Source: a virus
Length of the DNA: 60,502 bases
Reading direction: 5' to 3' (one strand)
Virus record (IMG/VR): IMGVR_UViG_3300023175_000036
Coordinates: 1-60,502 of that record
Shown here: in pieces, positions 1 through 60,502 of the stretch
Position numbering within the stretch: position 1 is the first letter of the stretch
Layout of the letters: each line of letters starts with the position of its first letter
Notes under the pieces: generated by a model
The model's input: only the letters and a program-made list of their open reading frames with translations
Told to the model about the DNA's origin: nothing
Database searches by the model: none
Translations under genes and position numbers: made by a program

Positions 1-997
1 CATTCATTAAATCTTCAGCAGTTAGTTCTTCTGCTTTAGTTGCTTCGCTTACTAGTTTGTAAATGTAAGGGAACACGTCTGCTAGTTCTTCGTTAAACTG
101 TTTAATAGTTAATTGATCGATCCAGTTTTCAGCAACATCACTAGGAACTTCTTCTAGTACAGCAGTTTCAAAACCTTCAAATGCTTCTTTGTAGTATGCT
201 GGCTTTTGTAGAGATTCTAGTGTCTTTTTAACTGTGGCGATACGTTCTTTAACAACATCCATGTAACCTGCTAGGCTTTCTGCCATTACTGCTGATCGTC
301 CCATGTAAGTTTTAAACTTGCGTAGTTTGTTCATTTCTTCTGACATACTTACAATATGCTTACCAAAATCATCATAAGCATTGCCGCCTTCTGCAACGTG
401 GCGTGCCATTGCTCTTGCGCCTGTTAGATGCTTGTAAGGATATTTGAATCTTTCACCTTCTGAACTTTCAATATAAAGGCCGCCGACTTTCTTTGCTCTG
501 CCTCCTGGTGCTGCTTGATCAATACTTTCTGTGTGTTTGATCATCAAACGTGCTCCATCAAAATCTTGATAACTTACTCTTGATGTGCCATACATTTTAG
601 ATTCTGTCATGTTCTCTTCCCCGCCACGGTTTTTTGCTAAAAATTTATAATCTCTACTATTTAAGTTTGACTTTGTAATATCTCTAGTATCAAATGTTAG
701 TGCTCGCTTTCTAGCAAACATACGCAATTCTTTTAAAAAGTTATACCAATTGTTTTTAGTAATGTCGCCTTCGTTAGCAACTAAATCTTCACCGTATACA
801 ACTGCTATATTTTTATTATCTAAACTTATACTAACTTTACCAACAGGGCGACCTTCATTCATAAAGTTAAAATCAAAATAACGAGCTAGTTTAGGCTCAT
901 TGGTTACATTGCCTTCCTCGTCACCAATAGTAACACTAGGAAAACGTCCACGTATTTTGTTAAAAAGTTCGTCTGCTATTAAGTCTAAGTTCTGCAT
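1..997 (-). CDS. Conserved T4-like phage protein of unknown function (3' end outside window)
   Basis: The reading frame is open from ATG at 997 to the window edge (332 codons seen), so the C-terminus is missing. The product begins MQNLDLIADELFNKIRGRFP and is charged, mostly helical and soluble, without signal peptide or membrane segment. I recall similar proteins next to terminase genes in marine T4-like phages, but I know no function and see no catalytic motif. The start follows the gp17 stop (TGA at 1008-1010) by 10 nt, and a GATAAATAC late-promoter box overlaps that stop codon. The ATG is only 4 nt beyond the box and no Shine-Dalgarno sequence is visible, so it may be made from a leaderless late mRNA. 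It lies downstream of gp17 in the packaging cluster, which suggests a role in capsid assembly or packaging (inference). Confidence 0.85.
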   Translation of the reverse strand, partial: MQNLDLIADELFNKIRGRFPSVTIGDEEGNVTNEPKLARYFDFNFMNEGRPVGKVSISLDNKNIAVVYGEDLVANEGDITKNNWYNFLKELRMFARKRALTFDTRDITKSNLNSRDYKFLAKNRGGEENMTESKMYGTSRVSYQDFDGARLMIKHTESIDQAAPGGRAKKVGGLYIESSEGERFKYPYKHLTGARAMARHVAEGGNAYDDFGKHIVSMSEEMNKLRKFKTYMGRSAVMAESLAGYMDVVKERIATVKKTLESLQKPAYYKEAFEGFETAVLEEVPSDVAENWIDQLTIKQFNEELADVFPYIYKLVSEATKAEELTAEDLMN

Positions 998-1000
998 ATT

Positions 1001-1009
1001 GTATTTATC
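1001..1009 (-). promoter_or_regulatory. Late promoter box GATAAATAC overlapping gp17 stop
   Basis: On the minus strand the bases read GATAAATAC, one mismatch from the T4 late -10 consensus TATAAATA. The gp17 TGA stop supplies its first bases. Four nt separate the 8-nt box from the next ATG, so the predicted start site falls at the start codon. Confidence 0.55.
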
Positions 1010-2588
1010 ATATGTTACTACTTATGAAGATTGGCATAGGCATTTCATAATCTTCAATATGTTCTGCTTGATTAAACGTATTATACACTCTTGGATCCCA
1101 ATCTTTTAATACTGCCATCATTCTTATAGCAAGTAGTGTTGCACTTATCAAATCGTCAGTCATTCCTGATTTTGCTTGATAACTTGATCCTGTAGCAACA
1201 TAGCCTTTTAGTTCTGATATAAAAGGCTTGCTGTGTATAATCATTTTATCATTTTCTACCATAGTCTTTAAGCGACTACAAGCAGTAATTTTTGTTGAAT
1301 GTGTGGTGTTAAAGCCTTTGCGGAACTTCCTAACGTGACCCTTTCTTATGGGTTCACTAACGAACAACCCCGGAATGTTCTCTTCCCCAAAATCGTTTAT
1401 AACGATTAGTGCCGCTTCGCCTATACCATTATTCTCAACACTCCAATATATGCTATTTGCTGATTTAATTTCTTGTTCTATATACTTACAAATATCACTT
1501 AAAATTCTTATCTGCCCAGGTATACCTGTTTGATTGTGCTGCCATTCAGCAACTTGTTCGTAACTAGGTAATTCCCATACTTGTATTGCAGCATAATCTC
1601 CACCTGTACCCATTGAAGGATCAAGTGCTACTGCATATGTATATTGACTGGTAGGTTTTTTATACCAACGTGTTTGTCCCATATTAAGTATAGGACTATT
1701 ACCTTCCATTGCAGCAAGTTTAATTGAGTTAATGAGTGTTTCGTCAAATACTAAGAATTCACATCCGTATTCACGACGGAACTTTTCTTCACCAATACGT
1801 CCAATCTCATCATCACGCCATTTTTCATCTCTATCAGGATGTTCTTCCCAACTTGCCCTAAATGCATGGAATCCGTTTATGCCTACTTCGCTTTCGTTTC
1901 CGTATTCATCAAACTTTTGTTCTGCTTGTTTCCAAATAGTAGCGAATGTATCTTCATCTGAGTTAGGTGTGCTAGTAATAATAGCACGACCACCTGTTGC
2001 TAGTGTAGGAGATATTGAAGTCCAAAACTCTTCCGCAATGTTAGGTTGCACAAACGCAAACTCGTCACAGTATAGTAGCGAGATAGACATACCACGTCCT
2101 GTGTTGCCTGTAGTTGTTTGACTTACAATACGTGATCCATTTTCAAATTCGATGCTACCTTTGTTATAACTTGTAACACCTGCTCTAATATGATCTGGAC
2201 ATGTTTCATATACATAGCGAATACGTGCCATAATTTCCTGTGCACCTGTGTATTTGTGTGCAGCAATTAGAATAGTCTGATCTGGATTAAACATAGCATA
2301 CCATGCCAAATAAATTGCAGCACAAGTAGTTTTACCTGTCTGCCTAGGCATCATGTTAATGTTAAATCTATAACTATGATATGAATGCATTAACCGTAAT
2401 TGGTATTCGTAAGGGTCAAATAAAAGTTTACCTTTTACTGGATGTTGAATATATGCAAACTTACGTGCAAAGTGAAGATAACCTTCATCAGGATCCATAC
2501 ACTTTGCTAGGTCCTGTATTTGCGCTTCAGTATATGTTTCTTTAGTATTGGCTTTTTTGGTTAATACGCCGTCTAAACTCTTACTCAT
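1008..2588 (-). CDS. gp17: Terminase large subunit (gp17-like ATPase/nuclease)
   Basis: Motor subunit that hydrolyses ATP to pump DNA into the prohead through the portal and cuts the concatemer. It has 526 aa against 610 in T4. The N-terminal ATPase has Walker A PRQTGKTT (residues 81-88), Walker B LLYCDE ending in the Asp-Glu pair at 176-177, and a coupling motif TSTPNS near 206-211. The C-terminal RNase H-fold nuclease has ALDPSMGTGGDY with Asp324 and Asp332, an acidic residue in WSVENNG near 400 and a late DD in GMTDDL. All catalytic elements look intact. A terminator-like hairpin lies upstream, and a TTAAATAC box sits 5 nt before the ATG with no Shine-Dalgarno. It ends inside the promoter box of the next gene. 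It is separated from gp16 by three unknown genes. Confidence 0.97.
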   Translation of the reverse strand: MSKSLDGVLTKKANTKETYTEAQIQDLAKCMDPDEGYLHFARKFAYIQHPVKGKLLFDPYEYQLRLMHSYHSYRFNINMMPRQTGKTTCAAIYLAWYAMFNPDQTILIAAHKYTGAQEIMARIRYVYETCPDHIRAGVTSYNKGSIEFENGSRIVSQTTTGNTGRGMSISLLYCDEFAFVQPNIAEEFWTSISPTLATGGRAIITSTPNSDEDTFATIWKQAEQKFDEYGNESEVGINGFHAFRASWEEHPDRDEKWRDDEIGRIGEEKFRREYGCEFLVFDETLINSIKLAAMEGNSPILNMGQTRWYKKPTSQYTYAVALDPSMGTGGDYAAIQVWELPSYEQVAEWQHNQTGIPGQIRILSDICKYIEQEIKSANSIYWSVENNGIGEAALIVINDFGEENIPGLFVSEPIRKGHVRKFRKGFNTTHSTKITACSRLKTMVENDKMIIHSKPFISELKGYVATGSSYQAKSGMTDDLISATLLAIRMMAVLKDWDPRVYNTFNQAEHIEDYEMPMPIFISSNI

Positions 2589-2592
2589 GCTA

Positions 2593-2600
2593 GTATTTAA
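2593..2600 (-). promoter_or_regulatory. Late-promoter-like TTAAATAC box of gp17
   Basis: The minus strand reads GGTTAAATACTAGC and then ATG. TTAAATA ends exactly 5 nt before the start codon, the T4 late-promoter spacing to +1. No Shine-Dalgarno lies between. Confidence 0.4.
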
Positions 2601-2607
2601 CCAAAAG

Positions 2608-2629
2608 AATAGGGCTTGAAAGCCCTATT
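2608..2629 (-). terminator. Hairpin terminator between the 88-aa gene and gp17
   Basis: AATAGGGCTT and AAGCCCTATT form a 9-10 bp stem with a tiny loop. On the minus strand it is followed by the T-rich CTTTTGG. It ends the upstream unit just before the gp17 promoter box, so gp17 probably depends on its own promoter or on read-through. Confidence 0.65.
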
Positions 2630-2646
2630 GAATTATGATGGATTTA

Positions 2647-2913
2647 TTATACAGTAGTTGTACTGCCTACTTTAGCACTTGCACCTGTAACAGGTTTTTT
2701 ATTAGGTTCTTCTGGATCTGCTGCTAGAATGCCACCGTTAGGAAGAGCAGAACCACCTACCATAATACTTTCTGGTACTAGTCCGTGATCTGATTGTAGT
2801 TGTGCTTTAATAGATGCCTCAACATTTGTCTCGCTGTCATCTACAGTTACAAATGCTTCATGAGGTTTATCTTCAACTCCTGGACCCCAGTCTATTGTTA
2901 CCCAATATTGCAT
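2647..2913 (-). CDS. Small acidic protein of unknown function
   Basis: An 88-aa protein beginning MQYWVTIDWGPGVEDKPHEA. A short beta-rich N-terminal half is followed by a helix (VEASIKAQLQSDHGL) and a low-complexity, Pro/Gly/Thr-rich C-terminus. I do not recognise a family. It has a clear AGGAGAT Shine-Dalgarno sequence and lies 21 nt after the zinc-ribbon protein, in the same direction, ending 18 nt before a terminator hairpin. The setting between the terminase genes suggests a late, possibly capsid-decorating product (inference only). Confidence 0.75.
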   Translation of the reverse strand: MQYWVTIDWGPGVEDKPHEAFVTVDDSETNVEASIKAQLQSDHGLVPESIMVGGSALPNGGILAADPEEPNKKPVTGASAKVGSTTTV

Positions 2914-2934
2914 AGTTTATCTCCTAATACCTTT

Positions 2935-3615
2935 TTATTTACAACCACAACTGCTACAAGCCATTAATTTTTTCTTGCCTGGCTCGCCGCATTCAGGACA
3001 TTCACCTTCTTCGTCATCAGCTTCGTCATCAGCTTCTTTAAAGTTTGCGTATTCGTCTTTTAGTGATTTAAGAATTTGTTGTTCTAGTGTTTCTTCGTCG
3101 TCTTCTAAAGCCATTGGATTGTCACCGCCTGCTGTTGCAGGATATGATTTTTTAGACTTGTGTAAATCATCACCTGAATCAATTATATCATCAATTGACC
3201 CGTAACGCTCATCTGGCTCGTTATCGTATTCTGCTACTGCTTCATCGTCATTTTCAATAGAATCGTTGCAACTGCTCATACCAATGTGTACTTTGCCACA
3301 TTTTGGACAAGGTTCACTTTGCATGCCTGGCTTTAGATCGTCCATGTCTTTTGGACCGTCAACGATATCACGTAGTCTTTCCATATCTCTGCGCATTGGT
3401 AACATTTCTGCATCTGCAGGTTTTGCATCACTAAGACCTGCATTCTTCATCATATCGATTAAGTCTTGTACATGATCTTTACCACTTGCATTGATGCTTA
3501 CATTCATTGAAACAGGAGAGCCTTCAGTTGCTGGCATCGGTGGCTGCGGTGCCATTGGCATTCCTTCCATTGTTCCACATTCGTCTAGAGATTCTAGTAT
3601 TTTTTTCATTTCCAT
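2935..3615 (-). CDS. Acidic protein with two zinc-ribbon-like Cys motifs
   Basis: A 226-aa protein, strongly acidic in its C-terminal half (runs of Asp and Glu). Two cysteine clusters are visible: CPKCGKVH with a further Cys about 13 residues later, and a C-terminal pair CPECGEPG and CSSCGCK, both typical of small zinc ribbons. The segment between them looks disordered. The gene starts directly after the stop of the 170-aa gene (TAA then ATG), with CGGAGG as ribosome binding site inside that gene. A second Met at residue 3 is possible. Function is unknown. The position between small and large terminase genes suggests assembly or packaging, and a DNA-mimic or scaffold role is speculation. Confidence 0.8.
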   Translation of the reverse strand: MEMKKILESLDECGTMEGMPMAPQPPMPATEGSPVSMNVSINASGKDHVQDLIDMMKNAGLSDAKPADAEMLPMRRDMERLRDIVDGPKDMDDLKPGMQSEPCPKCGKVHIGMSSCNDSIENDDEAVAEYDNEPDERYGSIDDIIDSGDDLHKSKKSYPATAGGDNPMALEDDEETLEQQILKSLKDEYANFKEADDEADDEEGECPECGEPGKKKLMACSSCGCK

Positions 3616-4128
3616 TTAATTTGCCTCCGGTGCCGCTGCACTTGGTTCGTGCTCGCGTTCTTTACGAGCTTTTTCTAACTCTTTAAGAAGATCCATAACA
3701 CGGTTATTGCCAACACTTTCTTGTGCGCTTTCGCCAGCCATGTCTTCTTTGGTTAATAAGGTTTCATAAGTAGTATCTTCTGGCATTTCTTGATACTTTT
3801 CTTGCATTTCTTCTGGATTACGTACAATGATATATGCTTGATCAATATTACAGCACTGTCCAATATATTCTTGTAATACTGTTTGTGTTGAAGGATAATT
3901 TAACTCGACTTCAAAATATGTAACTTCCATGTTTTCTAGCTGGGGGAAATCTAGTGGACGTTCTTGTATTGGAGTCTTTTTACCTTTAGACATACTAGCA
4001 ACACTATACTTTTCCAAGCAAGTTTTAATGCTTTTTTCACAGCCTTCTGGTAGCTCTCCTGCAATACCTATTTTAAAATTGTAAGTCTTTTTAGACTCAT
4101 TTAATATTTCTTGAAATCTTGTTTCCAT
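3616..4128 (-). CDS. Conserved hypothetical protein in packaging cluster
   Basis: A 170-aa soluble protein. An alpha/beta N-terminal domain (about residues 1-115, containing FKIGIAGELPEGCEKSIKTC and LENMEVTYFEVELNYP) precedes a charged helical tail ending in an Ala/Pro-rich stretch. I recognise no enzyme motif. It is read from a late box (GATAAATAA at 4151-4159) overlapping the stop of gp16, with a weak CGGGA ribosome site. The order gp16, this gene, zinc-ribbon gene, small acidic gene, gp17 looks like one late unit. A structural or packaging accessory role is inference from location alone. Confidence 0.8.
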   Translation of the reverse strand: METRFQEILNESKKTYNFKIGIAGELPEGCEKSIKTCLEKYSVASMSKGKKTPIQERPLDFPQLENMEVTYFEVELNYPSTQTVLQEYIGQCCNIDQAYIIVRNPEEMQEKYQEMPEDTTYETLLTKEDMAGESAQESVGNNRVMDLLKELEKARKEREHEPSAAAPEAN

Positions 4129-4150
4129 TGTACATATTTCCCGTTATATG

Positions 4151-4159
4151 TTATTTATC
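4151..4159 (-). promoter_or_regulatory. Late promoter box GATAAATAA overlapping gp16 stop
   Basis: The minus strand reads GATAAATAA and the TAA stop of gp16 is its last three bases. The next ATG (4128) lies 22 nt downstream, so this is a leadered late promoter. Confidence 0.55.
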
Positions 4160-4648
4160 TTTATCGAGCCCTTTAAGTCTCTCTAGTAGGCTGTTGCGAT
4201 CAGTAACTACATATCCTTCGCCACTAATTATACCTTCGTCTGAGCCACTATCTTTATCCATTTTTTCTTTTTTAAGTTGTAGCTCAATCATTTTTAGTTT
4301 TTTATCTAGTTTAGCAGTTTTGGCATCTAAACTAGTTTTAAGCATACTACCAGCAACTTCAAAAACACGACCACTATAGCGACTTTCAACATTCATGCCT
4401 AAGTCCATTAAATCTTCATATGCTGTTAAAGCACGTTGGGCAATGTCTTCTAATTCAGAGTCTGCTTTGTCACCTAAGCCTTTTACTTGCGGTAATGCTT
4501 TAGAAATTTTATCAAAGTCTTCTATATCGCGAAAACTTTCTTCATGTGCGAGTTCGTGTTTAGCCTGGGCCTTTTCTTGTGCTTCGGCTTGTTTGATAAT
4601 CTCTTTAGAGTCATCCATGTTAAGCAAATCTTCTAGTTTTTTAGTCAT
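4151..4648 (-). CDS. gp16: Terminase small subunit (gp16-like)
   Basis: A 165-aa protein, practically the length of T4 gp16 (164). The family recognises packaging substrate DNA and regulates the gp17 ATPase and nuclease as a ring. The sequence is almost entirely helical. A central coiled-coil region (EDIAQRALTAYEDLMDLGMN, then FEVAGSMLKTSLDAKTAKLD) matches the T4-type pattern of a helix, a variable loop and a VF/YEVxxxLxK-type helix leading into a Lys-rich coil. No catalytic residues are expected. The assignment rests on length, helical pattern and place near gp17; direct sequence similarity to T4 is weak. It has its own late box 25 nt upstream and an AAAGGA ribosome site. Confidence 0.75.
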   Translation of the reverse strand: MTKKLEDLLNMDDSKEIIKQAEAQEKAQAKHELAHEESFRDIEDFDKISKALPQVKGLGDKADSELEDIAQRALTAYEDLMDLGMNVESRYSGRVFEVAGSMLKTSLDAKTAKLDKKLKMIELQLKKEKMDKDSGSDEGIISGEGYVVTDRNSLLERLKGLDKDK

Positions 4649-4673
4649 AGTCCTTTACCATTATATGCTACTA

Positions 4674-4682
4674 TTATTTATC
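4674..4682 (-). promoter_or_regulatory. Late promoter box GATAAATAA for gp16, overlapping gp4 stop
   Basis: The minus strand reads CGACGATAAATAATAG. The TAA stop of the head-completion gene lies inside the box. AAAGGAC precedes the gp16 ATG downstream. Confidence 0.55.
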
Positions 4683-5115
4683 GTCGCTTGCCGTTGTGAA
4701 AAATATCTTGTTCAGTTATAATTCTAAAAAATATGCCTTTTTGTTTACAATATGCTCTTGCTGCTTCCCACTTTGCTTGATTAACTATCCAAGCAGCTTG
4801 ATTAGCTCTACTTCTACCTAGTTTTTCTTTAAGTGTTTGATTTTCTGGCTTTACTTCTATAAGCTCTACACGTTGTTTGCCTTTTCTATCTGCATATGCA
4901 ATAAAAAAATCAGGTACGTATATTGTATGTTTACCAGTTAGTGGATTTTTATAAGGAATTTTAATTGCTTCTGAAGCCCATTTTGCAACACTAGGGTGTT
5001 CGTCGCAAAACTTCATAAATGTAAATTCCCAACTTGAACGATAAGTTGGTGTCTTTGTGCCTACATACTTCTCAGGATTTTTGAGAGTAAATTTTCCTTG
5101 TGCAAATCGACCCAT
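4678..5115 (-). CDS. gp4: Head completion protein (gp4-like PD-(D/E)xK nuclease fold)
   Basis: A 145-aa protein against 150 in T4. T4 gp4 (also 50/65) acts at the end of packaging so that the filled head can accept the neck. The sequence has the PD-(D/E)xK signature: Pro68-Asp69 in YVPDFFIAYAD, then Glu87-Val-Lys89 in VELIEVKPE. The N-terminus (MGRFAQGKFTLKNPEKYVG) and the SSWEFTFMKFCDEHPSV segment are typical of this family. The active site appears intact. The gene follows the 125-aa gene by 6 nt without its own promoter, and no strong Shine-Dalgarno is visible, so translation may be coupled. Confidence 0.9.
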   Translation of the reverse strand: MGRFAQGKFTLKNPEKYVGTKTPTYRSSWEFTFMKFCDEHPSVAKWASEAIKIPYKNPLTGKHTIYVPDFFIAYADRKGKQRVELIEVKPENQTLKEKLGRSRANQAAWIVNQAKWEAARAYCKQKGIFFRIITEQDIFHNGKRR

Positions 5116-5121
5116 GACATT

Positions 5122-5499
5122 TTAGAAAATAATATTTCTCTTCTCAAGTTTTTCATATTTAGATGACACTTTAAATCCAAGTGTGCTTGTTTTTTCTCTA
5201 CTATAGTTTAATATATTAGTAACAATATCACTTAGTTGTGTTTTGTTTAAACCTTGTAAAGTGTCAATTAACTGAAACACTTTAATATTATCAATTTTTG
5301 CTTGAGTTAATAATGCTGTTGCAACTGCAATAGCACTAGTTTTTTCAAAGCCTCTTTTTTCAAAAAAACCAATTACGGCGTCTACGTCATTTGCAGGATA
5401 AGATACTGACTGTGTAAGATACTGATCAAAAAATTCTTTTACTTCTGAAGCACTGTCGTTAGATTCGTATTTTGGTAAATTTCCTGCTGTATTGGCCAT
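5122..5499 (-). CDS. Conserved hypothetical structural-cluster protein
   Basis: A 125-aa helical protein beginning MANTAGNLPKYESNDSASEV and ending KYEKLEKRNIIF. The middle (residues 35-95) is a run of amphipathic helices (FFEKRGFEKTSAIAVATALL, then LSDIVTNILNYSREK). No cysteine or catalytic motif is seen. Its ATG overlaps the stop of the tube-like protein gene by one base (TAATG), implying coupled translation and roughly matched amounts. I associate this protein with tail/baseplate genes in marine T4-like phages but cannot name a T4 counterpart. A gp3-like tail-completion role is possible and unproven. Confidence 0.75.
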   Translation of the reverse strand: MANTAGNLPKYESNDSASEVKEFFDQYLTQSVSYPANDVDAVIGFFEKRGFEKTSAIAVATALLTQAKIDNIKVFQLIDTLQGLNKTQLSDIVTNILNYSREKTSTLGFKVSSKYEKLEKRNIIF

Positions 5500-6917
5500 T
5501 ATGTATTTCCTATTGGATTTTTCTGTGCAGCAATAGTATTATTGCCAGATTGTGTTTCAACGTATTTATTGAGTAGCTCGTTGGCTATAGACACCATTTT
5601 GGGATCTTCTTTATCTAATAAAGCAAATACTTCTGCTTGAATTGTTTCTTTTTCGTTTACTGTTAAAGAATCATATGCAGTCAAACTTTGTGCTGCACCT
5701 ACAGAAAATGCAGTAACTGATCCTGCAGCAACCCCTAGTGCAACTGCGCGACTAGCAACTTTATCTCTTAGTTCGGCATTTTCATTAAGTGTAGTTGTAA
5801 TTGTAGTAATTGGTAATTGTTTATTAGTTTTTTGTGTAGTTATTGCTTCTGCTTCAGTTACTTGCGAACCATTTCCTCCTGACTTAGGAAAACTTGTATT
5901 TGCTAGTCCACTTACATTTGTACCTGTTGCTGTTCTAATTGTTTGTCCTGCAACTTGGAATGCTTCATTACGTATTCCATCTTTTGTAAGTGTTTTTGCA
6001 TTTCTAACAGTACGTGCTGCTGTTAGAATTGTTCCTAAATCTGCCTTGCCGCTTGCTATATCACCTAGCACACTAACACCACCTGCAAGTACGCCCGAAC
6101 TTCCAAATAGGCTAGATGCACTACCTGCACTAATAGGACTAGGTGTTGAATCGTAATGTACACTTCCAAATCCTTTTGGAGTACTACCTTCTTCAATTGG
6201 ACCATCTGCATAGAATACTGTTTCGTATGCTACAGTCATTGAACTTTGCGTAGGTTCAGCACTTACACTATTATCTAGTGTATCATGTTGCCAACCTTCA
6301 ATAATTGGATTAACAAGAGTCATAGTTAAGTATTGATGACGTGCAAGTTGACTAATTTGTATGCTAGTAAAGAAAGGTTCAAATTGATTATTGTCTAAAC
6401 CATATCTATATGAATTTGCATCACTTCCTTTGTATGTATTAAATCTATCATAAGGACGAGCACTTTGATTTGGTGCGCCTGCACCATCTCTGCTGCCGTA
6501 TGTGCCATCTGCAAAATAATAGTTATAATATGCTGTCCATAATTGTGTTACAATACTATTATTATCATCATGGAAAGTAATAGTACAAGGACTATAATCT
6601 ATTCTAGTTTGTAGGTTCTTTTTACGGTTATATTTGTTTTTAGTTTCTACTTGTATATCAAACTTTGGCATAGTTATATTTTTTACAAGCATATTAACTT
6701 CATTACTATGTCGTTGTACCCATCCTGGTAAAACTTTGTTTACAACATTATCATTTAAGTTAAGAGTACAATGAAAAAGAAACTTTTGCTTAGGAGCAAG
6801 ACGAAAATTATCATCAGTAAATAGTCGTGCAGCATGAGTCCAGTCGCCCATGTTACCTTTAGGTGCTAATGCACCATTAACTAAATTATCAAAAAAACCA
6901 TTGAATATATTTGCCAT
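5499..6917 (-). CDS. Baseplate tail-tube-like protein (gp48/gp54 type)
   Basis: A 472-aa protein. Residues about 35-250 show the tail-tube fold pattern: LAPKQKFLFHCTLNLN, VKNITMPKFDIQVETKN, the basic strand KYNRKKNLQTRIDYSP, then ITFHDDNNSIVTQLWTAYYN. That layout is typical of T4-like proteins that start or cap the tube on the baseplate hub (gp54, gp48), which share the gp19 fold. The C-terminal 220 residues are Gly/Ser/Thr/Ala-rich, with hydrophobic segments such as VALGVAAGSVTAFSVGAA. I cannot decide between gp48 and gp54. The start is fixed by a GATAAATAT late box ending exactly 5 nt before the ATG, without Shine-Dalgarno, and a terminator separates it from gp19. Confidence 0.75.
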   Translation of the reverse strand: MANIFNGFFDNLVNGALAPKGNMGDWTHAARLFTDDNFRLAPKQKFLFHCTLNLNDNVVNKVLPGWVQRHSNEVNMLVKNITMPKFDIQVETKNKYNRKKNLQTRIDYSPCTITFHDDNNSIVTQLWTAYYNYYFADGTYGSRDGAGAPNQSARPYDRFNTYKGSDANSYRYGLDNNQFEPFFTSIQISQLARHQYLTMTLVNPIIEGWQHDTLDNSVSAEPTQSSMTVAYETVFYADGPIEEGSTPKGFGSVHYDSTPSPISAGSASSLFGSSGVLAGGVSVLGDIASGKADLGTILTAARTVRNAKTLTKDGIRNEAFQVAGQTIRTATGTNVSGLANTSFPKSGGNGSQVTEAEAITTQKTNKQLPITTITTTLNENAELRDKVASRAVALGVAAGSVTAFSVGAAQSLTAYDSLTVNEKETIQAEVFALLDKEDPKMVSIANELLNKYVETQSGNNTIAAQKNPIGNT

Positions 6918-6921
6918 ACTA

Positions 6922-6930
6922 ATATTTATC
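6922..6930 (-). promoter_or_regulatory. Late promoter box GATAAATAT, 5 nt before start codon
   Basis: The minus strand reads GGATAAATATTAGT then ATG. The 8-nt box ends 5 nt before the ATG of the tube-like gene, the T4 spacing from box to +1. No ribosome site fits in between. Confidence 0.6.
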
Positions 6931-6959
6931 CAATGTAATAAAGTGCGTATATAAAGAAA

Positions 6960-6978
6960 TAGGGGCTCGAAGCCCCTA
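6960..6978 (-). terminator. Rho-independent terminator after gp19
   Basis: TAGGGGCT and AGCCCCTA form an 8-bp GC-rich stem with a 3-nt loop. On the minus strand it is followed by TTTCTTTATA. It separates the abundant tube/sheath transcripts from the tube-like gene. Confidence 0.75.
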
Positions 6979-7011
6979 ATTCAGTTTGACGTGTTGACTT
7001 AAAAACTAATA

Positions 7012-7644
7012 TTAACCAGTTACTTGCGGAATAGATGCTACAACTTTTCCGAACGCACCGCCTACACCAACACCTGCGTTTTCGCCTGTTTGGATAGCGT
7101 TATCGTACTTAATAGTAAGTGAAACTGTTGCTGGCTCGTTAGCACTGTATGCTAGTGAGTTATAGTTTGCACTTTCCACATAACAACCGTATAGTTCAAA
7201 AGTTTCTAATGCGCTTACTGCATTGTTACCATTACCACCGTCTAGAACTTCAATTCTAGTTACAAATTTATAATCTATACCAGATGCTGCACTTGATTGT
7301 TCCATGAAGTCGAACTGTCTTTGTAACTGTTCGCCAACTAGTCTTGAAACTTTTCCTTCTGCATCATCTCTTAAGTTTAATGTAATAGCTTCCCAGGTAT
7401 GTTTACCTGCAAGATAAACTCTTGAGTTATATACGTCAACAGTCATTGTCTCGAAGCTCACGTTTGGTCTAGTAACATCAACAACTTGCTTAGTTAATTC
7501 AGTAACTTCGCCCGCCGAAACACCAAAGTTCTCCAAGCTCACTCTAAAGCGATATTGAAGTTTTGGCATAAGCAATCCTTGCGATGAAGGACTGCTATCG
7601 GTAGCCAATGGTACTGTGATTCTTGATAGTGATGAAATAGCCAT
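7012..7644 (-). CDS. gp19: Tail tube protein (gp19-like)
   Basis: A 210-aa protein against 163 in T4. It forms the stacked hexameric rings of the inner tail tube, through which DNA passes. The tube-fold pattern is visible: LMPKLQYRFRVSLENFG near the N-terminus, VVDVTRPNVSFETMTVD, a long loop, HTWEAITLNLRDD, then FELYGCYVESANYN and VSLTIKYDNA in the last third. The extra length is an insertion around residues 115-150 and a Gly-rich tail (GVGVGGAFGKV). The gene lies 35 nt after the sheath gene, with its own GATAAATAA box and an AGGAG ribosome site, and is followed by a strong terminator, consistent with high expression. Confidence 0.9.
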   Translation of the reverse strand: MAISSLSRITVPLATDSSPSSQGLLMPKLQYRFRVSLENFGVSAGEVTELTKQVVDVTRPNVSFETMTVDVYNSRVYLAGKHTWEAITLNLRDDAEGKVSRLVGEQLQRQFDFMEQSSAASGIDYKFVTRIEVLDGGNGNNAVSALETFELYGCYVESANYNSLAYSANEPATVSLTIKYDNAIQTGENAGVGVGGAFGKVVASIPQVTG

Positions 7645-7666
7645 TTAATTTGCTCCTATGTTAATA

Positions 7667-7675
7667 TTATTTATC
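7667..7675 (-). promoter_or_regulatory. Late promoter box GATAAATAA of gp19
   Basis: The minus strand reads TGATAAATAATATTAAC followed by AGGAG and ATG. The box is 22 nt upstream of the start: a leadered late promoter with a strong ribosome site. Confidence 0.65.
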
Positions 7676-7679
7676 ATTT

Positions 7680-10600
7680 TTACAAGCCTGCTATTTCCCC
7701 AGTATTTTTCAAGCGTAGTGGAATGTAAATAAATTCAACTGCTTTAACTGGCTCAATCGCGATATCTAAGTATAGCTCGTTTCTATCTATACGTGCCGGA
7801 GTGTTGTTGCTTTCGTCACATACAACTAGGTAGTCGTATAGTGCTCTTGCTCCAACTAGCTCTAGCATTAAACTCTCTGCTGCCTGTTTGATCTGATCAC
7901 GTGTGATCTTATCATTAGGCTCAAAGATATATGGTTTCGCTAGTTTGTTCAACTGTCCACGTAAGTAAATTACTAAACGTGCTACGTTGATTCTATCTAG
8001 TGAACTTGCGCCTCTTGCACGAGTCTTTTGACCGTATGCAACTAGACCTGCTCCATTGATAAATGTAATCGGGTTAACGTTTACACTGTACAGTGTGTCA
8101 CGTTGTCCTTCGTTAAGTGCAATGCTTACAAATTCGCCTTCGCCATCAATATAACCTGTTGCTGTTGCGTTTGTAATACCACCGCGTCTTGTACCTGCTG
8201 GTGCAAACCATGGATAGCTAACTTGATCACTTAGTGCAATAGTACGTAGCATCATGTGACTTGGAGGAACAACAACATTGTTACCTGCGTTGTCGCTTGT
8301 AAAGCCCCATGGGTAGAAGATACCTAAGTATTCATCTCTACTTACTAGTCCGTCATCATTGTCTTCAACTGCTAGTGCAACGTTCTGACCCCATTCATTT
8401 AATGAAGTAGCGTCCGAAGTTAATCTTGCTGGAGAATCGCCAACAATAAATGCACTTAGTCCTCTATCATAGTTTAGACTGATCATTTCACCAATTAGTT
8501 CTGGATAACCTGGTGTAGCCATTAAGTTAAAGATACGTGATTCATCATCTCTAATGTCATCGTTACTATTAACTGTTGCTTGTAGTTGTTGTACAACAAC
8601 TTTACGCTGTGCGTGTCTACCAAATGATCCGCTACCATCTTCTTGGTTAGCAGATTCAGTAACCCAACGATTTGCATCATAAGATGCCATTGATACGTCA
8701 TTCATTCTTGGGTTATCAGCTGTTTTGTCAATGTAATTGCGTACAAATTTCTTAACGTTAAAGCCGCTTCTACGCATGTTCCAAAGTAGCATACCTCGTG
8801 GGTAAAGTGCTGGATCTGGAGCATCTGGATCTAAGAAGTCGCTGGATAGTAGTTCATCAATAGTAGCTTCTTCACTGCCACCTGTTGTATTCCAACGTGC
8901 ATCTGCAAAAAGAACACCATTTTCTGTAGTTTGATCTGACTTATCAATTAGTCTCCATTCTTGAGCATCATTGTTCCAACGTCTAATAGTTGGATAATTT
9001 TCTAAGTCTGATGTATCAACCCAAATGTCTTGATCTACTGGACTGCTTGGCTCGCTTGCTGCAACGGTAGTACCATTACTTGAACTATGTAGTGTGTTAT
9101 ATCCTACCCAAGTAGTACCATTGTGTACCATCATGTCAACTTCGTCTACAACTGAGCTGTACCATAGTGTACCGTCTGCTGTTGTTGAAGTTGGAGCATC
9201 TGCTGAAGCAGTAAATGTTGTTACTGGTGCCCAGTTAGAAATAACTAGTTCATTAGTTGAGTCACCTGTTGGTGCATCATAAACATTATCAGCTGCACTT
9301 GTAAATCCTAGAAGTGTTAGTGGGCTAGTAGCCGAACCATCATCTAGTCTAATGTCGCCGCCTAGTGTATGCTCAATAACAACTTTGTTATTTGCATCTA
9401 CTGAAGCAACAATATTAGTAAAGCCTGCTGCGTTAATAGCATCTGCCATTGTGTCTGCGTCAGCTGCTGTACCTGCTGCTGTAAAGCTAACAGTTTTTTG
9501 TGCGCTTAGAGCACCGCTTTCGCCTACTTTAGTTTCTTGTGCTTTAAATGAATATGTAGTTGCTCCTGTTAACTGAGCTGCTACTATTGCACTTGTAGCA
9601 GTTGTTCTGCCACTTGCTGCTCTTTTGAATACTTTAAAATCACCTAGTTTACTTGCTGCTTCAGTCCAGTTGTACTGTACATAAAGATCGTCAACTGCTA
9701 GGTTTGCTCCACCGCCGGCTTTATCTAGGCCTTCTAATGCTGCTTGGTTAGTAGCATAAATTGGTGCGCTAATTAGATCCCAAAGTTCAGTGTCAGCGTT
9801 CCAAGATTTAATTCTCCATCTTGCACCACTGTTTGGTTCTGTAGTTTTAATCCATATACTTCCTGTTGGACGTTCTGTTTGACCTGAACCTGATGATTTC
9901 CATTGTGGAACACTTGTATGAGGATCAATTGCTAGTGCTGGAACATTATATGTTGCTCCGCCTGCTGTAATACCTAATGTTGCTGCTAGGTTATTGTTAC
10001 CTTCTGTAACTGTGAAACTTGAAGAAACACTACCGTCATTGTAAATTACTAACTGGTTGTTAACATTTGCTAATGAAACACCTGTACCACTTAGTGTAGT
10101 ATTTGAATCAGTAACAATAGTATCTAGTGAAGTTGCTGATCCACCGCTTGCTGCTGCTGTAACATTGTAGTTATTGCCGCCGACGCCAATAACAAATGCA
10201 TCAGTGTCAAGTAGTGAGCTTGCTACAGAACCTGTAACAACAACTGAACCAGTTACACTAGGAACGCTACCTACCCAGTCAGTTGAGCCAACTTGTACCC
10301 AAGTACCGCTTTGATTTTTATACCATACTCTGTATACAGTTGAAAGGCCTGCTGTAATAGCGTAGTCGCCAATTGCGCCTACTGAACCTTTTGGTGTATA
10401 TGGAGTGCTACCGCTTGTTTTAGCAGAATCAGTAATTACAATAGGAGTCTTTACAGAAAAACTCTGTCCGCCTGCTGTTGACGCTGCTGCGCCATTCCAC
10501 TCAAAAATACCAAATGCAGATGAAGCAGTATCTACCCAAAGAGCGCCGTCTGCTGGATCGCCTGCTGGTGCATCTGCTGTTGCTTGTAAAGAACCTAAGT

Positions 10601-10943
10601 CTACGTCTGCTCTGACAACCCATGCTCTGTTAGAAACACCAAGTAATGAGTAAGCTGCTTGTAATCCGTATTCATTAAGTTCTCCTGCATGAATTGGATT
10701 GTTGTTGTTATCAGTATAAAATACTGGATCTCCAAAGGTCTCTGTCAAATCGCGCTGCGAAGTAAGCAAGTAAGGCTTACCGGCATTTGCTTTTGTAGTA
10801 CCTGGAGCAATACCTGTGCCAGCGCCATTAGTTTTGTTTTCGGCGGTGGCTACGAATATCATTGGAACTGTACCTGGCTCCGCTGGTGTGTAGAAACTTT
10901 CGTCTACTACGGATACCTGTACTCCGGGTGATGTTAGTGCCAT
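7680..10943 (-). CDS. gp18: Contractile tail sheath protein (gp18-like), enlarged by insertions
   Basis: Forms the sheath that contracts to drive the tube into the host. It has 1087 aa, against 659 in T4. The N-terminus (MALTSPGVQVSVVDESFYTP, then VPMIFVATAENKTNG) and the last 400 residues (YPRGMLLWNMRRSGFNVKKF; VSYPWFAPAGTRRGGI; ending FIYIPLRLKNTGEIAGL) are typical sheath core. Between about residues 115 and 680 lies inserted material. It includes at least four Trp-rich units of the form DGALWVDT...FEWNG, and one segment (near residues 465-550) resembling flagellin-type insertions. These should project outward from the sheath. The ribosome site is AGGAG and the upstream box CTAAATAAC is a weak late promoter. 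The frame is intact throughout. Confidence 0.95.
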   Translation of the reverse strand: MALTSPGVQVSVVDESFYTPAEPGTVPMIFVATAENKTNGAGTGIAPGTTKANAGKPYLLTSQRDLTETFGDPVFYTDNNNNPIHAGELNEYGLQAAYSLLGVSNRAWVVRADVDLGSLQATADAPAGDPADGALWVDTASSAFGIFEWNGAAASTAGGQSFSVKTPIVITDSAKTSGSTPYTPKGSVGAIGDYAITAGLSTVYRVWYKNQSGTWVQVGSTDWVGSVPSVTGSVVVTGSVASSLLDTDAFVIGVGGNNYNVTAAASGGSATSLDTIVTDSNTTLSGTGVSLANVNNQLVIYNDGSVSSSFTVTEGNNNLAATLGITAGGATYNVPALAIDPHTSVPQWKSSGSGQTERPTGSIWIKTTEPNSGARWRIKSWNADTELWDLISAPIYATNQAALEGLDKAGGGANLAVDDLYVQYNWTEAASKLGDFKVFKRAASGRTTATSAIVAAQLTGATTYSFKAQETKVGESGALSAQKTVSFTAAGTAADADTMADAINAAGFTNIVASVDANNKVVIEHTLGGDIRLDDGSATSPLTLLGFTSAADNVYDAPTGDSTNELVISNWAPVTTFTASADAPTSTTADGTLWYSSVVDEVDMMVHNGTTWVGYNTLHSSSNGTTVAASEPSSPVDQDIWVDTSDLENYPTIRRWNNDAQEWRLIDKSDQTTENGVLFADARWNTTGGSEEATIDELLSSDFLDPDAPDPALYPRGMLLWNMRRSGFNVKKFVRNYIDKTADNPRMNDVSMASYDANRWVTESANQEDGSGSFGRHAQRKVVVQQLQATVNSNDDIRDDESRIFNLMATPGYPELIGEMISLNYDRGLSAFIVGDSPARLTSDATSLNEWGQNVALAVEDNDDGLVSRDEYLGIFYPWGFTSDNAGNNVVVPPSHMMLRTIALSDQVSYPWFAPAGTRRGGITNATATGYIDGEGEFVSIALNEGQRDTLYSVNVNPITFINGAGLVAYGQKTRARGASSLDRINVARLVIYLRGQLNKLAKPYIFEPNDKITRDQIKQAAESLMLELVGARALYDYLVVCDESNNTPARIDRNELYLDIAIEPVKAVEFIYIPLRLKNTGEIAGL

Positions 10944-10982
10944 TATATTTCTCCTATTAATAATGTTTGAGCGTTTGTTATA

Positions 10983-10992
10983 GTTATTTAGC
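10983..10992 (-). promoter_or_regulatory. Weak late-promoter-like box CTAAATAAC of gp18
   Basis: The minus strand reads GCTAAATAACTATAAC about 40 nt before the gp18 ATG, with AGGAG just before the start. It has two mismatches to the T4 late box, so the call is tentative. Confidence 0.35.
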
Positions 10993-11010
10993 AGACTTTG
11001 AATAATTTAA

Positions 11011-11019
11011 TGGTATAAT
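11011..11019 (+). promoter_or_regulatory. Extended -10 sigma70-type promoter of the HNH gene
   Basis: TGGTATAAT is a perfect TATAAT preceded by TGn (extended -10). No good -35 is seen at 16-18 nt. The predicted start is near 11026. This would allow host RNA polymerase to read the HNH gene independently of late genes. Confidence 0.5.
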
Positions 11020-11033
11020 CACCTAGAAAAAGG

Positions 11034-11049
11034 CACCGAAAAGGTGAGG
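11034..11049 (+). promoter_or_regulatory. Hairpin that can cover the HNH ribosome binding site
   Basis: CACC (11034-11037) can pair with GGTG (11043-11046) across an A-rich loop, masking the AAGGTGAGG Shine-Dalgarno sequence of the HNH gene. The stem is short, so this is a suggestion only. Confidence 0.3.
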
Positions 11050-11059
11050 TAAATACAGT

Positions 11060-11395
11060 ATGAGACCATTATGTAAGTGCGGACAGCGTCCTGCTGCTAT
11101 AAATTATAAAAAAGACGGCAAGACATATTATCGAACACTATGTGAACGTTGTTTACGTAACGGCGTAGGGCACGGAATACCTAAATGGAAACAACGAGGG
11201 TATGAGAAAAAAGATATTTGTGAGAAGTGCGGATTTAAATCTAAACACACTGAGCAATTCAATGTATTTCATATTGATGGAGATTTAAATAATTGTCGTC
11301 CGACTAATCTGAAAACAATTTGTGCAAATTGTCAGCGTCTTCTTCAAAAGGACGGGGTGCGCTGGAAGCAAGGTGACCTAGTCCCTGATTTCTAA
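11060..11395 (+). CDS. Small HNH-type zinc protein (putative HNH endonuclease)
   Basis: A 111-aa protein with two zinc-binding sets: Cys5/Cys7 with Cys28/Cys31, and Cys54/Cys57 with Cys88/Cys91. The second set flanks an HNH-like core, FNVFHIDGDLNNCRPTNLKT, with His71 and Asn residues where the HNH (H-N-N) active site is expected. I recall this protein, including the ending QGDLVPDF, from several marine T4-like phages. The family nicks or cuts DNA, and whether this one is an active homing nuclease is unknown. It is encoded opposite to its neighbours between the sheath and kinase genes, and its last 92 nt overlap the kinase gene tail to tail. It has its own extended -10 promoter. Confidence 0.85.
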   Translation: MRPLCKCGQRPAAINYKKDGKTYYRTLCERCLRNGVGHGIPKWKQRGYEKKDICEKCGFKSKHTEQFNVFHIDGDLNNCRPTNLKTICANCQRLLQKDGVRWKQGDLVPDF

Positions 11396-11885
11396 AGATA
11401 GTACGAATAAGAGTATCGACATTTCTTTCTAATCTTTTTAAGTCGCCATTATTGTCAATAGTGTAATCGCACATCCATTGTTCGATGCTCATTGAACTTG
11501 GATCTTCTGTAGGCAAATGATCTGTACGATCTATCCAAATAGCATAATCAAAAATTTCTTCGTTTTGCATGGCGAAGAATTCACGCTTGTTACGCAAGCC
11601 ACAGTATATTTGATTTTGAGCAAACAGGTTGCGTCCAAGGCGTGCCAAATCATCTTTACAATAGTCGTGTATCATGTTGTACCACTCTGTACGATGATTG
11701 TGTCGATCTGCGTAACACTCTTCTTCGTTAGCGTAACCGTACTTGTCTTTTAGATCGTTGAATATAAACAACTCAGAACAGAATTTTGAACTTGACTGGA
11801 ATGTGTAACCATATTTTTCTAACATTTCACAGACAGTATCTTTACCATGTCTGCCGTGTCCAACAACAAGTAGTTTAGGTAACAT
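11304..11885 (-). CDS. Deoxynucleoside monophosphate kinase-like P-loop protein (T4 gp1 type)
   Basis: A 193-aa protein that probably phosphorylates dNMPs for phage DNA synthesis (T4 gp1 acts on dGMP, dTMP and hydroxymethyl-dCMP). The P-loop GHGRHGKD (residues 9-16) has Asp after Lys in place of Ser/Thr, as in T4 gp1. It is followed by DTVCEMLEKYGY and later a DDLARLGRNLFAQ segment like the substrate/LID region. An alternative is an uncharacterised phage P-loop kinase. It has a near-perfect sigma70 promoter of its own (TTGACA, 17 nt, TATACT) and an AAAGGAT ribosome site, implying early expression inside a late cluster. The last 92 nt are shared with the HNH gene on the other strand. Confidence 0.8.
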   Translation of the reverse strand: MLPKLLVVGHGRHGKDTVCEMLEKYGYTFQSSSKFCSELFIFNDLKDKYGYANEEECYADRHNHRTEWYNMIHDYCKDDLARLGRNLFAQNQIYCGLRNKREFFAMQNEEIFDYAIWIDRTDHLPTEDPSSMSIEQWMCDYTIDNNGDLKRLERNVDTLIRTIFRNQGLGHLASSAPRPFEEDADNLHKLFSD

Positions 11886-11907
11886 AAGTTAAATTATCCT
11901 TTGTATA

Positions 11908-11925
11908 ATATACTTTACAGTATAT
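11908..11925. promoter_or_regulatory. Inverted repeat over the kinase promoter -10/start region (possible operator)
   Basis: ATATACT, TTAC, AGTATAT: perfect 7-bp arms with a 4-nt centre covering the -10 hexamer and predicted start site of the sigma70 promoter. It could bind a repressor dimer or simply fold at the 5' end of the RNA. Confidence 0.4.
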
Positions 11926-11947
11926 AGAATAATTACGTTTTTGTCAA
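11919..11947 (-). promoter_or_regulatory. Strong sigma70 promoter of the dNMP kinase gene
   Basis: On the minus strand TTGACA (11942-11947) and TATACT (11919-11924) are separated by exactly 17 nt. It overlaps the last codons of the 73-aa gene. The predicted start is near 11912, about 27 nt before the kinase ATG. Confidence 0.8.
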
Positions 11948-12154
11948 GTATTTTTTACTTTTTTGAGCTTGTCGTTTTGCCCAGGCTGCTTCAAAACCAA
12001 TCTCATGCTGATATGCTTCAATGTTACCCCATAATCTTTTTACATAAGATTCATAAGTAGACATTATATCTTTTTCCTGCCATGATTCAGGGATGAGTTG
12101 ACCTTTTACAATCCAATACAAACGATTTGCTTCTTTAAGTTGGAAGTATGTCAT
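11933..12154 (-). CDS. Small hypothetical protein
   Basis: A 73-aa basic, Trp/Tyr-rich, helical protein beginning MTYFQLKEANRLYWIVKGQL. There is no cysteine, signal peptide or recognisable domain. TGTAAATAC lies 4 nt before the ATG, within the near-palindrome ACTGTAAATACAGT, and no Shine-Dalgarno is present. A TATAAT (CTATAATCTAAG) further upstream could be an alternative host-type -10. Its 3' end contains the -35 region of the kinase promoter. Product function is unknown; the start is supported only by frame and promoter position. Confidence 0.6.
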   Translation of the reverse strand: MTYFQLKEANRLYWIVKGQLIPESWQEKDIMSTYESYVKRLWGNIEAYQHEIGFEAAWAKRQAQKSKKYLTKT

Positions 12155-12157
12155 ACT

Positions 12158-12166
12158 GTATTTACA
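12158..12166 (-). promoter_or_regulatory. Late-like box TGTAAATAC of the 73-aa gene
   Basis: The minus strand reads ACTGTAAATACAGT then ATG. The box ends 4 nt before the start codon and is part of a near-perfect palindrome. It deviates from the consensus at the first two bases. Confidence 0.35.
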
Positions 12167-12191
12167 GTAGACTTAGATTATAGCGTTAACA

Positions 12192-12950
12192 TTAACCAAT
12201 AGTGAAGCCGTAGCCGGCACCGCCTGCAACAGCCATTGAAACATCTGCTTCTAGTTTTTCCATTTCAGCTTGTGCTTCTGCTTTTAATGCATCACCGTTA
12301 AGTGCAGAACCACCTTGTGGGCCAGCAATAGTAGCAAATTTACTACGTGCTTCGCCTAACATAAATTTACAAGCAGCAAGCGTGTAATCTTTAATCCATT
12401 GGCTTGCTAGATAATCGTTCAGTAGTTCACTATCAGGACGATAGTTGTAAACATAGAGAAGTAGATTTTCTTCAGTGCGTGGACGTTGTAACAGAGTTAA
12501 CTTTTTACTAGTTGTATTCCATTTAAATTCAATAAATGAACCAAACATTCTGCCTACAAGTTCTTGGTATCCTGCAAACAGGTCATATGTGGCTAGACCT
12601 CCTAAATTGCTGCTTGACAAAAGATAAGTGTTTGTGTAAGCAAGATTGAATGGTTCAAATAATGTGCCGCCGTCACCGCCACCGCTACGTGAGCCAATGC
12701 TTCTACGGAATAATTTACGAACTTCTACTACTTCGTTTGGAAGTATGTATTCGTTTTGATCTTCAACAGTAGGCATAAACAAGTATGACTCTTCAACACT
12801 ATTGTCCGAACGCTGTCTAAATTTAGCAAATGCTTTTTTTAATGCAGTTTCATAGTGGATAGGATCTAGCTCGACATCTACCATTCCTCCGCCAAGGAAT
12901 GCATTTACATAGTCGAAAACTTCTTGTTTTTGTGTTTGCGATACTGCCAT
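12192..12950 (-). CDS. gp13: Neck protein (gp13-like)
   Basis: A 252-aa protein (T4 gp13 has 309). gp13 and gp14 form the neck that seals the filled head and receives the tail. Family features visible: an N-terminal VFDYVNAFLGGGMVDVELDP segment with a helix, VEDQNEYILPNEVVEVRKLF (the D..YI.P..I.GV..IF pattern), a central beta part (KWNTTSKKLTLLQRP), and the C-terminal WIKDYTLAACKFMLGEARSK followed by GPQGGSALNGDALKAEAQ. The ribosome site is CGGAGA. It is transcribed from one arm of a palindromic late promoter whose other arm reads gp14, so gp13 and gp14, adjacent in T4 on one strand, are here divergent. Confidence 0.85.
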   Translation of the reverse strand: MAVSQTQKQEVFDYVNAFLGGGMVDVELDPIHYETALKKAFAKFRQRSDNSVEESYLFMPTVEDQNEYILPNEVVEVRKLFRRSIGSRSGGGDGGTLFEPFNLAYTNTYLLSSSNLGGLATYDLFAGYQELVGRMFGSFIEFKWNTTSKKLTLLQRPRTEENLLLYVYNYRPDSELLNDYLASQWIKDYTLAACKFMLGEARSKFATIAGPQGGSALNGDALKAEAQAEMEKLEADVSMAVAGGAGYGFTIG

Positions 12951-12969
12951 TTATGTTTCTCCGTTATAG

Positions 12970-12989
12970 TATTTATCTTTCGATAAATA
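12970..12989. promoter_or_regulatory. Palindromic divergent late promoter between gp13 and gp14
   Basis: TATTTATC TTTC GATAAATA is a perfect inverted repeat with 8-bp arms. Each arm is a GATAAATA late box, one for each strand. The plus-strand box ends exactly 5 nt before the gp14 ATG (leaderless geometry). The minus-strand box gives gp13 a 19-nt spacer with a ribosome site. Confidence 0.75.
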
Positions 12990-12994
12990 TGTGT

Positions 12995-14359
12995 ATGCCA
13001 AGACTTAGTTTATATAAACCAGAGCGCGGTGCAGACTATAAGTTTCTGGATCGACAAATTAACGAAATGTTTACCATAGGTGGTACAGACCTTTTTGTCC
13101 ACAAGTATATTGGTACGAATGACGGAACAACAGAAAAGGATCATACACAAATCCAAGATATGTTGTTTTTAGAAAATCGTGATAGAAAATACGATCCAGA
13201 TATCTATACAATTAGAGGCATTTATAATGTACAGGATATTGATTTTGATCTTAGCCAATTTGGATTGTTTTTAACTAACGATACATTGTTTATGACTGTG
13301 CATATTACAAGCTCAGTTGAAGCAATAGGACGTAAACTAATGCCTGGTGATGTAATTGAATTACCTCACTTAAAAGATGAATATGCACTAAACGACTTTA
13401 GTGTAGCACTAAAACGTTTTTATGTTATTGAAGATATCAATCGTGCTGCTGAAGGATTTTCGCCAACTTGGTATCCACATTTATATAGACTAAAACTTAA
13501 ACAGATTGTTGATAGTCAAGAATTTAAAGACATTCTCGATTTACCTGCAAGTGAAGATCATCCAGAAGACGGCACATTGCGTGATGTATTAAGTACGTTT
13601 GAAGCAGAAATGCAAGTTAATGATGCTGTAGTTGCAGAAGCAGAAGCAAATACACCTAAGAGTGGTTATGCTGTAGATGAAAATTATTATACCCTTGCTG
13701 TAGATGAAAATACAGGCAGGAAAAAGATTCAACAAACAGATAGTCAAGGTAATGTTACAGATAAAGCAACTCCGACAAGAACCGGTTATAGTGGTCTTCT
13801 TATTGGAGACGAGTTTGCACCTAATGGCAGTAACTTTAGTAGTGGTATTAGTTTTCCACTTAATGCTGTTACAGGCGATTATTTTTTAAGAACAGACTTT
13901 TTACCACAACGTATGTTCCGCTATGATGGTAGACGTTGGTTAAAAGTACACGATGTTAAGAGAGCTCCAATGGACAACGGTACTACACAAACATTGCGTG
14001 GATCATTTATTAATGATGTAGACACCTACATCTACAACACACCAATTGCACAAGATTTTGTACGTCTAACTGTAGGACAAACTGTAATTAATACAGAAAT
14101 TGCATACACAACTGCAAAATATCTCCAGATAGAATTTACATCAACTACAGGTGACGGATATATTAGATTACCATTTATAATTGAAGATTATCCTGGTATG
14201 CTTACAAGTTATGATGACAATGGAACCGAACGTGTTAAAATTACATTACCAGAAGATGTTGTTAAATATGAAGGATTATATAGTTTAACACTACATAATG
14301 TACGAACACAACAGCGTCAGGCGCTTTCTCAAGTATTAAGACCTAAGGCGGATAACTAA
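12995..14359 (+). CDS. gp14: Neck protein (gp14-like), enlarged
   Basis: A 454-aa protein against 256 in T4. It binds gp13 to complete the neck. The conserved part is residues 1-190: MPRLSLYKPERGADYKFLDR, GGTDLFVHKYIG, LFLENRDRKYD, the FGLFLTNDTLFMT strand pair and a GDVIELPHLKDEYALND motif. The C-terminal half adds a linker and a module with a DYFLRTDFLPQRMFRYDGRRW motif, like the DG..W modules in the sheath. The start was set at 12995: longer frames upstream run through the gp13 promoter, an in-frame ATG at 12989 lies inside the promoter box, and 12995 lies 5 nt after it. No Shine-Dalgarno precedes it. Confidence 0.85.
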   Translation: MPRLSLYKPERGADYKFLDRQINEMFTIGGTDLFVHKYIGTNDGTTEKDHTQIQDMLFLENRDRKYDPDIYTIRGIYNVQDIDFDLSQFGLFLTNDTLFMTVHITSSVEAIGRKLMPGDVIELPHLKDEYALNDFSVALKRFYVIEDINRAAEGFSPTWYPHLYRLKLKQIVDSQEFKDILDLPASEDHPEDGTLRDVLSTFEAEMQVNDAVVAEAEANTPKSGYAVDENYYTLAVDENTGRKKIQQTDSQGNVTDKATPTRTGYSGLLIGDEFAPNGSNFSSGISFPLNAVTGDYFLRTDFLPQRMFRYDGRRWLKVHDVKRAPMDNGTTQTLRGSFINDVDTYIYNTPIAQDFVRLTVGQTVINTEIAYTTAKYLQIEFTSTTGDGYIRLPFIIEDYPGMLTSYDDNGTERVKITLPEDVVKYEGLYSLTLHNVRTQQRQALSQVLRPKADN

Positions 14360-15873
14360 TGGCTGAACACTTTTATGATGGACAAATAAGAAAGTATCTT
14401 GTACAAATGATGCGACTGCTTAGTAACTTTAGTTACAAGACAGGCGACGGCACTACTATACAAGTTCCAGTTATGTACGGGGATATGACTAGACAAGTAA
14501 GTGCTATCTTGCGTGATAATTCAGAAAATAAAATACCTAGTGCTCCTAGAATGTCTGTATATATTACAGGTTTAGATATAGACAGAGAACGTACTTCAGA
14601 TGCTAGTTATACAAATAAAAGACATATAAGAGAACGTGTAAAAGATAATAGCGGTAATTATATTGATGATCAAGGACGTCAATATACTGTAGAACGTTTA
14701 ATGCCTACACCCTACAAACTTACAATGAACTGTGATATATGGGCAACTAATACAGATATGAAGTTGCAAATAATGGAGCAGATTTTAATGTTGTTTAATC
14801 CAAGTTTTGATATACAAACCACAGACAACTATTTAGACTGGACAAGTTTAACTACAGTCATGCTAGATAGTGTTAACTTTAGCACTCGTACTATTCCAGT
14901 TGGCGTTGATAGTGAAATAGATGTTGGACAAATGACATTTAGTACACCAATTTATATTAGTCCTCCTGCTAAGGTTAAACGTCTTGGTGTTGTTACTAAT
15001 ATTGTTACTAGTATTTTTGACGGTGACGGTTATTATGACTTTGAAAAATTACTCGAAGGTACTAATCTGTTTAGTATTGGTGGATATACACAGTCGTTCG
15101 AAGACGGCGGCACACAGAACGAAGTTGTAGATACTGGTGCATTTCCAAATGACGGTGACGGTATATTAACTCCAAGAAAACAAGTTACACGAGTTAACAA
15201 ACCAGTTGTAAAAAATCCATTACAAGAAAGAATTCTTATCTTAAACGGAGATGCACAAATATTAGATAATGGATTACCTAGTAATTTTAAATGGAGCGAT
15301 TATTTTACAGAACTTACAGGAAAATATCAAGCAGGGTTAAGTATAATATACTTAAGAAAACCGGATATACAAGGGTTAGTTGCTGGTCGTATTACTATTA
15401 ATACGCTAGACGAAACTAAACTTTCTATAGATTGGGATAGAGATACACTGCCTAGTAATACTACAATACAAGGTCCTGCAAGAGATGCAAATCAATATTC
15501 AAGTGTAGACTTTATTATTGATCCGTTGCGTTATGATCCAAAATCAGATACAGGAAAAGCAGGTGTTAGATTACTACTATTAGGCGCTATAGGTGACGCT
15601 TCAAATACAGACGGAAGTTATGCTTGGAAAAATACTGATAACTCAGACTTTGTAGCAGGAGCTAATGATATTATAGAATATGACGGTGCAAATTGGCATA
15701 TTGTGTTTGATGCAAGTAAAGAGTACTTGCCATACAACAACGAAACTATTACAACAGTATATACTACAAATCTTAACACAGGAGTTCAATACTACTGGGA
15801 CGGTGATCAATGGCTATTAAGCGTAGACGGTGAATATGCCAAAGGTGACTGGACTATACGTCTAGACGGATAA
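14359..15873 (+). CDS. gp15: Tail completion/sheath terminator protein (gp15-like), enlarged
   Basis: A 504-aa protein against 272 in T4. gp15 forms the ring that caps tube and sheath and joins the tail to the neck. Residues 1-240 follow the family: MAEHFYDGQIRKYLVQMMRL, IQVPVMYGDMTRQV, PRMSVYITGLDID, MPTPYKLTMNCDIW and QIMEQILMLFNPSF, the last matching the T4 QIVEQILPYFQPHF region. The extra 260 residues include GANDIIEYDGANWHIVF and GVQYYWDGDQWLLSV, Trp-containing modules similar to those in gp14 and gp18. Its ATG overlaps the gp14 stop by one base (TAATG), so the two should be made together. Confidence 0.9.
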   Translation: MAEHFYDGQIRKYLVQMMRLLSNFSYKTGDGTTIQVPVMYGDMTRQVSAILRDNSENKIPSAPRMSVYITGLDIDRERTSDASYTNKRHIRERVKDNSGNYIDDQGRQYTVERLMPTPYKLTMNCDIWATNTDMKLQIMEQILMLFNPSFDIQTTDNYLDWTSLTTVMLDSVNFSTRTIPVGVDSEIDVGQMTFSTPIYISPPAKVKRLGVVTNIVTSIFDGDGYYDFEKLLEGTNLFSIGGYTQSFEDGGTQNEVVDTGAFPNDGDGILTPRKQVTRVNKPVVKNPLQERILILNGDAQILDNGLPSNFKWSDYFTELTGKYQAGLSIIYLRKPDIQGLVAGRITINTLDETKLSIDWDRDTLPSNTTIQGPARDANQYSSVDFIIDPLRYDPKSDTGKAGVRLLLLGAIGDASNTDGSYAWKNTDNSDFVAGANDIIEYDGANWHIVFDASKEYLPYNNETITTVYTTNLNTGVQYYWDGDQWLLSVDGEYAKGDWTIRLDG

Positions 15874-15881
15874 TTACTTGT

Positions 15882-16319
15882 ATGAACAAGATTATCTGTA
15901 GTGGTGCTCTCTTTTACGCATTAAATACCAAAAGATTTTTATTCTTACACAGAGTAAACGGTAAAACAGCCGGTACTTGGGGTCTTGTAGGTGGCGGCAC
16001 AGAAAACGGTGAAACACCATTTGAAGGTTTAAAAAGAGAAATACAAGAAGAAGTAGGTAATATTCCTAAAATTATAAAAACAATTCCTTTAGAAACATTT
16101 GTTTCTAACGATTCAAAATTTAATTTTCATACATATCTTGTAGTTATAAAAGAAGAATTTTTACCAACGCTAAATTCAGAACACAGCGGGTATGCATGGG
16201 TTGAATTTGGTTGTTGGCCAAAAACTTTACATCAAGGCTTAAGAAATACACTACAGAATAAAACCAATTTAAATAAACTTGAAACAGTATTTCAAGTAAT
16301 TAATCTATTAGAGGTTTAA
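15882..16319 (+). CDS. NUDIX hydrolase
   Basis: A 145-aa NUDIX-fold protein. The Nudix box spans residues 38-60, G(x5)E(x7)REIQEEVGN, with the metal-binding Glu residues of REIQEE intact; the final position is Asn in place of the usual hydrophobic residue. The family hydrolyses nucleoside diphosphates linked to another group. The sequence HRVNGKTAGTWGLVGGG before the box resembles GDP-mannose mannosyl hydrolase or MutT-like members, but the substrate cannot be told. It lies 8 nt after gp15 and directly before a cupin gene, so late co-transcription is likely. Pairing with a cupin sometimes seen in sugar-nucleotide metabolism hints at a carbohydrate link (inference). Confidence 0.88.
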   Translation: MNKIICSGALFYALNTKRFLFLHRVNGKTAGTWGLVGGGTENGETPFEGLKREIQEEVGNIPKIIKTIPLETFVSNDSKFNFHTYLVVIKEEFLPTLNSEHSGYAWVEFGCWPKTLHQGLRNTLQNKTNLNKLETVFQVINLLEV

Positions 16320-16688
16320 ATGAAAGACAATATAAAACAACACGACTGGGGCTATGAAATAGCTTGGGTAACAAAAGATACATACTATAGTAAAATTATT
16401 GCATTTAATAAACCTGCTAGAACAAGTATGAGCTTTCATAAATTAAGAAATAAGAGTTGGTTTATAAATGACGGACAATTTAAAATTAGATGGATTGATA
16501 CTAAAACTGGTCAAGCGTATGAAAGCGAACTTAAAGAAGGATTAACTTTCGATGTTCCTGCACTTATGCCTATAAGTATTGAGTGTATAAGTCCTACAGG
16601 AAGTTTTACCGAAGTCGGTGATGTTTCAAAAACTGATGATGCATATCATCTTTCTCCAACAGGAGTAGCAAATGATTCCACGCCTTAA
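16320..16688 (+). CDS. Cupin-fold protein (mannose-6-phosphate isomerase type II-like)
   Basis: A 122-aa single-domain cupin-like protein. HDWGYEIAWVTKDTYYSKII followed by FNKPARTSMSFHKLRNKSWF and a second half ending VPALMPISIECISPTGSFTE matches the layout of type II mannose-6-phosphate isomerase/cupin domains. The first cupin motif keeps only one clear His (SFHKLRNKSW), so metal binding and catalysis are uncertain. The ATG directly follows the NUDIX stop (TAA ATG), and GAGG in the last NUDIX codons serves as ribosome site. Its end overlaps the next gene by 17 nt. Confidence 0.75.
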   Translation: MKDNIKQHDWGYEIAWVTKDTYYSKIIAFNKPARTSMSFHKLRNKSWFINDGQFKIRWIDTKTGQAYESELKEGLTFDVPALMPISIECISPTGSFTEVGDVSKTDDAYHLSPTGVANDSTP

Positions 16689-16920
16689 GTATTCTCAAAA
16701 ATATATAAATGAATTAGAAAAATTTAAAGATGGTGTTGAAAAAATTACCAATCAAGATTCTAAAAATAAAGGACAATTACTTCTTAAGCAACTTCAAGAT
16801 AAAGTAGATCTAATAGATAGTTTACACAGTGATACAGGGTTTACTAATCTTAAGTTAACCAAAGAAGAAATTGCTAATACTGTTAAAATAAGACACCAGT
16901 TAGCACAACTAATTAAATAG
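16672..16920 (+). CDS. Small helical hypothetical protein
   Basis: An 82-aa lysine-rich protein beginning MIPRLKYSQKYINELEKFKD. It is predicted to be almost entirely helical, with an LLKQLQDKVDLIDSLHSDTG hairpin and a C-terminal IRHQLAQLIK helix. No known domain. It overlaps the cupin gene end by 17 nt in another frame and is the last gene of the plus-strand unit. Its stop overlaps the convergent fibre gene by 8 nt. A 6-bp dyad at 16906-16923 might weakly terminate either strand, but there is no good U-run. Confidence 0.7.
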   Translation: MIPRLKYSQKYINELEKFKDGVEKITNQDSKNKGQLLLKQLQDKVDLIDSLHSDTGFTNLKLTKEEIANTVKIRHQLAQLIK

Positions 16921-18580
16921 TTGAGAATCTTTTAACTTGAATAGATCCTACCATTGCAGGGTGTGCTGTACACTGATATCGATACCCTCCGGAAATGTTT
17001 TCTGGAATTCTCCAATATAACGTTCCGTCTGACCAACCTTGAGCTTGTGATCCAGTCAATACTCTGCCTTCATTTGATACATGAAACACTCCGGTATTGT
17101 ACTGATTGCCTAATGGATCTTGTATTTCAAACGGGTGTCCTGTTGCGTTAGTTAAGTCAAATGATACTGTTGTTCCTGACAATACATAGATTGTTGGGTT
17201 ATTTGCAGAATAGTGTGGTTGGAAAGTATATGCTGTGATGCCAACACTACCTACTTTAAATTGTACCAATGTAGGTTCTACAATGTTGTTGATTGTGAAG
17301 AATCCTGTATCGCCTCTAATAATATTAGGAAATGCATTTTCCCATTCAGTACCATTCCAATATAAAACAGAACCCTTTGCATCTAATGGCGCATTTTGTG
17401 CCCAAGTAAATGCAACATCTGATAAATCTTCAATTGAAGTAGGTACAACAGGAGGTGTATAACTAAACACACCTGATGTATTATTATATGTTAGTGTTCC
17501 ACTGCCGCTTGCTGTATTCTGTGTAACGCTTAAATCAGTTAATGAAATACCTCCGCCGCCGCTTGCTACTGATGCAGGCTCCCAAACACTGTTAGTTGAA
17601 TTCCATGAAAGTACTTCACCGTTGTTAGGAGCCGATGTTGTTGTGTCAACATCGCTTAATGCATCTATGCTAATAGAGTTTAGATCTGTTGCACTAACGC
17701 TGGTAAGATAAGAACCTAAATCACTTATTTGACTTTCTGTAATACTTAATGCACTTTGGTGTTGTGTTACTGAACTTTGTGTAATGTTTGCATTAGGTAC
17801 ATCTGCCCATGTAACTGCTGCTGTTAAATCGTTTGTTTCTGTATAACTTGTTAAGTAACTTGACAAATCAGGTGGTGTATAACGGAACACACCTGTTGTA
17901 TTATCATAACTAATTGCACCGTCACCGCTTGCTGTTAGTTCGTTACCTACACTAAAATCTGCTAGTGTTGCAACTGTAGGAGTATTAGTAAAGTTATTGT
18001 AGTCTAGATAATATGTACTGTCAAATCCGTCTAATGTATCAGCGTCTAATCCACTACCGCCAGATGTTACGTCAAATCCTGGTGCCCAATGATTACCGTC
18101 CCATTTAAGAACTTGTCCAACTGCCGGTGCAGATGATGTTGTATCAACATCACTTAAAAAATCAATACTAAATGATACTAAATCTATATGTAGGTCATTG
18201 CTGTCTGTAGTGAGTTCTGTAGCAATGTTTGTTCTACCCAAAACATTTAAAGTATCTGAACCACTTGCTGCATATTGTCCATCGTCTGTAACAACAGTAC
18301 TAAAAGCATTAGTAACACCACCTGTTACATTTGCATTAATAGTTAGCGTATCACCGGTGATTGCTGTTGTAACATTTGAGCCGCCAGCAACAGTTAATGT
18401 GTCGTTGTTTATATCTGCTGTTGTGCTTCCGGTATCTGCTGCTATTGTATTAAATGTGTTAACATTTACCGATACTTGTGCTGGAACAACATTCCATACA
18501 GTGCCATCAAACTCCCAGGTGGTTCCGCCCGATGTATATTGGTCTCCTATCGAAGGACTATCTGGAAAATTTAAAGCCAT
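16913..18580 (-). CDS. Fibre-like structural protein with C-terminal amicyanin-like cupredoxin domain
   Basis: A 555-aa protein. It starts with MALNFPDSPSIGDQYTSGGT, a marine phage fibre leader with a TWEFDGTVW motif. It continues with Ser/Thr/Asp-rich repeats shared with the 444-aa fibre (TDLSVTQN, YNNFTNTPT, GEVLSWN). From about residue 445 to the end is a cupredoxin-like beta domain (VLSGTTVSFDLTNATGHPFE ... GGYRYQCTAHPAMVGSIQV). All four type-1 copper ligands are present: His482, Cys537, His540 and Met543, with the C-x2-H-x2-M spacing of amicyanin. Copper binding is inferred. The gene follows the protease by 25 nt with a CATAAATAT box and GAGGAT ribosome site. Confidence 0.85.
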   Translation of the reverse strand: MALNFPDSPSIGDQYTSGGTTWEFDGTVWNVVPAQVSVNVNTFNTIAADTGSTTADINNDTLTVAGGSNVTTAITGDTLTINANVTGGVTNAFSTVVTDDGQYAASGSDTLNVLGRTNIATELTTDSNDLHIDLVSFSIDFLSDVDTTSSAPAVGQVLKWDGNHWAPGFDVTSGGSGLDADTLDGFDSTYYLDYNNFTNTPTVATLADFSVGNELTASGDGAISYDNTTGVFRYTPPDLSSYLTSYTETNDLTAAVTWADVPNANITQSSVTQHQSALSITESQISDLGSYLTSVSATDLNSISIDALSDVDTTTSAPNNGEVLSWNSTNSVWEPASVASGGGGISLTDLSVTQNTASGSGTLTYNNTSGVFSYTPPVVPTSIEDLSDVAFTWAQNAPLDAKGSVLYWNGTEWENAFPNIIRGDTGFFTINNIVEPTLVQFKVGSVGITAYTFQPHYSANNPTIYVLSGTTVSFDLTNATGHPFEIQDPLGNQYNTGVFHVSNEGRVLTGSQAQGWSDGTLYWRIPENISGGYRYQCTAHPAMVGSIQVKRFSTI

Positions 18581-18601
18581 GTTGTTTTTATCCTCTTTAT
18601 C

Positions 18602-18610
18602 ATATTTATG
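18602..18610 (-). promoter_or_regulatory. Late promoter box CATAAATAT overlapping protease stop
   Basis: The minus strand reads GCATAAATATG. The TAA stop of the S8 protease is inside the box. A GAGGAT ribosome site and the fibre ATG lie about 22 nt downstream. Confidence 0.5.
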
Positions 18611-20429
18611 CTATAATGTCTAGTGGTTCGTTTACCAAGAAACCAAAAGAGTTATTTACGTCTAATTCTAAAACTGTTCCTGTATTAGCACTAACATTTG
18701 ACACTGTTGTACTTGCACCAGAATTTCTACCTTGAATATTAAATGGTGTTGCAGGATTAGAGGCAAATACAGCAGTTACTTGTATAGCAATACCTGATAC
18801 AATACTGCTTACTGTTACGTTTGTTCCATTATCATCTAACCAAGCACTTGTACTAAGAACTATTCCCCTGTCATTAACAGTGGGAACAATTCCTGTATAA
18901 CTCATAGATCCAACAGTGTTATAAGGATTAGTTACTCCATATCTACTATAAATTATACGTTGTGTTGACCCCATTAAACTTCTAAAGTCGTTGTAATCAT
19001 TTGTTAATCCTGTTGTTGCTACTACACTTTTTGCATCATTTAAAAGTTTATTTTTTAAATAAGCAGGAGATACTCTTGGATTAGCTTGTAAATGTAATGC
19101 TAGTAAACCGGCTACTTGAGGAGCAGCCATACTTGTCCCCCCAATACTCATTATTTTATAATTTGAATTACCTGGATAATCAAACGTAGTATAACCAGAT
19201 GCTTCATTGCTTGATGTACTCATTATACTTTCACCAGGTGCCCATATATTAACCGCAGGACCTTTTTTACTACTTGTTCTTGGTTGATCTAAACTACTTC
19301 CATTTACAGTGCTATCAATGTTACCTACAAAAAATGCATTATCACTATACGGACTACCTGGGCGATGATATAATCTAGAACTTCCGTCAAAATTAGCAAA
19401 ATTATTATAATCTGTTCCGGTTGCTAAATCAGCTTTATAGTAATCATTTCCTGCTGCAATAGTAATATGAATTCCTGCATCTATCATATCTTCAACTTCT
19501 GCATTTGAAAAAGCATTTTGTGCTGGAAAAATTCTAGTACCGCCCAATGGAAGCATTATTCCATAATTTAATAAAAGGTCAGCATCTGATTGACCGCTGT
19601 ATGTCCACGGAGTACCTTGATATGTTCCTCCTGTTGGAGCTGATGTAGAAGTATTTAAATACCCCCAACTCATGTTAACAACAGTAGGACGTCCACTTAC
19701 TTTATTTAAATGCCACAAACGTATAGCATCAAATGCATCAGCAATTGGAATGCCAGTACCGTCAGTGCCTGTTGGTGTTTCTAATCCTTGCAATTTCATT
19801 GAATATATAGCAGCACCTTTTGCCCATCCATAAGTTTTACCTGCTGCTATACCTGCACAATGAGTTCCATGTCCGTCTCTGTCTCTGTAAAAATCTACAC
19901 TTTGAGTTCCGGTTAATCCACTTAATCCATACCAATCAATTTGTACAAGTCTTGTAGTTCCTTCTGAACTTTCCCATTCTGGATGTCCTGGCTGTATACC
20001 GCTATCCATAATAACAATATCAACGCCTGACCCGTCTAATACATAATCATAATTTCCTGCTACTGTTCTACTAGAACCGTATACATTTGTTGTTTCTATA
20101 CTACGTCTTAAACCCCAATTAACATCATTAACACTACTAAACCCTCTATAAAAGGTTCCTTCTTGATATGATCTAAACCCAATTTCAATGTCGTCTCTTT
20201 GATCTGGCGGTAATTCAACTGCTTCAATCCTAGGATCGTTTTCTAATTCTCTTGCTTCTTCATCTGTAAGATACCAATGAGTTATGCGGTTTGATCCTAA
20301 TCTCGGATTTGCTATTTCTACTGTTCTATTTGGTATTGATTCAACACCGTATGTTGCAGACATTTCTGCATCAAGTTCAGCTAGGTTTACACCACGTTTA
20401 ACAATGACAGCATATTCTTTTTCAACCAT
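18606..20429 (-). CDS. Subtilisin-like serine protease (peptidase S8)
   Basis: A 607-aa protein. Residues 5-75 resemble an I9-type propeptide (YAVIVKRGVNLAELD ... LTDEEARELENDPRIEAVEL). The S8 catalytic domain spans about 100-470. Its triad is Asp142 in VIMDSGIQPGHPEW, His187 in DGHGTHCAGIAAG and Ser433 in GGTSMAAPQVAG, with the oxyanion-hole Asn328 in AAGND. All motifs are canonical, so an active endoprotease is likely. There is no signal peptide. About 90 C-terminal residues form a separate Ser/Thr/Val-rich beta domain, perhaps for virion attachment. The gene lies 2 nt after a fibre gene and before the cupredoxin fibre, so a virion-bound protease attacking surface layers, or one maturing fibres, is plausible (inference). 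Confidence 0.92.
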   Translation of the reverse strand: MVEKEYAVIVKRGVNLAELDAEMSATYGVESIPNRTVEIANPRLGSNRITHWYLTDEEARELENDPRIEAVELPPDQRDDIEIGFRSYQEGTFYRGFSSVNDVNWGLRRSIETTNVYGSSRTVAGNYDYVLDGSGVDIVIMDSGIQPGHPEWESSEGTTRLVQIDWYGLSGLTGTQSVDFYRDRDGHGTHCAGIAAGKTYGWAKGAAIYSMKLQGLETPTGTDGTGIPIADAFDAIRLWHLNKVSGRPTVVNMSWGYLNTSTSAPTGGTYQGTPWTYSGQSDADLLLNYGIMLPLGGTRIFPAQNAFSNAEVEDMIDAGIHITIAAGNDYYKADLATGTDYNNFANFDGSSRLYHRPGSPYSDNAFFVGNIDSTVNGSSLDQPRTSSKKGPAVNIWAPGESIMSTSSNEASGYTTFDYPGNSNYKIMSIGGTSMAAPQVAGLLALHLQANPRVSPAYLKNKLLNDAKSVVATTGLTNDYNDFRSLMGSTQRIIYSRYGVTNPYNTVGSMSYTGIVPTVNDRGIVLSTSAWLDDNGTNVTVSSIVSGIAIQVTAVFASNPATPFNIQGRNSGASTTVSNVSANTGTVLELDVNNSFGFLVNEPLDIIA

Positions 20430-20431
20430 AC

Positions 20432-21766
20432 TTAAAACTCGTATATCAATATTATTACATCGCCTACATCTACTGAAGCGCCGTCGCCTTCTCTATAAAG
20501 TATCATATCAAAGCTAGATGTACCTCTTGTAATTGGAATATAAACTCCTGTAGCATTTGTATAATCATTAATAGTTGCTACTACTTGATAATCGCTTACT
20601 GATGCATATGCTGAACTAAAACTAACAGTATAGTCACCTGACGCATTTTGTGTTACACCACTGATTCCTGAACTTCCTGTCCAGGTAGGGGATGCACCTA
20701 GTGTTACATATCCTCCATGAACCGGAGTAGGAACACCGTTAATTGTAACACCGTCTGGTGCTGTTATACTAAATGAACTTGTGCTATCAATTTGGGGTGT
20801 GCCAGCATTTGATGTTTCTAACGTATCAACAGTTAATGTGTTATTAATTGTAACAGCATCATTTGTAGTTGCACCTCTTGCAGTAATATTTGCTAGGGTT
20901 GATGTTTCTGTATAACTTGTTAGATAGCCGCTTAAATCTGGTGGAGCATAACTAAACACTCCAGTTGTATTATTGTAAGCTAAAGATCCGCCGCCATTAG
21001 CGGCATTCTGTGTTACACTTAAATCAGTAAGTGCTATTCCGCCGCCGCCACCTGTTGCTTGTAAATCAGCAGCAGGCGCCCAACTAGTTCCATTCCATTT
21101 TAAAACCTCGCCACTACTTGGTGCAGTTGCACTAACATCTGTTAAGTCTGACAGTGTAGTAGGTACAGTTGGTATAGTTGGTGTGTTTGTAAAATTATTA
21201 TAGTTTAGATAGTAGGCAGAACCTTGTCCATTGAGTGTACTAGCATCTGACGAACTACTACTTCCACCACCACCAGTTGTTGCAGGTTCGATCCATTGAC
21301 TACTAGTTCCATCGTTAACATAAATGTATAATTTACCAGTTTCTGTATTAAGCCATAAATTACCTGAGCTTGGATCACTCGGCACAGTGTCTGATACGTC
21401 TACTGTTGCGCCGCCACCGCTAAGATCTACGTCTTCAGGCATAAAGTGTTCGTGTTCCGCACTCCATACTAGTATTTGACCTGGAGTAGGCGGAGTCAAG
21501 TACATTACATCGCTGAATGCACTGATACTAATTCCACTTAAATCTGTATTTTTTACAAATGCACTAGTATCAACGTTGTTTAAGTCTGCTCGTGCTAATT
21601 CAAATCCAGCGACATCTTCAGATCTTCCGCTATAAACTCTTAGTGAATTTGAATCTCTAGAAAAGAATACTTCACCACTAGAACCAACGTTTCTGTCAAG
21701 AAAGTCTGTTGCTCTAGGAATTATTCGTATTCTGTCAACAATAGGTGCTGTACTCGATCCTGCCAC
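20432..21766 (-). CDS. Tail-fibre-like protein
   Basis: A 444-aa protein. The N-terminal 115 residues (VDRIRIIPRATDFLDRNVG, FFSRDSNSLRVYSG) are a probable attachment domain. The middle contains a GNLWLNTETGKLYIY ... WIEP module, then repeats shared with the 555-aa fibre (LNYNNFTNTPTIPT, GEVLKWNGTSWAPA, LTDLSVTQNAANGGG). The C-terminal 100 residues (WTGSSGISGVTQNASGDYTV, ending GDVIILIYEF) look like a compact fibre-tip domain. A clear AATAAATAC box and TAGGAGAT ribosome site start the unit that also reads the S8 protease and the cupredoxin fibre. Confidence 0.8.
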   Translation of the reverse strand: MAGSSTAPIVDRIRIIPRATDFLDRNVGSSGEVFFSRDSNSLRVYSGRSEDVAGFELARADLNNVDTSAFVKNTDLSGISISAFSDVMYLTPPTPGQILVWSAEHEHFMPEDVDLSGGGATVDVSDTVPSDPSSGNLWLNTETGKLYIYVNDGTSSQWIEPATTGGGGSSSSSDASTLNGQGSAYYLNYNNFTNTPTIPTVPTTLSDLTDVSATAPSSGEVLKWNGTSWAPAADLQATGGGGGIALTDLSVTQNAANGGGSLAYNNTTGVFSYAPPDLSGYLTSYTETSTLANITARGATTNDAVTINNTLTVDTLETSNAGTPQIDSTSSFSITAPDGVTINGVPTPVHGGYVTLGASPTWTGSSGISGVTQNASGDYTVSFSSAYASVSDYQVVATINDYTNATGVYIPITRGTSSFDMILYREGDGASVDVGDVIILIYEF

Positions 21767-21788
21767 ATTAATCTCCTAAATCTATACT

Positions 21789-21797
21789 GTATTTATT
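21789..21797 (-). promoter_or_regulatory. Late promoter box AATAAATAC
   Basis: The minus strand reads TCTAAATAAATACAGTATAG followed by TTAGGAGAT and the ATG at 21766. It is the likely start of the fibre, protease, cupredoxin-fibre unit. Confidence 0.6.
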
Positions 21798-21802
21798 TAG
21801 AA

Positions 21803-22381
21803 TCAGTAGCGTCCAACACCTAGTATATAAACTCCATTCCACCAACCGTTTTCGTTTTCAACTAATTCTTCAAGAATAATACGTTCAAAATGTATATGTA
21901 ACCCACTTTCTTCTAATGCTTGTTTGGCGCCTTCTACAGTGCCATCAAAATTTGCATCGTCAACTATTACTATTGCCTGATTAGAAAGTGCAGGAGCATA
22001 ATGTTTGATTGCAGCTTTGGTTTCATTTTTGCCGTGAGGACCATCATAAAAGAAAACATCAATAGGTTTAAAATCTGAAATGTCAACTTGATATAAATCA
22101 CCATCGTAAATTTTAATATCGTTATCACCTTGATGTGCTTGTATGTTTTTAAGAAAATCTTCTTTACTGTTTGGTGGTAATCTTGGATGATCCTCTCTAA
22201 CAGGTTGAACGTTTTCTTCCCAATTATCAACAAAATATGCAGTTAACTTATTACCATCGATAGCAGGAACAGCAGTTGCTCCTAGATAACATCCTACTTC
22301 TAGATATGTTTCGGCGCAACTACAAACATTGTGTAGGAAAGATTGTATTTTATGAGATGTTAGTCCGTGTATGCGCCACAT
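21803..22381 (-). CDS. Class I SAM-dependent methyltransferase-like protein
   Basis: A 192-aa protein with the Rossmann methyltransferase layout: motif I YLEVGCYLGATAVPAI (residues about 27-42), an acidic strand end AYFVDNWEEN, IDVFFYDGPHGKNETKAAI (a motif-II-like region typical of the Methyltransf_24/cephalosporin-hydroxylase-like group), and VIVDDANFDGTVEGAKQAL. The FYDGPHG motif is characteristic of enzymes that act on sugars or small molecules, but the substrate is unknown. Its ATG lies 22 nt inside the end of the U32-like gene, so the two are probably translated together and may modify the same target. A late promoter unit from about 24.3 kb reads it. Confidence 0.82.
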   Translation of the reverse strand: MWRIHGLTSHKIQSFLHNVCSCAETYLEVGCYLGATAVPAIDGNKLTAYFVDNWEENVQPVREDHPRLPPNSKEDFLKNIQAHQGDNDIKIYDGDLYQVDISDFKPIDVFFYDGPHGKNETKAAIKHYAPALSNQAIVIVDDANFDGTVEGAKQALEESGLHIHFERIILEELVENENGWWNGVYILGVGRY

Positions 22382-23415
22382 ATCGATTCCACTATAATGT
22401 TATTAATTGTATATGATTTTTGCCCGTTTTTAGCTTCATAAAGTTTATCACACTTGTTACAGTCCCAACAATCAAACTTACAGTTTTTAATAAACTGTCT
22501 CCAAGCATCTATTGGTTTACCTTTTAAATTAGTGTTATTAATATATCCGTCAAAGTCAGAAAATAGTATTTCTTCTTTATTTTTATACTTTTTAATAATA
22601 TCCATAGTAGAATATAACTGTGCTATACTTTCTCTACCATGCATTTTAATAACGTCTACATAATAAAGCATTTCAACCCAGTCTTGTCTCCAAGGAGGAA
22701 TGTTTGCTGTCTTAAGTGGTGTAGCAGGATCTGTTACGTCCCATTTAGGACAACTTACTCTACTGATTGCATCATTAAAATATTGAGGACCTGTAGTACG
22801 TGTGTTATTAAAATGAAAATGTTCACCCATTACTGGACAACTTCCTAGGCATCCTTCGTTACCTAAAAGTGCAATTTTAATACCGTACTTTTGTTTAACT
22901 TTTTTAATTTTAATAAGTTCGTCTTTATTACGCATTAAATCTCTATCTATGTTAATATAGTGAAATCCTGCTTCTGCTTGTTTTGCAACATCAGCTGCTG
23001 TATTCACTTCTCTCAATATAGTATTTTTAATTTGTAATTGTGGGAACTCTTTTTTTATTTGTCCTGTCATTACCCAATGGGTGTGAGGAATAGTTGCAGA
23101 TCGAATACCTTTATGATGATATAAAGGTTTAAAATTTTCAATCCACAAATCAAGATTACTTTGATCAGGACGGACCTGCATGTTGTTAAATGTTGCTGAT
23201 AGCGGTATTCCTAACTTGTCCTGAATAATGAGTGAATTTTCAATTAAGTCGTTAGGATCATTAACAAATACATCTCCCATCGCGTCCTGATCAAATGGGG
23301 GTATACGACTTGTTATATAAACATCGTATATTAAGTCTTTATGATCAGCGCAAAATTGATAGAATTCTTCAAATTGACGCTGATTTAGTTTTGGGTTTAA
23401 TGGTACACTAAACAT
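22360..23415 (-). CDS. TIM-barrel-like protein with Cys clusters, resembling peptidase family U32
   Basis: A 351-aa protein. Alternating strands and helices (LIYDVYITSRIPP, IPLSATFNNMQVRP, GFHYINIDRDLMRN, YGIKIALLGNEGCLGSCP) suggest a TIM barrel. The NEGCLGSCP motif (Cys189, Cys193), Cys222 and a C-terminal Cys set at 312, 316, 319 and 322 could hold an iron-sulfur cluster, as in U32-family RNA-hydroxylating or ubiquinone-pathway proteins. The U32 signature is not perfectly matched. The C-terminal C-x3-C-x2-C also occurs in radical-SAM enzymes, but its position at the end and the absence of other motifs argue against that. Overlap with the methyltransferase gene suggests a two-enzyme modification unit. 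Function is otherwise unknown. Confidence 0.65.
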   Translation of the reverse strand: MFSVPLNPKLNQRQFEEFYQFCADHKDLIYDVYITSRIPPFDQDAMGDVFVNDPNDLIENSLIIQDKLGIPLSATFNNMQVRPDQSNLDLWIENFKPLYHHKGIRSATIPHTHWVMTGQIKKEFPQLQIKNTILREVNTAADVAKQAEAGFHYINIDRDLMRNKDELIKIKKVKQKYGIKIALLGNEGCLGSCPVMGEHFHFNNTRTTGPQYFNDAISRVSCPKWDVTDPATPLKTANIPPWRQDWVEMLYYVDVIKMHGRESIAQLYSTMDIIKKYKNKEEILFSDFDGYINNTNLKGKPIDAWRQFIKNCKFDCWDCNKCDKLYEAKNGQKSYTINNIIVESICGAYTD

Positions 23416-23424
23416 GAAACTATC

Positions 23425-24243
23425 TTATTCTTCTTTGTCTTTTCTATTAAGGATCTTTTTAGCAAGTAGTTTGTCTGTAACACTAGGCACATCATATTCA
23501 GGAATTGCACCTTTATTTTCAAGCAATCCTTCGTGTACTGCTCCTGCAATTTCTTTAAGCCCTTGTGTTAATCTTTCGTTATACTGTATAGTTGTTGCAA
23601 GTGTTTCAATTTGATCTTCTTCTGGCATCATTGCAATTGAATCCATATTACCTGAACCAATTCTACCATATGAAATCATATCCATTGCTGCTTGTTTAGC
23701 CATACGTGTAACCCAGTACTTGCGTTCTTCTTCGTGATCGTAAGTATATGCCTTTTTAAGCATTTCTTTGTCACCGCCTGAAATCTTTTTAACTAAGTCG
23801 ATAAAAACTTTTACTTCTTCTGAAGCTTGTTTTATTTTTCTATTCCAGACTTTAACATCATGCTCCATGTCTTCAATGTCAACAGAAATAAGTTCTTTTT
23901 GTAATTCATCTGTTGTTTCTTGAAGTTGTTTTTTTGCAATTTTAATTTCAACTAGTTTTCTTTTTAGACTGTTGTTAATGTTGTGCCAAGAGTGATGACG
24001 TGTTTCTAGTTCTAGCAAACACTGTTTTAGTTTTCTGTATGGGGTAAGTTGCGAATCAGCAACAAAATGTTCTGATTGATATTGAGATTGGCCGCTGTTT
24101 AGGTTCAATGCACCGTCTAAAATCTCATGCTCTAACTCGTCTAGCTGAAAAAATTCTTCAAACCCTTCATATGGCGAAACCCGTGTTTCTAAAGCCATAT
24201 GAGCATTTGCGTTATTTTTCTCTGCTTGTGATTGTTCACTCAT
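23425..24243 (-). CDS. Coiled-coil hypothetical protein
   Basis: A 272-aa hydrophilic protein. Residues 1-75 are acidic and probably flexible. Residues about 75-165 form a long Lys/Glu-rich coiled coil (RKLVEIKIAKKQLQETTDEL, then DMEHDVKVWNRKIKQ). The rest is helical, ending KDKEE. No enzymatic motif. It has a strong AAAGGAGAAG ribosome site and a TGTAAATAA box about 40 nt upstream, set in the loop of an AT-rich 10-bp dyad. Position after the three paralogous structural genes and before the U32-like gene gives no clear role; an assembly chaperone for long fibres is one possibility (inference). Confidence 0.78.
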   Translation of the reverse strand: MSEQSQAEKNNANAHMALETRVSPYEGFEEFFQLDELEHEILDGALNLNSGQSQYQSEHFVADSQLTPYRKLKQCLLELETRHHSWHNINNSLKRKLVEIKIAKKQLQETTDELQKELISVDIEDMEHDVKVWNRKIKQASEEVKVFIDLVKKISGGDKEMLKKAYTYDHEEERKYWVTRMAKQAAMDMISYGRIGSGNMDSIAMMPEEDQIETLATTIQYNERLTQGLKEIAGAVHEGLLENKGAIPEYDVPSVTDKLLAKKILNRKDKEE

Positions 24244-24253
24244 TTATTTCTTC

Positions 24254-24304
24254 TCCTTTAAAAAAGTTTCATTGGACTATGTTTATTTACAACAAAACTT
24301 TTTT
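24254..24304 (-). promoter_or_regulatory. AT-rich dyad with enclosed late-like box
   Basis: AAAAAAGTTT and AAACTTTTTT can form a 10-bp AT-rich stem around a 25-nt loop that contains TGTAAATAAAC (minus strand, about 24282-24291). It may be a weak promoter region for the coiled-coil gene. Confidence is low because A/T runs often look dyadic. Confidence 0.3.
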
Positions 24305-24310
24305 TAAGGA

Positions 24311-25132
24311 TTAGAAATTGAGTTTGTTACCAAATCTTGGGTTATTTTGATCTACGTATGTAACACCGTCTTCTTCATAGATACGTACACCGTCTTCATC
24401 CATAAGACCCATCGAAACTGCTTGTGCTGCTGGCATCATAATACCAAAATATTCTTCAAACAGAATATTCATTTGCCAAACATTTGGGGCAGTTTTAAAT
24501 TTCTTCACTAGAGTCTGATATTTTACTAACATTGTAGACAGGTTATCTTCATATTGTTCTGCTTTGCTAAGGATTTTGTTAGCAAGAGCAGTTTTATCTA
24601 AAGATCTTTCAGCAGCAAGGTAATCTAAAAATGGAGTTACATGCGCAGGATCATCGCCGTAAGTTAACCATTCACGTGCTTCGTGTTTTTGAATTTCCCA
24701 ACTTGCTTTTTCTACTTCTGTAGTGTTATGTAAATGACGGAATCTAAAATTGTATTCTGTATCAATAATTTCTTTAGCAAAACGATACATGAAAGTTCGG
24801 ATTTGTTCTTTAATTTCAGGAGTCAGCGTAAAAGGAACTTTGTCTTCTTCAGGAATAGCATCAGTTTCTGCCCAACCTTGATCATTATTCCAAATTTTCA
24901 CTGTATCTCTAATTTCAGAGAAAAACAAACTTCCATATTTTGCTTCTTCAGCTGTTACTTCTTCATAACCTGCTGGTATAGTTGGATAAATTGTATCAAA
25001 CAAAGGTTCTGCAATTTCTACACAGCTTAAATCAAAAAGAGAATATAAGTCTTTGCAGTAAATGTTTGGGTCGTTTTCGCTCATACCAAAATATGGTCTC
25101 ATAGCTTCTGTTTTTGTAATTATATATTTCAT
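24311..25132 (-). CDS. Hypothetical protein of the fibre region
   Basis: A 273-aa acidic protein beginning MKYIITKTEAMRPYFGMSEN, mostly helical between residues 95 and 220 (IKEQIRTFMYRFAKEIIDTE, WEIQKHEAREWLTYGDDPAH), ending with DGVRIYEEDGVTYVDQNNPR. I do not recognise the family. It lies 3 nt after the third of three tandem paralogous structural genes, in the place where fibre-assembly chaperones often sit, but there is no sequence evidence for that role. Confidence 0.75.
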   Translation of the reverse strand: MKYIITKTEAMRPYFGMSENDPNIYCKDLYSLFDLSCVEIAEPLFDTIYPTIPAGYEEVTAEEAKYGSLFFSEIRDTVKIWNNDQGWAETDAIPEEDKVPFTLTPEIKEQIRTFMYRFAKEIIDTEYNFRFRHLHNTTEVEKASWEIQKHEAREWLTYGDDPAHVTPFLDYLAAERSLDKTALANKILSKAEQYEDNLSTMLVKYQTLVKKFKTAPNVWQMNILFEEYFGIMMPAAQAVSMGLMDEDGVRIYEEDGVTYVDQNNPRFGNKLNF

Positions 25133-25135
25133 AGT

Positions 25136-26287
25136 TTAAAATCCTGATCCTGCTATTACTGTTGCTGCTCCTGTACTACAAGCACCTGATGATTGTCCGT
25201 AGTGTCCTTTAGGCATAGCATTTGCACCTAAAGTAATTTGTGAGTCTGAGGTATAACTTTGTTTCACTGTATGGTTATTTTGTTGTCCATCGTAGTGTCC
25301 CATTATATAACCCCAATCTTGTCCTTCTTCTGAATTTTCTTCTCCATAAGCTCGGACTTTGTTAAATGTTGATAATGTTGCTCCGTTAGCATCATTAAAT
25401 TTAGCAATACCACTTGTAACATTGTTGCCACTAAATGCATAATGATATCCGTATTTACTTCCTAGGTTCTTAGTTTGGTAACTAGTTTTACCGTAGTAAC
25501 CTCCTTGATCCCAATTTGCTGTCCAAGTTGCATTAGCCCAAGTTACGTATTGATATTCGTTTCCATTGTGATTAAAGTAGCCTCTAAGTTCGCCTCCAAC
25601 AGCATCGCCTCTACCACCATAGTTAGAACCCCAACCGGTGTACATAACTTCTGTTGGAAAATGCATACGGTTAGTACTGGAAGGACCGCCTCCAGTTATC
25701 CAACCACTTTGTCCTTTCATATCTTCAGTTGCTGCTGCATCAACACGAGATACGTCCATTTTCATACCACCAACGTGATTACCAAATCCAGCAGTACCAT
25801 AACCTAGTCCTTGGTTCTTTGGATCATTGCCTACATATCCATAACTAATACCGCTAGATGAAAACCCATCTGCTGTAAACATTCTAATAGATCCGTTTGC
25901 TAAACTGTAAGAACATATTTGATCATGTGAGTTAGCATATCCATTAGTTGAACAGATATATGCGTGATAATCACTCCAAAAACCATTTGTATAAGCACAA
26001 TAGTTTGATAACTGTTCGCCGCAATATACTGTTGTATCAGTTTGGTGCCATGTTTTGTTTACACTGCGCCAAGGAGTAGATCCTTTGTATCCACCTGCTA
26101 GGTATCCGTGTGTAAATATTGATCTGTAACGCCACTGTGCGTTGTCTGGAGTAAAGCCAGTAAACCCGCTACCCATGTAGCCCCAGTTTGTGCCGTCACT
26201 ACCGTTTGATATCAGTTTAGAACCTCTAGAATTTGCGTCTGAAGTTGGTACTGGTGTTACTTGTACTGCTCCTAGATAAAATGCCAT
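25136..26287 (-). CDS. Structural paralogue 3 of 3 (tandem family)
   Basis: A 383-aa protein beginning MAFYLGAVQVTPVPTSDANS. It is rich in Gly, Ser, Tyr, Trp and Asn and has no long helices, as expected for a beta-structured virion surface protein. It shares with the two genes before it WRYRSI(F/Y)THGYLA, NPWRSVNKTWH, ANGSIRMFTADGFSSSG, GNDPKN, GELRGYF and the very conserved C-terminus (GQQNNHT to GACSTGAATV). Compared with its sisters the variable positions concentrate in residues about 100-130 and 230-290. It starts 1 nt after the stop of the middle copy (TAACATG). Function unknown; a host-recognition or decoration protein is likely from context. Confidence 0.82.
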   Translation of the reverse strand: MAFYLGAVQVTPVPTSDANSRGSKLISNGSDGTNWGYMGSGFTGFTPDNAQWRYRSIFTHGYLAGGYKGSTPWRSVNKTWHQTDTTVYCGEQLSNYCAYTNGFWSDYHAYICSTNGYANSHDQICSYSLANGSIRMFTADGFSSSGISYGYVGNDPKNQGLGYGTAGFGNHVGGMKMDVSRVDAAATEDMKGQSGWITGGGPSSTNRMHFPTEVMYTGWGSNYGGRGDAVGGELRGYFNHNGNEYQYVTWANATWTANWDQGGYYGKTSYQTKNLGSKYGYHYAFSGNNVTSGIAKFNDANGATLSTFNKVRAYGEENSEEGQDWGYIMGHYDGQQNNHTVKQSYTSDSQITLGANAMPKGHYGQSSGACSTGAATVIAGSGF

Positions 26288-26288
26288 G

Positions 26289-27431
26289 TTACATTCCGCT
26301 CCCTACTACTGTTGCTGCTCCAGTTGAACATGCGCCTGATGATTGTCCATAATGTCCTTTAGGCATTGCACCTGCGCCAAGTGTTACTTCTGAATCGCTT
26401 GAGTGACTCTGTTTAATAGTATGGTTATTTTGTTGTCCATCATAGTGACCCATTATATAACCATGATCTTGACCATCTTCTACGTTATCTTCACCGTAAG
26501 AGCGAACCTTGTTAAAGTTTGCTAATGTTGCACCAGTTGCATCACTAAATCTTGCTTTACCTGAAGTAACATTATTGCCAGTACCAATGTAATGATGTCC
26601 CCATTTAGTAGACTGTATTTTACAATGGTTATCTTTACCCCAACCACCGCCTTGTGGCCAGTTGGTTGTCCAAGTACTATTACTCCATGTTACATATCTA
26701 TACTGTGTTCCCGACCACTGGAAGTAGCCTCTTAGCTCACCAGCACCTGCTGTGCCCCTACCGCTTTGACCTGAATCCCAGCCTGCATACATAACTTCTG
26801 TTGGGAAGTGCAAACGATTGGTAGTAGTACTCCCGCCGCCTGTCATCCAACCGCCTTGTCCTTTAATATCTTGTGTTCCGGCACCGTCTACGATAGCTGT
26901 GTTAAGTTTCATACCACCAACGTGGTTACTAAATCCGCCCGATCCGTATGTTAAGCCTTCGTTCTTTGGATCATTGCCTTCGTAGCCATAAGTTAATCCA
27001 GATGATGAAAATCCATCAGCAGTAAACATACGTATTGTGCCATTTGCTAGACTATAACTAGAAATACTGTCTCCGGCGGCATTAAATCCGCCACCAGTTT
27101 GAATATAACCGTTGTAGTCAGAATAAAAACCATCGCAGTATGCTTGTGCAAAACTAATTTGTTCACCTAAATAAATTGTAGTATCAGTTTGGTGCCAAGT
27201 TTTATTTACCGAACGCCATGGATTAGAACCTTTATATCCTGCTGCTAGATATCCATGCGTGTAAATTGATCTGTAACGCCACTGTGCGTTATCTATAGCA
27301 CCACTACTAGTATTACCCATGTATCCCCAAAATGAACCTGAGGATCCGTCTGAAATAAGTGATGCTCCCCTTGATGCATCATTGCCTGGAGGAACAAATT
27401 CTAATGTAACATTTCCTAATTTAAATGCCAT
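26289..27431 (-). CDS. Structural paralogue 2 of 3 (tandem family)
   Basis: A 380-aa protein starting MAFKLGNVTLEFVPPGNDAS. The frame is open upstream to 27473, but the added residues (Cys/Arg-rich, antisense to nothing conserved) do not match the sister proteins, while ATG at 27431 aligns with their starts and overlaps the previous stop by one base (TAATG). It shares nearly all of its C-terminal third with copy 1 (HCKIQSTKWGHHY, GNNVTSGKARFSDATG, FNKVRSYGEDNVEDGQDHGY), more than with copy 3, so copies 1 and 2 are the closest pair or have exchanged sequence. Beta-rich and Gly/Ser-rich, probably virion-exposed. Confidence 0.82.
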   Translation of the reverse strand: MAFKLGNVTLEFVPPGNDASRGASLISDGSSGSFWGYMGNTSSGAIDNAQWRYRSIYTHGYLAAGYKGSNPWRSVNKTWHQTDTTIYLGEQISFAQAYCDGFYSDYNGYIQTGGGFNAAGDSISSYSLANGTIRMFTADGFSSSGLTYGYEGNDPKNEGLTYGSGGFSNHVGGMKLNTAIVDGAGTQDIKGQGGWMTGGGSTTTNRLHFPTEVMYAGWDSGQSGRGTAGAGELRGYFQWSGTQYRYVTWSNSTWTTNWPQGGGWGKDNHCKIQSTKWGHHYIGTGNNVTSGKARFSDATGATLANFNKVRSYGEDNVEDGQDHGYIMGHYDGQQNNHTIKQSHSSDSEVTLGAGAMPKGHYGQSSGACSTGAATVVGSGM

Positions 27432-28576
27432 TATCCGTGTCCTCCTAAAACAGTTGCAGCAGCAGTTGCGCAAGCACCTGAACTTTGTCCGTAGTGTCCT
27501 TTAGGCATACAATCAGCACCCATTGTTACTTCTGAATCAGTTGAGTGTGTTTGCTTAATTGTGTGGTTATTTTGTTGTCCGTCAAAGTGACCCATAATAT
27601 AACCATGATCCTGACCGTCTTCAACATTATCTTCACCGTAACTTCTTACTTTGTTAAAGTTTGCTAGTGTAGTTCCTGTTGAATCGCTAAATCTTGCTTT
27701 ACCTGAAGTAACGTTATTGCCAGTACCAACATAATGGTGTCCCCATTTAGTTGATTGTATTTTACAATGGAAGTCTTTACCCCAACCACCCCAAACACCG
27801 GTACCAGACCATGTTGAGTTTGACCAAGTTACATATCGATAGTCGGATCCCCATTCAAAATAACCTCTAAGTTCTCCCGAAGCTGCTGAATTTCCTCTAC
27901 CGCTTTGACCTGAATCCCAACCAGTATACATAACTTCACTTGGAAAATGCATACGGTTAGTTGCACTAGAGTTGCCACCGTTAATCCATCCACCTTGTCC
28001 TTTGATGTCTGAACAAGCTGAACAATCAACTCTGGCTACGTCCATTGCCATACCACCTACGTGGTTACCAAAGCCAGCAGAACCATAACCTAGTCCTTCG
28101 TTCTTTGGATCATTGCCTACGTATCCATAACTAATACCACTAGATGAAAATCCATCAGCAGTAAACATACGTATACTTCCGTTTGCTAGACTATAACTCG
28201 AAATATTTGCTGTTGCGCCACTAAAGCCACCACCAGATACAATATAACCATAAAAGTCACTATAGTTACCATCTGTGTATGCTTGAGTAAATGATAATTG
28301 TTCACCACAGTAAAGTGTTGTATCGGTTAAATGCCAAGTTTTGTTTACACTACGCCATGGATTAGATCCTTTATAGCCTGCTGCTAGATATCCATGCGTG
28401 TAAATGGAACGATATCTCCAAGCATTGTTATCAACTTGACCTATGCCTAGTGATCCGCCGCCCATGTAGCCCCAAAATGCTGAACCTTCACCATCTGCCA
28501 TAAGTTCAGCACCGCGAGTTGCATCGCTACCTGCCGGTACTGCTGTAACTTCTTGGGTTCCGATGTAGAATGCCAT
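27431..28576 (-). CDS. Structural paralogue 1 of 3 (tandem family)
   Basis: A 381-aa protein starting MAFYIGTQEVTAVPAGSDAT; first of the three in transcription order. It carries the family core WGYMGGGS, NAWRYRSIYTHGYLAAGY, FTADGFSSSGISYGYVGNDP, GWDSGQSGRG and the C-terminal block ending MPKGHYGQSSGACATAAATV. It starts directly after the stop of the S74 fibre gene (TAA ATG) and is coupled to copy 2 by a TAATG overlap. The adjacency to a chaperone-bearing fibre suggests that these are tip or side proteins of the same adsorption organelle (inference). Confidence 0.82.
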   Translation of the reverse strand: MAFYIGTQEVTAVPAGSDATRGAELMADGEGSAFWGYMGGGSLGIGQVDNNAWRYRSIYTHGYLAAGYKGSNPWRSVNKTWHLTDTTLYCGEQLSFTQAYTDGNYSDFYGYIVSGGGFSGATANISSYSLANGSIRMFTADGFSSSGISYGYVGNDPKNEGLGYGSAGFGNHVGGMAMDVARVDCSACSDIKGQGGWINGGNSSATNRMHFPSEVMYTGWDSGQSGRGNSAASGELRGYFEWGSDYRYVTWSNSTWSGTGVWGGWGKDFHCKIQSTKWGHHYVGTGNNVTSGKARFSDSTGTTLANFNKVRSYGEDNVEDGQDHGYIMGHFDGQQNNHTIKQTHSTDSEVTMGADCMPKGHYGQSSGACATAAATVLGGHG

Positions 28577-29494
28577 TTATGCAGTCCCCTTCAATCCTTT
28601 TAGTTCGTTTATTTCTGCTTGTAAATCTTTTACTGCTTCAACTAATAGTGCAACCATGTTTTGATAGTTAATTGCTTTAGTACCCATTTCGTCTTTTTGT
28701 GTATGTACCATTTGTGGTAATACTTCTTCAACGTCTTGAGCAATTAAACCAATTTGGTTATCTCTACCATTCATTGTATACTGCTTGCCTTTTAGTCTTA
28801 AAACTTTTGATAGTGCATCTTTAATATCTGTAATATTAGATTTCAATCTTACGTCTGAGTTTGAAATAACGTCACCGCCAGCTGTAATGTCGCCGGTTGT
28901 AGTAACAGATGCTGCACTTAATGTTCCTGTAATAGTAATATTTGCACCAAAACTTGCACCGCCTGTTGTACTAAATGATGCAGCACTAACTGCTCCAGTA
29001 AAAGTACCTGAGGCTGCACTTAACCCGCCAGTAATAGTTAAATTACCTGTGTTAGGAGCAAATTGAATTCTACTTGAATACTTAACGCTAGAAAGAGTAC
29101 TTCCAGTTTCACTTGAAAGCAATACTCCAACATTTCCACTTGCTGTATCACTTGCTAGTGCAAGCGTCTTTTGTGTCCAACTTAATGCACCCGAACCGTT
29201 TGTACTTAAAACGTACCCATTAGTTCCGTCTGCTCCTGGTAATGTAAAAGATACATTGTTAGTAACTGCTGCCGGAGATTTAAGTGCAACATAATTTGTA
29301 CTATCTGAATCTGCTAATCTTAATTCATTACCGTCGTTGACTTGCATTGATGCTGTCGATTTAACAATACCAGTACCATTTGGTTCTAACACAACATCTG
29401 CGTTAGCAATGATGCCGGAAATTGAATTATCTTCAACAACAATTTGACCTAATATCGGTCTACCTACTTTACCTGTTGATACTTTTCTAGCCAT
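28577..29494 (-). CDS. Tail fibre/spike protein with C-terminal S74 intramolecular chaperone
   Basis: A 305-aa protein. Residues 1-60 may attach to the virion (MARKVSTGKVGRPILGQIVV). Residues 60-210 are Ser/Thr/Gly/Ala-rich repeats with a beta-helix-like rhythm (LSAASGTFTGAVSAASFST). From about 211 to the end is the endosialidase-type chaperone domain (peptidase S74): the hallmark NSDVRLKSNI starting at Ser213-Asp214, then QIGLIAQDVEEVLPQMV and INYQNMVALLVEAVKDLQAE. In this family the domain trimerises the fibre and cuts itself off at that Ser, here releasing about 93 residues. The product is therefore probably a trimeric beta-helical fibre. The ribosome site is AAGGAA. Confidence 0.9.
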   Translation of the reverse strand: MARKVSTGKVGRPILGQIVVEDNSISGIIANADVVLEPNGTGIVKSTASMQVNDGNELRLADSDSTNYVALKSPAAVTNNVSFTLPGADGTNGYVLSTNGSGALSWTQKTLALASDTASGNVGVLLSSETGSTLSSVKYSSRIQFAPNTGNLTITGGLSAASGTFTGAVSAASFSTTGGASFGANITITGTLSAASVTTTGDITAGGDVISNSDVRLKSNITDIKDALSKVLRLKGKQYTMNGRDNQIGLIAQDVEEVLPQMVHTQKDEMGTKAINYQNMVALLVEAVKDLQAEINELKGLKGTA

Positions 29495-29504
29495 AGTTTA
29501 TTCC

Positions 29505-29831
29505 TTATGCTGTCGATGTTTCAATGCCATATACAACACATGTTGTATTTGCATCTGATGAACGAGCAAATACTTTTCTATCTGCTTCTAGAACAATACC
29601 AGTTCTTTCAAGTACGCCGTTTGGTAGAATTTCTGTTTCATATTCTAAGTAATCGTCGCCTTGTGGTAATGCTTGTCCTGGTTTTGCTAATGCTAACCTT
29701 ACAGTCACTGAAGATGAGTTTTTATTACAAAAATTCACCGATACTACTGCGAAGTTATCATTAGGACAGTCGTATATTTCAGTATACGTTGCTGCTGCTA
29801 GATCCGCTGATCCTAATACTCCGTTTGCCAT
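29505..29831 (-). CDS. Small beta-rich virion protein (family A, copy 1)
   Basis: A 108-aa protein beginning MANGVLGSADLAAATYTEIY. Its layout of short strands (FAVVSVNFCNKNSSSVTVRL, then LPQGDDYLEYETEILPNGVL, then a final strand) is repeated in the 109-aa (45.2 kb) and 121-aa (58.4 kb) proteins, so it belongs to a small paralogous family. In all three a Pro/Asn turn (LPNG, LPANT, IPAGE) is followed by a strand and an ADRKV / GEKLIL / TEKLIL element. Each sits just upstream or downstream of a giant or S74 fibre gene. It is the first gene of a late unit with AGGAG and a GATAAATAT box 48 nt upstream. Confidence 0.78.
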   Translation of the reverse strand: MANGVLGSADLAAATYTEIYDCPNDNFAVVSVNFCNKNSSSVTVRLALAKPGQALPQGDDYLEYETEILPNGVLERTGIVLEADRKVFARSSDANTTCVVYGIETSTA

Positions 29832-29878
29832 TTTTTAAATCTCCTGTTATATGCTAGATGTTTCAACATTATCTATTA

Positions 29879-29887
29879 ATATTTATC
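29879..29887 (-). promoter_or_regulatory. Late promoter box GATAAATAT
   Basis: The minus strand reads GGATAAATATTAATAG, about 48 nt before the ATG at 29831. It is the probable start of the unit containing the S74 fibre and the three tandem paralogues. Confidence 0.6.
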
Positions 29888-29895
29888 CATTCCCC

Positions 29896-32800
29896 TTATC
29901 GCTGGAAGTAATTCCATGCTAAAGGATATCCTAGTACTGTTCCACTAAACACTACATTTGCTCTGATGTTAATTGGTGAACCACTTACTGTTGTAATTTG
30001 TGTACCGCCTATAAAAATATCACCTGCTGTAACACTGTTAACAACTAGTGTAGCACCACCACCACCAATTTGTGATTCAATGTATGCTTTAATTGCACGT
30101 TGAGTTGGAACAATAGTATCACTGTTTGCAGTAAAGAACGGGTCTGTACTAAATTCAGTAATACTTGCTGAGTTACCACCTAGTGTAACTTCGCCCAGTG
30201 TAAGTTCTTGTAGACCTGCAATGTTAAATGCTTCAGCGTTCAATGTAGCAACACCAGTTGCCTGTTCAACTTGGAACAAATCACCAACTCTAAAGTTACC
30301 ATCTTGGTCAGTAGCAGTATAGAACACTCGTCCGCCGTCTGAGTCTACAGTTTCGTTTGACTGTACAGGATCGTTAACCGGAACTCCTGGATAATTAGTA
30401 TCTACAAAGTTACCTGTACCAATGTCTAGGAAGTCGTGTCCTGTTAGACGTACTTGCGAGAATCTAATACGCATTGTTACTGGGTCACCATCTACTGGAG
30501 CATCAGTAACTGTCATACTTGGTGATATTTGTAAGAATGCAGTATAAGATCCATCATTTGAACCAATAAAGGATACTGTACTAACCAACTTAAAGAACTG
30601 TCCTGGTAAACTGTCAAATATAACGTTTGATCCTGGAACTGGTCTTGAAGTTAACTGTCTTACTGCAATATATGCGCCATACTGGTTAAAGTCAGCACTA
30701 CCATTACTTGCTAATACATTTAAAGAAGCAGTTGATGATGTATAACCGCTACCTCTATGTATAAAGGTTGGGTTAGCAAGTGCTCCGTTACCTATTCTAA
30801 CAACAGGAGTTACATCTTCAATGTTGTTAGGATCTGTAATAGTAATTGTAGGTGCGCTTGTATATCCTGAACCTGGTTCGTAAATTCTAAACTCAAATAT
30901 TTGCTCATTTGCAATACCTGCTCTTGCTTTAGTAGTAGCACCAATGTTAGCATATCTTGCTCCTGTGCCACTAGCATTAGGAAGTATGCTAAACACACCT
31001 GCTTTTTCTGGATTACCAAACGCAACTGCGTTAAAGCCACCGGTAACTGCACCGCCTGTTAGTGTATATGCTTGCCAGTACAATCCATCTTCTGAATACT
31101 GAATTTCGTCAGTGTCGTCTGAAGTAATTACAAACACGCCTTGTCCGTATGCAACTTGTCTTTCTGTTGCAGTTAATGGAAGTGTTAAATTTCCTGCTCC
31201 TGGAATTGTAGGATTGTACCAGTTAACACCGTCTAATGAATACATTACACCATTTGTTCCACCAATTACAACAAATCTTCCATTACCCCAAGTAACATTT
31301 CCAGCGATTGTGCCTGGTAGTGTTGTATCTTGCCAAACAACACCATTGTCTGAGTAAGCAACACTTGTTGTTCCAGTTCTTGCAGCAACATACAAACCTT
31401 TACCATATGTTATACTGTCAAACCCAATTGCACTTAATGCAGATGATTGTAAGGTCCAGTTTTGACCACCGTCATCTGAGTATGCAATATCTTGATCAGC
31501 ATCACTAATTACAACAAATCTGTTAACACCGGATGATACATTACCAAATGCAATTGAATTTTCGCCTGCACTGCTTAATGCTCCAGGAAGTGAACCTGCT
31601 GTCCAAGTATCACCGTCTGATGTTCTTACAATACTTCCTGATCCGTCAGCAACAATAATTGTTCCCATTGGATGGAATGTTGTTGATCCATCATCTAGTA
31701 GTCCTGTGGCAATATCTGACCAGTTACCTGCACTTGGTGCTGTAACATTTTGTGCTGTCCAGTTAATACCATCATAACTCTTAGCGCCATTACTGCTATC
31801 ACCAACTGCTAGGAAGAATCCTGCTCTACCATGACCAGTAAAGTCAAAGTCAACAATTCCGCCATTTGCATCTAATGATGTAATTGTTACTGTAATATCA
31901 TGAGTAGTATCTACCCCGTCTAAGTTAGAACCTTTAATAGTTACTGTATCTAAACGTAAATAGTCACTACCTGCTGCATTAATTGTAACATAGTATTTGC
32001 TGCCATTTCTTATAACATCAAAAGTTGCGCCAAAACCGTCTGATTCTGTTTCAGACGCTACGTTTGTGTATTCGCCCGCTGTTTGAATCCACTTATTTGC
32101 ATGCCATGTTGTTGTAGTTGGTAGAGTTGATGCTCCGCTTGTTTTAGCTGGAGCAGTAAAATCTACATATGCTTCAATTTCATAAGTTGAAGTTGAGTTT
32201 GGTGCTTCCCAAGGCCATCCTGGAACAACATGATCCCATCCTGCTGCTCCGTCTGATTCTCTAATAACTGTTAATGCTTTTGATCCAGCGTTGTAAGTAT
32301 CAATAATACCATATAGACCAACACCAGCACCGCCAGTAATTTGAACTCTCATGCCCGGGTATGCAGTTGAAATGTTACCGTCTGTAGCAGAAATTGTAAG
32401 TCCTGTTGCACTACCAACCTGCGCAGTGTTTGATACGTTTAAGTAACCTGTACCACCTTGAGTAACATTTGGAGTTTCATCAACTTGTACTTGATATGTT
32501 GCGCCATCACGGAATTCATCTGAAAGAACAATTTCATTATCGCCTGGACCAAAGAACTCAATTTCTGCTTCAGTATATTCATTACCAGCATGGTTGAATT
32601 CAACATTTAAAAGTTCATCAGCATCAGTATTAACTATTGCAATAGTTGCATTATACTGGAACTTGTTATCAACAACACCAGTTACTGGAGTTTCTTCTGG
32701 ATCGGTGCCTTCTGCTACTGATCCAAATGTGCCATAAGAGTTGTTACCGTTAGTAGCACGTATACGTCCACCGTTTTCTGCTAGATAACCAACGTGTGAG

Positions 32801-35800
32801 TAATATGTAAACACTGACACAAGTTCTGCTCTACCATTGTTAGTAATCCAAGCACCAATACCATCACTAATTAACTGAGTGAAGTCGTTTGATACCATAG
32901 AGTCGTTACCGCCGTTGTGCAATGCACCGTCAATTTTCTGACCAATTGCACCATAACCAAAACATGTACAGTTCTGCATGTATGGAGAACGCGAAGTAAT
33001 CCATACACGAGTATCATTTGGACCCCAACCTGGATCTAGTGAACTATAAGCACCCGCTGTTGGACGTCTTGTTCCATATGCGTTTGCAGGACCTAGATCA
33101 CCTTTTAATCCGTCTAGTGTCTGTAGTCTTAGTCCTGTACCGTTACGCATGTAGTAGAAATCTTCTTCTTGCGATCCTAAAACAGCATTTACATACCAAC
33201 GTGCTGCTAGTTTTGTTCTATAGCAACCTGGACGATATAATGTTATGCTATCTGTGTATGCACGTTTCCATTGTTGTGGATAGTTTAGATCCCATTTCAT
33301 ACCAAAGATAATTTCATTTAAATCTCTTGTGCATAATTGTAAATTATAATCATAATCTGCTTCTAAACTAAACATTGAACTATATGTTTTGTCAACATAA
33401 CGAACAGTTCTATTTGCAATTAGTTTTGCTTTATCTAATGCAGGTGCAATTTTATCTATACCAGCTGCACCAATGTTACTTGTTGGATATGTTTTACTTG
33501 GAAAACTTGAATTGTTACCGCTACCAGCTGCTGATTCAAAAATTCCTACAAGTGTTTGTGCTTTAGTTGCATCAGCTGCTGAACCAGCAGCGTTTGAAGT
33601 ATCCTGAAGTCCACCACTTAACTGAGTCCAACTTGCTGAGTCATCTAGTACAATGTTATCAATAAATGATTGTAAGTAGTTAAATGCAAGGTTACCAGCT
33701 GTTCTATTATTGTCTAAGTTAGAAATAAACGCATTTCCTACAAAATATCTATTTGCAAGTCTCCAAGATGCACTATTTCCTCCATATGTTAAGTCATATG
33801 CTAGTGCTTCTACAACGTATCCAATTTCTGTTGTAAACTGAGCAGTGTCCATAGTAGTGTAAATTGCATTGTAGTTTTGATTTAACCACTCTAATACTTC
33901 TCCAACTATAAATGAGTTATTAGCTCTTACTTGAAGTGCTGCATTAGTTAAGCCAGTATATGAATATGCATTTGCGTTGCCGGAGCCGTTAGTAACAATA
34001 TCAGTTACCTCGTCGAATGCAGCATTTGCTCTTGTTAACCAAGTTCCACTATTACCTGTTCTTATGGCTTTCAATGCTGCTGTTTCTGCTTTTGCTTTAC
34101 TAATACCTGCGAGTATTTCAGTTGAAGCATTGCTAGTTTGTGTAGCATTATCACCAGTTACAAAGTCTAAACCTAATGTTACAGCGTTATAGTTTGTGTT
34201 AAAATAAGAATCGTATACTACACCTTCAACTATTTCTTCAATATCTACACGAAGTTTTCCTGTATCAACATCTGATGTAATAAAATCTTCTCCAGTTAAT
34301 GAAACTGCTGTTCCACCTGGTGTAGCAGAAATTGTTAATGTTGTATCTGAAGTAATATCTTTAACATAATATGTAGTTCCAGAAGCTAATCCTGCATTAG
34401 TAATTGCATCTGCAGAGTCATCTAAATTAACAAATCTAATTGCTTGGTTTTGTTCCATCCAAGTAGTATCAGAAACTGTAAGTTCGTTTGTTCCTGCTGT
34501 AGAGTTTGAAACGCCTACAGTAAACCATTCATCAACATATTTTTGAACTTCAGAGACCATAAAGTCTTTGTTTAGTTCAATCATTCTAATTGCATTCCAG
34601 ACTTCCTGATCAGCAACACCTTTGTTACTGCCTTCTGGAGTTGCATTAAAGATAGTATCGTCGATCCAATCCCAAGTATTATTAATTGCATTAATGCCTT
34701 TAGCAGTTGCGTTACCATCAATAGCATTAAGTACTTGTACCTTTGCATATTCAAATGCTGCAATACTTGCAGTCTTTTGATCGCTTACTACATTACTGCT
34801 TGGAGCTCTCAAATATGAATGAGCTGCAAACATACCTGCAAAGTTTGTATTCATCGCATAATCATAAACTGCTGCATCAATAATTAATCCAACATCTCTT
34901 GAACATTTAGCATGATTATAATTAAAGTCATTATATGTATCACTAATATATTGTACTACATCAAGAATTGTTTGTGCTTTTGCATTATCAATAGCAGTTT
35001 TTTCAGTTTGTAGTGTAGCACTTACTCCTAGAGAAGCAAGATTTGGATATGTCGCTGCTGGCATGCTATTAGTGTTTCCTGCTGTAAGGACGTCTTCAAT
35101 AATTTGCATGTTTGCAAGTAAAATGTTGCCTTCAGTTGACGTAGCTGGACTACCTGACTGTGTTTGTGTTTCAGCATTACCAGATGATGTTGTAACAAGA
35201 ACTTCTCTTGCAATCTGATCTAAAACTGTTGCAAGCCTATCATATGCTGCGGCAGTTTGTGCTGTTTGATCTGCTGGGTAAGAGTCGCCATAAATTCCAA
35301 AATATGATTCAGCAATACGTGTAGTAGACATTGTACCACCATAAAGAATATCATATTTCATTGCTTCAACAATAAAGCCTACATCTCTAGCACACTTTGT
35401 TGAATTATATGTAAAGTTAAACCAAATACTGTTTGGATCTGGATTAGTTGTAGTATTTTCTAATACTTGATCATCAATCCATGCAGTAATTTCAGCTTCA
35501 ATAAATGCCTTGTTTGCTTCTAAGTTATTAAAAGCATCGTCTGCATTTGCAGTTGGAAGCGAACTTGGTACAGGATAACTTAGTGTATCTGCTGCGGCAG
35601 ATCCGTTTTCAATAATATCAACAATTTCATTAAATGCTGCATCACTACGTGCTTCTGCTGTTGCATCTGTAATATCAGCTTGTAGCTGATCTCTTGCATA
35701 ACGTAAAGCACCAATTGTTTCTTTACGTTGCCCTGTTAAGTTGTATGCATTTGTAGGACGTTGATAAGCAAGTCCTGAGAACACACCATTATAGTTTGTA

Positions 35801-38800
35801 CCTAGTGCAACATCATATGCAATATCAGTTATAATGTTTGTTAAGTCTCTACGACATATTGCACTATTATAACGGAAACTACCAAAGTTTTTACTAATAA
35901 AGTCAATTGTTCCTGTTTGAATTGTTGACTTATCGGCATTAACTGCTGTTTGTAATACATATGCATCTGAATCAGTTGATATTGTTGGATATGTAATTGC
36001 TGGAGCACTTGCATAACCTAAATCAATAGTAGTAATAATATCATCCATTAAATCGCCAATAGTAGTTGAAACTGCTATTGAGCCACCTGTACCTGCAACC
36101 TGTGGAACAGGTACTGTAGATACATCGCCGTTTGTTGACGGAGTTTGATAAGTTGGATTAACAGTAATATTACGTCCTGTTGTTTGCATTAATTCTTTTA
36201 GATATGCGTATGATGCAAGTGTTGCTGCTTTTTCTGCACTGTCAATTTGTAAATTGCCAGAAGCACCGTTAAAATATGCTTTACCTGTTTCAACACTCAT
36301 CCAGTTGCCGCCATATGTCAAGTCGTAAGCGACAGCATCCAAAATTAATCCAACATCTTTAAGACATCTAGTTTTGCTGTACATTAAATCTGGATATTGA
36401 TCTGCTAGATATGCTTCAATCTCTGCTTTAATGAATGGCTTGTTAAGTAAGAACAAGTCTCTTGAATAACCATAGTTAGCATCAGATAACTCGTATGCAG
36501 GAGTATAAATTGCTTCAATTTTATCACCAATTGAACTATCAATTTGTCTACGTACTGTACGTGCTAATTTTTGTACTTGTGGTCCAACTACGTCAGTTTC
36601 TGCATAAGGCCATGTTTGATCTTGTAGTTCAACATTTCCGCTTGTTGCTGTAACTGCAACGCCTTCAACAATGTCACCGACAATTTCTTCCATTCTTTCA
36701 AGTGCTTTGAAACTGAATGGAACATCTTTTCTTGGTGTTAAAGTGCCGTTGCCTTGCTTTCTAGGCTGTACGTTTGTTGCACGAAGTTCATCGCCCATAA
36801 TACAACACTCTGCTGGAACAATAATTGGAAGTACTTCGTTGTAGTATCCAGTAGAAACTTTAACAAGTGTAGTTGGTACTAATTTCTTAGGCATACTTCT
36901 TTCATTGCCTTCAGCAATAGTATCTGTAATAATGCCTACATTTTCTGTAATGTGCGAAATTACATCTTCTGCAGAAATGTTAGCATCAAACCATTGTGCT
37001 ACAACCGCAGTTGAATTATCACCGTTTGTAGTTTGATAGTTAACACTAGGTGCTGTTTGATTAAGTACATTTTCAATAACTGATAAACCATAGTTAATTG
37101 ATGCAATAGTTTGATCTTCTTGTCCTAATGTATAAAGTGCCGATCCTGTGTCTACATATGAATATGCAGCGTCCCATGAATACTCGTTGCCACCGTGTTT
37201 GATATCCCAAATAAGTGCGTCAACAATATAGCCCATGTCTCTTTCACACATTGAACTATCATAGTCTAAGTTTTCCCACATGCTACCAACGCCAGCATTA
37301 GCAATTTGATAATCTGTCCATTCAACAATTTCACGTTGAATAAATCTTCTGTTAATTTCTAGTAGTTTTGCTGCATTAGGATTTTTTGTTCCTCTTTCAA
37401 TTTGTTGTGTAGCATAACGTATTGATTTCCAAGGACGATCGATTGTTTTACCATAAATTGGTGCAGGGTTATCTTTACCGTGTCCTGCAACATAGTAAAC
37501 ATCGTCGGTATCACCAATGAACTCCCAGTTAGGAAGTCCTTCAGCATTGACTGTTAAAATTTGGCCATCTTGTCCAATTGGCAATCTCGCTGGTGCTGAA
37601 CCGCTATAGTAAACTAAGTCACCTTTTGTTGTTAATACAGATTGTTCTGTACCAACAGCAACAACCTGCCAGTAGGTACCAGTTAAGTCTAAGTCTGGGC
37701 GAGAATTTTGTGCGCCACCTAGTGATGAATAATCATCACCTTCTGAAATATGTCCTAAAATACAAATGTATGAGTTATCACCGTAACGTACAATGTCACC
37801 ATCAAAATATTGTTGATCGTCTAACCAAGCACCTCTCCAGTTCAAACCTGAAGTAAATTTTTTCCAGTAAGTTGCATTTGGTGGTTCTTGGTTATTGTGA
37901 TCTTGAATACAAATATAAGTATAACCACCATAACGTACAACATCACCTACTCTATAGTCTTGGTTTGAACTGTCTGCTGCCCAGTCATCTAAGAAACGGA
38001 AGCCTTCTGTAAATAGATCCCAGTTTGCTGTACTTGTTGAAGGAAATTCTCCGCTGTGATCTGTTTTTGCAATATACTGATAACCGCCATACTGTACAAT
38101 ATCGCCTGGTTGATAATCTGCATAAGCGTCCCATTCGCCTTCGTACTGGAATCCTTCTACAAACTTTTCCCAGTTAGCACTATCACTACCAAACGATGTA
38201 GCTGCTGTATGAGAAGCAGTTGAAATCCATAAACTTGCACCATAACGTACAACGTCATTAACTTTATATCTTGTTCCAGTAACCCATTGTGACTTATAGT
38301 CTAAACCTTGGTTTAGATAATCCCATTTAGATTGGTCGTTTTCAAGTCCTAATGATAGAGAATTTGCTGATGTGTGTGCAGTGTTACAAACATATGTTGT
38401 ACCACCGTACTTAACAATATCATTTAATTTATAGCCAAAACTAGTTGTCCAATCACCCTTCCAAGATAATCCTTCGCCAAATGTATCCCATTTTTCTGCA
38501 TCTGTTTCAAGACCAACAAGTGAAATATCAATATCAGCATCAACTGCCATGTTGTTATGATTTGCACAGTAATAGTATAAAGGATCTGGTGTTGCGCCAG
38601 TTACTGCAATTCTAACTTCTCTTGTAGTTGCTGCATCAAAGCCTGCTACGTATGCTGTGCTGTCAGCAACAGCAGAACCATCTAGGTAATAAGTTACACC
38701 TGTTGTGTATTCTGTTCCACCGTTGTGAATACCGTGTTGTGTTTCACTAAACAGTAATGGATGAGTATCGTTTGACGCATCATCTTGATTAAATGTATAT

Positions 38801-39222
38801 GTGTAACCTGCAATAAATTGTAGTTTAGGATATTGGGTTCCGTCTAAAACAAATACATTATTAAATGGACTTTGGGCATTTGTATCTACAGTTACAGTAT
38901 AAGAACCTGTTCCTGTTGTATTGGCAGATGTATGAATAGTATTACAAATGTATAAACCTGATCCATATTTTACAATATCATTATAAATGTATTCTGTATT
39001 TGGTGACCAGTTGCCTCTCCATGCTTGACCGTCTGCTACCAAATTCCATTTTGGTGGTACAATATCAAAATCTGAATAAAAGTCTGCTGAACTACTATGT
39101 CCAATAGTACATATGTACGTCTTACCACCAACGCTTACAACGTCATCTTGATAATATGTTGTAGAAGCGGTCCAATCACCCTTCCAAACAAATCTAATTC
39201 TACCTAGTTTAAACTCTGCCAT
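29896..39222 (-). CDS. Giant modular structural protein (3108 aa)
   Basis: The largest gene in the window, with an intact frame. Order of parts: residues 1-500, seven copies of a W..Y..GD.V.YGG..Y.C...H module resembling chitin-binding (CBM5/12-like) units. Between the second and third copies lies a cupredoxin-like domain (residues 105-235) with His154, Cys219, His222 and Met225. About 570-800, the start of a beta-helix (VYYVAGHGKD, IIVPAECCIMGDELRATN). About 590-1990, eight helical repeats of the type C.RDVG.I.DA..YDL.YGGN. About 2050-2130, a beta-helix motif NRSPYMQN. About 2465-2730, Asp-box propeller repeats (YSDDGGQNW). About 2950-3050, a GHDFLDIGTGNF and DQDGNFRVGDLF block shared with its neighbours. 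It is probably a long fibre or baseplate-attached protein. Confidence 0.9.
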   Translation of the reverse strand: MAEFKLGRIRFVWKGDWTASTTYYQDDVVSVGGKTYICTIGHSSSADFYSDFDIVPPKWNLVADGQAWRGNWSPNTEYIYNDIVKYGSGLYICNTIHTSANTTGTGSYTVTVDTNAQSPFNNVFVLDGTQYPKLQFIAGYTYTFNQDDASNDTHPLLFSETQHGIHNGGTEYTTGVTYYLDGSAVADSTAYVAGFDAATTREVRIAVTGATPDPLYYYCANHNNMAVDADIDISLVGLETDAEKWDTFGEGLSWKGDWTTSFGYKLNDIVKYGGTTYVCNTAHTSANSLSLGLENDQSKWDYLNQGLDYKSQWVTGTRYKVNDVVRYGASLWISTASHTAATSFGSDSANWEKFVEGFQYEGEWDAYADYQPGDIVQYGGYQYIAKTDHSGEFPSTSTANWDLFTEGFRFLDDWAADSSNQDYRVGDVVRYGGYTYICIQDHNNQEPPNATYWKKFTSGLNWRGAWLDDQQYFDGDIVRYGDNSYICILGHISEGDDYSSLGGAQNSRPDLDLTGTYWQVVAVGTEQSVLTTKGDLVYYSGSAPARLPIGQDGQILTVNAEGLPNWEFIGDTDDVYYVAGHGKDNPAPIYGKTIDRPWKSIRYATQQIERGTKNPNAAKLLEINRRFIQREIVEWTDYQIANAGVGSMWENLDYDSSMCERDMGYIVDALIWDIKHGGNEYSWDAAYSYVDTGSALYTLGQEDQTIASINYGLSVIENVLNQTAPSVNYQTTNGDNSTAVVAQWFDANISAEDVISHITENVGIITDTIAEGNERSMPKKLVPTTLVKVSTGYYNEVLPIIVPAECCIMGDELRATNVQPRKQGNGTLTPRKDVPFSFKALERMEEIVGDIVEGVAVTATSGNVELQDQTWPYAETDVVGPQVQKLARTVRRQIDSSIGDKIEAIYTPAYELSDANYGYSRDLFLLNKPFIKAEIEAYLADQYPDLMYSKTRCLKDVGLILDAVAYDLTYGGNWMSVETGKAYFNGASGNLQIDSAEKAATLASYAYLKELMQTTGRNITVNPTYQTPSTNGDVSTVPVPQVAGTGGSIAVSTTIGDLMDDIITTIDLGYASAPAITYPTISTDSDAYVLQTAVNADKSTIQTGTIDFISKNFGSFRYNSAICRRDLTNIITDIAYDVALGTNYNGVFSGLAYQRPTNAYNLTGQRKETIGALRYARDQLQADITDATAEARSDAAFNEIVDIIENGSAAADTLSYPVPSSLPTANADDAFNNLEANKAFIEAEITAWIDDQVLENTTTNPDPNSIWFNFTYNSTKCARDVGFIVEAMKYDILYGGTMSTTRIAESYFGIYGDSYPADQTAQTAAAYDRLATVLDQIAREVLVTTSSGNAETQTQSGSPATSTEGNILLANMQIIEDVLTAGNTNSMPAATYPNLASLGVSATLQTEKTAIDNAKAQTILDVVQYISDTYNDFNYNHAKCSRDVGLIIDAAVYDYAMNTNFAGMFAAHSYLRAPSSNVVSDQKTASIAAFEYAKVQVLNAIDGNATAKGINAINNTWDWIDDTIFNATPEGSNKGVADQEVWNAIRMIELNKDFMVSEVQKYVDEWFTVGVSNSTAGTNELTVSDTTWMEQNQAIRFVNLDDSADAITNAGLASGTTYYVKDITSDTTLTISATPGGTAVSLTGEDFITSDVDTGKLRVDIEEIVEGVVYDSYFNTNYNAVTLGLDFVTGDNATQTSNASTEILAGISKAKAETAALKAIRTGNSGTWLTRANAAFDEVTDIVTNGSGNANAYSYTGLTNAALQVRANNSFIVGEVLEWLNQNYNAIYTTMDTAQFTTEIGYVVEALAYDLTYGGNSASWRLANRYFVGNAFISNLDNNRTAGNLAFNYLQSFIDNIVLDDSASWTQLSGGLQDTSNAAGSAADATKAQTLVGIFESAAGSGNNSSFPSKTYPTSNIGAAGIDKIAPALDKAKLIANRTVRYVDKTYSSMFSLEADYDYNLQLCTRDLNEIIFGMKWDLNYPQQWKRAYTDSITLYRPGCYRTKLAARWYVNAVLGSQEEDFYYMRNGTGLRLQTLDGLKGDLGPANAYGTRRPTAGAYSSLDPGWGPNDTRVWITSRSPYMQNCTCFGYGAIGQKIDGALHNGGNDSMVSNDFTQLISDGIGAWITNNGRAELVSVFTYYSHVGYLAENGGRIRATNGNNSYGTFGSVAEGTDPEETPVTGVVDNKFQYNATIAIVNTDADELLNVEFNHAGNEYTEAEIEFFGPGDNEIVLSDEFRDGATYQVQVDETPNVTQGGTGYLNVSNTAQVGSATGLTISATDGNISTAYPGMRVQITGGAGVGLYGIIDTYNAGSKALTVIRESDGAAGWDHVVPGWPWEAPNSTSTYEIEAYVDFTAPAKTSGASTLPTTTTWHANKWIQTAGEYTNVASETESDGFGATFDVIRNGSKYYVTINAAGSDYLRLDTVTIKGSNLDGVDTTHDITVTITSLDANGGIVDFDFTGHGRAGFFLAVGDSSNGAKSYDGINWTAQNVTAPSAGNWSDIATGLLDDGSTTFHPMGTIIVADGSGSIVRTSDGDTWTAGSLPGALSSAGENSIAFGNVSSGVNRFVVISDADQDIAYSDDGGQNWTLQSSALSAIGFDSITYGKGLYVAARTGTTSVAYSDNGVVWQDTTLPGTIAGNVTWGNGRFVVIGGTNGVMYSLDGVNWYNPTIPGAGNLTLPLTATERQVAYGQGVFVITSDDTDEIQYSEDGLYWQAYTLTGGAVTGGFNAVAFGNPEKAGVFSILPNASGTGARYANIGATTKARAGIANEQIFEFRIYEPGSGYTSAPTITITDPNNIEDVTPVVRIGNGALANPTFIHRGSGYTSSTASLNVLASNGSADFNQYGAYIAVRQLTSRPVPGSNVIFDSLPGQFFKLVSTVSFIGSNDGSYTAFLQISPSMTVTDAPVDGDPVTMRIRFSQVRLTGHDFLDIGTGNFVDTNYPGVPVNDPVQSNETVDSDGGRVFYTATDQDGNFRVGDLFQVEQATGVATLNAEAFNIAGLQELTLGEVTLGGNSASITEFSTDPFFTANSDTIVPTQRAIKAYIESQIGGGGATLVVNSVTAGDIFIGGTQITTVSGSPINIRANVVFSGTVLGYPLAWNYFQR
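31030..31830 (-). repeat. Asp-box (BNR-like) propeller repeats in the 3108-aa protein
   Basis: At least six copies of a (Y/R)S.DG..W motif (SYDGINW, RTSDGDTW, YSDDGGQNW, YSDNGVVW, YSLDGVNW, YSEDGLYW), each followed by a short strand and an FV(V/A)..G strand, as in sialidase-like beta-propellers. Confidence 0.75.
33250..37400 (-). repeat. Eight helical repeats in the 3108-aa protein
   Basis: Motifs CERDMGYIVDALIWD, CLKDVGLILDAVAYD, CRRDLTNIITDIAYD, CARDVGFIVEAMKYD, CSRDVGLIIDAAVYD, a degenerate VDIEEIVEGVVYD, TTEIGYVVEALAYD and CTRDLNEIIFGMKWD, spaced roughly 130-200 residues apart. The 1833-aa paralogue has only one (AMIRGIAYDLKYEGN). Confidence 0.8.
37730..39222 (-). repeat. Seven carbohydrate-binding-like modules (3108-aa protein N-terminus)
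   Basis: Units of about 45-60 residues with the pattern W.G.W.....Y...D(I/V)V.YGG..Y.C...H(T/S)S. The aromatic and His/Cys positions recur in each. A cupredoxin-like domain interrupts the series. Confidence 0.8.
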
Positions 39223-39244
39223 TTGTCTTTAACTCCAAGTTACT

Positions 39245-39253
39245 GTATTTATC
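39245..39253 (-). promoter_or_regulatory. Late promoter box GATAAATAC
   Basis: The minus strand reads GGATAAATACAGTAACTTGGAG, about 23 nt before the ATG of the 3108-aa gene. Confidence 0.65.
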
Positions 39254-39274
39254 CATTGCCGTTATCTGTGCATT

Positions 39275-42200
39275 TTATTGCACTGACTCATCTGGACCTT
39301 TCATTAATTGTTGCATCAAGTAAATTGTTCCTTGAACTGCAACTGGTTTAGTTGTTTCAATACCAAATTCGTCTTCCTCAGTATAAGTTCCAAAAATGTC
39401 TACATCAACTGGAAAATTAATATACCCATCTGATGCACTATCAATAATATTATCAATAGTACCAATTTTAACCTGTCCTGCCTGGACTGCGTTTGTTTCA
39501 AGGTTTTCACCACCAACACTTAATCTATCTGCAAGGAATGATGCAATAGCTCGTTGTGTTGGCACAACGTTATTTGAATCTTCAGCAAATGTTGGATCTG
39601 TTGAAAATTCTCTAATTACTGTTCCTGAACCGCCTAATCGAACTCCACCTAGTGCTAGTTCGCTCAAACCGTCTAAGTCAAAGTAATCAGCACTAATAGT
39701 AACAATACCTGTTGCCTGTTGTACTGAAAACAGTTCACCAGTTCTAAAGTTACCATCTTGGTCTGTACTTACATAAAATACTCGTCCGCCGTCTTGTTCT
39801 AGCACTTCGTTCTCAGGTGCTGCTACAAAATAGTTACCCCCTGCATAAATGTCAGGATAGTTTGTTGATTCAAAGTTTCCTGTACCAACGTCTAGGAAGT
39901 CATGTCCCGAAATACGACATTGACTGTAACGACTTCTTAGTGTTACTGCGGTTCCGTGTTCTAAGTTATATTCATTTCGTAGTCTAGGTGAAACTCTAAA
40001 CTGTACAAGTCTTGTACCATTTCCAGTGCCATCATCTCCTAAATCTTCAATTTCAATACCTGCAAAAAGTTTTAAATCGTCTGGATCTGCTGTTTCTTCG
40101 TCTAGTACAGTATCAATCCTAATTTGAACACCTGGTCCAGGAATTGTTGTTACCCCTGCTAGTGTTAGATATCCTTCTTCAGGAATAATATCTGCATATC
40201 CGTCACCACTAATTGTAACTGTTGTACTTGTTACACGATAGCCGCCGCCTCTATTTACAAAGTCTGGCTGTGCTATTACTCCGTTGCCAATTCTGTTATC
40301 AGTTTCAACTTCTGAAACAAATTGGTTATCTGTTACTGTTAATACCATAGGATTGTCAACTTCGTCATAACCACTACCTGGATCCCATATTAACATATTT
40401 GTAAACGCACCTTGACCAATTTGCGCTCTTAATTTTGCTTGACAACCTGTTTTAACATGCTGTAATCCGCCAGTTGCATTTTGTGCTAATACTACAAACA
40501 ACGATTCGTTATTAATACGTGCTTGAGCAATAGCTTGCCATTTATACGATAAATTAAGAGTTCTTGTTGTCCAATTAATTCCATCTTCAGAAGTAACACA
40601 TTCGTCGTGTCCTTCAAGAACAATACCTCCTGCAACTACTTGAGAAGCCCAACCAATACTAAAGAATACACCTTGTGCATAAATTCCGTTTTTAACATTA
40701 AACGCTCCGCTATCACTAGCACTACCGCCAGCTGTCCAGGTTACACCTTTGTCTAACGAATATGCTGTAGTTCCGTCTTCTGCAATAGCAACAAATCTAT
40801 TTTTACCATAAAGCAATCTTATCCATGCTGTATTTGCTGCTGGAAGAACAGCGTTTTGCAATGTCCAAGTAATACCATCGTCTGATGTTGCAACATCTTG
40901 TGTTGCACCACTTGTTACAGCAACAAATGTTCCTTGACCGTAAGCAACAACTGCCCAATCATCTGATTGCGGCATTGCAGTTTGTGTAAATGAAAGGCCG
41001 CCGTCTGTACTATAAAGTGCTTCGGCTGAGTTAGTTCCTACTAATACAAATGTATTTTTACCATATGCTGCATCTGACCATTCTCTTGTTATAGGTAAAC
41101 TTCTAGTAGTCCACGTTTCAGCAGTTAATGAATAGCTGTAAGTGTTTAATCCAGATGCAAATGCTAAGAACTTGTTATCTTCTGCTAATACCTTAATGTA
41201 ATTGTCTGCGCCTGCATCAAAACTTAAATTAGCATTTTGCCATACTTCGCCATCTGCACTGAATGATAACGTAGATTTATTATCAATAGCTACAAAAAGT
41301 CCTCCAATTGGTGTACCAGTATATGTAAACGCATCAATACTGTTCGAGCTGTCGTCTGTTACTGCTGTTACTGTAATTATAATATCATTTGTTCCTGACG
41401 CTCCGCCTAAATTAGCACCATCTAGTGTAATACTATCCCCTACTGCATATCCTGCTCCTGGATTTATAGCAGTTACAGTGTAAGTAGGTCCTTCTCTATT
41501 AACACGCCATGTTGAATTAATTGGATCAAGTCCAAATGTTTCGCCTGTACCTGTTTGTCCAATAAGTCCATTATATAATGCAGAAGTACCACCAAATGCT
41601 GCTGATACAAATGTTTTATCTACAATAGTTTTATTTTCACTAGAGTATCCTGGATGATTTGCTATAACCCTTGGTTCAAATCTGTAATTTGTAGTTGGAT
41701 CAAATGTTGCTTCTAAAGGATAGCCTGGAACAATATGATCCCATCCTGGAGTACCATCGCTGTCTTTAGCAACAGTTACTACCCTTGACACTGCATTATA
41801 GTTTGTAACATAACCGTATTGACCTGCTCCTGTACCTGAAAGAATAATAATTCTCATTCCTTGAATTTCTGAAAGGAATTGTGTGTCATCTGATTGTGAA
41901 ATAATAATACTTGAAGATGCATCTGGAGTATCTTGTGCATAACCCTGTCTTGTTAGGTAGTTACTACCACCTTCTCTACCTGATCCTGAAGTATTAATTA
42001 ATCGAGCATTAAACAATGCACCATCTCTAAAGTCTGTAAACTCTGTTTCATCTTGAGCGCCAGCACCTACTACTGATGCAGTAGCAGTTGTATAGTTTTC
42101 ACCTGTATTTGAATATTCAAATGCTAAAATTCTGTCGTCGCTTAAACCTGAAAATACTGCTTCAACTTGTGCTTCGTTGTTTCTATTCATTAGTGTACAA

Positions 42201-44776
42201 GACTGAGGTGTTTCGGTAGGGTCACCGCCTGCTGAAATGCTACCAAATCTACCATATGAGTTGTTACCATTTGTAGCACGTATAACACCACCTGATTCTG
42301 CAAGGTATCCTACAGAACAATAATATGTAAACACCGATACAAGTTCGCATCTTGCATTGTTTAATACCCACGCACCAACACCGTCACTTAAAACTTGTGT
42401 AAAGTCGTTTGCAACCATTGAACGTAAACCGCCGTTATGTAGGTTACCGTCAATTTTACAACCCGAGCAAGCAGTACCAAAGTTAGTTACACCTTGCATA
42501 TATGGCGATCTGTTTACAATCCATGTACGCTCGTCGTCTGGACCCCAACCCGGATCAAGTGCTACAAGAGCACCACCTGTAGGTCTTTGATACAAATCAA
42601 ATACACCCGGAGGGTTAAGTGTACCTGTTAATCCTTCGGTAGTACAACTTCTTAAACCGGTTGTGTCTCTCATACGGAATAAGTCATCTAATTGAGATCC
42701 AAGTGCTGAGTTAGCATAACGTCTTGCTGCATATAATGTTCTATGATTTCCTTCATATTTTAAATCATATGCTATACCTCTAATCATCGCTTGCACATCT
42801 GCCATTTGATAACGTTTTGTAAATGTTATTGTTGGATTGTTTTCAACTAATCTTGCATAAACTTCTTCTGCAATAAATTTTTTGTTTGCAAACAACTGTT
42901 GATAAGCTGCTATTCTTGCAGTATCTGTTGCTAGTATATTAGTTCCGTATTCTACAGGATCTACAGTGCCATTTTCAGATGGCAATCTAAATTCAATAAA
43001 TTCTTCGTATTGATCTATTAAGTCTAATATAACTTGTGCAGTAGGTTGGTCAGATGCAACACCAACAAGTGTTTGAGTTGCTGGGTTATTTGGATGTTTT
43101 TCAATTCTTACGTTTGAGATAATATCTAAAATAAATTCACTAATATATACATCAAGCTGTTTAGTATATTGATAGTTATTTGTATATTCATTAATAGCAG
43201 GAGTAGCAACAATAGTAGTTGCACGTAGTTCATCTCCCATAACAACAGTTCCTGCTGGAACTACAATAGGTCCAACTTCTTCAAATCTTCCTGCTGCTAC
43301 AAAAATTTTAGCAGGTGTTCCTGCAGGGAATGTATCTTCAATATATTCACATGCATGTCTAATAGTTCTAAATGCGTTTTTCCATCCTAATCCTGTTCCG
43401 TCTACATCGTCACCTTTAGTTGAAACATAAACTGCTTCTGCATCATATGCAAAGTTTCTCCAAAATGCTTCATAATCTTCTGTTACAGACAATGATTGTG
43501 TTTTGTCACCAATTCCTAATGCAATGTCTCCTAATGAACTTCCGTCTGATGTTGTTCCATAAGTAAGTAGATCTGCTTTAGTCTGCATTCCTGCTGGACG
43601 ACCTGCTTGAATTGCTAAATCCCAAAAATCATAGCCGCTTCCGTTATCAGGAGCATTGTCCATAGTAGCAACATGTTCGTATGTACATTTGTAAGCACTA
43701 CCTTTGTAATATACTACTTCGCCTACAGCAAATTGAGAACCTTGTTCCCAGTTTTCTGACCATTTATTACCTGTAGCAACTAATTCCCACTGACTGTCGT
43801 CTAAATAATCTAAAGTACTATCGCTTCCGTCAGATATATTAACGTCTTTTAATGCTCTGTAAAGGTAGCCGCCTCTTAATACTAGTTCACCTGTTTTATA
43901 TCGTGAACCGTATACATATTCTCCTGCAAAACTAGAATTTTTTGCCAGTATTTCCCAAGCAGTTGTACTATCTCCTGCACTTCTACTTGGGTCAACATCT
44001 TTATTGTTTGCTGTTGCAAAGTAAACATAGCCACCGTAGCGTACAACATCACCTTCTTGATAGTCTGTTTCAGAGTCCCAAACTAATAAGTTTGCTTGAG
44101 TGCCCGGAAACTCTAATTGAAATTTTGTTAAATCTAAAACTAAAGTGTTAGCAGTATGTGTTTCTGTACAACGATAAATGTTTGCACCATAACGTACTAA
44201 ATCATTTTTGCGATAATTATCTCCAGCTATCCAATCACTTTTATATTCTATGCCTTCTTTAAATAATTCCCAATCGTTAATATTATTTTCTAAAGTTCCG
44301 CCTGCGCTGTGAGCATTTTTACACTGATAAACATTACCATTATATTTTACAATGCCGCCTTTGGCATAAGTTGTTCCACTTTGCCAATCACCAACAAACT
44401 TTTGCCCTATTGCAAAGATTTCCCAATAACCTATTTCACTTGAAAAACTTCCTGCAAAGTGAGAATCAGTACATAGATAAAGTGTACCGTTAAATATTAC
44501 AATATCGCCTAAGTTATATGCTGTTCCTTGTGTCCAAATACCTATAAAAGTTTTGCCACTGGTCATTACTATCCAATGTGGATATGGTTGTGGTGGATTT
44601 GATCCTGGCAGAGTTGCTTCTAATTCGTTTTGGAAGGCACCGGTTGAAGTATGAGTTACAATACAAACATAACTTTTACCGTTTACTCTAACAATGTCGT
44701 CACGTAGATATTCAGTAGAAGGTGTCCAATCACCTCTCCATATATATTTAAATTTGTCTAACTTAAACTCTGCCAT
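39275..44776 (-). CDS. Giant modular structural protein (1833 aa)
   Basis: A shorter paralogue of the 3108-aa protein; both start MAEFKL(G/D). Residues 1-400 hold seven W..Y..GD.V..GG..Y.C...H modules without the inserted cupredoxin. About 445-530 begins the beta-helix (AVYVSTKGDDVDG, then PIVVPAGTVVMGDELRATTI). A single helical repeat lies near 660. The second beta-helix part has NRSPYMQGVTNFG near 755 and FTYYCSVGYLAESGG. Asp-box repeats (about 1160-1405) include YSTDGGLSF, TSDDGITW and TSEDGINW. The end has GHDFLDVGTGNF and DQDGNFRTGELFSVQQATG. The difference in length from its paralogue is mostly the missing helical repeats. It is spaced 10 nt from the 135-aa gene and probably co-transcribed with it. 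Confidence 0.9.
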   Translation of the reverse strand: MAEFKLDKFKYIWRGDWTPSTEYLRDDIVRVNGKSYVCIVTHTSTGAFQNELEATLPGSNPPQPYPHWIVMTSGKTFIGIWTQGTAYNLGDIVIFNGTLYLCTDSHFAGSFSSEIGYWEIFAIGQKFVGDWQSGTTYAKGGIVKYNGNVYQCKNAHSAGGTLENNINDWELFKEGIEYKSDWIAGDNYRKNDLVRYGANIYRCTETHTANTLVLDLTKFQLEFPGTQANLLVWDSETDYQEGDVVRYGGYVYFATANNKDVDPSRSAGDSTTAWEILAKNSSFAGEYVYGSRYKTGELVLRGGYLYRALKDVNISDGSDSTLDYLDDSQWELVATGNKWSENWEQGSQFAVGEVVYYKGSAYKCTYEHVATMDNAPDNGSGYDFWDLAIQAGRPAGMQTKADLLTYGTTSDGSSLGDIALGIGDKTQSLSVTEDYEAFWRNFAYDAEAVYVSTKGDDVDGTGLGWKNAFRTIRHACEYIEDTFPAGTPAKIFVAAGRFEEVGPIVVPAGTVVMGDELRATTIVATPAINEYTNNYQYTKQLDVYISEFILDIISNVRIEKHPNNPATQTLVGVASDQPTAQVILDLIDQYEEFIEFRLPSENGTVDPVEYGTNILATDTARIAAYQQLFANKKFIAEEVYARLVENNPTITFTKRYQMADVQAMIRGIAYDLKYEGNHRTLYAARRYANSALGSQLDDLFRMRDTTGLRSCTTEGLTGTLNPPGVFDLYQRPTGGALVALDPGWGPDDERTWIVNRSPYMQGVTNFGTACSGCKIDGNLHNGGLRSMVANDFTQVLSDGVGAWVLNNARCELVSVFTYYCSVGYLAESGGVIRATNGNNSYGRFGSISAGGDPTETPQSCTLMNRNNEAQVEAVFSGLSDDRILAFEYSNTGENYTTATASVVGAGAQDETEFTDFRDGALFNARLINTSGSGREGGSNYLTRQGYAQDTPDASSSIIISQSDDTQFLSEIQGMRIIILSGTGAGQYGYVTNYNAVSRVVTVAKDSDGTPGWDHIVPGYPLEATFDPTTNYRFEPRVIANHPGYSSENKTIVDKTFVSAAFGGTSALYNGLIGQTGTGETFGLDPINSTWRVNREGPTYTVTAINPGAGYAVGDSITLDGANLGGASGTNDIIITVTAVTDDSSNSIDAFTYTGTPIGGLFVAIDNKSTLSFSADGEVWQNANLSFDAGADNYIKVLAEDNKFLAFASGLNTYSYSLTAETWTTRSLPITREWSDAAYGKNTFVLVGTNSAEALYSTDGGLSFTQTAMPQSDDWAVVAYGQGTFVAVTSGATQDVATSDDGITWTLQNAVLPAANTAWIRLLYGKNRFVAIAEDGTTAYSLDKGVTWTAGGSASDSGAFNVKNGIYAQGVFFSIGWASQVVAGGIVLEGHDECVTSEDGINWTTRTLNLSYKWQAIAQARINNESLFVVLAQNATGGLQHVKTGCQAKLRAQIGQGAFTNMLIWDPGSGYDEVDNPMVLTVTDNQFVSEVETDNRIGNGVIAQPDFVNRGGGYRVTSTTVTISGDGYADIIPEEGYLTLAGVTTIPGPGVQIRIDTVLDEETADPDDLKLFAGIEIEDLGDDGTGNGTRLVQFRVSPRLRNEYNLEHGTAVTLRSRYSQCRISGHDFLDVGTGNFESTNYPDIYAGGNYFVAAPENEVLEQDGGRVFYVSTDQDGNFRTGELFSVQQATGIVTISADYFDLDGLSELALGGVRLGGSGTVIREFSTDPTFAEDSNNVVPTQRAIASFLADRLSVGGENLETNAVQAGQVKIGTIDNIIDSASDGYINFPVDVDIFGTYTEEDEFGIETTKPVAVQGTIYLMQQLMKGPDESVQ
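40560..41300 (-). repeat. Asp-box propeller repeats in the 1833-aa protein
   Basis: Six related units: FSADGEVW, YSLTAETW, YSTDGGLSF, TSDDGITW, YSLDKGVTW and TSEDGINW, in the same order and context as in the 3108-aa protein. Confidence 0.7.
43670..44776 (-). repeat. Seven carbohydrate-binding-like modules (1833-aa protein N-terminus)
   Basis: Same pattern as in the larger paralogue, e.g. WRGDWTPSTEYLRDDIVRVN and FVGDWQSGTTYAKGGIVKYN. The fifth and sixth copies have lost the Cys/His positions. Confidence 0.78.
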
Positions 44777-44786
44777 TTTCTATCCC

Positions 44787-45194
44787 TTATTTTTTCACCT
44801 GATCGTCTACGCCTTCGCCATAACCAGGTGTAGAAATGTTTTCAGGATAATTATATCCTTCCGAAATTCTCATAATAAATTGTCCATCTGTTGGATCAAT
44901 GTAATAAACTAAAGATCTACCGTCCCATCTAATTTGTGGGTATCTTAAGTTTGGATATCGAATGTTCTTATCAGCATCAATGCCATCTAAAAAGTCAATA
45001 CCTTCTTCAAAATCTAAAAAGTTATTTGCCGATACACCAATGTCGTTAATAACAGCAACGTTATCTGCACCTTGTAATTGGTCTACACGAATTAGGTATA
45101 ACTCACCATCTTCGTTTCTACGAAGTCCGTAAAAATATCTTTTAATAAATCCGTCTAAAACGTCTTGGGGGTTATTACCTACATAATACGTCAT
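44787..45194 (-). CDS. Conserved small virion-cluster protein
   Basis: A 135-aa protein beginning MTYYVGNNPQDVLDGFIKRY. Several aromatic and charged positions (YGLRRNEDGELYLIRVDQLQ, NLRYPQIRWDGRSLVYYIDP, ISEGYNYPENIS) suggest a compact beta-domain. I recall similar proteins beside giant fibre genes of marine T4-like phages but know no function. Its start overlaps the stop of the 109-aa gene by one base (TAATG). It is followed within 10 nt by the 1833-aa gene and could be a connector or chaperone for it (inference). Confidence 0.78.
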   Translation of the reverse strand: MTYYVGNNPQDVLDGFIKRYFYGLRRNEDGELYLIRVDQLQGADNVAVINDIGVSANNFLDFEEGIDFLDGIDADKNIRYPNLRYPQIRWDGRSLVYYIDPTDGQFIMRISEGYNYPENISTPGYGEGVDDQVKK

Positions 45195-45523
45195 TATACA
45201 ATCTCCACAAAGCTCATGACAACATCAACACTATCGTCAACACTAGCACGAACTTGTATTTTATTATTTGATGCTAAAATTAATTTTTCACCTTGGTTTA
45301 CTACACGCAATGCTGTGTTTGCTGGCAAAACTGTGTCTTTTAAATAGTATCCTGTTACACTAGTATCGTCTTGTATTAAAACATCTACATATACGAACGA
45401 ACTAGTTAAGTTAGTTAAACTTAATCCAATAACAGTTGATCGAGTACTTGCATCAGTCTCATAAATGTCAACAGGTAGTGTTCCTACTTGTTTTACTACT
45501 TTATTTTTAAATAGTGTTGCCAT
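45194..45523 (-). CDS. Small beta-rich virion protein (family A, copy 2)
   Basis: A 109-aa protein beginning MATLFKNKVVKQVGTLPVDI. It shows the same strand order as the 108- and 121-aa family members: IYET near the start, VIGLSLTNLTSSFVYVDVLI, a turn with VLPANTALRVV, then GEKLILASNNKIQVRASVDD and a final strand ending MSFVEIV. It lies 6 nt after the 2079-aa gene and is coupled by TAATG to the 135-aa gene. Repeated association of this family with very large fibre proteins suggests a collar, trimer cap or attachment role (inference). Confidence 0.78.
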   Translation of the reverse strand: MATLFKNKVVKQVGTLPVDIYETDASTRSTVIGLSLTNLTSSFVYVDVLIQDDTSVTGYYLKDTVLPANTALRVVNQGEKLILASNNKIQVRASVDDSVDVVMSFVEIV

Positions 45524-45529
45524 ATTCTT

Positions 45530-48500
45530 TTATCCTAAACTCAATACAATTTCAAACGCAAGTTCTTCAGCTTCTGCTCTACTAATACCACTCGAAGTAC
45601 CTGCAACAGACACCCAGTTAGCACCGTCGTAAATTTCTGTACGCTGAGCATCTGTGTTCCAGCGCATTTGACCTGTTTCAGTGTATGCAAGCGGGGGTCT
45701 ATTTGCGTTGCCGCCGACCGGTATAACCATACCGTATGTTCCGTCAAACTTAACATAACCATTATCTGTTTCTTCAAAAACAGTAACAGCGTTTGACACT
45801 GTGTTAGAAATAGTGTTATTTTTAATAGAAATGTTATCAATTTTAACACTACCTGTACCGTTTGCAGACAATACTAAATCAGTATTTGCTGTTACTGTAC
45901 TTATCACATTACCGTCAACCTGAATGTCATCTACGGTTATTTTTAGAGCATTTAACCTAGTTGAATCTATATCAACTGTTAAGTTTCCGTCGTTGTAAAA
46001 TCTAATAACATTGTCATTAGCACCTTCAGTAAGCTCTGCTGTTACTCTAGTATTGCCATCTAAATCTTCAACGCCTTTAAGATTAATCCAATTAGTTCCG
46101 TTATATCCTTCAAAACGGTTTAACTCACTATTATAACGTATTTGTCCTGCTACTGCTGTTGGGCGTTCTGCTGTTGTTCCTATTGGCAACCTTAGTGAAC
46201 CTGTAGCATCAATAATTGTTAATCCTGAACTAGGAGCAAGAGTCATATCTCCACTAGTACTAATTGTAGCATCATTAATATCAAATGTGTCAATTATAAT
46301 GCTACCTGTACCACTAGCACGTAATTCTAAATCTGAATTACTTGTGGTTGTAGTAATAAAATTATCGTCTACAAGTATATCACCTGTATAAAAAGTATTT
46401 GCTTGTATTTGTCCCGTACTTACGATATCACCAACTGTTAGTGTTCCATTAACAGTTAAATTTCCGTTAATGTCAACATCATTATTTGGTATAACTACTT
46501 GACCTGCACCATTGGCACGTAATTCTAAATCTGAATTTGATAGTGTAGTTTCTAATACATTGCCTGCAATTTGTATATTTTCAAACTGTACTGCTCCAGC
46601 AATAGTAATATTTCCATCAACATCTAATGCTCCAGTTAAATTATAGTCGCCTGTTTGTGTAACATTACCTGTTTGTGTAACATTACCAACAATATTAGTT
46701 CCTTTAAGAGTTGTAGTTCCATTAACTGTTAAATCTTGTTCGATAGTAACATCATTACTTGGAATATAAACTTCACCTGTACCACTAGCACGTAGTTCTA
46801 AGTTGCTATTACTTGTAGTTGTAGTAATAAAGTTATCATCAATTAAAATGTCACCAGTGCTAAATCTGTTAGCAGTAATTGTGCCTGCTGAATTAATATC
46901 GCCTACAGTAATTGTGCCGTCAACATATAAATCATTTGTAATATGAACATCATTATTTGGAACAAGCACTTCGCCTGTTCCTGCTGCACGTAATTCTAAG
47001 TCACTGTTTGATTCTGTTGTAGTAACAACATTATTTGTAATGTTTACATTTTCAAACTGTGCAACACTTGAAACGGTTACAGTACCAGTAACATCATAGT
47101 TACCTGTTAAATTAATATTACCTGTTTGTGTAGTACTTCCGGCGTGTGTTACAGTACCAGTAATTGTAGTATTTTGTAAATCAGTTACACCACTAACTGT
47201 TAAATCATTATCAATTTGTACATTGTTAGTTGGAACATATATTTCACCAGTTCCACTAGCACGTAGCTCTAAGTTTGAATTTGAAGAAGTTGTAGTGATA
47301 AAATTGTCGTCAATTAGAATATCACCAGTAGTAAACGTATTAGCAGTAACAGTACCTGCACTATTAATATTGCCTACAGTAATTGTACCATCAACTGATA
47401 AATCATTTACAATATGTAAATTATTGTTTGGAATTAATATGTCGCCGGTGCCACTAGCACGTAATTCTAAATCTGTATTAGAAGTAGTTGTAGTAATAAC
47501 GTTATCATCAATTAAAATTTCTTCAAATTGAGCAATGCTTGAAACGGTTAATGTTCCACCAACAGTAACATTAGCAGTAATTGTATAATCACCTGTTTGT
47601 GTAATATCACCTGTAATGCTAACATTACCAGTTAGTGTAGTATCACCTAGAGTTGCGTCTCCATTAACTACTAAATCATTAGTAATTCTAACATCGTTAT
47701 TTGGAATTAATATTTCACCAGTGCCACTTGCTCTTAACTCTAAATCTGAATTACTATTTGTAGTAGCAATAAAGTTATCTTCAATTAGTATATTACCGTT
47801 GCTAATTTCGCCAGCAATATCAAAGTTGCCAGTTTGTACAACATTTCCTGTATGTGTAATTGTTCCTGTAATTGTAGTATTTTGTAAATCAGTTGCACCA
47901 CTTACAGTTAGTGCTTGACTAAATGTAACATTATTAGTTGGAACAATTATACTTCCACTACCACTAGCACGTAAGTCTAAATTACTGTTTGAAAGTGTTG
48001 TTTCAACTGTGTTACCATTTATCTGAATGTCGCCATTTGTCCAACTACCAGCAATTATATAATTACCTGTTTGTGTAGTATCACCAGTATGTGTGATTGT
48101 GCCTGTTACAGTTGTATCTTGTAAATCAGTTGCTCCACTAACAGTTAAGTTGTTATCAATTTGTACGTTATTGTTTGGAACAAGTATTTCGCCAGTACCA
48201 CTTGCTCTTAGTTCTAAGTTTGAGTTACTAGCAGTTGTAGTAATAAAATTATCTTCAATGTAAATGTCACCGTTAGTCCATTCGCCTAACAATGTAACAT
48301 TACCTGTTTGCGTAGTATTTCCAACGTGTGTTAGTGTTCCAGTAATCGAAGTACCTTGTAGGCTTGTGTTGCCTTGTACAGTTAAATCTTGTGAAAGTAT
48401 AACATCATTACTTGGAACTAGTATATCACCTGTTCCGTTAGCTCTTAGTTCTAAATCTGCATTTGAAGCAGTTGCTTCAACAGTTGTGCCACTAATTTGT

Positions 48501-51500
48501 ACATCGCCAATATTAGCATCATTTGATGTAACATTTGCTGCTACTGTTAAATTATTAGCACTAATATCTCCAGTAACATTTAAGTCATTTGTAATGTTTA
48601 CATCATTATTAGGAATAACAATGTTACCTGTGCCAGCAGCACGTAAATCTAAATCTGCATTTGAAGTAGTCGTAGTAATAACATTACCATCAATTAGTAT
48701 TTCTTCAAATTGTGCATCTGCACCAACAGTTAGATTTTGTCCAACTGACATATCTTCGGTTAGTGAATAATTACCAGTTTGGTTAAAGTCACCTACTAGT
48801 GTAAGTGTTCCTGAAATATTTGTATTTGCAAGTGTAGCAGTTCCGTCAACAGTTAAGTTGTTATCAATTTGTACATCGTTTGAAGGAATGTAAATATTGC
48901 CGGTACCGTTTGTACGCAATTCTAAATTAGCATTTGATTCTGTACTTTCAATAAAGTTGTCACGAATTCTTATTCCATCAACATTAATTTGATTGACAAA
49001 TAAGTTGCTCCAAGTTTTAGTCTCAGTACCTAAACTCCAAGTACTATCTTGTCTTGGAATAATATCACTATCAATACCTGCAACAATTTGAATTGTATCA
49101 GTATCTTCGTCACCAATTGTAATATTACCGCCAATTGTAACATTACCTGTAACATCTAAATTACCAGTAACGTTAACATTGTCTTGTAAATTAATTTGTC
49201 CACTTGCTGCGGTAAAGTTTGCATTTTGTGTTAGTGTTTGAATAGTGTTGCCACTAATTCTCCAGTCACCTGTTTCAATTTTAGTACCGTCGACAAATGT
49301 AGTATCGCCGCCTGTAGTAAATGTAACACCGCCAGTTGTATTGATAATAAAGTCGCTAACACTAAATGAAGCAGCACCAGTTTCTTGATTAACGTAGAAT
49401 AAATCACCTACTCTAAAGTCGCCTTTGTGGTCAACTGAGTTATAACGAATTTGTGCATTATTATTTTCAACAACTTCGTTTGCTTGTATTACAGTATTTG
49501 CATCGTTTGTAACTTCTTTACCGTTACCAATGTAAGCAAGGTTGTGTCCAATAGCATACATTAATACACCCGGGCCGTCACCTACTAAGCCATAGTTACC
49601 GTAAACTGAAGCAGATCCAATTAAACGTATTTCAGCACCAAAGTCTCTTATATCAACATTTTCAATAGTTGTTGCTGTTGCTCCGCCACTACTAACAATG
49701 CTTATTGGTGTCCAGTCAAAATCTAATAGATCTTCATCTTTACCGTTAATAATAAGCGTGTCGCCTTCAACATCATTAATTGCTTTTGCATAAACTGTTG
49801 AATTGTCTGTTGATGTAAATGTAACAGTTTCGCCTGCGCCAAATGTACCAGTAATTCCACTTAATCTAATTCGTGTTTTACCTTCCATTCCCAAACCGTG
49901 TCCGCGGTCAAATGCATAAATTGAACGATTTGCAAAATATGTAAATGAGTTTAGCCATTCTACTCTAACACCGTTTGTACAAGTAATGGTATCTACACCT
50001 GGTGTAATAAATGTTGCTGAATGGAACAACATGCTTGCTTCTTTAGAATTAGGCGTTGCGTATGCACCATCAATATAAGCACCCTTACCAGCATCGCCTG
50101 CGTTAAAGCCTCTTGGATCTTCTGCTGTAGTTGTGCTACCTTTTGTAATTACTGTTATGTTCTTAATGTACGGTGAGCGACTAGTTACTTCAAAATCTGC
50201 TGCAAAACGGAAAGCATATCCGTTGTCTGGGAATACTCTATTATATGCTAAGCCATCTCCGCCAACACAACTAAATGTAATGTTGCTTATAAAAACATCA
50301 TTGCCAATAGTTGCTGTACCGCTTGCGCTGTGTGTTAGAACTAGTACACCTGTAGTATGTGTATATGTTGCTCCAGTTATATTGTAACTAATGCCGCCAA
50401 TAGTAATAGTTCCGCCACTAACGTAAGTGTGAGAAAAACTACCATCAGCATAGTTCGGAATGTTAACTGTTGTTGATCCTGCTGACGCTGCTGTAACTTC
50501 ATAATATCTACCGCCACTGTAGAAATCTGCAACGGTGATGTCTTCTATTGTAGTTTCACCGTTTAGTAAAAATGCATCGTTATATTCAGTAGCAGTTGTA
50601 GGGACAATCTTAACTGAGCGTAGTCCTTGTCCTTTTACTGTTACACCAGCCGGAACAGTTAGAGGAAAAATTTCAGTATATACACCTGGATAAATGTGAA
50701 CAGTATCGCCAGCTCCTGCAACACTTAATGCTTTTTGTAAACTAGCAAACGGATCTTGTTGGTGTGTACCAGTATGTAAATCATCGCCGTTTTCTGCAAC
50801 ATAATAAATGTTGCCTTGGCGTAGTGTTAAGTTAATACCATCAACAATAATAGTGCCTGTGTTGATGCCATTAGTTATAATACTGTCAACCCAAACATCT
50901 GCCCAACGTTTTGCATCTATGTTAACTTGTACAATATTATAAGTGCCGTCAAGTATACTAGGTGCTGATATTGCTGCTGTTTGAGGTTGAGTTCCGCTCC
51001 AGTTTCCTGTTCTTGTAACTTTATGTAAAGTTCCTGATGTTCCTTCTAGTGCAAATAGATATGTATAATTTAAAGGTTTTTCTAAAACATCATCAATCCA
51101 TGCTGTACTATCTGTTGAAGGTATACTTACGGTTCCAACTCCATTAGAAACTGTTAAAGTAATATCTCCTAATGAAAAATCAATGTTGCTTTGGTATTGT
51201 CTTCCACCTTCGCCTAGTCTATAAGTATCATCTGCATCTGGAATAATGTTTGAAGCAATATCTGCATTAAATGTAATATTGTCTGTATTTGCATCTCCTA
51301 AAACAATATTTCCATCTGCTGTGATATTTCCTGTTGCATGTATGTTTCCGTCTACTTCCATATTACCGTAGACATGTACTTCGCCTGTTCCGTTAGGACG
51401 AAGTTCTAAATTTGAATTCGATGTATTTGTACTAATAACGTTGCCTTCAATGTCAATATCGTCGACACGCAATTTATTGTTGTAAACAACATTATCTAAA

Positions 51501-51769
51501 GTACCTAAGTGTAAATATTGATCGTCACTCCATATAGTATTACCTTGTACATTGATGTTTCCAATGTCTGCTCTGTTTGTTACTATAAGATTTGTTGTAC
51601 GAGTTGTACCGTTGACGTCTAATTCGTATTGAGGCGTTGCGCTTTTAATACCGATACGCTGATTATTAACATCTAGATAAAGTAAGTCTGTCTCAAACGC
51701 CAGATCTATCCCATTACGGATAAGATTTGACTTTAAGAGCGGACCACTTATACGACCAAGTGCGCTCAT
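45530..51769 (-). CDS. Giant repeat-rich fibre-like protein (2079 aa)
   Basis: The N-terminus MSALGRISGPLLKSNLIRNG is shared with the 1964-aa protein and probably attaches to the virion. Residues about 320-400 start a right-handed beta-helix (IYYVAENGDDLHTG, YPGVYTEIFPLTVPAGVTVK), continued by SRSPYIKNITVITKG (about 540) and YNSVDHKGDFRVGDLFYVNQ (about 780). Residues 850-1970 are a repeat array with at least thirteen (D/N)LELRA.GTGEI..P.N.V units alternating with LTVSG(A/T)T.LQ(N/D)T.ITGT segments, likely a long beta-helical shaft. The C-terminus has two RP....G.(I/M)R(Y/W)N motifs and ends ISRAEAEELAFEIVLSLG. A long structured leader and AGGAG precede it. No chaperone domain is seen. Confidence 0.9.
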   Translation of the reverse strand: MSALGRISGPLLKSNLIRNGIDLAFETDLLYLDVNNQRIGIKSATPQYELDVNGTTRTTNLIVTNRADIGNINVQGNTIWSDDQYLHLGTLDNVVYNNKLRVDDIDIEGNVISTNTSNSNLELRPNGTGEVHVYGNMEVDGNIHATGNITADGNIVLGDANTDNITFNADIASNIIPDADDTYRLGEGGRQYQSNIDFSLGDITLTVSNGVGTVSIPSTDSTAWIDDVLEKPLNYTYLFALEGTSGTLHKVTRTGNWSGTQPQTAAISAPSILDGTYNIVQVNIDAKRWADVWVDSIITNGINTGTIIVDGINLTLRQGNIYYVAENGDDLHTGTHQQDPFASLQKALSVAGAGDTVHIYPGVYTEIFPLTVPAGVTVKGQGLRSVKIVPTTATEYNDAFLLNGETTIEDITVADFYSGGRYYEVTAASAGSTTVNIPNYADGSFSHTYVSGGTITIGGISYNITGATYTHTTGVLVLTHSASGTATIGNDVFISNITFSCVGGDGLAYNRVFPDNGYAFRFAADFEVTSRSPYIKNITVITKGSTTTAEDPRGFNAGDAGKGAYIDGAYATPNSKEASMLFHSATFITPGVDTITCTNGVRVEWLNSFTYFANRSIYAFDRGHGLGMEGKTRIRLSGITGTFGAGETVTFTSTDNSTVYAKAINDVEGDTLIINGKDEDLLDFDWTPISIVSSGGATATTIENVDIRDFGAEIRLIGSASVYGNYGLVGDGPGVLMYAIGHNLAYIGNGKEVTNDANTVIQANEVVENNNAQIRYNSVDHKGDFRVGDLFYVNQETGAASFSVSDFIINTTGGVTFTTGGDTTFVDGTKIETGDWRISGNTIQTLTQNANFTAASGQINLQDNVNVTGNLDVTGNVTIGGNITIGDEDTDTIQIVAGIDSDIIPRQDSTWSLGTETKTWSNLFVNQINVDGIRIRDNFIESTESNANLELRTNGTGNIYIPSNDVQIDNNLTVDGTATLANTNISGTLTLVGDFNQTGNYSLTEDMSVGQNLTVGADAQFEEILIDGNVITTTTSNADLDLRAAGTGNIVIPNNDVNITNDLNVTGDISANNLTVAANVTSNDANIGDVQISGTTVEATASNADLELRANGTGDILVPSNDVILSQDLTVQGNTSLQGTSITGTLTHVGNTTQTGNVTLLGEWTNGDIYIEDNFITTTASNSNLELRASGTGEILVPNNNVQIDNNLTVSGATDLQDTTVTGTITHTGDTTQTGNYIIAGSWTNGDIQINGNTVETTLSNSNLDLRASGSGSIIVPTNNVTFSQALTVSGATDLQNTTITGTITHTGNVVQTGNFDIAGEISNGNILIEDNFIATTNSNSDLELRASGTGEILIPNNDVRITNDLVVNGDATLGDTTLTGNVSITGDITQTGDYTITANVTVGGTLTVSSIAQFEEILIDDNVITTTTSNTDLELRASGTGDILIPNNNLHIVNDLSVDGTITVGNINSAGTVTANTFTTGDILIDDNFITTTSSNSNLELRASGTGEIYVPTNNVQIDNDLTVSGVTDLQNTTITGTVTHAGSTTQTGNINLTGNYDVTGTVTVSSVAQFENVNITNNVVTTTESNSDLELRAAGTGEVLVPNNDVHITNDLYVDGTITVGDINSAGTITANRFSTGDILIDDNFITTTTSNSNLELRASGTGEVYIPSNDVTIEQDLTVNGTTTLKGTNIVGNVTQTGNVTQTGDYNLTGALDVDGNITIAGAVQFENIQIAGNVLETTLSNSDLELRANGAGQVVIPNNDVDINGNLTVNGTLTVGDIVSTGQIQANTFYTGDILVDDNFITTTTSNSDLELRASGTGSIIIDTFDINDATISTSGDMTLAPSSGLTIIDATGSLRLPIGTTAERPTAVAGQIRYNSELNRFEGYNGTNWINLKGVEDLDGNTRVTAELTEGANDNVIRFYNDGNLTVDIDSTRLNALKITVDDIQVDGNVISTVTANTDLVLSANGTGSVKIDNISIKNNTISNTVSNAVTVFEETDNGYVKFDGTYGMVIPVGGNANRPPLAYTETGQMRWNTDAQRTEIYDGANWVSVAGTSSGISRAEAEELAFEIVLSLG
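45840..48960 (-). repeat. LELR-type repeat array of the 2079-aa protein
   Basis: About 13 units encoding SN(S/A)(D/N)LELRASGTGEI followed by (V/I)PNN(D/N)V and a LTV.G segment, at roughly 60-95-residue spacing; one further single unit lies near 51.4 kb. DNA identity between units is high. Confidence 0.88.
46722..46801 (+). repeat. 80-nt perfect direct repeat, copy in the 2079-aa gene
   Basis: Identical base for base, by eye, to 53284-53363 in the 1964-aa gene. It encodes the end of one LTV segment and the start of a LELR unit. Confidence 0.9.
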
Positions 51770-51902
51770 TCTATCTCCTCAACACGGGGATCCTGTCCCT
51801 CTAGCCTAAATTTTCAGCTTTCGCTCTTTGCTGGCTAACCACAGTTTGTTGTGCTAGGCTTGTTGATATGGTGGTCAACAATGGTCTTGCTTCGCATTAA
51901 TA
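51770..51902 (-). promoter_or_regulatory. Structured 5' leader of the 2079-aa gene
   Basis: A gene-free 133-nt leader between the late box and the ATG. Minus-strand RNA can form TTGTTGA/TCAACAA (7 bp perfect, 51860-51866 with 51875-51881), a CAGC/GCTG hairpin, an AGCCTA/TAGGCT long-range pairing and a GGGA/TCCC hairpin next to the AGGAG site. It is not a canonical tRNA, since no T-loop is seen. Confidence 0.45.
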
Positions 51903-51911
51903 GTATTTATG
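51903..51911 (-). promoter_or_regulatory. Late promoter box CATAAATAC
   Basis: The minus strand reads CACATAAATACTATTAATG. It is the predicted start of the unit from the 2079-aa gene through the 1833-aa gene, with an unusually long leader. Confidence 0.6.
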
Positions 51912-51932
51912 TGATTTGAAAATAAACTAGGA

Positions 51933-54900
51933 TTAACCAAAGATTAATGTGTATTCTAAGAGCAAATCGTCGAACTCCGCTGGAGTAATTGCTGTTGCAA
52001 TACCCGCTGAAGCTATATATTCAGTACCGTTCCAAGTTTCAAGAACTTGATTTGATGTGTTCCATCGTGTATCACCAATTTGCGGATTAGGCTGTCCTAA
52101 ATTTGCAGGACGTTCTCCTGTTAATCCTGTAGGAACAACTATACCCTTTGAACCATTAAATTTAATGTGTCCAAATCCTTTAGTTTTAAGTATTAGATTG
52201 TTACCGTTGTCTTTAATAGAATTATCTTTAATAGATATATTACCGAAAGAAGTTTCTCCTGTGCCATTTGCACTAAGCTCTAAATCTGAATTTGTTACAT
52301 TTGTTTCTATAGTATTGTTGTCAAACAAAACATCGTCAACTTGTATTCCGTGTATAAACAAGCCTTCGCCAGTAACTTCTCCTGCTAAGTTTGTACTATC
52401 TAAAGGATTTTCTGCACCATTAACTATAAATCTTATGTTATTTGATGTAGGATCTGCTGTAACACTAGTTTGTCTATTTGCAGAATATACTCCATTAAAT
52501 GTTATAGTGCTTGTAGAACCAGTCCCTTCAAAAATATGATCATCAATATTAAATCTAATATCTCCTATATTACCAGAAGATACTAACACAGAACCTCCTG
52601 AGTTGTATATAGTGTCTGATGATCCAAATATTGTAGACGCACTTCCGCCGTCTAGTATACTGCCGCTAATTGTTGATAACCCGCCATCTAAGAATATGTC
52701 TTGTGATTCTACACGCTGAGATGTTAATCCTTTAGGAATTTGTAAAGCAGACGTTGAATCAATAATTAAATTTTCAGTAGGCGCTAATGTAATATCTCTT
52801 ACTGTACTATCTATTGGTGATGTTGTTCCGATAGTATTACCAGTAAACTCTATTTCTTGTAAGTAGACACTACCGGTACCGTTAGTACGTAGTTCTAAAT
52901 TACTGTTGCTATTTGTAGTAGTAATAACATTATCAAAGAACTGTATATCAGTGCTTAGTTCTATAGTATCTAAGTCAACATTATCATCTACAGAAATAGA
53001 ATTAACATTGAAAGTACTTGTTGTTAAGTCTTTATAAACATGAAGATTTTCATTAAAAATAATTTGTCCTGTGCCAGCAGCACGTAAATCTAAATTGCTG
53101 TTAGACAACGTTGTTTCTAGAACATTTCCGTGTATTTTTATATCATCAAATTGAAATGCTTGATCGGTAACTAAAGAACTAATATTTAAATTACCAATTA
53201 AATTATAATTACCGGTTTGCGTTCTAGTACCTGTAAGGATTAAATCTCCAGTAATAGATGCATTATCAATATTTGTGTTACTGTTAACTGTTAAATCTTG
53301 TTCGATAGTAACATCATTACTTGGAATATAAACTTCACCTGTACCACTAGCACGTAGTTCTAAATTTGAATTAGATATCGATGTAGAAATATAGTTTTCA
53401 TTTATTTCTATATTGCTATCAGTAATGTTAATTTCATCTAACACAAGATCTTGAGCAACATTAATATCTGTAGTTGTTATACTTGCTGTAAATAAATTAT
53501 TGTTAACACGTAAATTTGTTCCGTCTATTAATACTTTACCTGTTCCTACTGCACGTAGATCTAAGTCATTATTATTAACAGTTGTTGTAATAACATTATC
53601 ACTAATTCTAATATCAGTAAGTTGTACATCTCCTTGGAAATCAACTTGCCCTGTTACATCTAAATTACCAACTTGCGTGTATTCTGAAATTGTACTAGTA
53701 GGTCTAGTATCGCCAACTTTTTCAATTTGATATGTATAAACGTTGCCATTAATATCAACTAATGAACCTCTATTATAAGTATCATTTCCAGATAAGAATG
53801 TTGATTGAGTTCCTGTAAATGTGCCTACTGAAACTCCGTTATACAACAATGTATTGCTATTTGTTCCAATATCAACTACCCAACTTGTTACACCTATATC
53901 TACTATAAATCCTGTAAGAACAGTTGTAGTTCCAGAGGTTATATTTGTATCTCCAGCATGTGTTATTGTACCTGTAACTGTAGTATTTTGTAGATTTGTT
54001 GTTCCGCTAACAGTTAAATTATTATCAATTTGTACATTTTCAGGCATATAAACATCGCCAGAGCCACTAGCACGTAGTTCTAAATTACTGTTTGAAACAT
54101 TTGTAGTTACATAGTTGTCTCTTATTTCAATGTTGCCGTCTGTAACATTAATTTCATAAAGATTTAAATTATTAGTAACATTAATGTCAACAGCACTAAT
54201 GTATCTAGTAGACAAGTCGTTATCTACTTGCATGTTATTATTTGGAACTAGTACTTTACCGGTTCCACTTGCACGTAGTTCTAAATCTGCATTTGAAGTT
54301 GTTGTTGTAATAAAGTTATCATCTATAAGAATTTCTTCAAACTGCGCTTGCTGAGATACATCAAGTGTTCCGTCAATAAAAAGATTATCTGTAACAGTTA
54401 AACTACCGTCTTGTATACTTTTAGCCAAGACGACATTACCATTAATTGTTAATGCACCGGTATATTCCATTGTGCCGCCTACAAAAAAGTTATTATTAAT
54501 AGTAAGAACATTACCTGTATCAATTATAACTTCGCCTGTACCGCTTGCACGTAGTTCTAAATCACTATTTGAATTTGTAGTAGTAATAAAGTTATCTTCA
54601 ATTAGTATATTACCGTTACTAATTTCACCTGCAATATCAAAATTACCTGTTTGTTGGAGATCTCCAACATGTGTTACAGTACCAGTAATTGTAGTACCTT
54701 GTAAACTAGTTGCGCCGCTTACAGTTAAGTCTTGAGCAATTTCTACATCGTTGCTATCAACATTAATTGTTCCGGTACCAGCTGATTCTAATATTAAATT
54801 ACCTGAAGTAGTTGTAATAAAATTATCTTCAATATATACGTTGTCAACTGTTAACTCACCGCTTTGTTGGAAACTTCCAACTTGAGTTCTATCACCTGTG

Positions 54901-57827
54901 TGAATAATTGTACCTGTAATAGTAGTACCTTGTAAATTTGTATCTGTACTTACTGTTAAATCGTTGTTAATTTGTACATCGTTATTAGGTATTGTAACTT
55001 CACCTGTACCACTAGCACGTAGTTCTAAATTGCTATTTGATTCTGTAGTAGTAATAAAATTATCTTCAATATAGATATTACTATTTGTCCACTCACCTAA
55101 AAGTGTTACATTGCCAGTTTGATTAGTATCTCCAACATGTGTTACATTGCCAGTAATTGAAGTGCCTTGTAGACTTGTATATCCTTGTACAGTTAAGTCT
55201 TGCTGCAATAAAGTATCTGTTCCTGTAATGATAACATTTCTGTCAGCACCTAAATTTAAATCGCCATTTAAACTAGTTGTTTCAATGTAGTTGTCGTTTA
55301 TTTCTACATTTCCAATATTTGCATTATCAGTTGTAATGTTTAAATTTACAGTTGTGTTTGTAGCACTAGTATCTCTAGCACTGAGATTATTTGTTACATT
55401 AACAGTTTCTTGTAAATTAACTGTACCGGTGCCAACAGCACGTAGTTCTAAATCTGCATTTGAAGTTGTTGTAGTAATAGTATTGTCATTAATTAATATT
55501 TCTTCAAACTGTACACTTGCACCAACAGTTAAATTTTGAGATATATCTGCATTTCCAGAAACTGTAAAGTTTCCAGTTTGATTTATATCTCCAACATATA
55601 TAAAATTAGGGTCAGTAATGTCAACATCGCTATTAATTGTTGTAGTGCCTGAAACAGTTAAGTTGTTATTAACTTGTACACTTTCGGGGATGTAAATTTC
55701 ACCAGTACCATTAGCACGTAGTTCAAAATCAGCGTTTGAAACATTAAGTTCAATAACGTTATCATAAATGCTAAAGTCTGCTCCTTCAACTCTGTCTAAG
55801 TGTGCAAGTAACCAACGTTTTTCAAAACTACCTAAATCAAATGTTAAAGTCTGATGAGGATTAAAGTTTTGCTCAAACTCTGTATTAAATTCTAATCTGT
55901 CAGTTGCCTGATCGCCATAAAAGTTTAAAGTTCCGTCAAATGTTAAGTCTCCTGTTATGTTAACATCGCCTGTAACATTTGTATTATTTTGTAGATTGAT
56001 CTGTCCGGTAGCACTAGCAATGTTTATATCACCTGTTCTGCTTTCTATTACATTATTTGATATTGTAAAATTTCCAAGATCAATAAATGCACCGTCAATA
56101 ACAGTTGTGTTTGCTCCTGTATTAACACGTAAAGCATTAAACTGATTAACACTTAATGTATCAATGTTAATTGTTGTGTTGCCTGTTTCAAAGTCAACCC
56201 AGAAGTTATCACCAATTCTAAAACCACCTAGATGATCAGTTGTTGTAAAGTGTATTTTACCACTGTTTAGTTCTTCTATTTCGTTTGCATAAATTGCACG
56301 ACTTTTATCATTGTCAACATATTTGCCAGCACCGATATATGCCATGTTGTGCTGTATCAAATACATTAGTGTATCTGCGCCGTCTGCTACTGCACCATAG
56401 TTACCGTATACGTTAGCACTGCCTATTGAGCGTACTTCTGCACCGTATTCTACAGTACTGCCGTCATAAGTTGTGCGTCCTGTTACACCATTAAATGCAT
56501 AAAGGCCTCTATTAGCAAAGTATGTAAATGAATTTAACCATTCTACTCTAACACCGTTAGTCATACTAATAACATCAGCATTAGGACAAATAAATGTACA
56601 CGAATGGAATAGCATACTTGCTTCTATGCTAGAACTATCTAGTTCTGCACCATCAATCCAAGCACCTCGTCCTGCATCACCTTCGTCAAAGCCTCTAGGA
56701 TCACTTGCACTAGTTACACTACCTTTTGTAATAACTGTAATGTTTTGTGCATAAGGACTTCTGTTTGTTATAACAGCATTAGGTGCAAAACGTAATGCAT
56801 AACCTGTGTTGTTAATGCTGTTGTAGTAATAATCTTTAATGGTGATATCTGATAATGTACTACTATCATTTAAATGAAATATATCTTTGTCTTGTGTTGC
56901 AACAGTAGGTTTAACTACTGTGTTTCTTAAATCCACACCACGTACTGTTACTCTTTCTGGAACAACTAATGGACAAGTTTCTTCGTATACTCCTGGATAA
57001 ACTAGTACTGTCACCGGGCCTAGTGTACTTGCATCGCATCGTGCTAGTGCTTCTTCAATTGTTGCTAACGGACTTTGAGGATGATCGCCTACATTTGTAT
57101 TGTCACCGTTTGCTGCAACATAAAATATGTTTCCTTGACGAGAATCTAGGAACATATTATCTACATTAACTACTCCAGTAGTAACTAGTTGACCGTTAAC
57201 TAAGTTAGTATGAATTTCATTCCATCTTTTAAATTTTTTACCTATTGTATATGTGTCAGTAATGTCTGGCATGATGTCGTCTTTGACATCTGCGTTAAAG
57301 TCAACACTATCAGTATCTGCGTCACCAAAAGTAATATTTCCGTCAAACGTAATATTTCCTGCAGAGTGCATATTACCAAACACTTCTAGGTTAGATTTTA
57401 CATCTAGTAATCCAGTACCATTAAATTTTAAATCAATATCTGTATTAGTACTATGTGTTAAAATATAATTGTCTGAAATATAAAATTGTTCTGTTTCTAA
57501 ATTTGAGGCTTGTATGTGTTCACCTGCATTTAGATATATAGGTCCGTTATTAGAATCAATTCTATTAGTAGACCAACTAAAGTTAGCAATATCGGCAGTG
57601 TCGCCAATTAAAATTGTTGTTTGTGTTGTATTAGAGATATGTAATTCGTTAGCAGGCGCTTCGACGTCAACACCAATACGGCCGTCGTTAACGTTTATTT
57701 TTAGTAGTGTTGGATCACTATTAGTATTTTTAAATGTAAGGTTCGCTTGAGAAGGATTGCTTGTTGTACCTTGTCTTAAAAGGTTAGCTTCTAATAACGG
57801 ACCGGATATTCTACCTACTTGTGCCAC
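51933..57827 (-). CDS. Giant repeat-rich fibre-like protein (1964 aa)
   Basis: A paralogue of the 2079-aa protein, starting MAQVGRISGPLLEANLLRQG. The beta-helix begins near residue 232 (IFYVAANGDNTNVG, YPGVYEETCPLVVPERVTVR), with NRSPYAQNITVITKG near 355 and FTTTDHLGGFRIGDNFWVDF near 530. Residues about 690-1850 are LELR-type repeats, at least twelve recognisable and several degenerate, interspersed with unique insertions (for instance GFIVDIGVTSWVVDIGTNSN near 1320). The C-terminus has RPANLGQPNPQIGDTRWNTS and ends ITPAEFDDLLLEYTLIFG, like its sister. The box TATAAATAC and AAGGAG ribosome site suggest strong late expression. It is probably a shaft or fibre of the same organelle. Confidence 0.9.
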   Translation of the reverse strand: MAQVGRISGPLLEANLLRQGTTSNPSQANLTFKNTNSDPTLLKINVNDGRIGVDVEAPANELHISNTTQTTILIGDTADIANFSWSTNRIDSNNGPIYLNAGEHIQASNLETEQFYISDNYILTHSTNTDIDLKFNGTGLLDVKSNLEVFGNMHSAGNITFDGNITFGDADTDSVDFNADVKDDIMPDITDTYTIGKKFKRWNEIHTNLVNGQLVTTGVVNVDNMFLDSRQGNIFYVAANGDNTNVGDHPQSPLATIEEALARCDASTLGPVTVLVYPGVYEETCPLVVPERVTVRGVDLRNTVVKPTVATQDKDIFHLNDSSTLSDITIKDYYYNSINNTGYALRFAPNAVITNRSPYAQNITVITKGSVTSASDPRGFDEGDAGRGAWIDGAELDSSSIEASMLFHSCTFICPNADVISMTNGVRVEWLNSFTYFANRGLYAFNGVTGRTTYDGSTVEYGAEVRSIGSANVYGNYGAVADGADTLMYLIQHNMAYIGAGKYVDNDKSRAIYANEIEELNSGKIHFTTTDHLGGFRIGDNFWVDFETGNTTINIDTLSVNQFNALRVNTGANTTVIDGAFIDLGNFTISNNVIESRTGDINIASATGQINLQNNTNVTGDVNITGDLTFDGTLNFYGDQATDRLEFNTEFEQNFNPHQTLTFDLGSFEKRWLLAHLDRVEGADFSIYDNVIELNVSNADFELRANGTGEIYIPESVQVNNNLTVSGTTTINSDVDITDPNFIYVGDINQTGNFTVSGNADISQNLTVGASVQFEEILINDNTITTTTSNADLELRAVGTGTVNLQETVNVTNNLSARDTSATNTTVNLNITTDNANIGNVEINDNYIETTSLNGDLNLGADRNVIITGTDTLLQQDLTVQGYTSLQGTSITGNVTHVGDTNQTGNVTLLGEWTNSNIYIEDNFITTTESNSNLELRASGTGEVTIPNNDVQINNDLTVSTDTNLQGTTITGTIIHTGDRTQVGSFQQSGELTVDNVYIEDNFITTTSGNLILESAGTGTINVDSNDVEIAQDLTVSGATSLQGTTITGTVTHVGDLQQTGNFDIAGEISNGNILIEDNFITTTNSNSDLELRASGTGEVIIDTGNVLTINNNFFVGGTMEYTGALTINGNVVLAKSIQDGSLTVTDNLFIDGTLDVSQQAQFEEILIDDNFITTTTSNADLELRASGTGKVLVPNNNMQVDNDLSTRYISAVDINVTNNLNLYEINVTDGNIEIRDNYVTTNVSNSNLELRASGSGDVYMPENVQIDNNLTVSGTTNLQNTTVTGTITHAGDTNITSGTTTVLTGFIVDIGVTSWVVDIGTNSNTLLYNGVSVGTFTGTQSTFLSGNDTYNRGSLVDINGNVYTYQIEKVGDTRPTSTISEYTQVGNLDVTGQVDFQGDVQLTDIRISDNVITTTVNNNDLDLRAVGTGKVLIDGTNLRVNNNLFTASITTTDINVAQDLVLDEINITDSNIEINENYISTSISNSNLELRASGTGEVYIPSNDVTIEQDLTVNSNTNIDNASITGDLILTGTRTQTGNYNLIGNLNISSLVTDQAFQFDDIKIHGNVLETTLSNSNLDLRAAGTGQIIFNENLHVYKDLTTSTFNVNSISVDDNVDLDTIELSTDIQFFDNVITTTNSNSNLELRTNGTGSVYLQEIEFTGNTIGTTSPIDSTVRDITLAPTENLIIDSTSALQIPKGLTSQRVESQDIFLDGGLSTISGSILDGGSASTIFGSSDTIYNSGGSVLVSSGNIGDIRFNIDDHIFEGTGSTSTITFNGVYSANRQTSVTADPTSNNIRFIVNGAENPLDSTNLAGEVTGEGLFIHGIQVDDVLFDNNTIETNVTNSDLELSANGTGETSFGNISIKDNSIKDNGNNLILKTKGFGHIKFNGSKGIVVPTGLTGERPANLGQPNPQIGDTRWNTSNQVLETWNGTEYIASAGIATAITPAEFDDLLLEYTLIFG
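52240..55760 (-). repeat. LELR-type repeat array of the 1964-aa protein
   Basis: About 12-13 units of the same kind as in the 2079-aa protein but less regular. Some are degenerate (DLNLGADRNV, NLILESAGTGT) or lack the VPNN segment. Confidence 0.85.
53284..53363 (+). repeat. 80-nt perfect direct repeat, copy in the 1964-aa gene
   Basis: Identical to 46722-46801, same orientation, 6.5 kb away. Confidence 0.9.
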
Positions 57828-57847
57828 TCGATAATCTCCTTGACACA

Positions 57848-57856
57848 GTATTTATA
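57848..57856 (-). promoter_or_regulatory. Consensus late promoter box TATAAATAC
   Basis: A perfect match to the T4 late consensus TATAAATA on the minus strand. AAGGAG and the ATG of the 1964-aa gene follow within 30 nt. Confidence 0.75.
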
Positions 57857-57860
57857 GGAT

Positions 57861-58376
57861 TTACTTATCGAAGTTATGTAGGACTGTTACTGGCTTACCA
57901 AGATCAGGAGCACTTGCAAATTCTATATACCAACCTGCTGGCTTTCCGCTTGGATTTTGTACTAAACTGTAGTTTGTATTTGGTAATTGATAAACGTTTT
58001 CAACAAACACTAAAATATTTTGTGCTGCTGCTGGAATAGGGTAAAAAGGATCACTACTATTTAAAGGACCAAAGTATACTTCATTTGCATCGCCATTACC
58101 TAAACTTTGTACTGTAATAGGTGCATATGAAGAAGGAGCAGCATTTCTAATACCGTTCCATTCGCCTGCTTCGTATACTTCAAATCTGTTATCAGTAGTA
58201 TTATAACGCATATGACCGTTTTTTGGAAATTGCGGACGGGTTTCTGTAGGACCTTTAGGGACAAGAACAACATTTTCACTATCAAGTATAACTTCTTTAT
58301 CTACAGTAGTCACATGTACGCCTCTTCCTATTCCAAGGCTTCTAGTATTAGTTGTTTGTCTCTTAATGTATCTCAT
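57861..58376 (-). CDS. Fibre-associated structural protein with RP..RYN..W motif
   Basis: A 171-aa protein. Residues 1-45 (MRYIKRQTTNTRSLGIGRGV) are basic. Residues about 40-80 carry PTETRPQFPKNGHMRYNTTD then RFEVYEAGEWNGI, the same RP...G..R(Y/W)N....E.Y.G..W motif found near the C-termini of the 2079- and 1964-aa proteins. The C-terminal 80 residues (NILVFVENVYQLPNTNYSLV ... PVTVLHNF) resemble a short beta-domain seen at the ends of phage fibres. Its ATG overlaps the stop of the 121-aa gene by one base. It could be a detached fibre tip or a connector (inference). Confidence 0.8.
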   Translation of the reverse strand: MRYIKRQTTNTRSLGIGRGVHVTTVDKEVILDSENVVLVPKGPTETRPQFPKNGHMRYNTTDNRFEVYEAGEWNGIRNAAPSSYAPITVQSLGNGDANEVYFGPLNSSDPFYPIPAAAQNILVFVENVYQLPNTNYSLVQNPSGKPAGWYIEFASAPDLGKPVTVLHNFDK

Positions 58377-58741
58377 TATACTTCCATATAGCTTACTGTT
58401 GCTGTAATATTAGTTGGTGATGTAGTTGCTGCTTTAATTACATCTCCAGGTGCAAGTATAAGTTTCTCTGTGTCCATTGTAAAGGTTTCGCCTGCTGGAA
58501 TAGGAATGTTATTTAAAACCATATTACCTACACCTGCTGCTGCGCCATTTGCACAGACATGCACATCTAAGTACGTATCACCGCCATCGGTGTATATTTC
58601 TTCTTGCGGATTTTGCGCCGTATTACAGAACATTATAGTTGTAACAGCCCAGCCGCCAGCATTATAGTTGGGATCACCTACACTAGGAACTTCTAATATG
58701 TCTGTATATGCGCCGCCAATTTGTGTGTTTTGGATTGCCAT
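58376..58741 (-). CDS. Small beta-rich virion protein (family A, copy 3)
   Basis: A 121-aa protein beginning MAIQNTQIGGAYTDILEVPS. The family layout is clear: WAVTTIMFCNTAQNPQ, YLDVHVCANGAAAGVGNMVL, IPIPAGETFTMDTEKLILAP, GDVIKAATTSPTNITATVSY, ending MEV. It is slightly longer than the other two members owing to an insertion around residues 45-60. The ribosome site is AAAGGAAC. It overlaps the next gene by one base and follows the 349-aa fibre gene by 12 nt. Confidence 0.78.
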   Translation of the reverse strand: MAIQNTQIGGAYTDILEVPSVGDPNYNAGGWAVTTIMFCNTAQNPQEEIYTDGGDTYLDVHVCANGAAAGVGNMVLNNIPIPAGETFTMDTEKLILAPGDVIKAATTSPTNITATVSYMEV

Positions 58742-58753
58742 TTATCGTTCCTT

Positions 58754-59803
58754 TTAAAATATCATAGAAAACAAAAGTGCTTTCTTTTTACTTACCATTT
58801 CATCTTTCGTATTATTTTCGTTTACGAAATACAAGTTTGTTCCTGCAGGTCCTTCTGTTTTGCTGTATAGCTTAATACCAGTTGCCGGAGCATCTGGATT
58901 ATCAGTATCTGCATCAACACCAAAATTTGGTATACCACCACCTTGTGTACCATCATCGTCTTGATACGGTCCTTGAGGAATATACAACACATCATTAATT
59001 TGAACTTGTCCAGTGCCTGGAGCACTTAATATTAAATCAGTGTTACTTGATGTAGTTTCAAGGGTTGTATCAAAAATTCTAATATGTTGTAATTCTGTTC
59101 TATCATTAAAGAAGTATGCTGCTGGATTACTATCAATAGTAAACTCAATAGCACTTACTGCATCTCCTGAATCAGTATCGTGAATTGCAACGTATGTATC
59201 ATCTTTTTCAATTTTACTTTGGAATTTACCAACAAAGAATCCATCAACATAATCAACAACACCCTTAGCATTAATTAATGTATCGTGATGATTTGCTTTT
59301 AATACAGGATTTGCATTAAAGTCAACTAGACTACCACTATATTCAAATATTTGTTTTTCGTAATCTGTAGTGCCGTTAACACTAACAACACCTGTACCTT
59401 GGTTTATTAAGTCAAGGTCTGTGCCGCCTGTTTGAATTTTTCTTGTTAGTATATCAACAACTGTACCTGTTTGTGAACCACCAATTCTTCCCACAAACAC
59501 AGGATCGCCGCCACCTTGTTCGTCAAAGATCCAAAATGCATCGGAGCCGCCCCTGTCTATTTGGATGCCTGCAACATCCCCTGCAGAGTTACTAATAACT
59601 CCTCCGGCGTTACCACCTAAGTTAACAGTAATAAACGGATCGTCAACAGTTAACTCTGTACTATTAATAGTAGTAGTTGCACCGTCAACTTCTAGGTTTC
59701 CGATAATTTTAACTTTACCAGTTGTACCAGGATCAAGGCGGATTTCTCCACCATCTGTTACTGTTAATTTATAGTCACCGTCTACATTTAAAAATTTTGA
59801 CAT
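58754..59803 (-). CDS. Fibre-like structural protein with LELR-type units
   Basis: A 349-aa protein. The N-terminus (MSKFLNVDGDYKLTVTDGGE, then LDPGTTGKVKIIGNLEVDGA) and the segment TTSSNTDLILSAPGTGQVQI use the same repeat grammar as the giant fibres, plus TDLDLINQGTGVVSVNG. The middle (WIFDEQGGGDPVFVGRIGG, DYVDGFFVGKFQS) is a distinct globular part common in marine phage fibres. The C-terminus ends with a short basic/hydrophobic tail (KKKALLFSMIF). AGGA precedes the ATG, and a GGGGAA/TTCCCC hairpin just upstream separates it from the 128-aa gene, perhaps lowering its expression. Confidence 0.82.
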   Translation of the reverse strand: MSKFLNVDGDYKLTVTDGGEIRLDPGTTGKVKIIGNLEVDGATTTINSTELTVDDPFITVNLGGNAGGVISNSAGDVAGIQIDRGGSDAFWIFDEQGGGDPVFVGRIGGSQTGTVVDILTRKIQTGGTDLDLINQGTGVVSVNGTTDYEKQIFEYSGSLVDFNANPVLKANHHDTLINAKGVVDYVDGFFVGKFQSKIEKDDTYVAIHDTDSGDAVSAIEFTIDSNPAAYFFNDRTELQHIRIFDTTLETTSSNTDLILSAPGTGQVQINDVLYIPQGPYQDDDGTQGGGIPNFGVDADTDNPDAPATGIKLYSKTEGPAGTNLYFVNENNTKDEMVSKKKALLFSMIF

Positions 59804-59819
59804 TCGTTAATTCCTAATT

Positions 59820-59841
59820 AAGGGGAAAATTAATTCCCCTT
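59820..59841 (-). terminator. Hairpin between the 128-aa and 349-aa genes (weak terminator or processing site)
   Basis: AAGGGGAA and TTCCCCTT form an 8-bp perfect stem with a 6-nt loop. No proper U-run follows (TTAATTAGG), so partial termination or mRNA stabilisation is more likely than a full stop. Confidence 0.5.
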
Positions 59842-59846
59842 TTATA

Positions 59847-60233
59847 TTAGATAGCAGTTAAGCGTAAAATGTTTGCTGTTGAGTCGTCTTGGATTTCCCA
59901 AGTATAACGGTTGTTATCAAAATCAATCATTGTACGGTTTTGCACCTTACGAATGAATACTTCGTTTCCGTCAACCCATCCAGCTAATGACATTTCGTTT
60001 GCTGCTAGTGAACCAACTGCTTTGTTAACTAGTGTACATACGCCAGTGTTGCCACCGCCTGCTGGATTATCATCAACATTGAAAGTAGTTTCTGAGCGTT
60101 GTGATAAAATAATTCCTAATTCAGTAGCTGTGTTTGAACCTACTTTAACTGCTACTGTTAAATTTTCTTCATTTGACTCGTCACCGCCTGAAGCAGTTGT
60201 GCCAAAATATCTCTTGTTTAATGGACGTCCCAT
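59847..60233 (-). CDS. Small structural protein at head of the fibre cluster
   Basis: A 128-aa protein starting MGRPLNKRYFGTTASGGDES. The frame is open to 60302, but the extra residues lie in a structured leader, whereas ATG at 60233 has AGGAG 5 nt upstream. The rest is beta-rich (LTVAVKVGSNTATELGIILS, FDNNRYTWEIQDDSTANILR) with a Gly/Asn loop in the middle. Marine T4-like phages have a similar short protein (GRPLNKRYFG start) in the structural region; its function is unknown to me. As first gene of the unit, with its own promoter and a hairpin after it, it may be made in higher amounts than the fibres. Confidence 0.8.
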   Translation of the reverse strand: MGRPLNKRYFGTTASGGDESNEENLTVAVKVGSNTATELGIILSQRSETTFNVDDNPAGGGNTGVCTLVNKAVGSLAANEMSLAGWVDGNEVFIRKVQNRTMIDFDNNRYTWEIQDDSTANILRLTAI

Positions 60234-60328
60234 AATATTCTCCTTTGTTTTTACATTTGCCGTTCTAGGGTCTACGCGGTGGATTTCCGCATAAGTCCTC
60301 ATTTAAGAGGCACCTATAATTGACATAT
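60234..60328 (-). promoter_or_regulatory. Structured 5' leader of the 128-aa gene
   Basis: A leader of about 95 nt after the late box. On the minus strand CCTC/GAGG and GCGG/CCGC form two short hairpins before the AGGAG site. Confidence 0.35.
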
Positions 60329-60337
60329 GTATTTATC
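60329..60337 (-). promoter_or_regulatory. Late promoter box GATAAATAC
   Basis: The minus strand reads TTTTGATAAATACATATG directly after the terminator of the previous unit, so it starts the fibre transcription unit. Confidence 0.65.
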
Positions 60338-60344
60338 AAAAGAG

Positions 60345-60377
60345 AAAAAAGCCCGACACAGTTAAGTATCGGGCTTT
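60345..60377 (-). terminator. Rho-independent terminator of the upstream unit
   Basis: AAAGCCCGA (60348-60356) pairs with TCGGGCTTT (60369-60377) across a 12-nt loop. On the minus strand it is followed by a run of T (TTTTTT), a classic intrinsic terminator for a gene or RNA whose body lies beyond 60377. Confidence 0.85.
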
Positions 60378-60411
60378 GAGAATAAGCAAAATAGGTAGGA
60401 CTCGGTTACAC

Positions 60412-60502
60412 CTACAAGCCACGGACCAAATACCATTTCATCTCCGCAGCAACCTGCTTCCGCTCGGTAGAGCGATGTGACACTGCCTGTTTCCAGTACA
60501 AC
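60412..60502 (-). CDS. Possible C-terminal end of an upstream gene, or a structured RNA
   Basis: From the window edge to TAG at 60412-60414 the minus strand is open for 29 codons, giving LYWKQAVSHRSTERKQ ... EMKWYLVRGL. The amino-acid mix is plausible for a protein end. However, the segment is much richer in G+C than the rest and contains GCTC/GAGC and GCAG/CTGC hairpins inside a CATC/GATG pairing. Both other minus frames and one plus frame are also partly open, so a structured RNA before the terminator is an alternative. Confidence 0.35.
   Translation of the reverse strand, partial: LYWKQAVSHRSTERKQVAAEMKWYLVRGL

Follow-up and report, generated by a model that had tools for sequence, protein, structure and literature searches.

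What would a complete subtilisin-like protease do between two tail-fibre genes of a phage? Such a gene is present in the DNA analysed here, a viral stretch of 60,502 nucleotides (positions 1 to 60,502 of IMG/VR record IMGVR_UViG_3300023175_000036) that we call the window. A sequence-only reading of this stretch had proposed that the enzyme is carried on the virion and digests a host surface protein, for example an S-layer, or that it matures fibre proteins. The gene is a single open reading frame that occupies exactly positions 18606-20429 on the minus strand and encodes a 607-aa protein of peptidase family S8, the subtilases (PF00082, 1.5e-30; phrog_9158, 9.7e-66). The match to the PHROG 9158 profile, a phage family without an assigned function in PHROG, extends over aa 3-486 and takes in both the propeptide and the catalytic domain.

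The catalytic subtilase domain comprises aa 133-472 (19014-20033, minus strand) as delimited by the Pfam and structure matches. Alignment of the motifs placed the catalytic residues Asp142 (codon at 20004-20006, in VDIVIMDSGI), His187 (19869-19871, in DGHGTHCAGI) and Ser433 (19131-19133, in GGTSMAAPQVAG) and the oxyanion-hole Asn328 (19446-19448, in IAAGNDYY), all on the minus strand. These are the four residues that had been named at the outset, and the protein has the Asp/His/Ser triad in canonical motifs and the Asn by which family S8 is recognized. All four are retained in 103 of 103 aligned phage sequences, namely the window protein and the matches from 102 related frames, a set with many near-identical members. 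A second set of 12 divergent sequences, for the most part sharing just 24-34% identity with the window protein, likewise keeps all four. Pairwise dN/dS across the S8 genes is about 0.05-0.25, and the window-type gene is under purifying selection. An AlphaFold2 model of the protease (mean pLDDT 79.7, confident core) was matched by Foldseek to proteinase K-type enzymes with E-values of 1e-16 to 1e-18 and a TM-score by target of about 0.83. The protein is therefore predicted to have a proteinase K-type subtilisin fold. Proteinase K, aqualysin and keratinase share this fold and active site but are secreted cellular enzymes that have a signal peptide and no fibre module.

Enzyme folds are sometimes reused in fibres, and the subtilase fold could in principle be kept only as a binding scaffold with no relevance of catalysis. 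Two BFVD entries, A0A1D8KFC6 (S-CAM1) and M4QD42 (MED4-213), are named as tail fibre or Ig-domain proteins and have predicted structures that match the S8 model, a match of fold only; on these models they are possibly degenerate S8 domains in fibres. For the window protein we consider a purely structural role extremely improbable because the four catalytic residues are invariant in the 103 sequences.

The regions on either side of the catalytic domain bear on how the enzyme is made and where it goes. The N-terminal region of about 95 amino acids (20145-20429, minus strand) was predicted by AlphaFold2 to have a beta-alpha-beta-alpha-beta topology, with strands at residues 4-10, 49-54 and 68-72 and helices at 16-27 and 56-63, and it contains conserved columns. 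The topology of residues 1-72 and the conservation fit the I9-like propeptide that had been suggested; Pfam, however, returned no I9 match to the protein, so the likeness is one of predicted structure. The probable cleavage site lies N-terminal to NWGL (104-107), somewhere within about aa 75-100. We looked for a hydrophobic N-terminal segment in the protease and found none, and the protein thus has no classical signal peptide, as initially noted. The extra C-terminal domain is also real, spanning about aa 500-607. Within it, aa 530-606 (18612-18842, minus strand) share 46% identity (E 1.7e-17) with aa 1115-1192 of a sister-phage protein of 1947 aa, the orthologue of the 1833-aa tail fibre encoded in the window itself. 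This homology marks the C-terminal module as fibre-derived and, together with the fibre genes on either side, links the enzyme to the tail or fibre apparatus.

Both neighbours of the protease gene match tail-fibre PHROGs, confirming its placement between two fibre genes. The upstream gene (20432-21766, minus strand; phrog_9729, 3.4e-29) encodes 444 aa, with 2 nt between its end and the start codon of the protease, and the downstream gene (16913-18580, minus strand; phrog_677, 1.1e-51) encodes 555 aa and starts 25 nt downstream of the protease gene. The downstream fibre had been described as carrying a copper domain. Its C-terminal region, aa 462-550 (16931-17197, minus strand), resembles cupredoxins in its predicted structure (E about 1e-4, partial TM-scores), and its His-Cys-His-Met copper ligands are near invariant in relatives, both of which favour a cupredoxin-like domain; the sequence match is weak, PF00127 giving an E of 0.035, below the cut-off. 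In other loci a domain of this kind is fused to S8 proteases or ends the upstream fibres (L065, L070, L074, L083 and L099).

The canonical T4 late promoter, TATAAATA, is rarer in the window than chance predicts (1 copy versus 9.15 expected), and we rejected it as the promoter in use. For this reason the looser ATAAATA was compared with all other 7-mers. No other 7-mer is as concentrated as ATAAATA, which closely resembles the T4 late-promoter core, in the interval 15-60 nt before the gene starts of the window. This interval makes up 1.5% of positions and holds 10 of the 15 ATAAATA copies, suggesting that the phage group to which the window belongs uses a variant late-promoter consensus. A late-promoter-like motif of this type, CTAAATAAATA (21790-21800, minus strand), lies about 30 nt upstream of the 444-aa fibre gene and hence of the fibre-protease unit, in agreement with the idea of a late unit. 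Another ATAAATA (18603-18609, minus strand) precedes the downstream fibre gene by 29 nt. A motif search of the window gave no ATAAATA directly before the protease gene, which points to probable co-transcription of the protease with the 444-aa fibre.

The terminase and sheath proteins of the window are nearest those of the PA5oct-type, Atu_ph07 and Phosso jumbo myoviruses, with 46-54% identity. The source, a large marine phage, groups by these proteins with PA5oct/Atu_ph07-type jumbo myoviruses. The window is T4-like in the wide sense, as had been assumed, but does not come from T4 itself, and its closest core genes are not from the Kyanoviridae, the T4-like cyanophages. A DNA-level comparison of the first 25 kb of the window gave no closely related GenBank phage; near-identical and 68%-identical protease loci are on other IMG/VR contigs, where the gene order is unchanged. 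To our knowledge the T4 core gene set includes no S8 enzyme, and the earlier statement to this effect agrees with what is established; S8 genes are nonetheless common in cyanomyoviruses.

Using tblastn we found relatives of the protease in at least 43 GenBank phage records. The majority belong to Synechococcus or Prochlorococcus phages or to single-cell marine viruses, and several relatives are already annotated as 'subtilisin-like serine protease'. An alignment-based scan of IMG/VR gave at least 584 stretches encoding relatives. The gene family itself is thus not new. The cyanomyovirus (Kyanoviridae) members, which belong to PHROG 9158 and include P-SSM2 PSSM2_297 and those of S-RSM4, S-WAM2, S-H38, Sf-FR1 and S-CREM1, are homologous to the window protein over the propeptide and catalytic domain (24-34% identity), have the same tetrad and follow directly after a fibre-like gene, but they are from another phage lineage and their C-termini lack a fibre module of the kind seen in the window. 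Cellular relatives came from only six loci in a genome scan, all in metagenome-assembled bins, and these are possibly misbinned phage DNA. Proteins of the S8 family range from about 490 to 2114 aa, the long members carrying Laminin_G_3, Calx-beta-like, Ig-like, glycine-rich or plastocyanin-like domains after the protease. Such fused binding modules are consistent with an enzyme that stays bound to the particle as it acts. Matches to AGS_C and Reeler in the fused C-termini were treated as generic beta-sandwich matches. Two loci have tandem S8 genes (L068:4707-8310 and L102:5822-9542), the first copy being 684-718 aa long with a different N-terminus, and at L070:5420-9565 the S8 protein has Calx-beta-like repeats, a His-rich insert of about 200 aa (EHVFHTLHMHG) and a C-terminal cupredoxin.

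The S8 start codon is within -4 to +14 nt of the stop of the upstream gene in 84 of 99 loci, which are not all independent. Such tight spacing means little by itself because the same range holds for 14 of the 33 same-strand gene pairs of the window, but its recurrence across loci adds weight. A survey of S8 genes beside fibre genes had been recommended, and by simple criteria the upstream gene is fibre-like in 54 of 85 loci. The pairing is frequent rather than strict, and we did not uphold the idea of a fibre-S8 pair in every phage; among the other partners are those at L039, a sheath-stabiliser homologue, and at L073, an endolysin.

Two homologues link the family to virions. The first is ORF228 of S-SCSM1 (QFG06492.1), a 1411-aa protein with a homologous S8 domain, an intact tetrad and fibre neighbours that differs from the window protein in its length and in its C-terminal Laminin_G_3 domains. 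Mass spectrometry detected 45 S-SCSM1 proteins, among which ORF213 and ORF214 are named (PMC9602691). The record annotates ORF228 as 'baseplate wedge subunit (virion protein)'. The same '(virion protein)' label is on ORF213 and ORF214 and is absent from neighbouring hub proteins, so it very probably denotes detection by mass spectrometry. The main text of the S-SCSM1 paper does not contain the words 'protease', 'peptidase' or 'subtilisin' (PMC9602691). A virion protein annotated as a baseplate wedge subunit is, by its sequence, in part an intact protease. The second homologue is in Atu_ph07, where most of the virion proteins identified by mass spectrometry fall in clusters that include CDS 284-329 (PMC6102473). 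Counting from ClpA (gp292) and DnaJ (gp293), the S8 protein is gp329, the last of that cluster, and the same count puts the second tail fibre at gp327, in agreement with that paper. From this cluster boundary we infer that gp329 itself was detected. The 'S8 family peptidase' of Atu_ph07 and Phosso lies in a tail-fibre cluster of the jumbo group nearest the window by sheath and terminase, but its identity to the window protein is about 26% (Phosso), its length is 1250-1290 aa, its C-terminal part is different and no fibre gene directly precedes it.

Although this virion evidence comes from homologues about 25-33% identical to the window protein, one through a record label and one through a cluster boundary, together with the fused fibre and lectin modules it lends good support to the proposal of a virion-borne enzyme. 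We hold it to be very likely that the window protease is associated with the virion. An enzyme that stays off the virion and degrades host proteins inside the infected cell would also need no signal peptide, and host proteins are the suggested targets of other proteases from phages (PMC7824862). The virion label on the S-SCSM1 homologue, the fibre-derived C-terminal module and the late-type promoter motif all argue against this, making an intracellular role very unlikely.

Comparison of sister phages addresses whether the enzyme matures the fibres. At this genomic site, 19 of 32 sister loci have S8 and the other 13, with room for the gene, lack it there. The S8 gene is thus accessory and not generally required for infection. 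One contig without S8 at the site carries it elsewhere, which shows that a phage may still have the gene when this site is empty. Among Synechococcus phage records, only 33 match S8 versus 378 that match the sheath. The cupredoxin fibre is kept without S8 at this site in L138, L139, L141, L144, L146 and L147, and in L124 the two fibre types are adjacent with nothing between them. We also considered whether sister phages have an endosialidase-like enzyme in place of S8. This was dropped since the End_beta_barrel match was weak and below the cut-off, and the candidate (1665 aa) is a highly conserved virion structural protein.

A maturation protease would cut the neighbouring fibres, or its own fused domains, inside the cell for trimerisation or assembly, and any copy in the virion would be a leftover. 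The position of the gene between fibre genes with tight spacing and the lack of a secretion signal are compatible with this, and maturation is a common interpretation for phage peptidases whose occurrence follows virion type (PMC7824862). The sister fibres, however, persist without S8 and so do not need it as a processing enzyme at this site. The scarcity of S8 relative to the sheath and the fusion of surface-binding modules to the protease itself also speak against maturation. This half of the original proposal is therefore disfavoured, and we rate it as unlikely.

The best reading of the locus, and one we judge somewhat more probable than its alternatives combined, is a tail-borne protein depolymerase. 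The window protein would be a virion-associated, proteinase K-like S8 subtilase, made late in infection without a secretion signal as a proenzyme whose I9-like propeptide is presumably removed autocatalytically. It would be built into the tail-fibre or baseplate apparatus, probably through its C-terminal fibre module, alongside the fibre encoded upstream. At adsorption the mature enzyme may cut host-surface proteins or glycoproteins and so clear the way for the receptor or expose it. Action on a host surface protein is a plausible choice and, we infer, the best of the possible functions; an S-layer would be no more than a possible target.

The enzyme could instead act late in the cycle, during lysis or on virions that adhere to debris, and free progeny from surface proteins of the host without aiding entry, as a receptor-destroying enzyme would. 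An enzyme bound to the virion could function in entry as well as in release, the promoter motif is of late type, and at L073:7114-10154 the S8 gene, whose product has a C-terminus resembling the cupredoxin fibre, directly follows an endolysin gene (phrog_181, 5.5e-76). In most loci, however, the neighbours are fibres or other virion proteins and not lysis genes, and a role confined to release seems quite unlikely.

The role proposed for the tail-borne protease resembles that of virion-associated depolymerases, the tailspike polysaccharide enzymes, in that a tail enzyme opens the host surface, but those enzymes cut polysaccharides or peptidoglycan. The words 'protease' and 'subtilisin' are both absent from a depolymerase review (PMC6116005), and a search of largely open-access literature found no experimental paper on tail-borne subtilases. 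What is new here is the link between an annotated protease, a virion-labelled homologue and a fibre-derived C-terminal module, and the view of the gene as a swappable tail cassette. That these genes encode a widespread kind of protein depolymerase on the tails of aquatic T4-type and jumbo myoviruses, each enzyme part of a swappable fibre cassette and reaching the host surface as an auto-activating proenzyme, is a tentative generalization whose chances we put a little short of even. If such virions digest protein on the host surface, protease-carrying tails would be a separate strategy for entry or receptor exposure that is widely shared by marine phages, and the barriers that phages can degrade would include proteinaceous surfaces as well as polysaccharide capsules. 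Members of this large family are also present in several isolates that infect laboratory strains of Synechococcus and Prochlorococcus.

Directly upstream of the fibre-protease unit, at 21803-23415, is a pair of genes that match the two halves of phrog_1458. One encodes a protein with the cysteine motifs GNEGCLGSCPV and CWDCNKC and no Pfam match, which we take to recall iron-sulphur U32-type proteins, and it is followed by a gene for a Methyltransf_24 protein; the two are possibly fibre-modifying enzymes. At 25136-28576 there are three tandem paralogues of one unknown family (phrog_1417).
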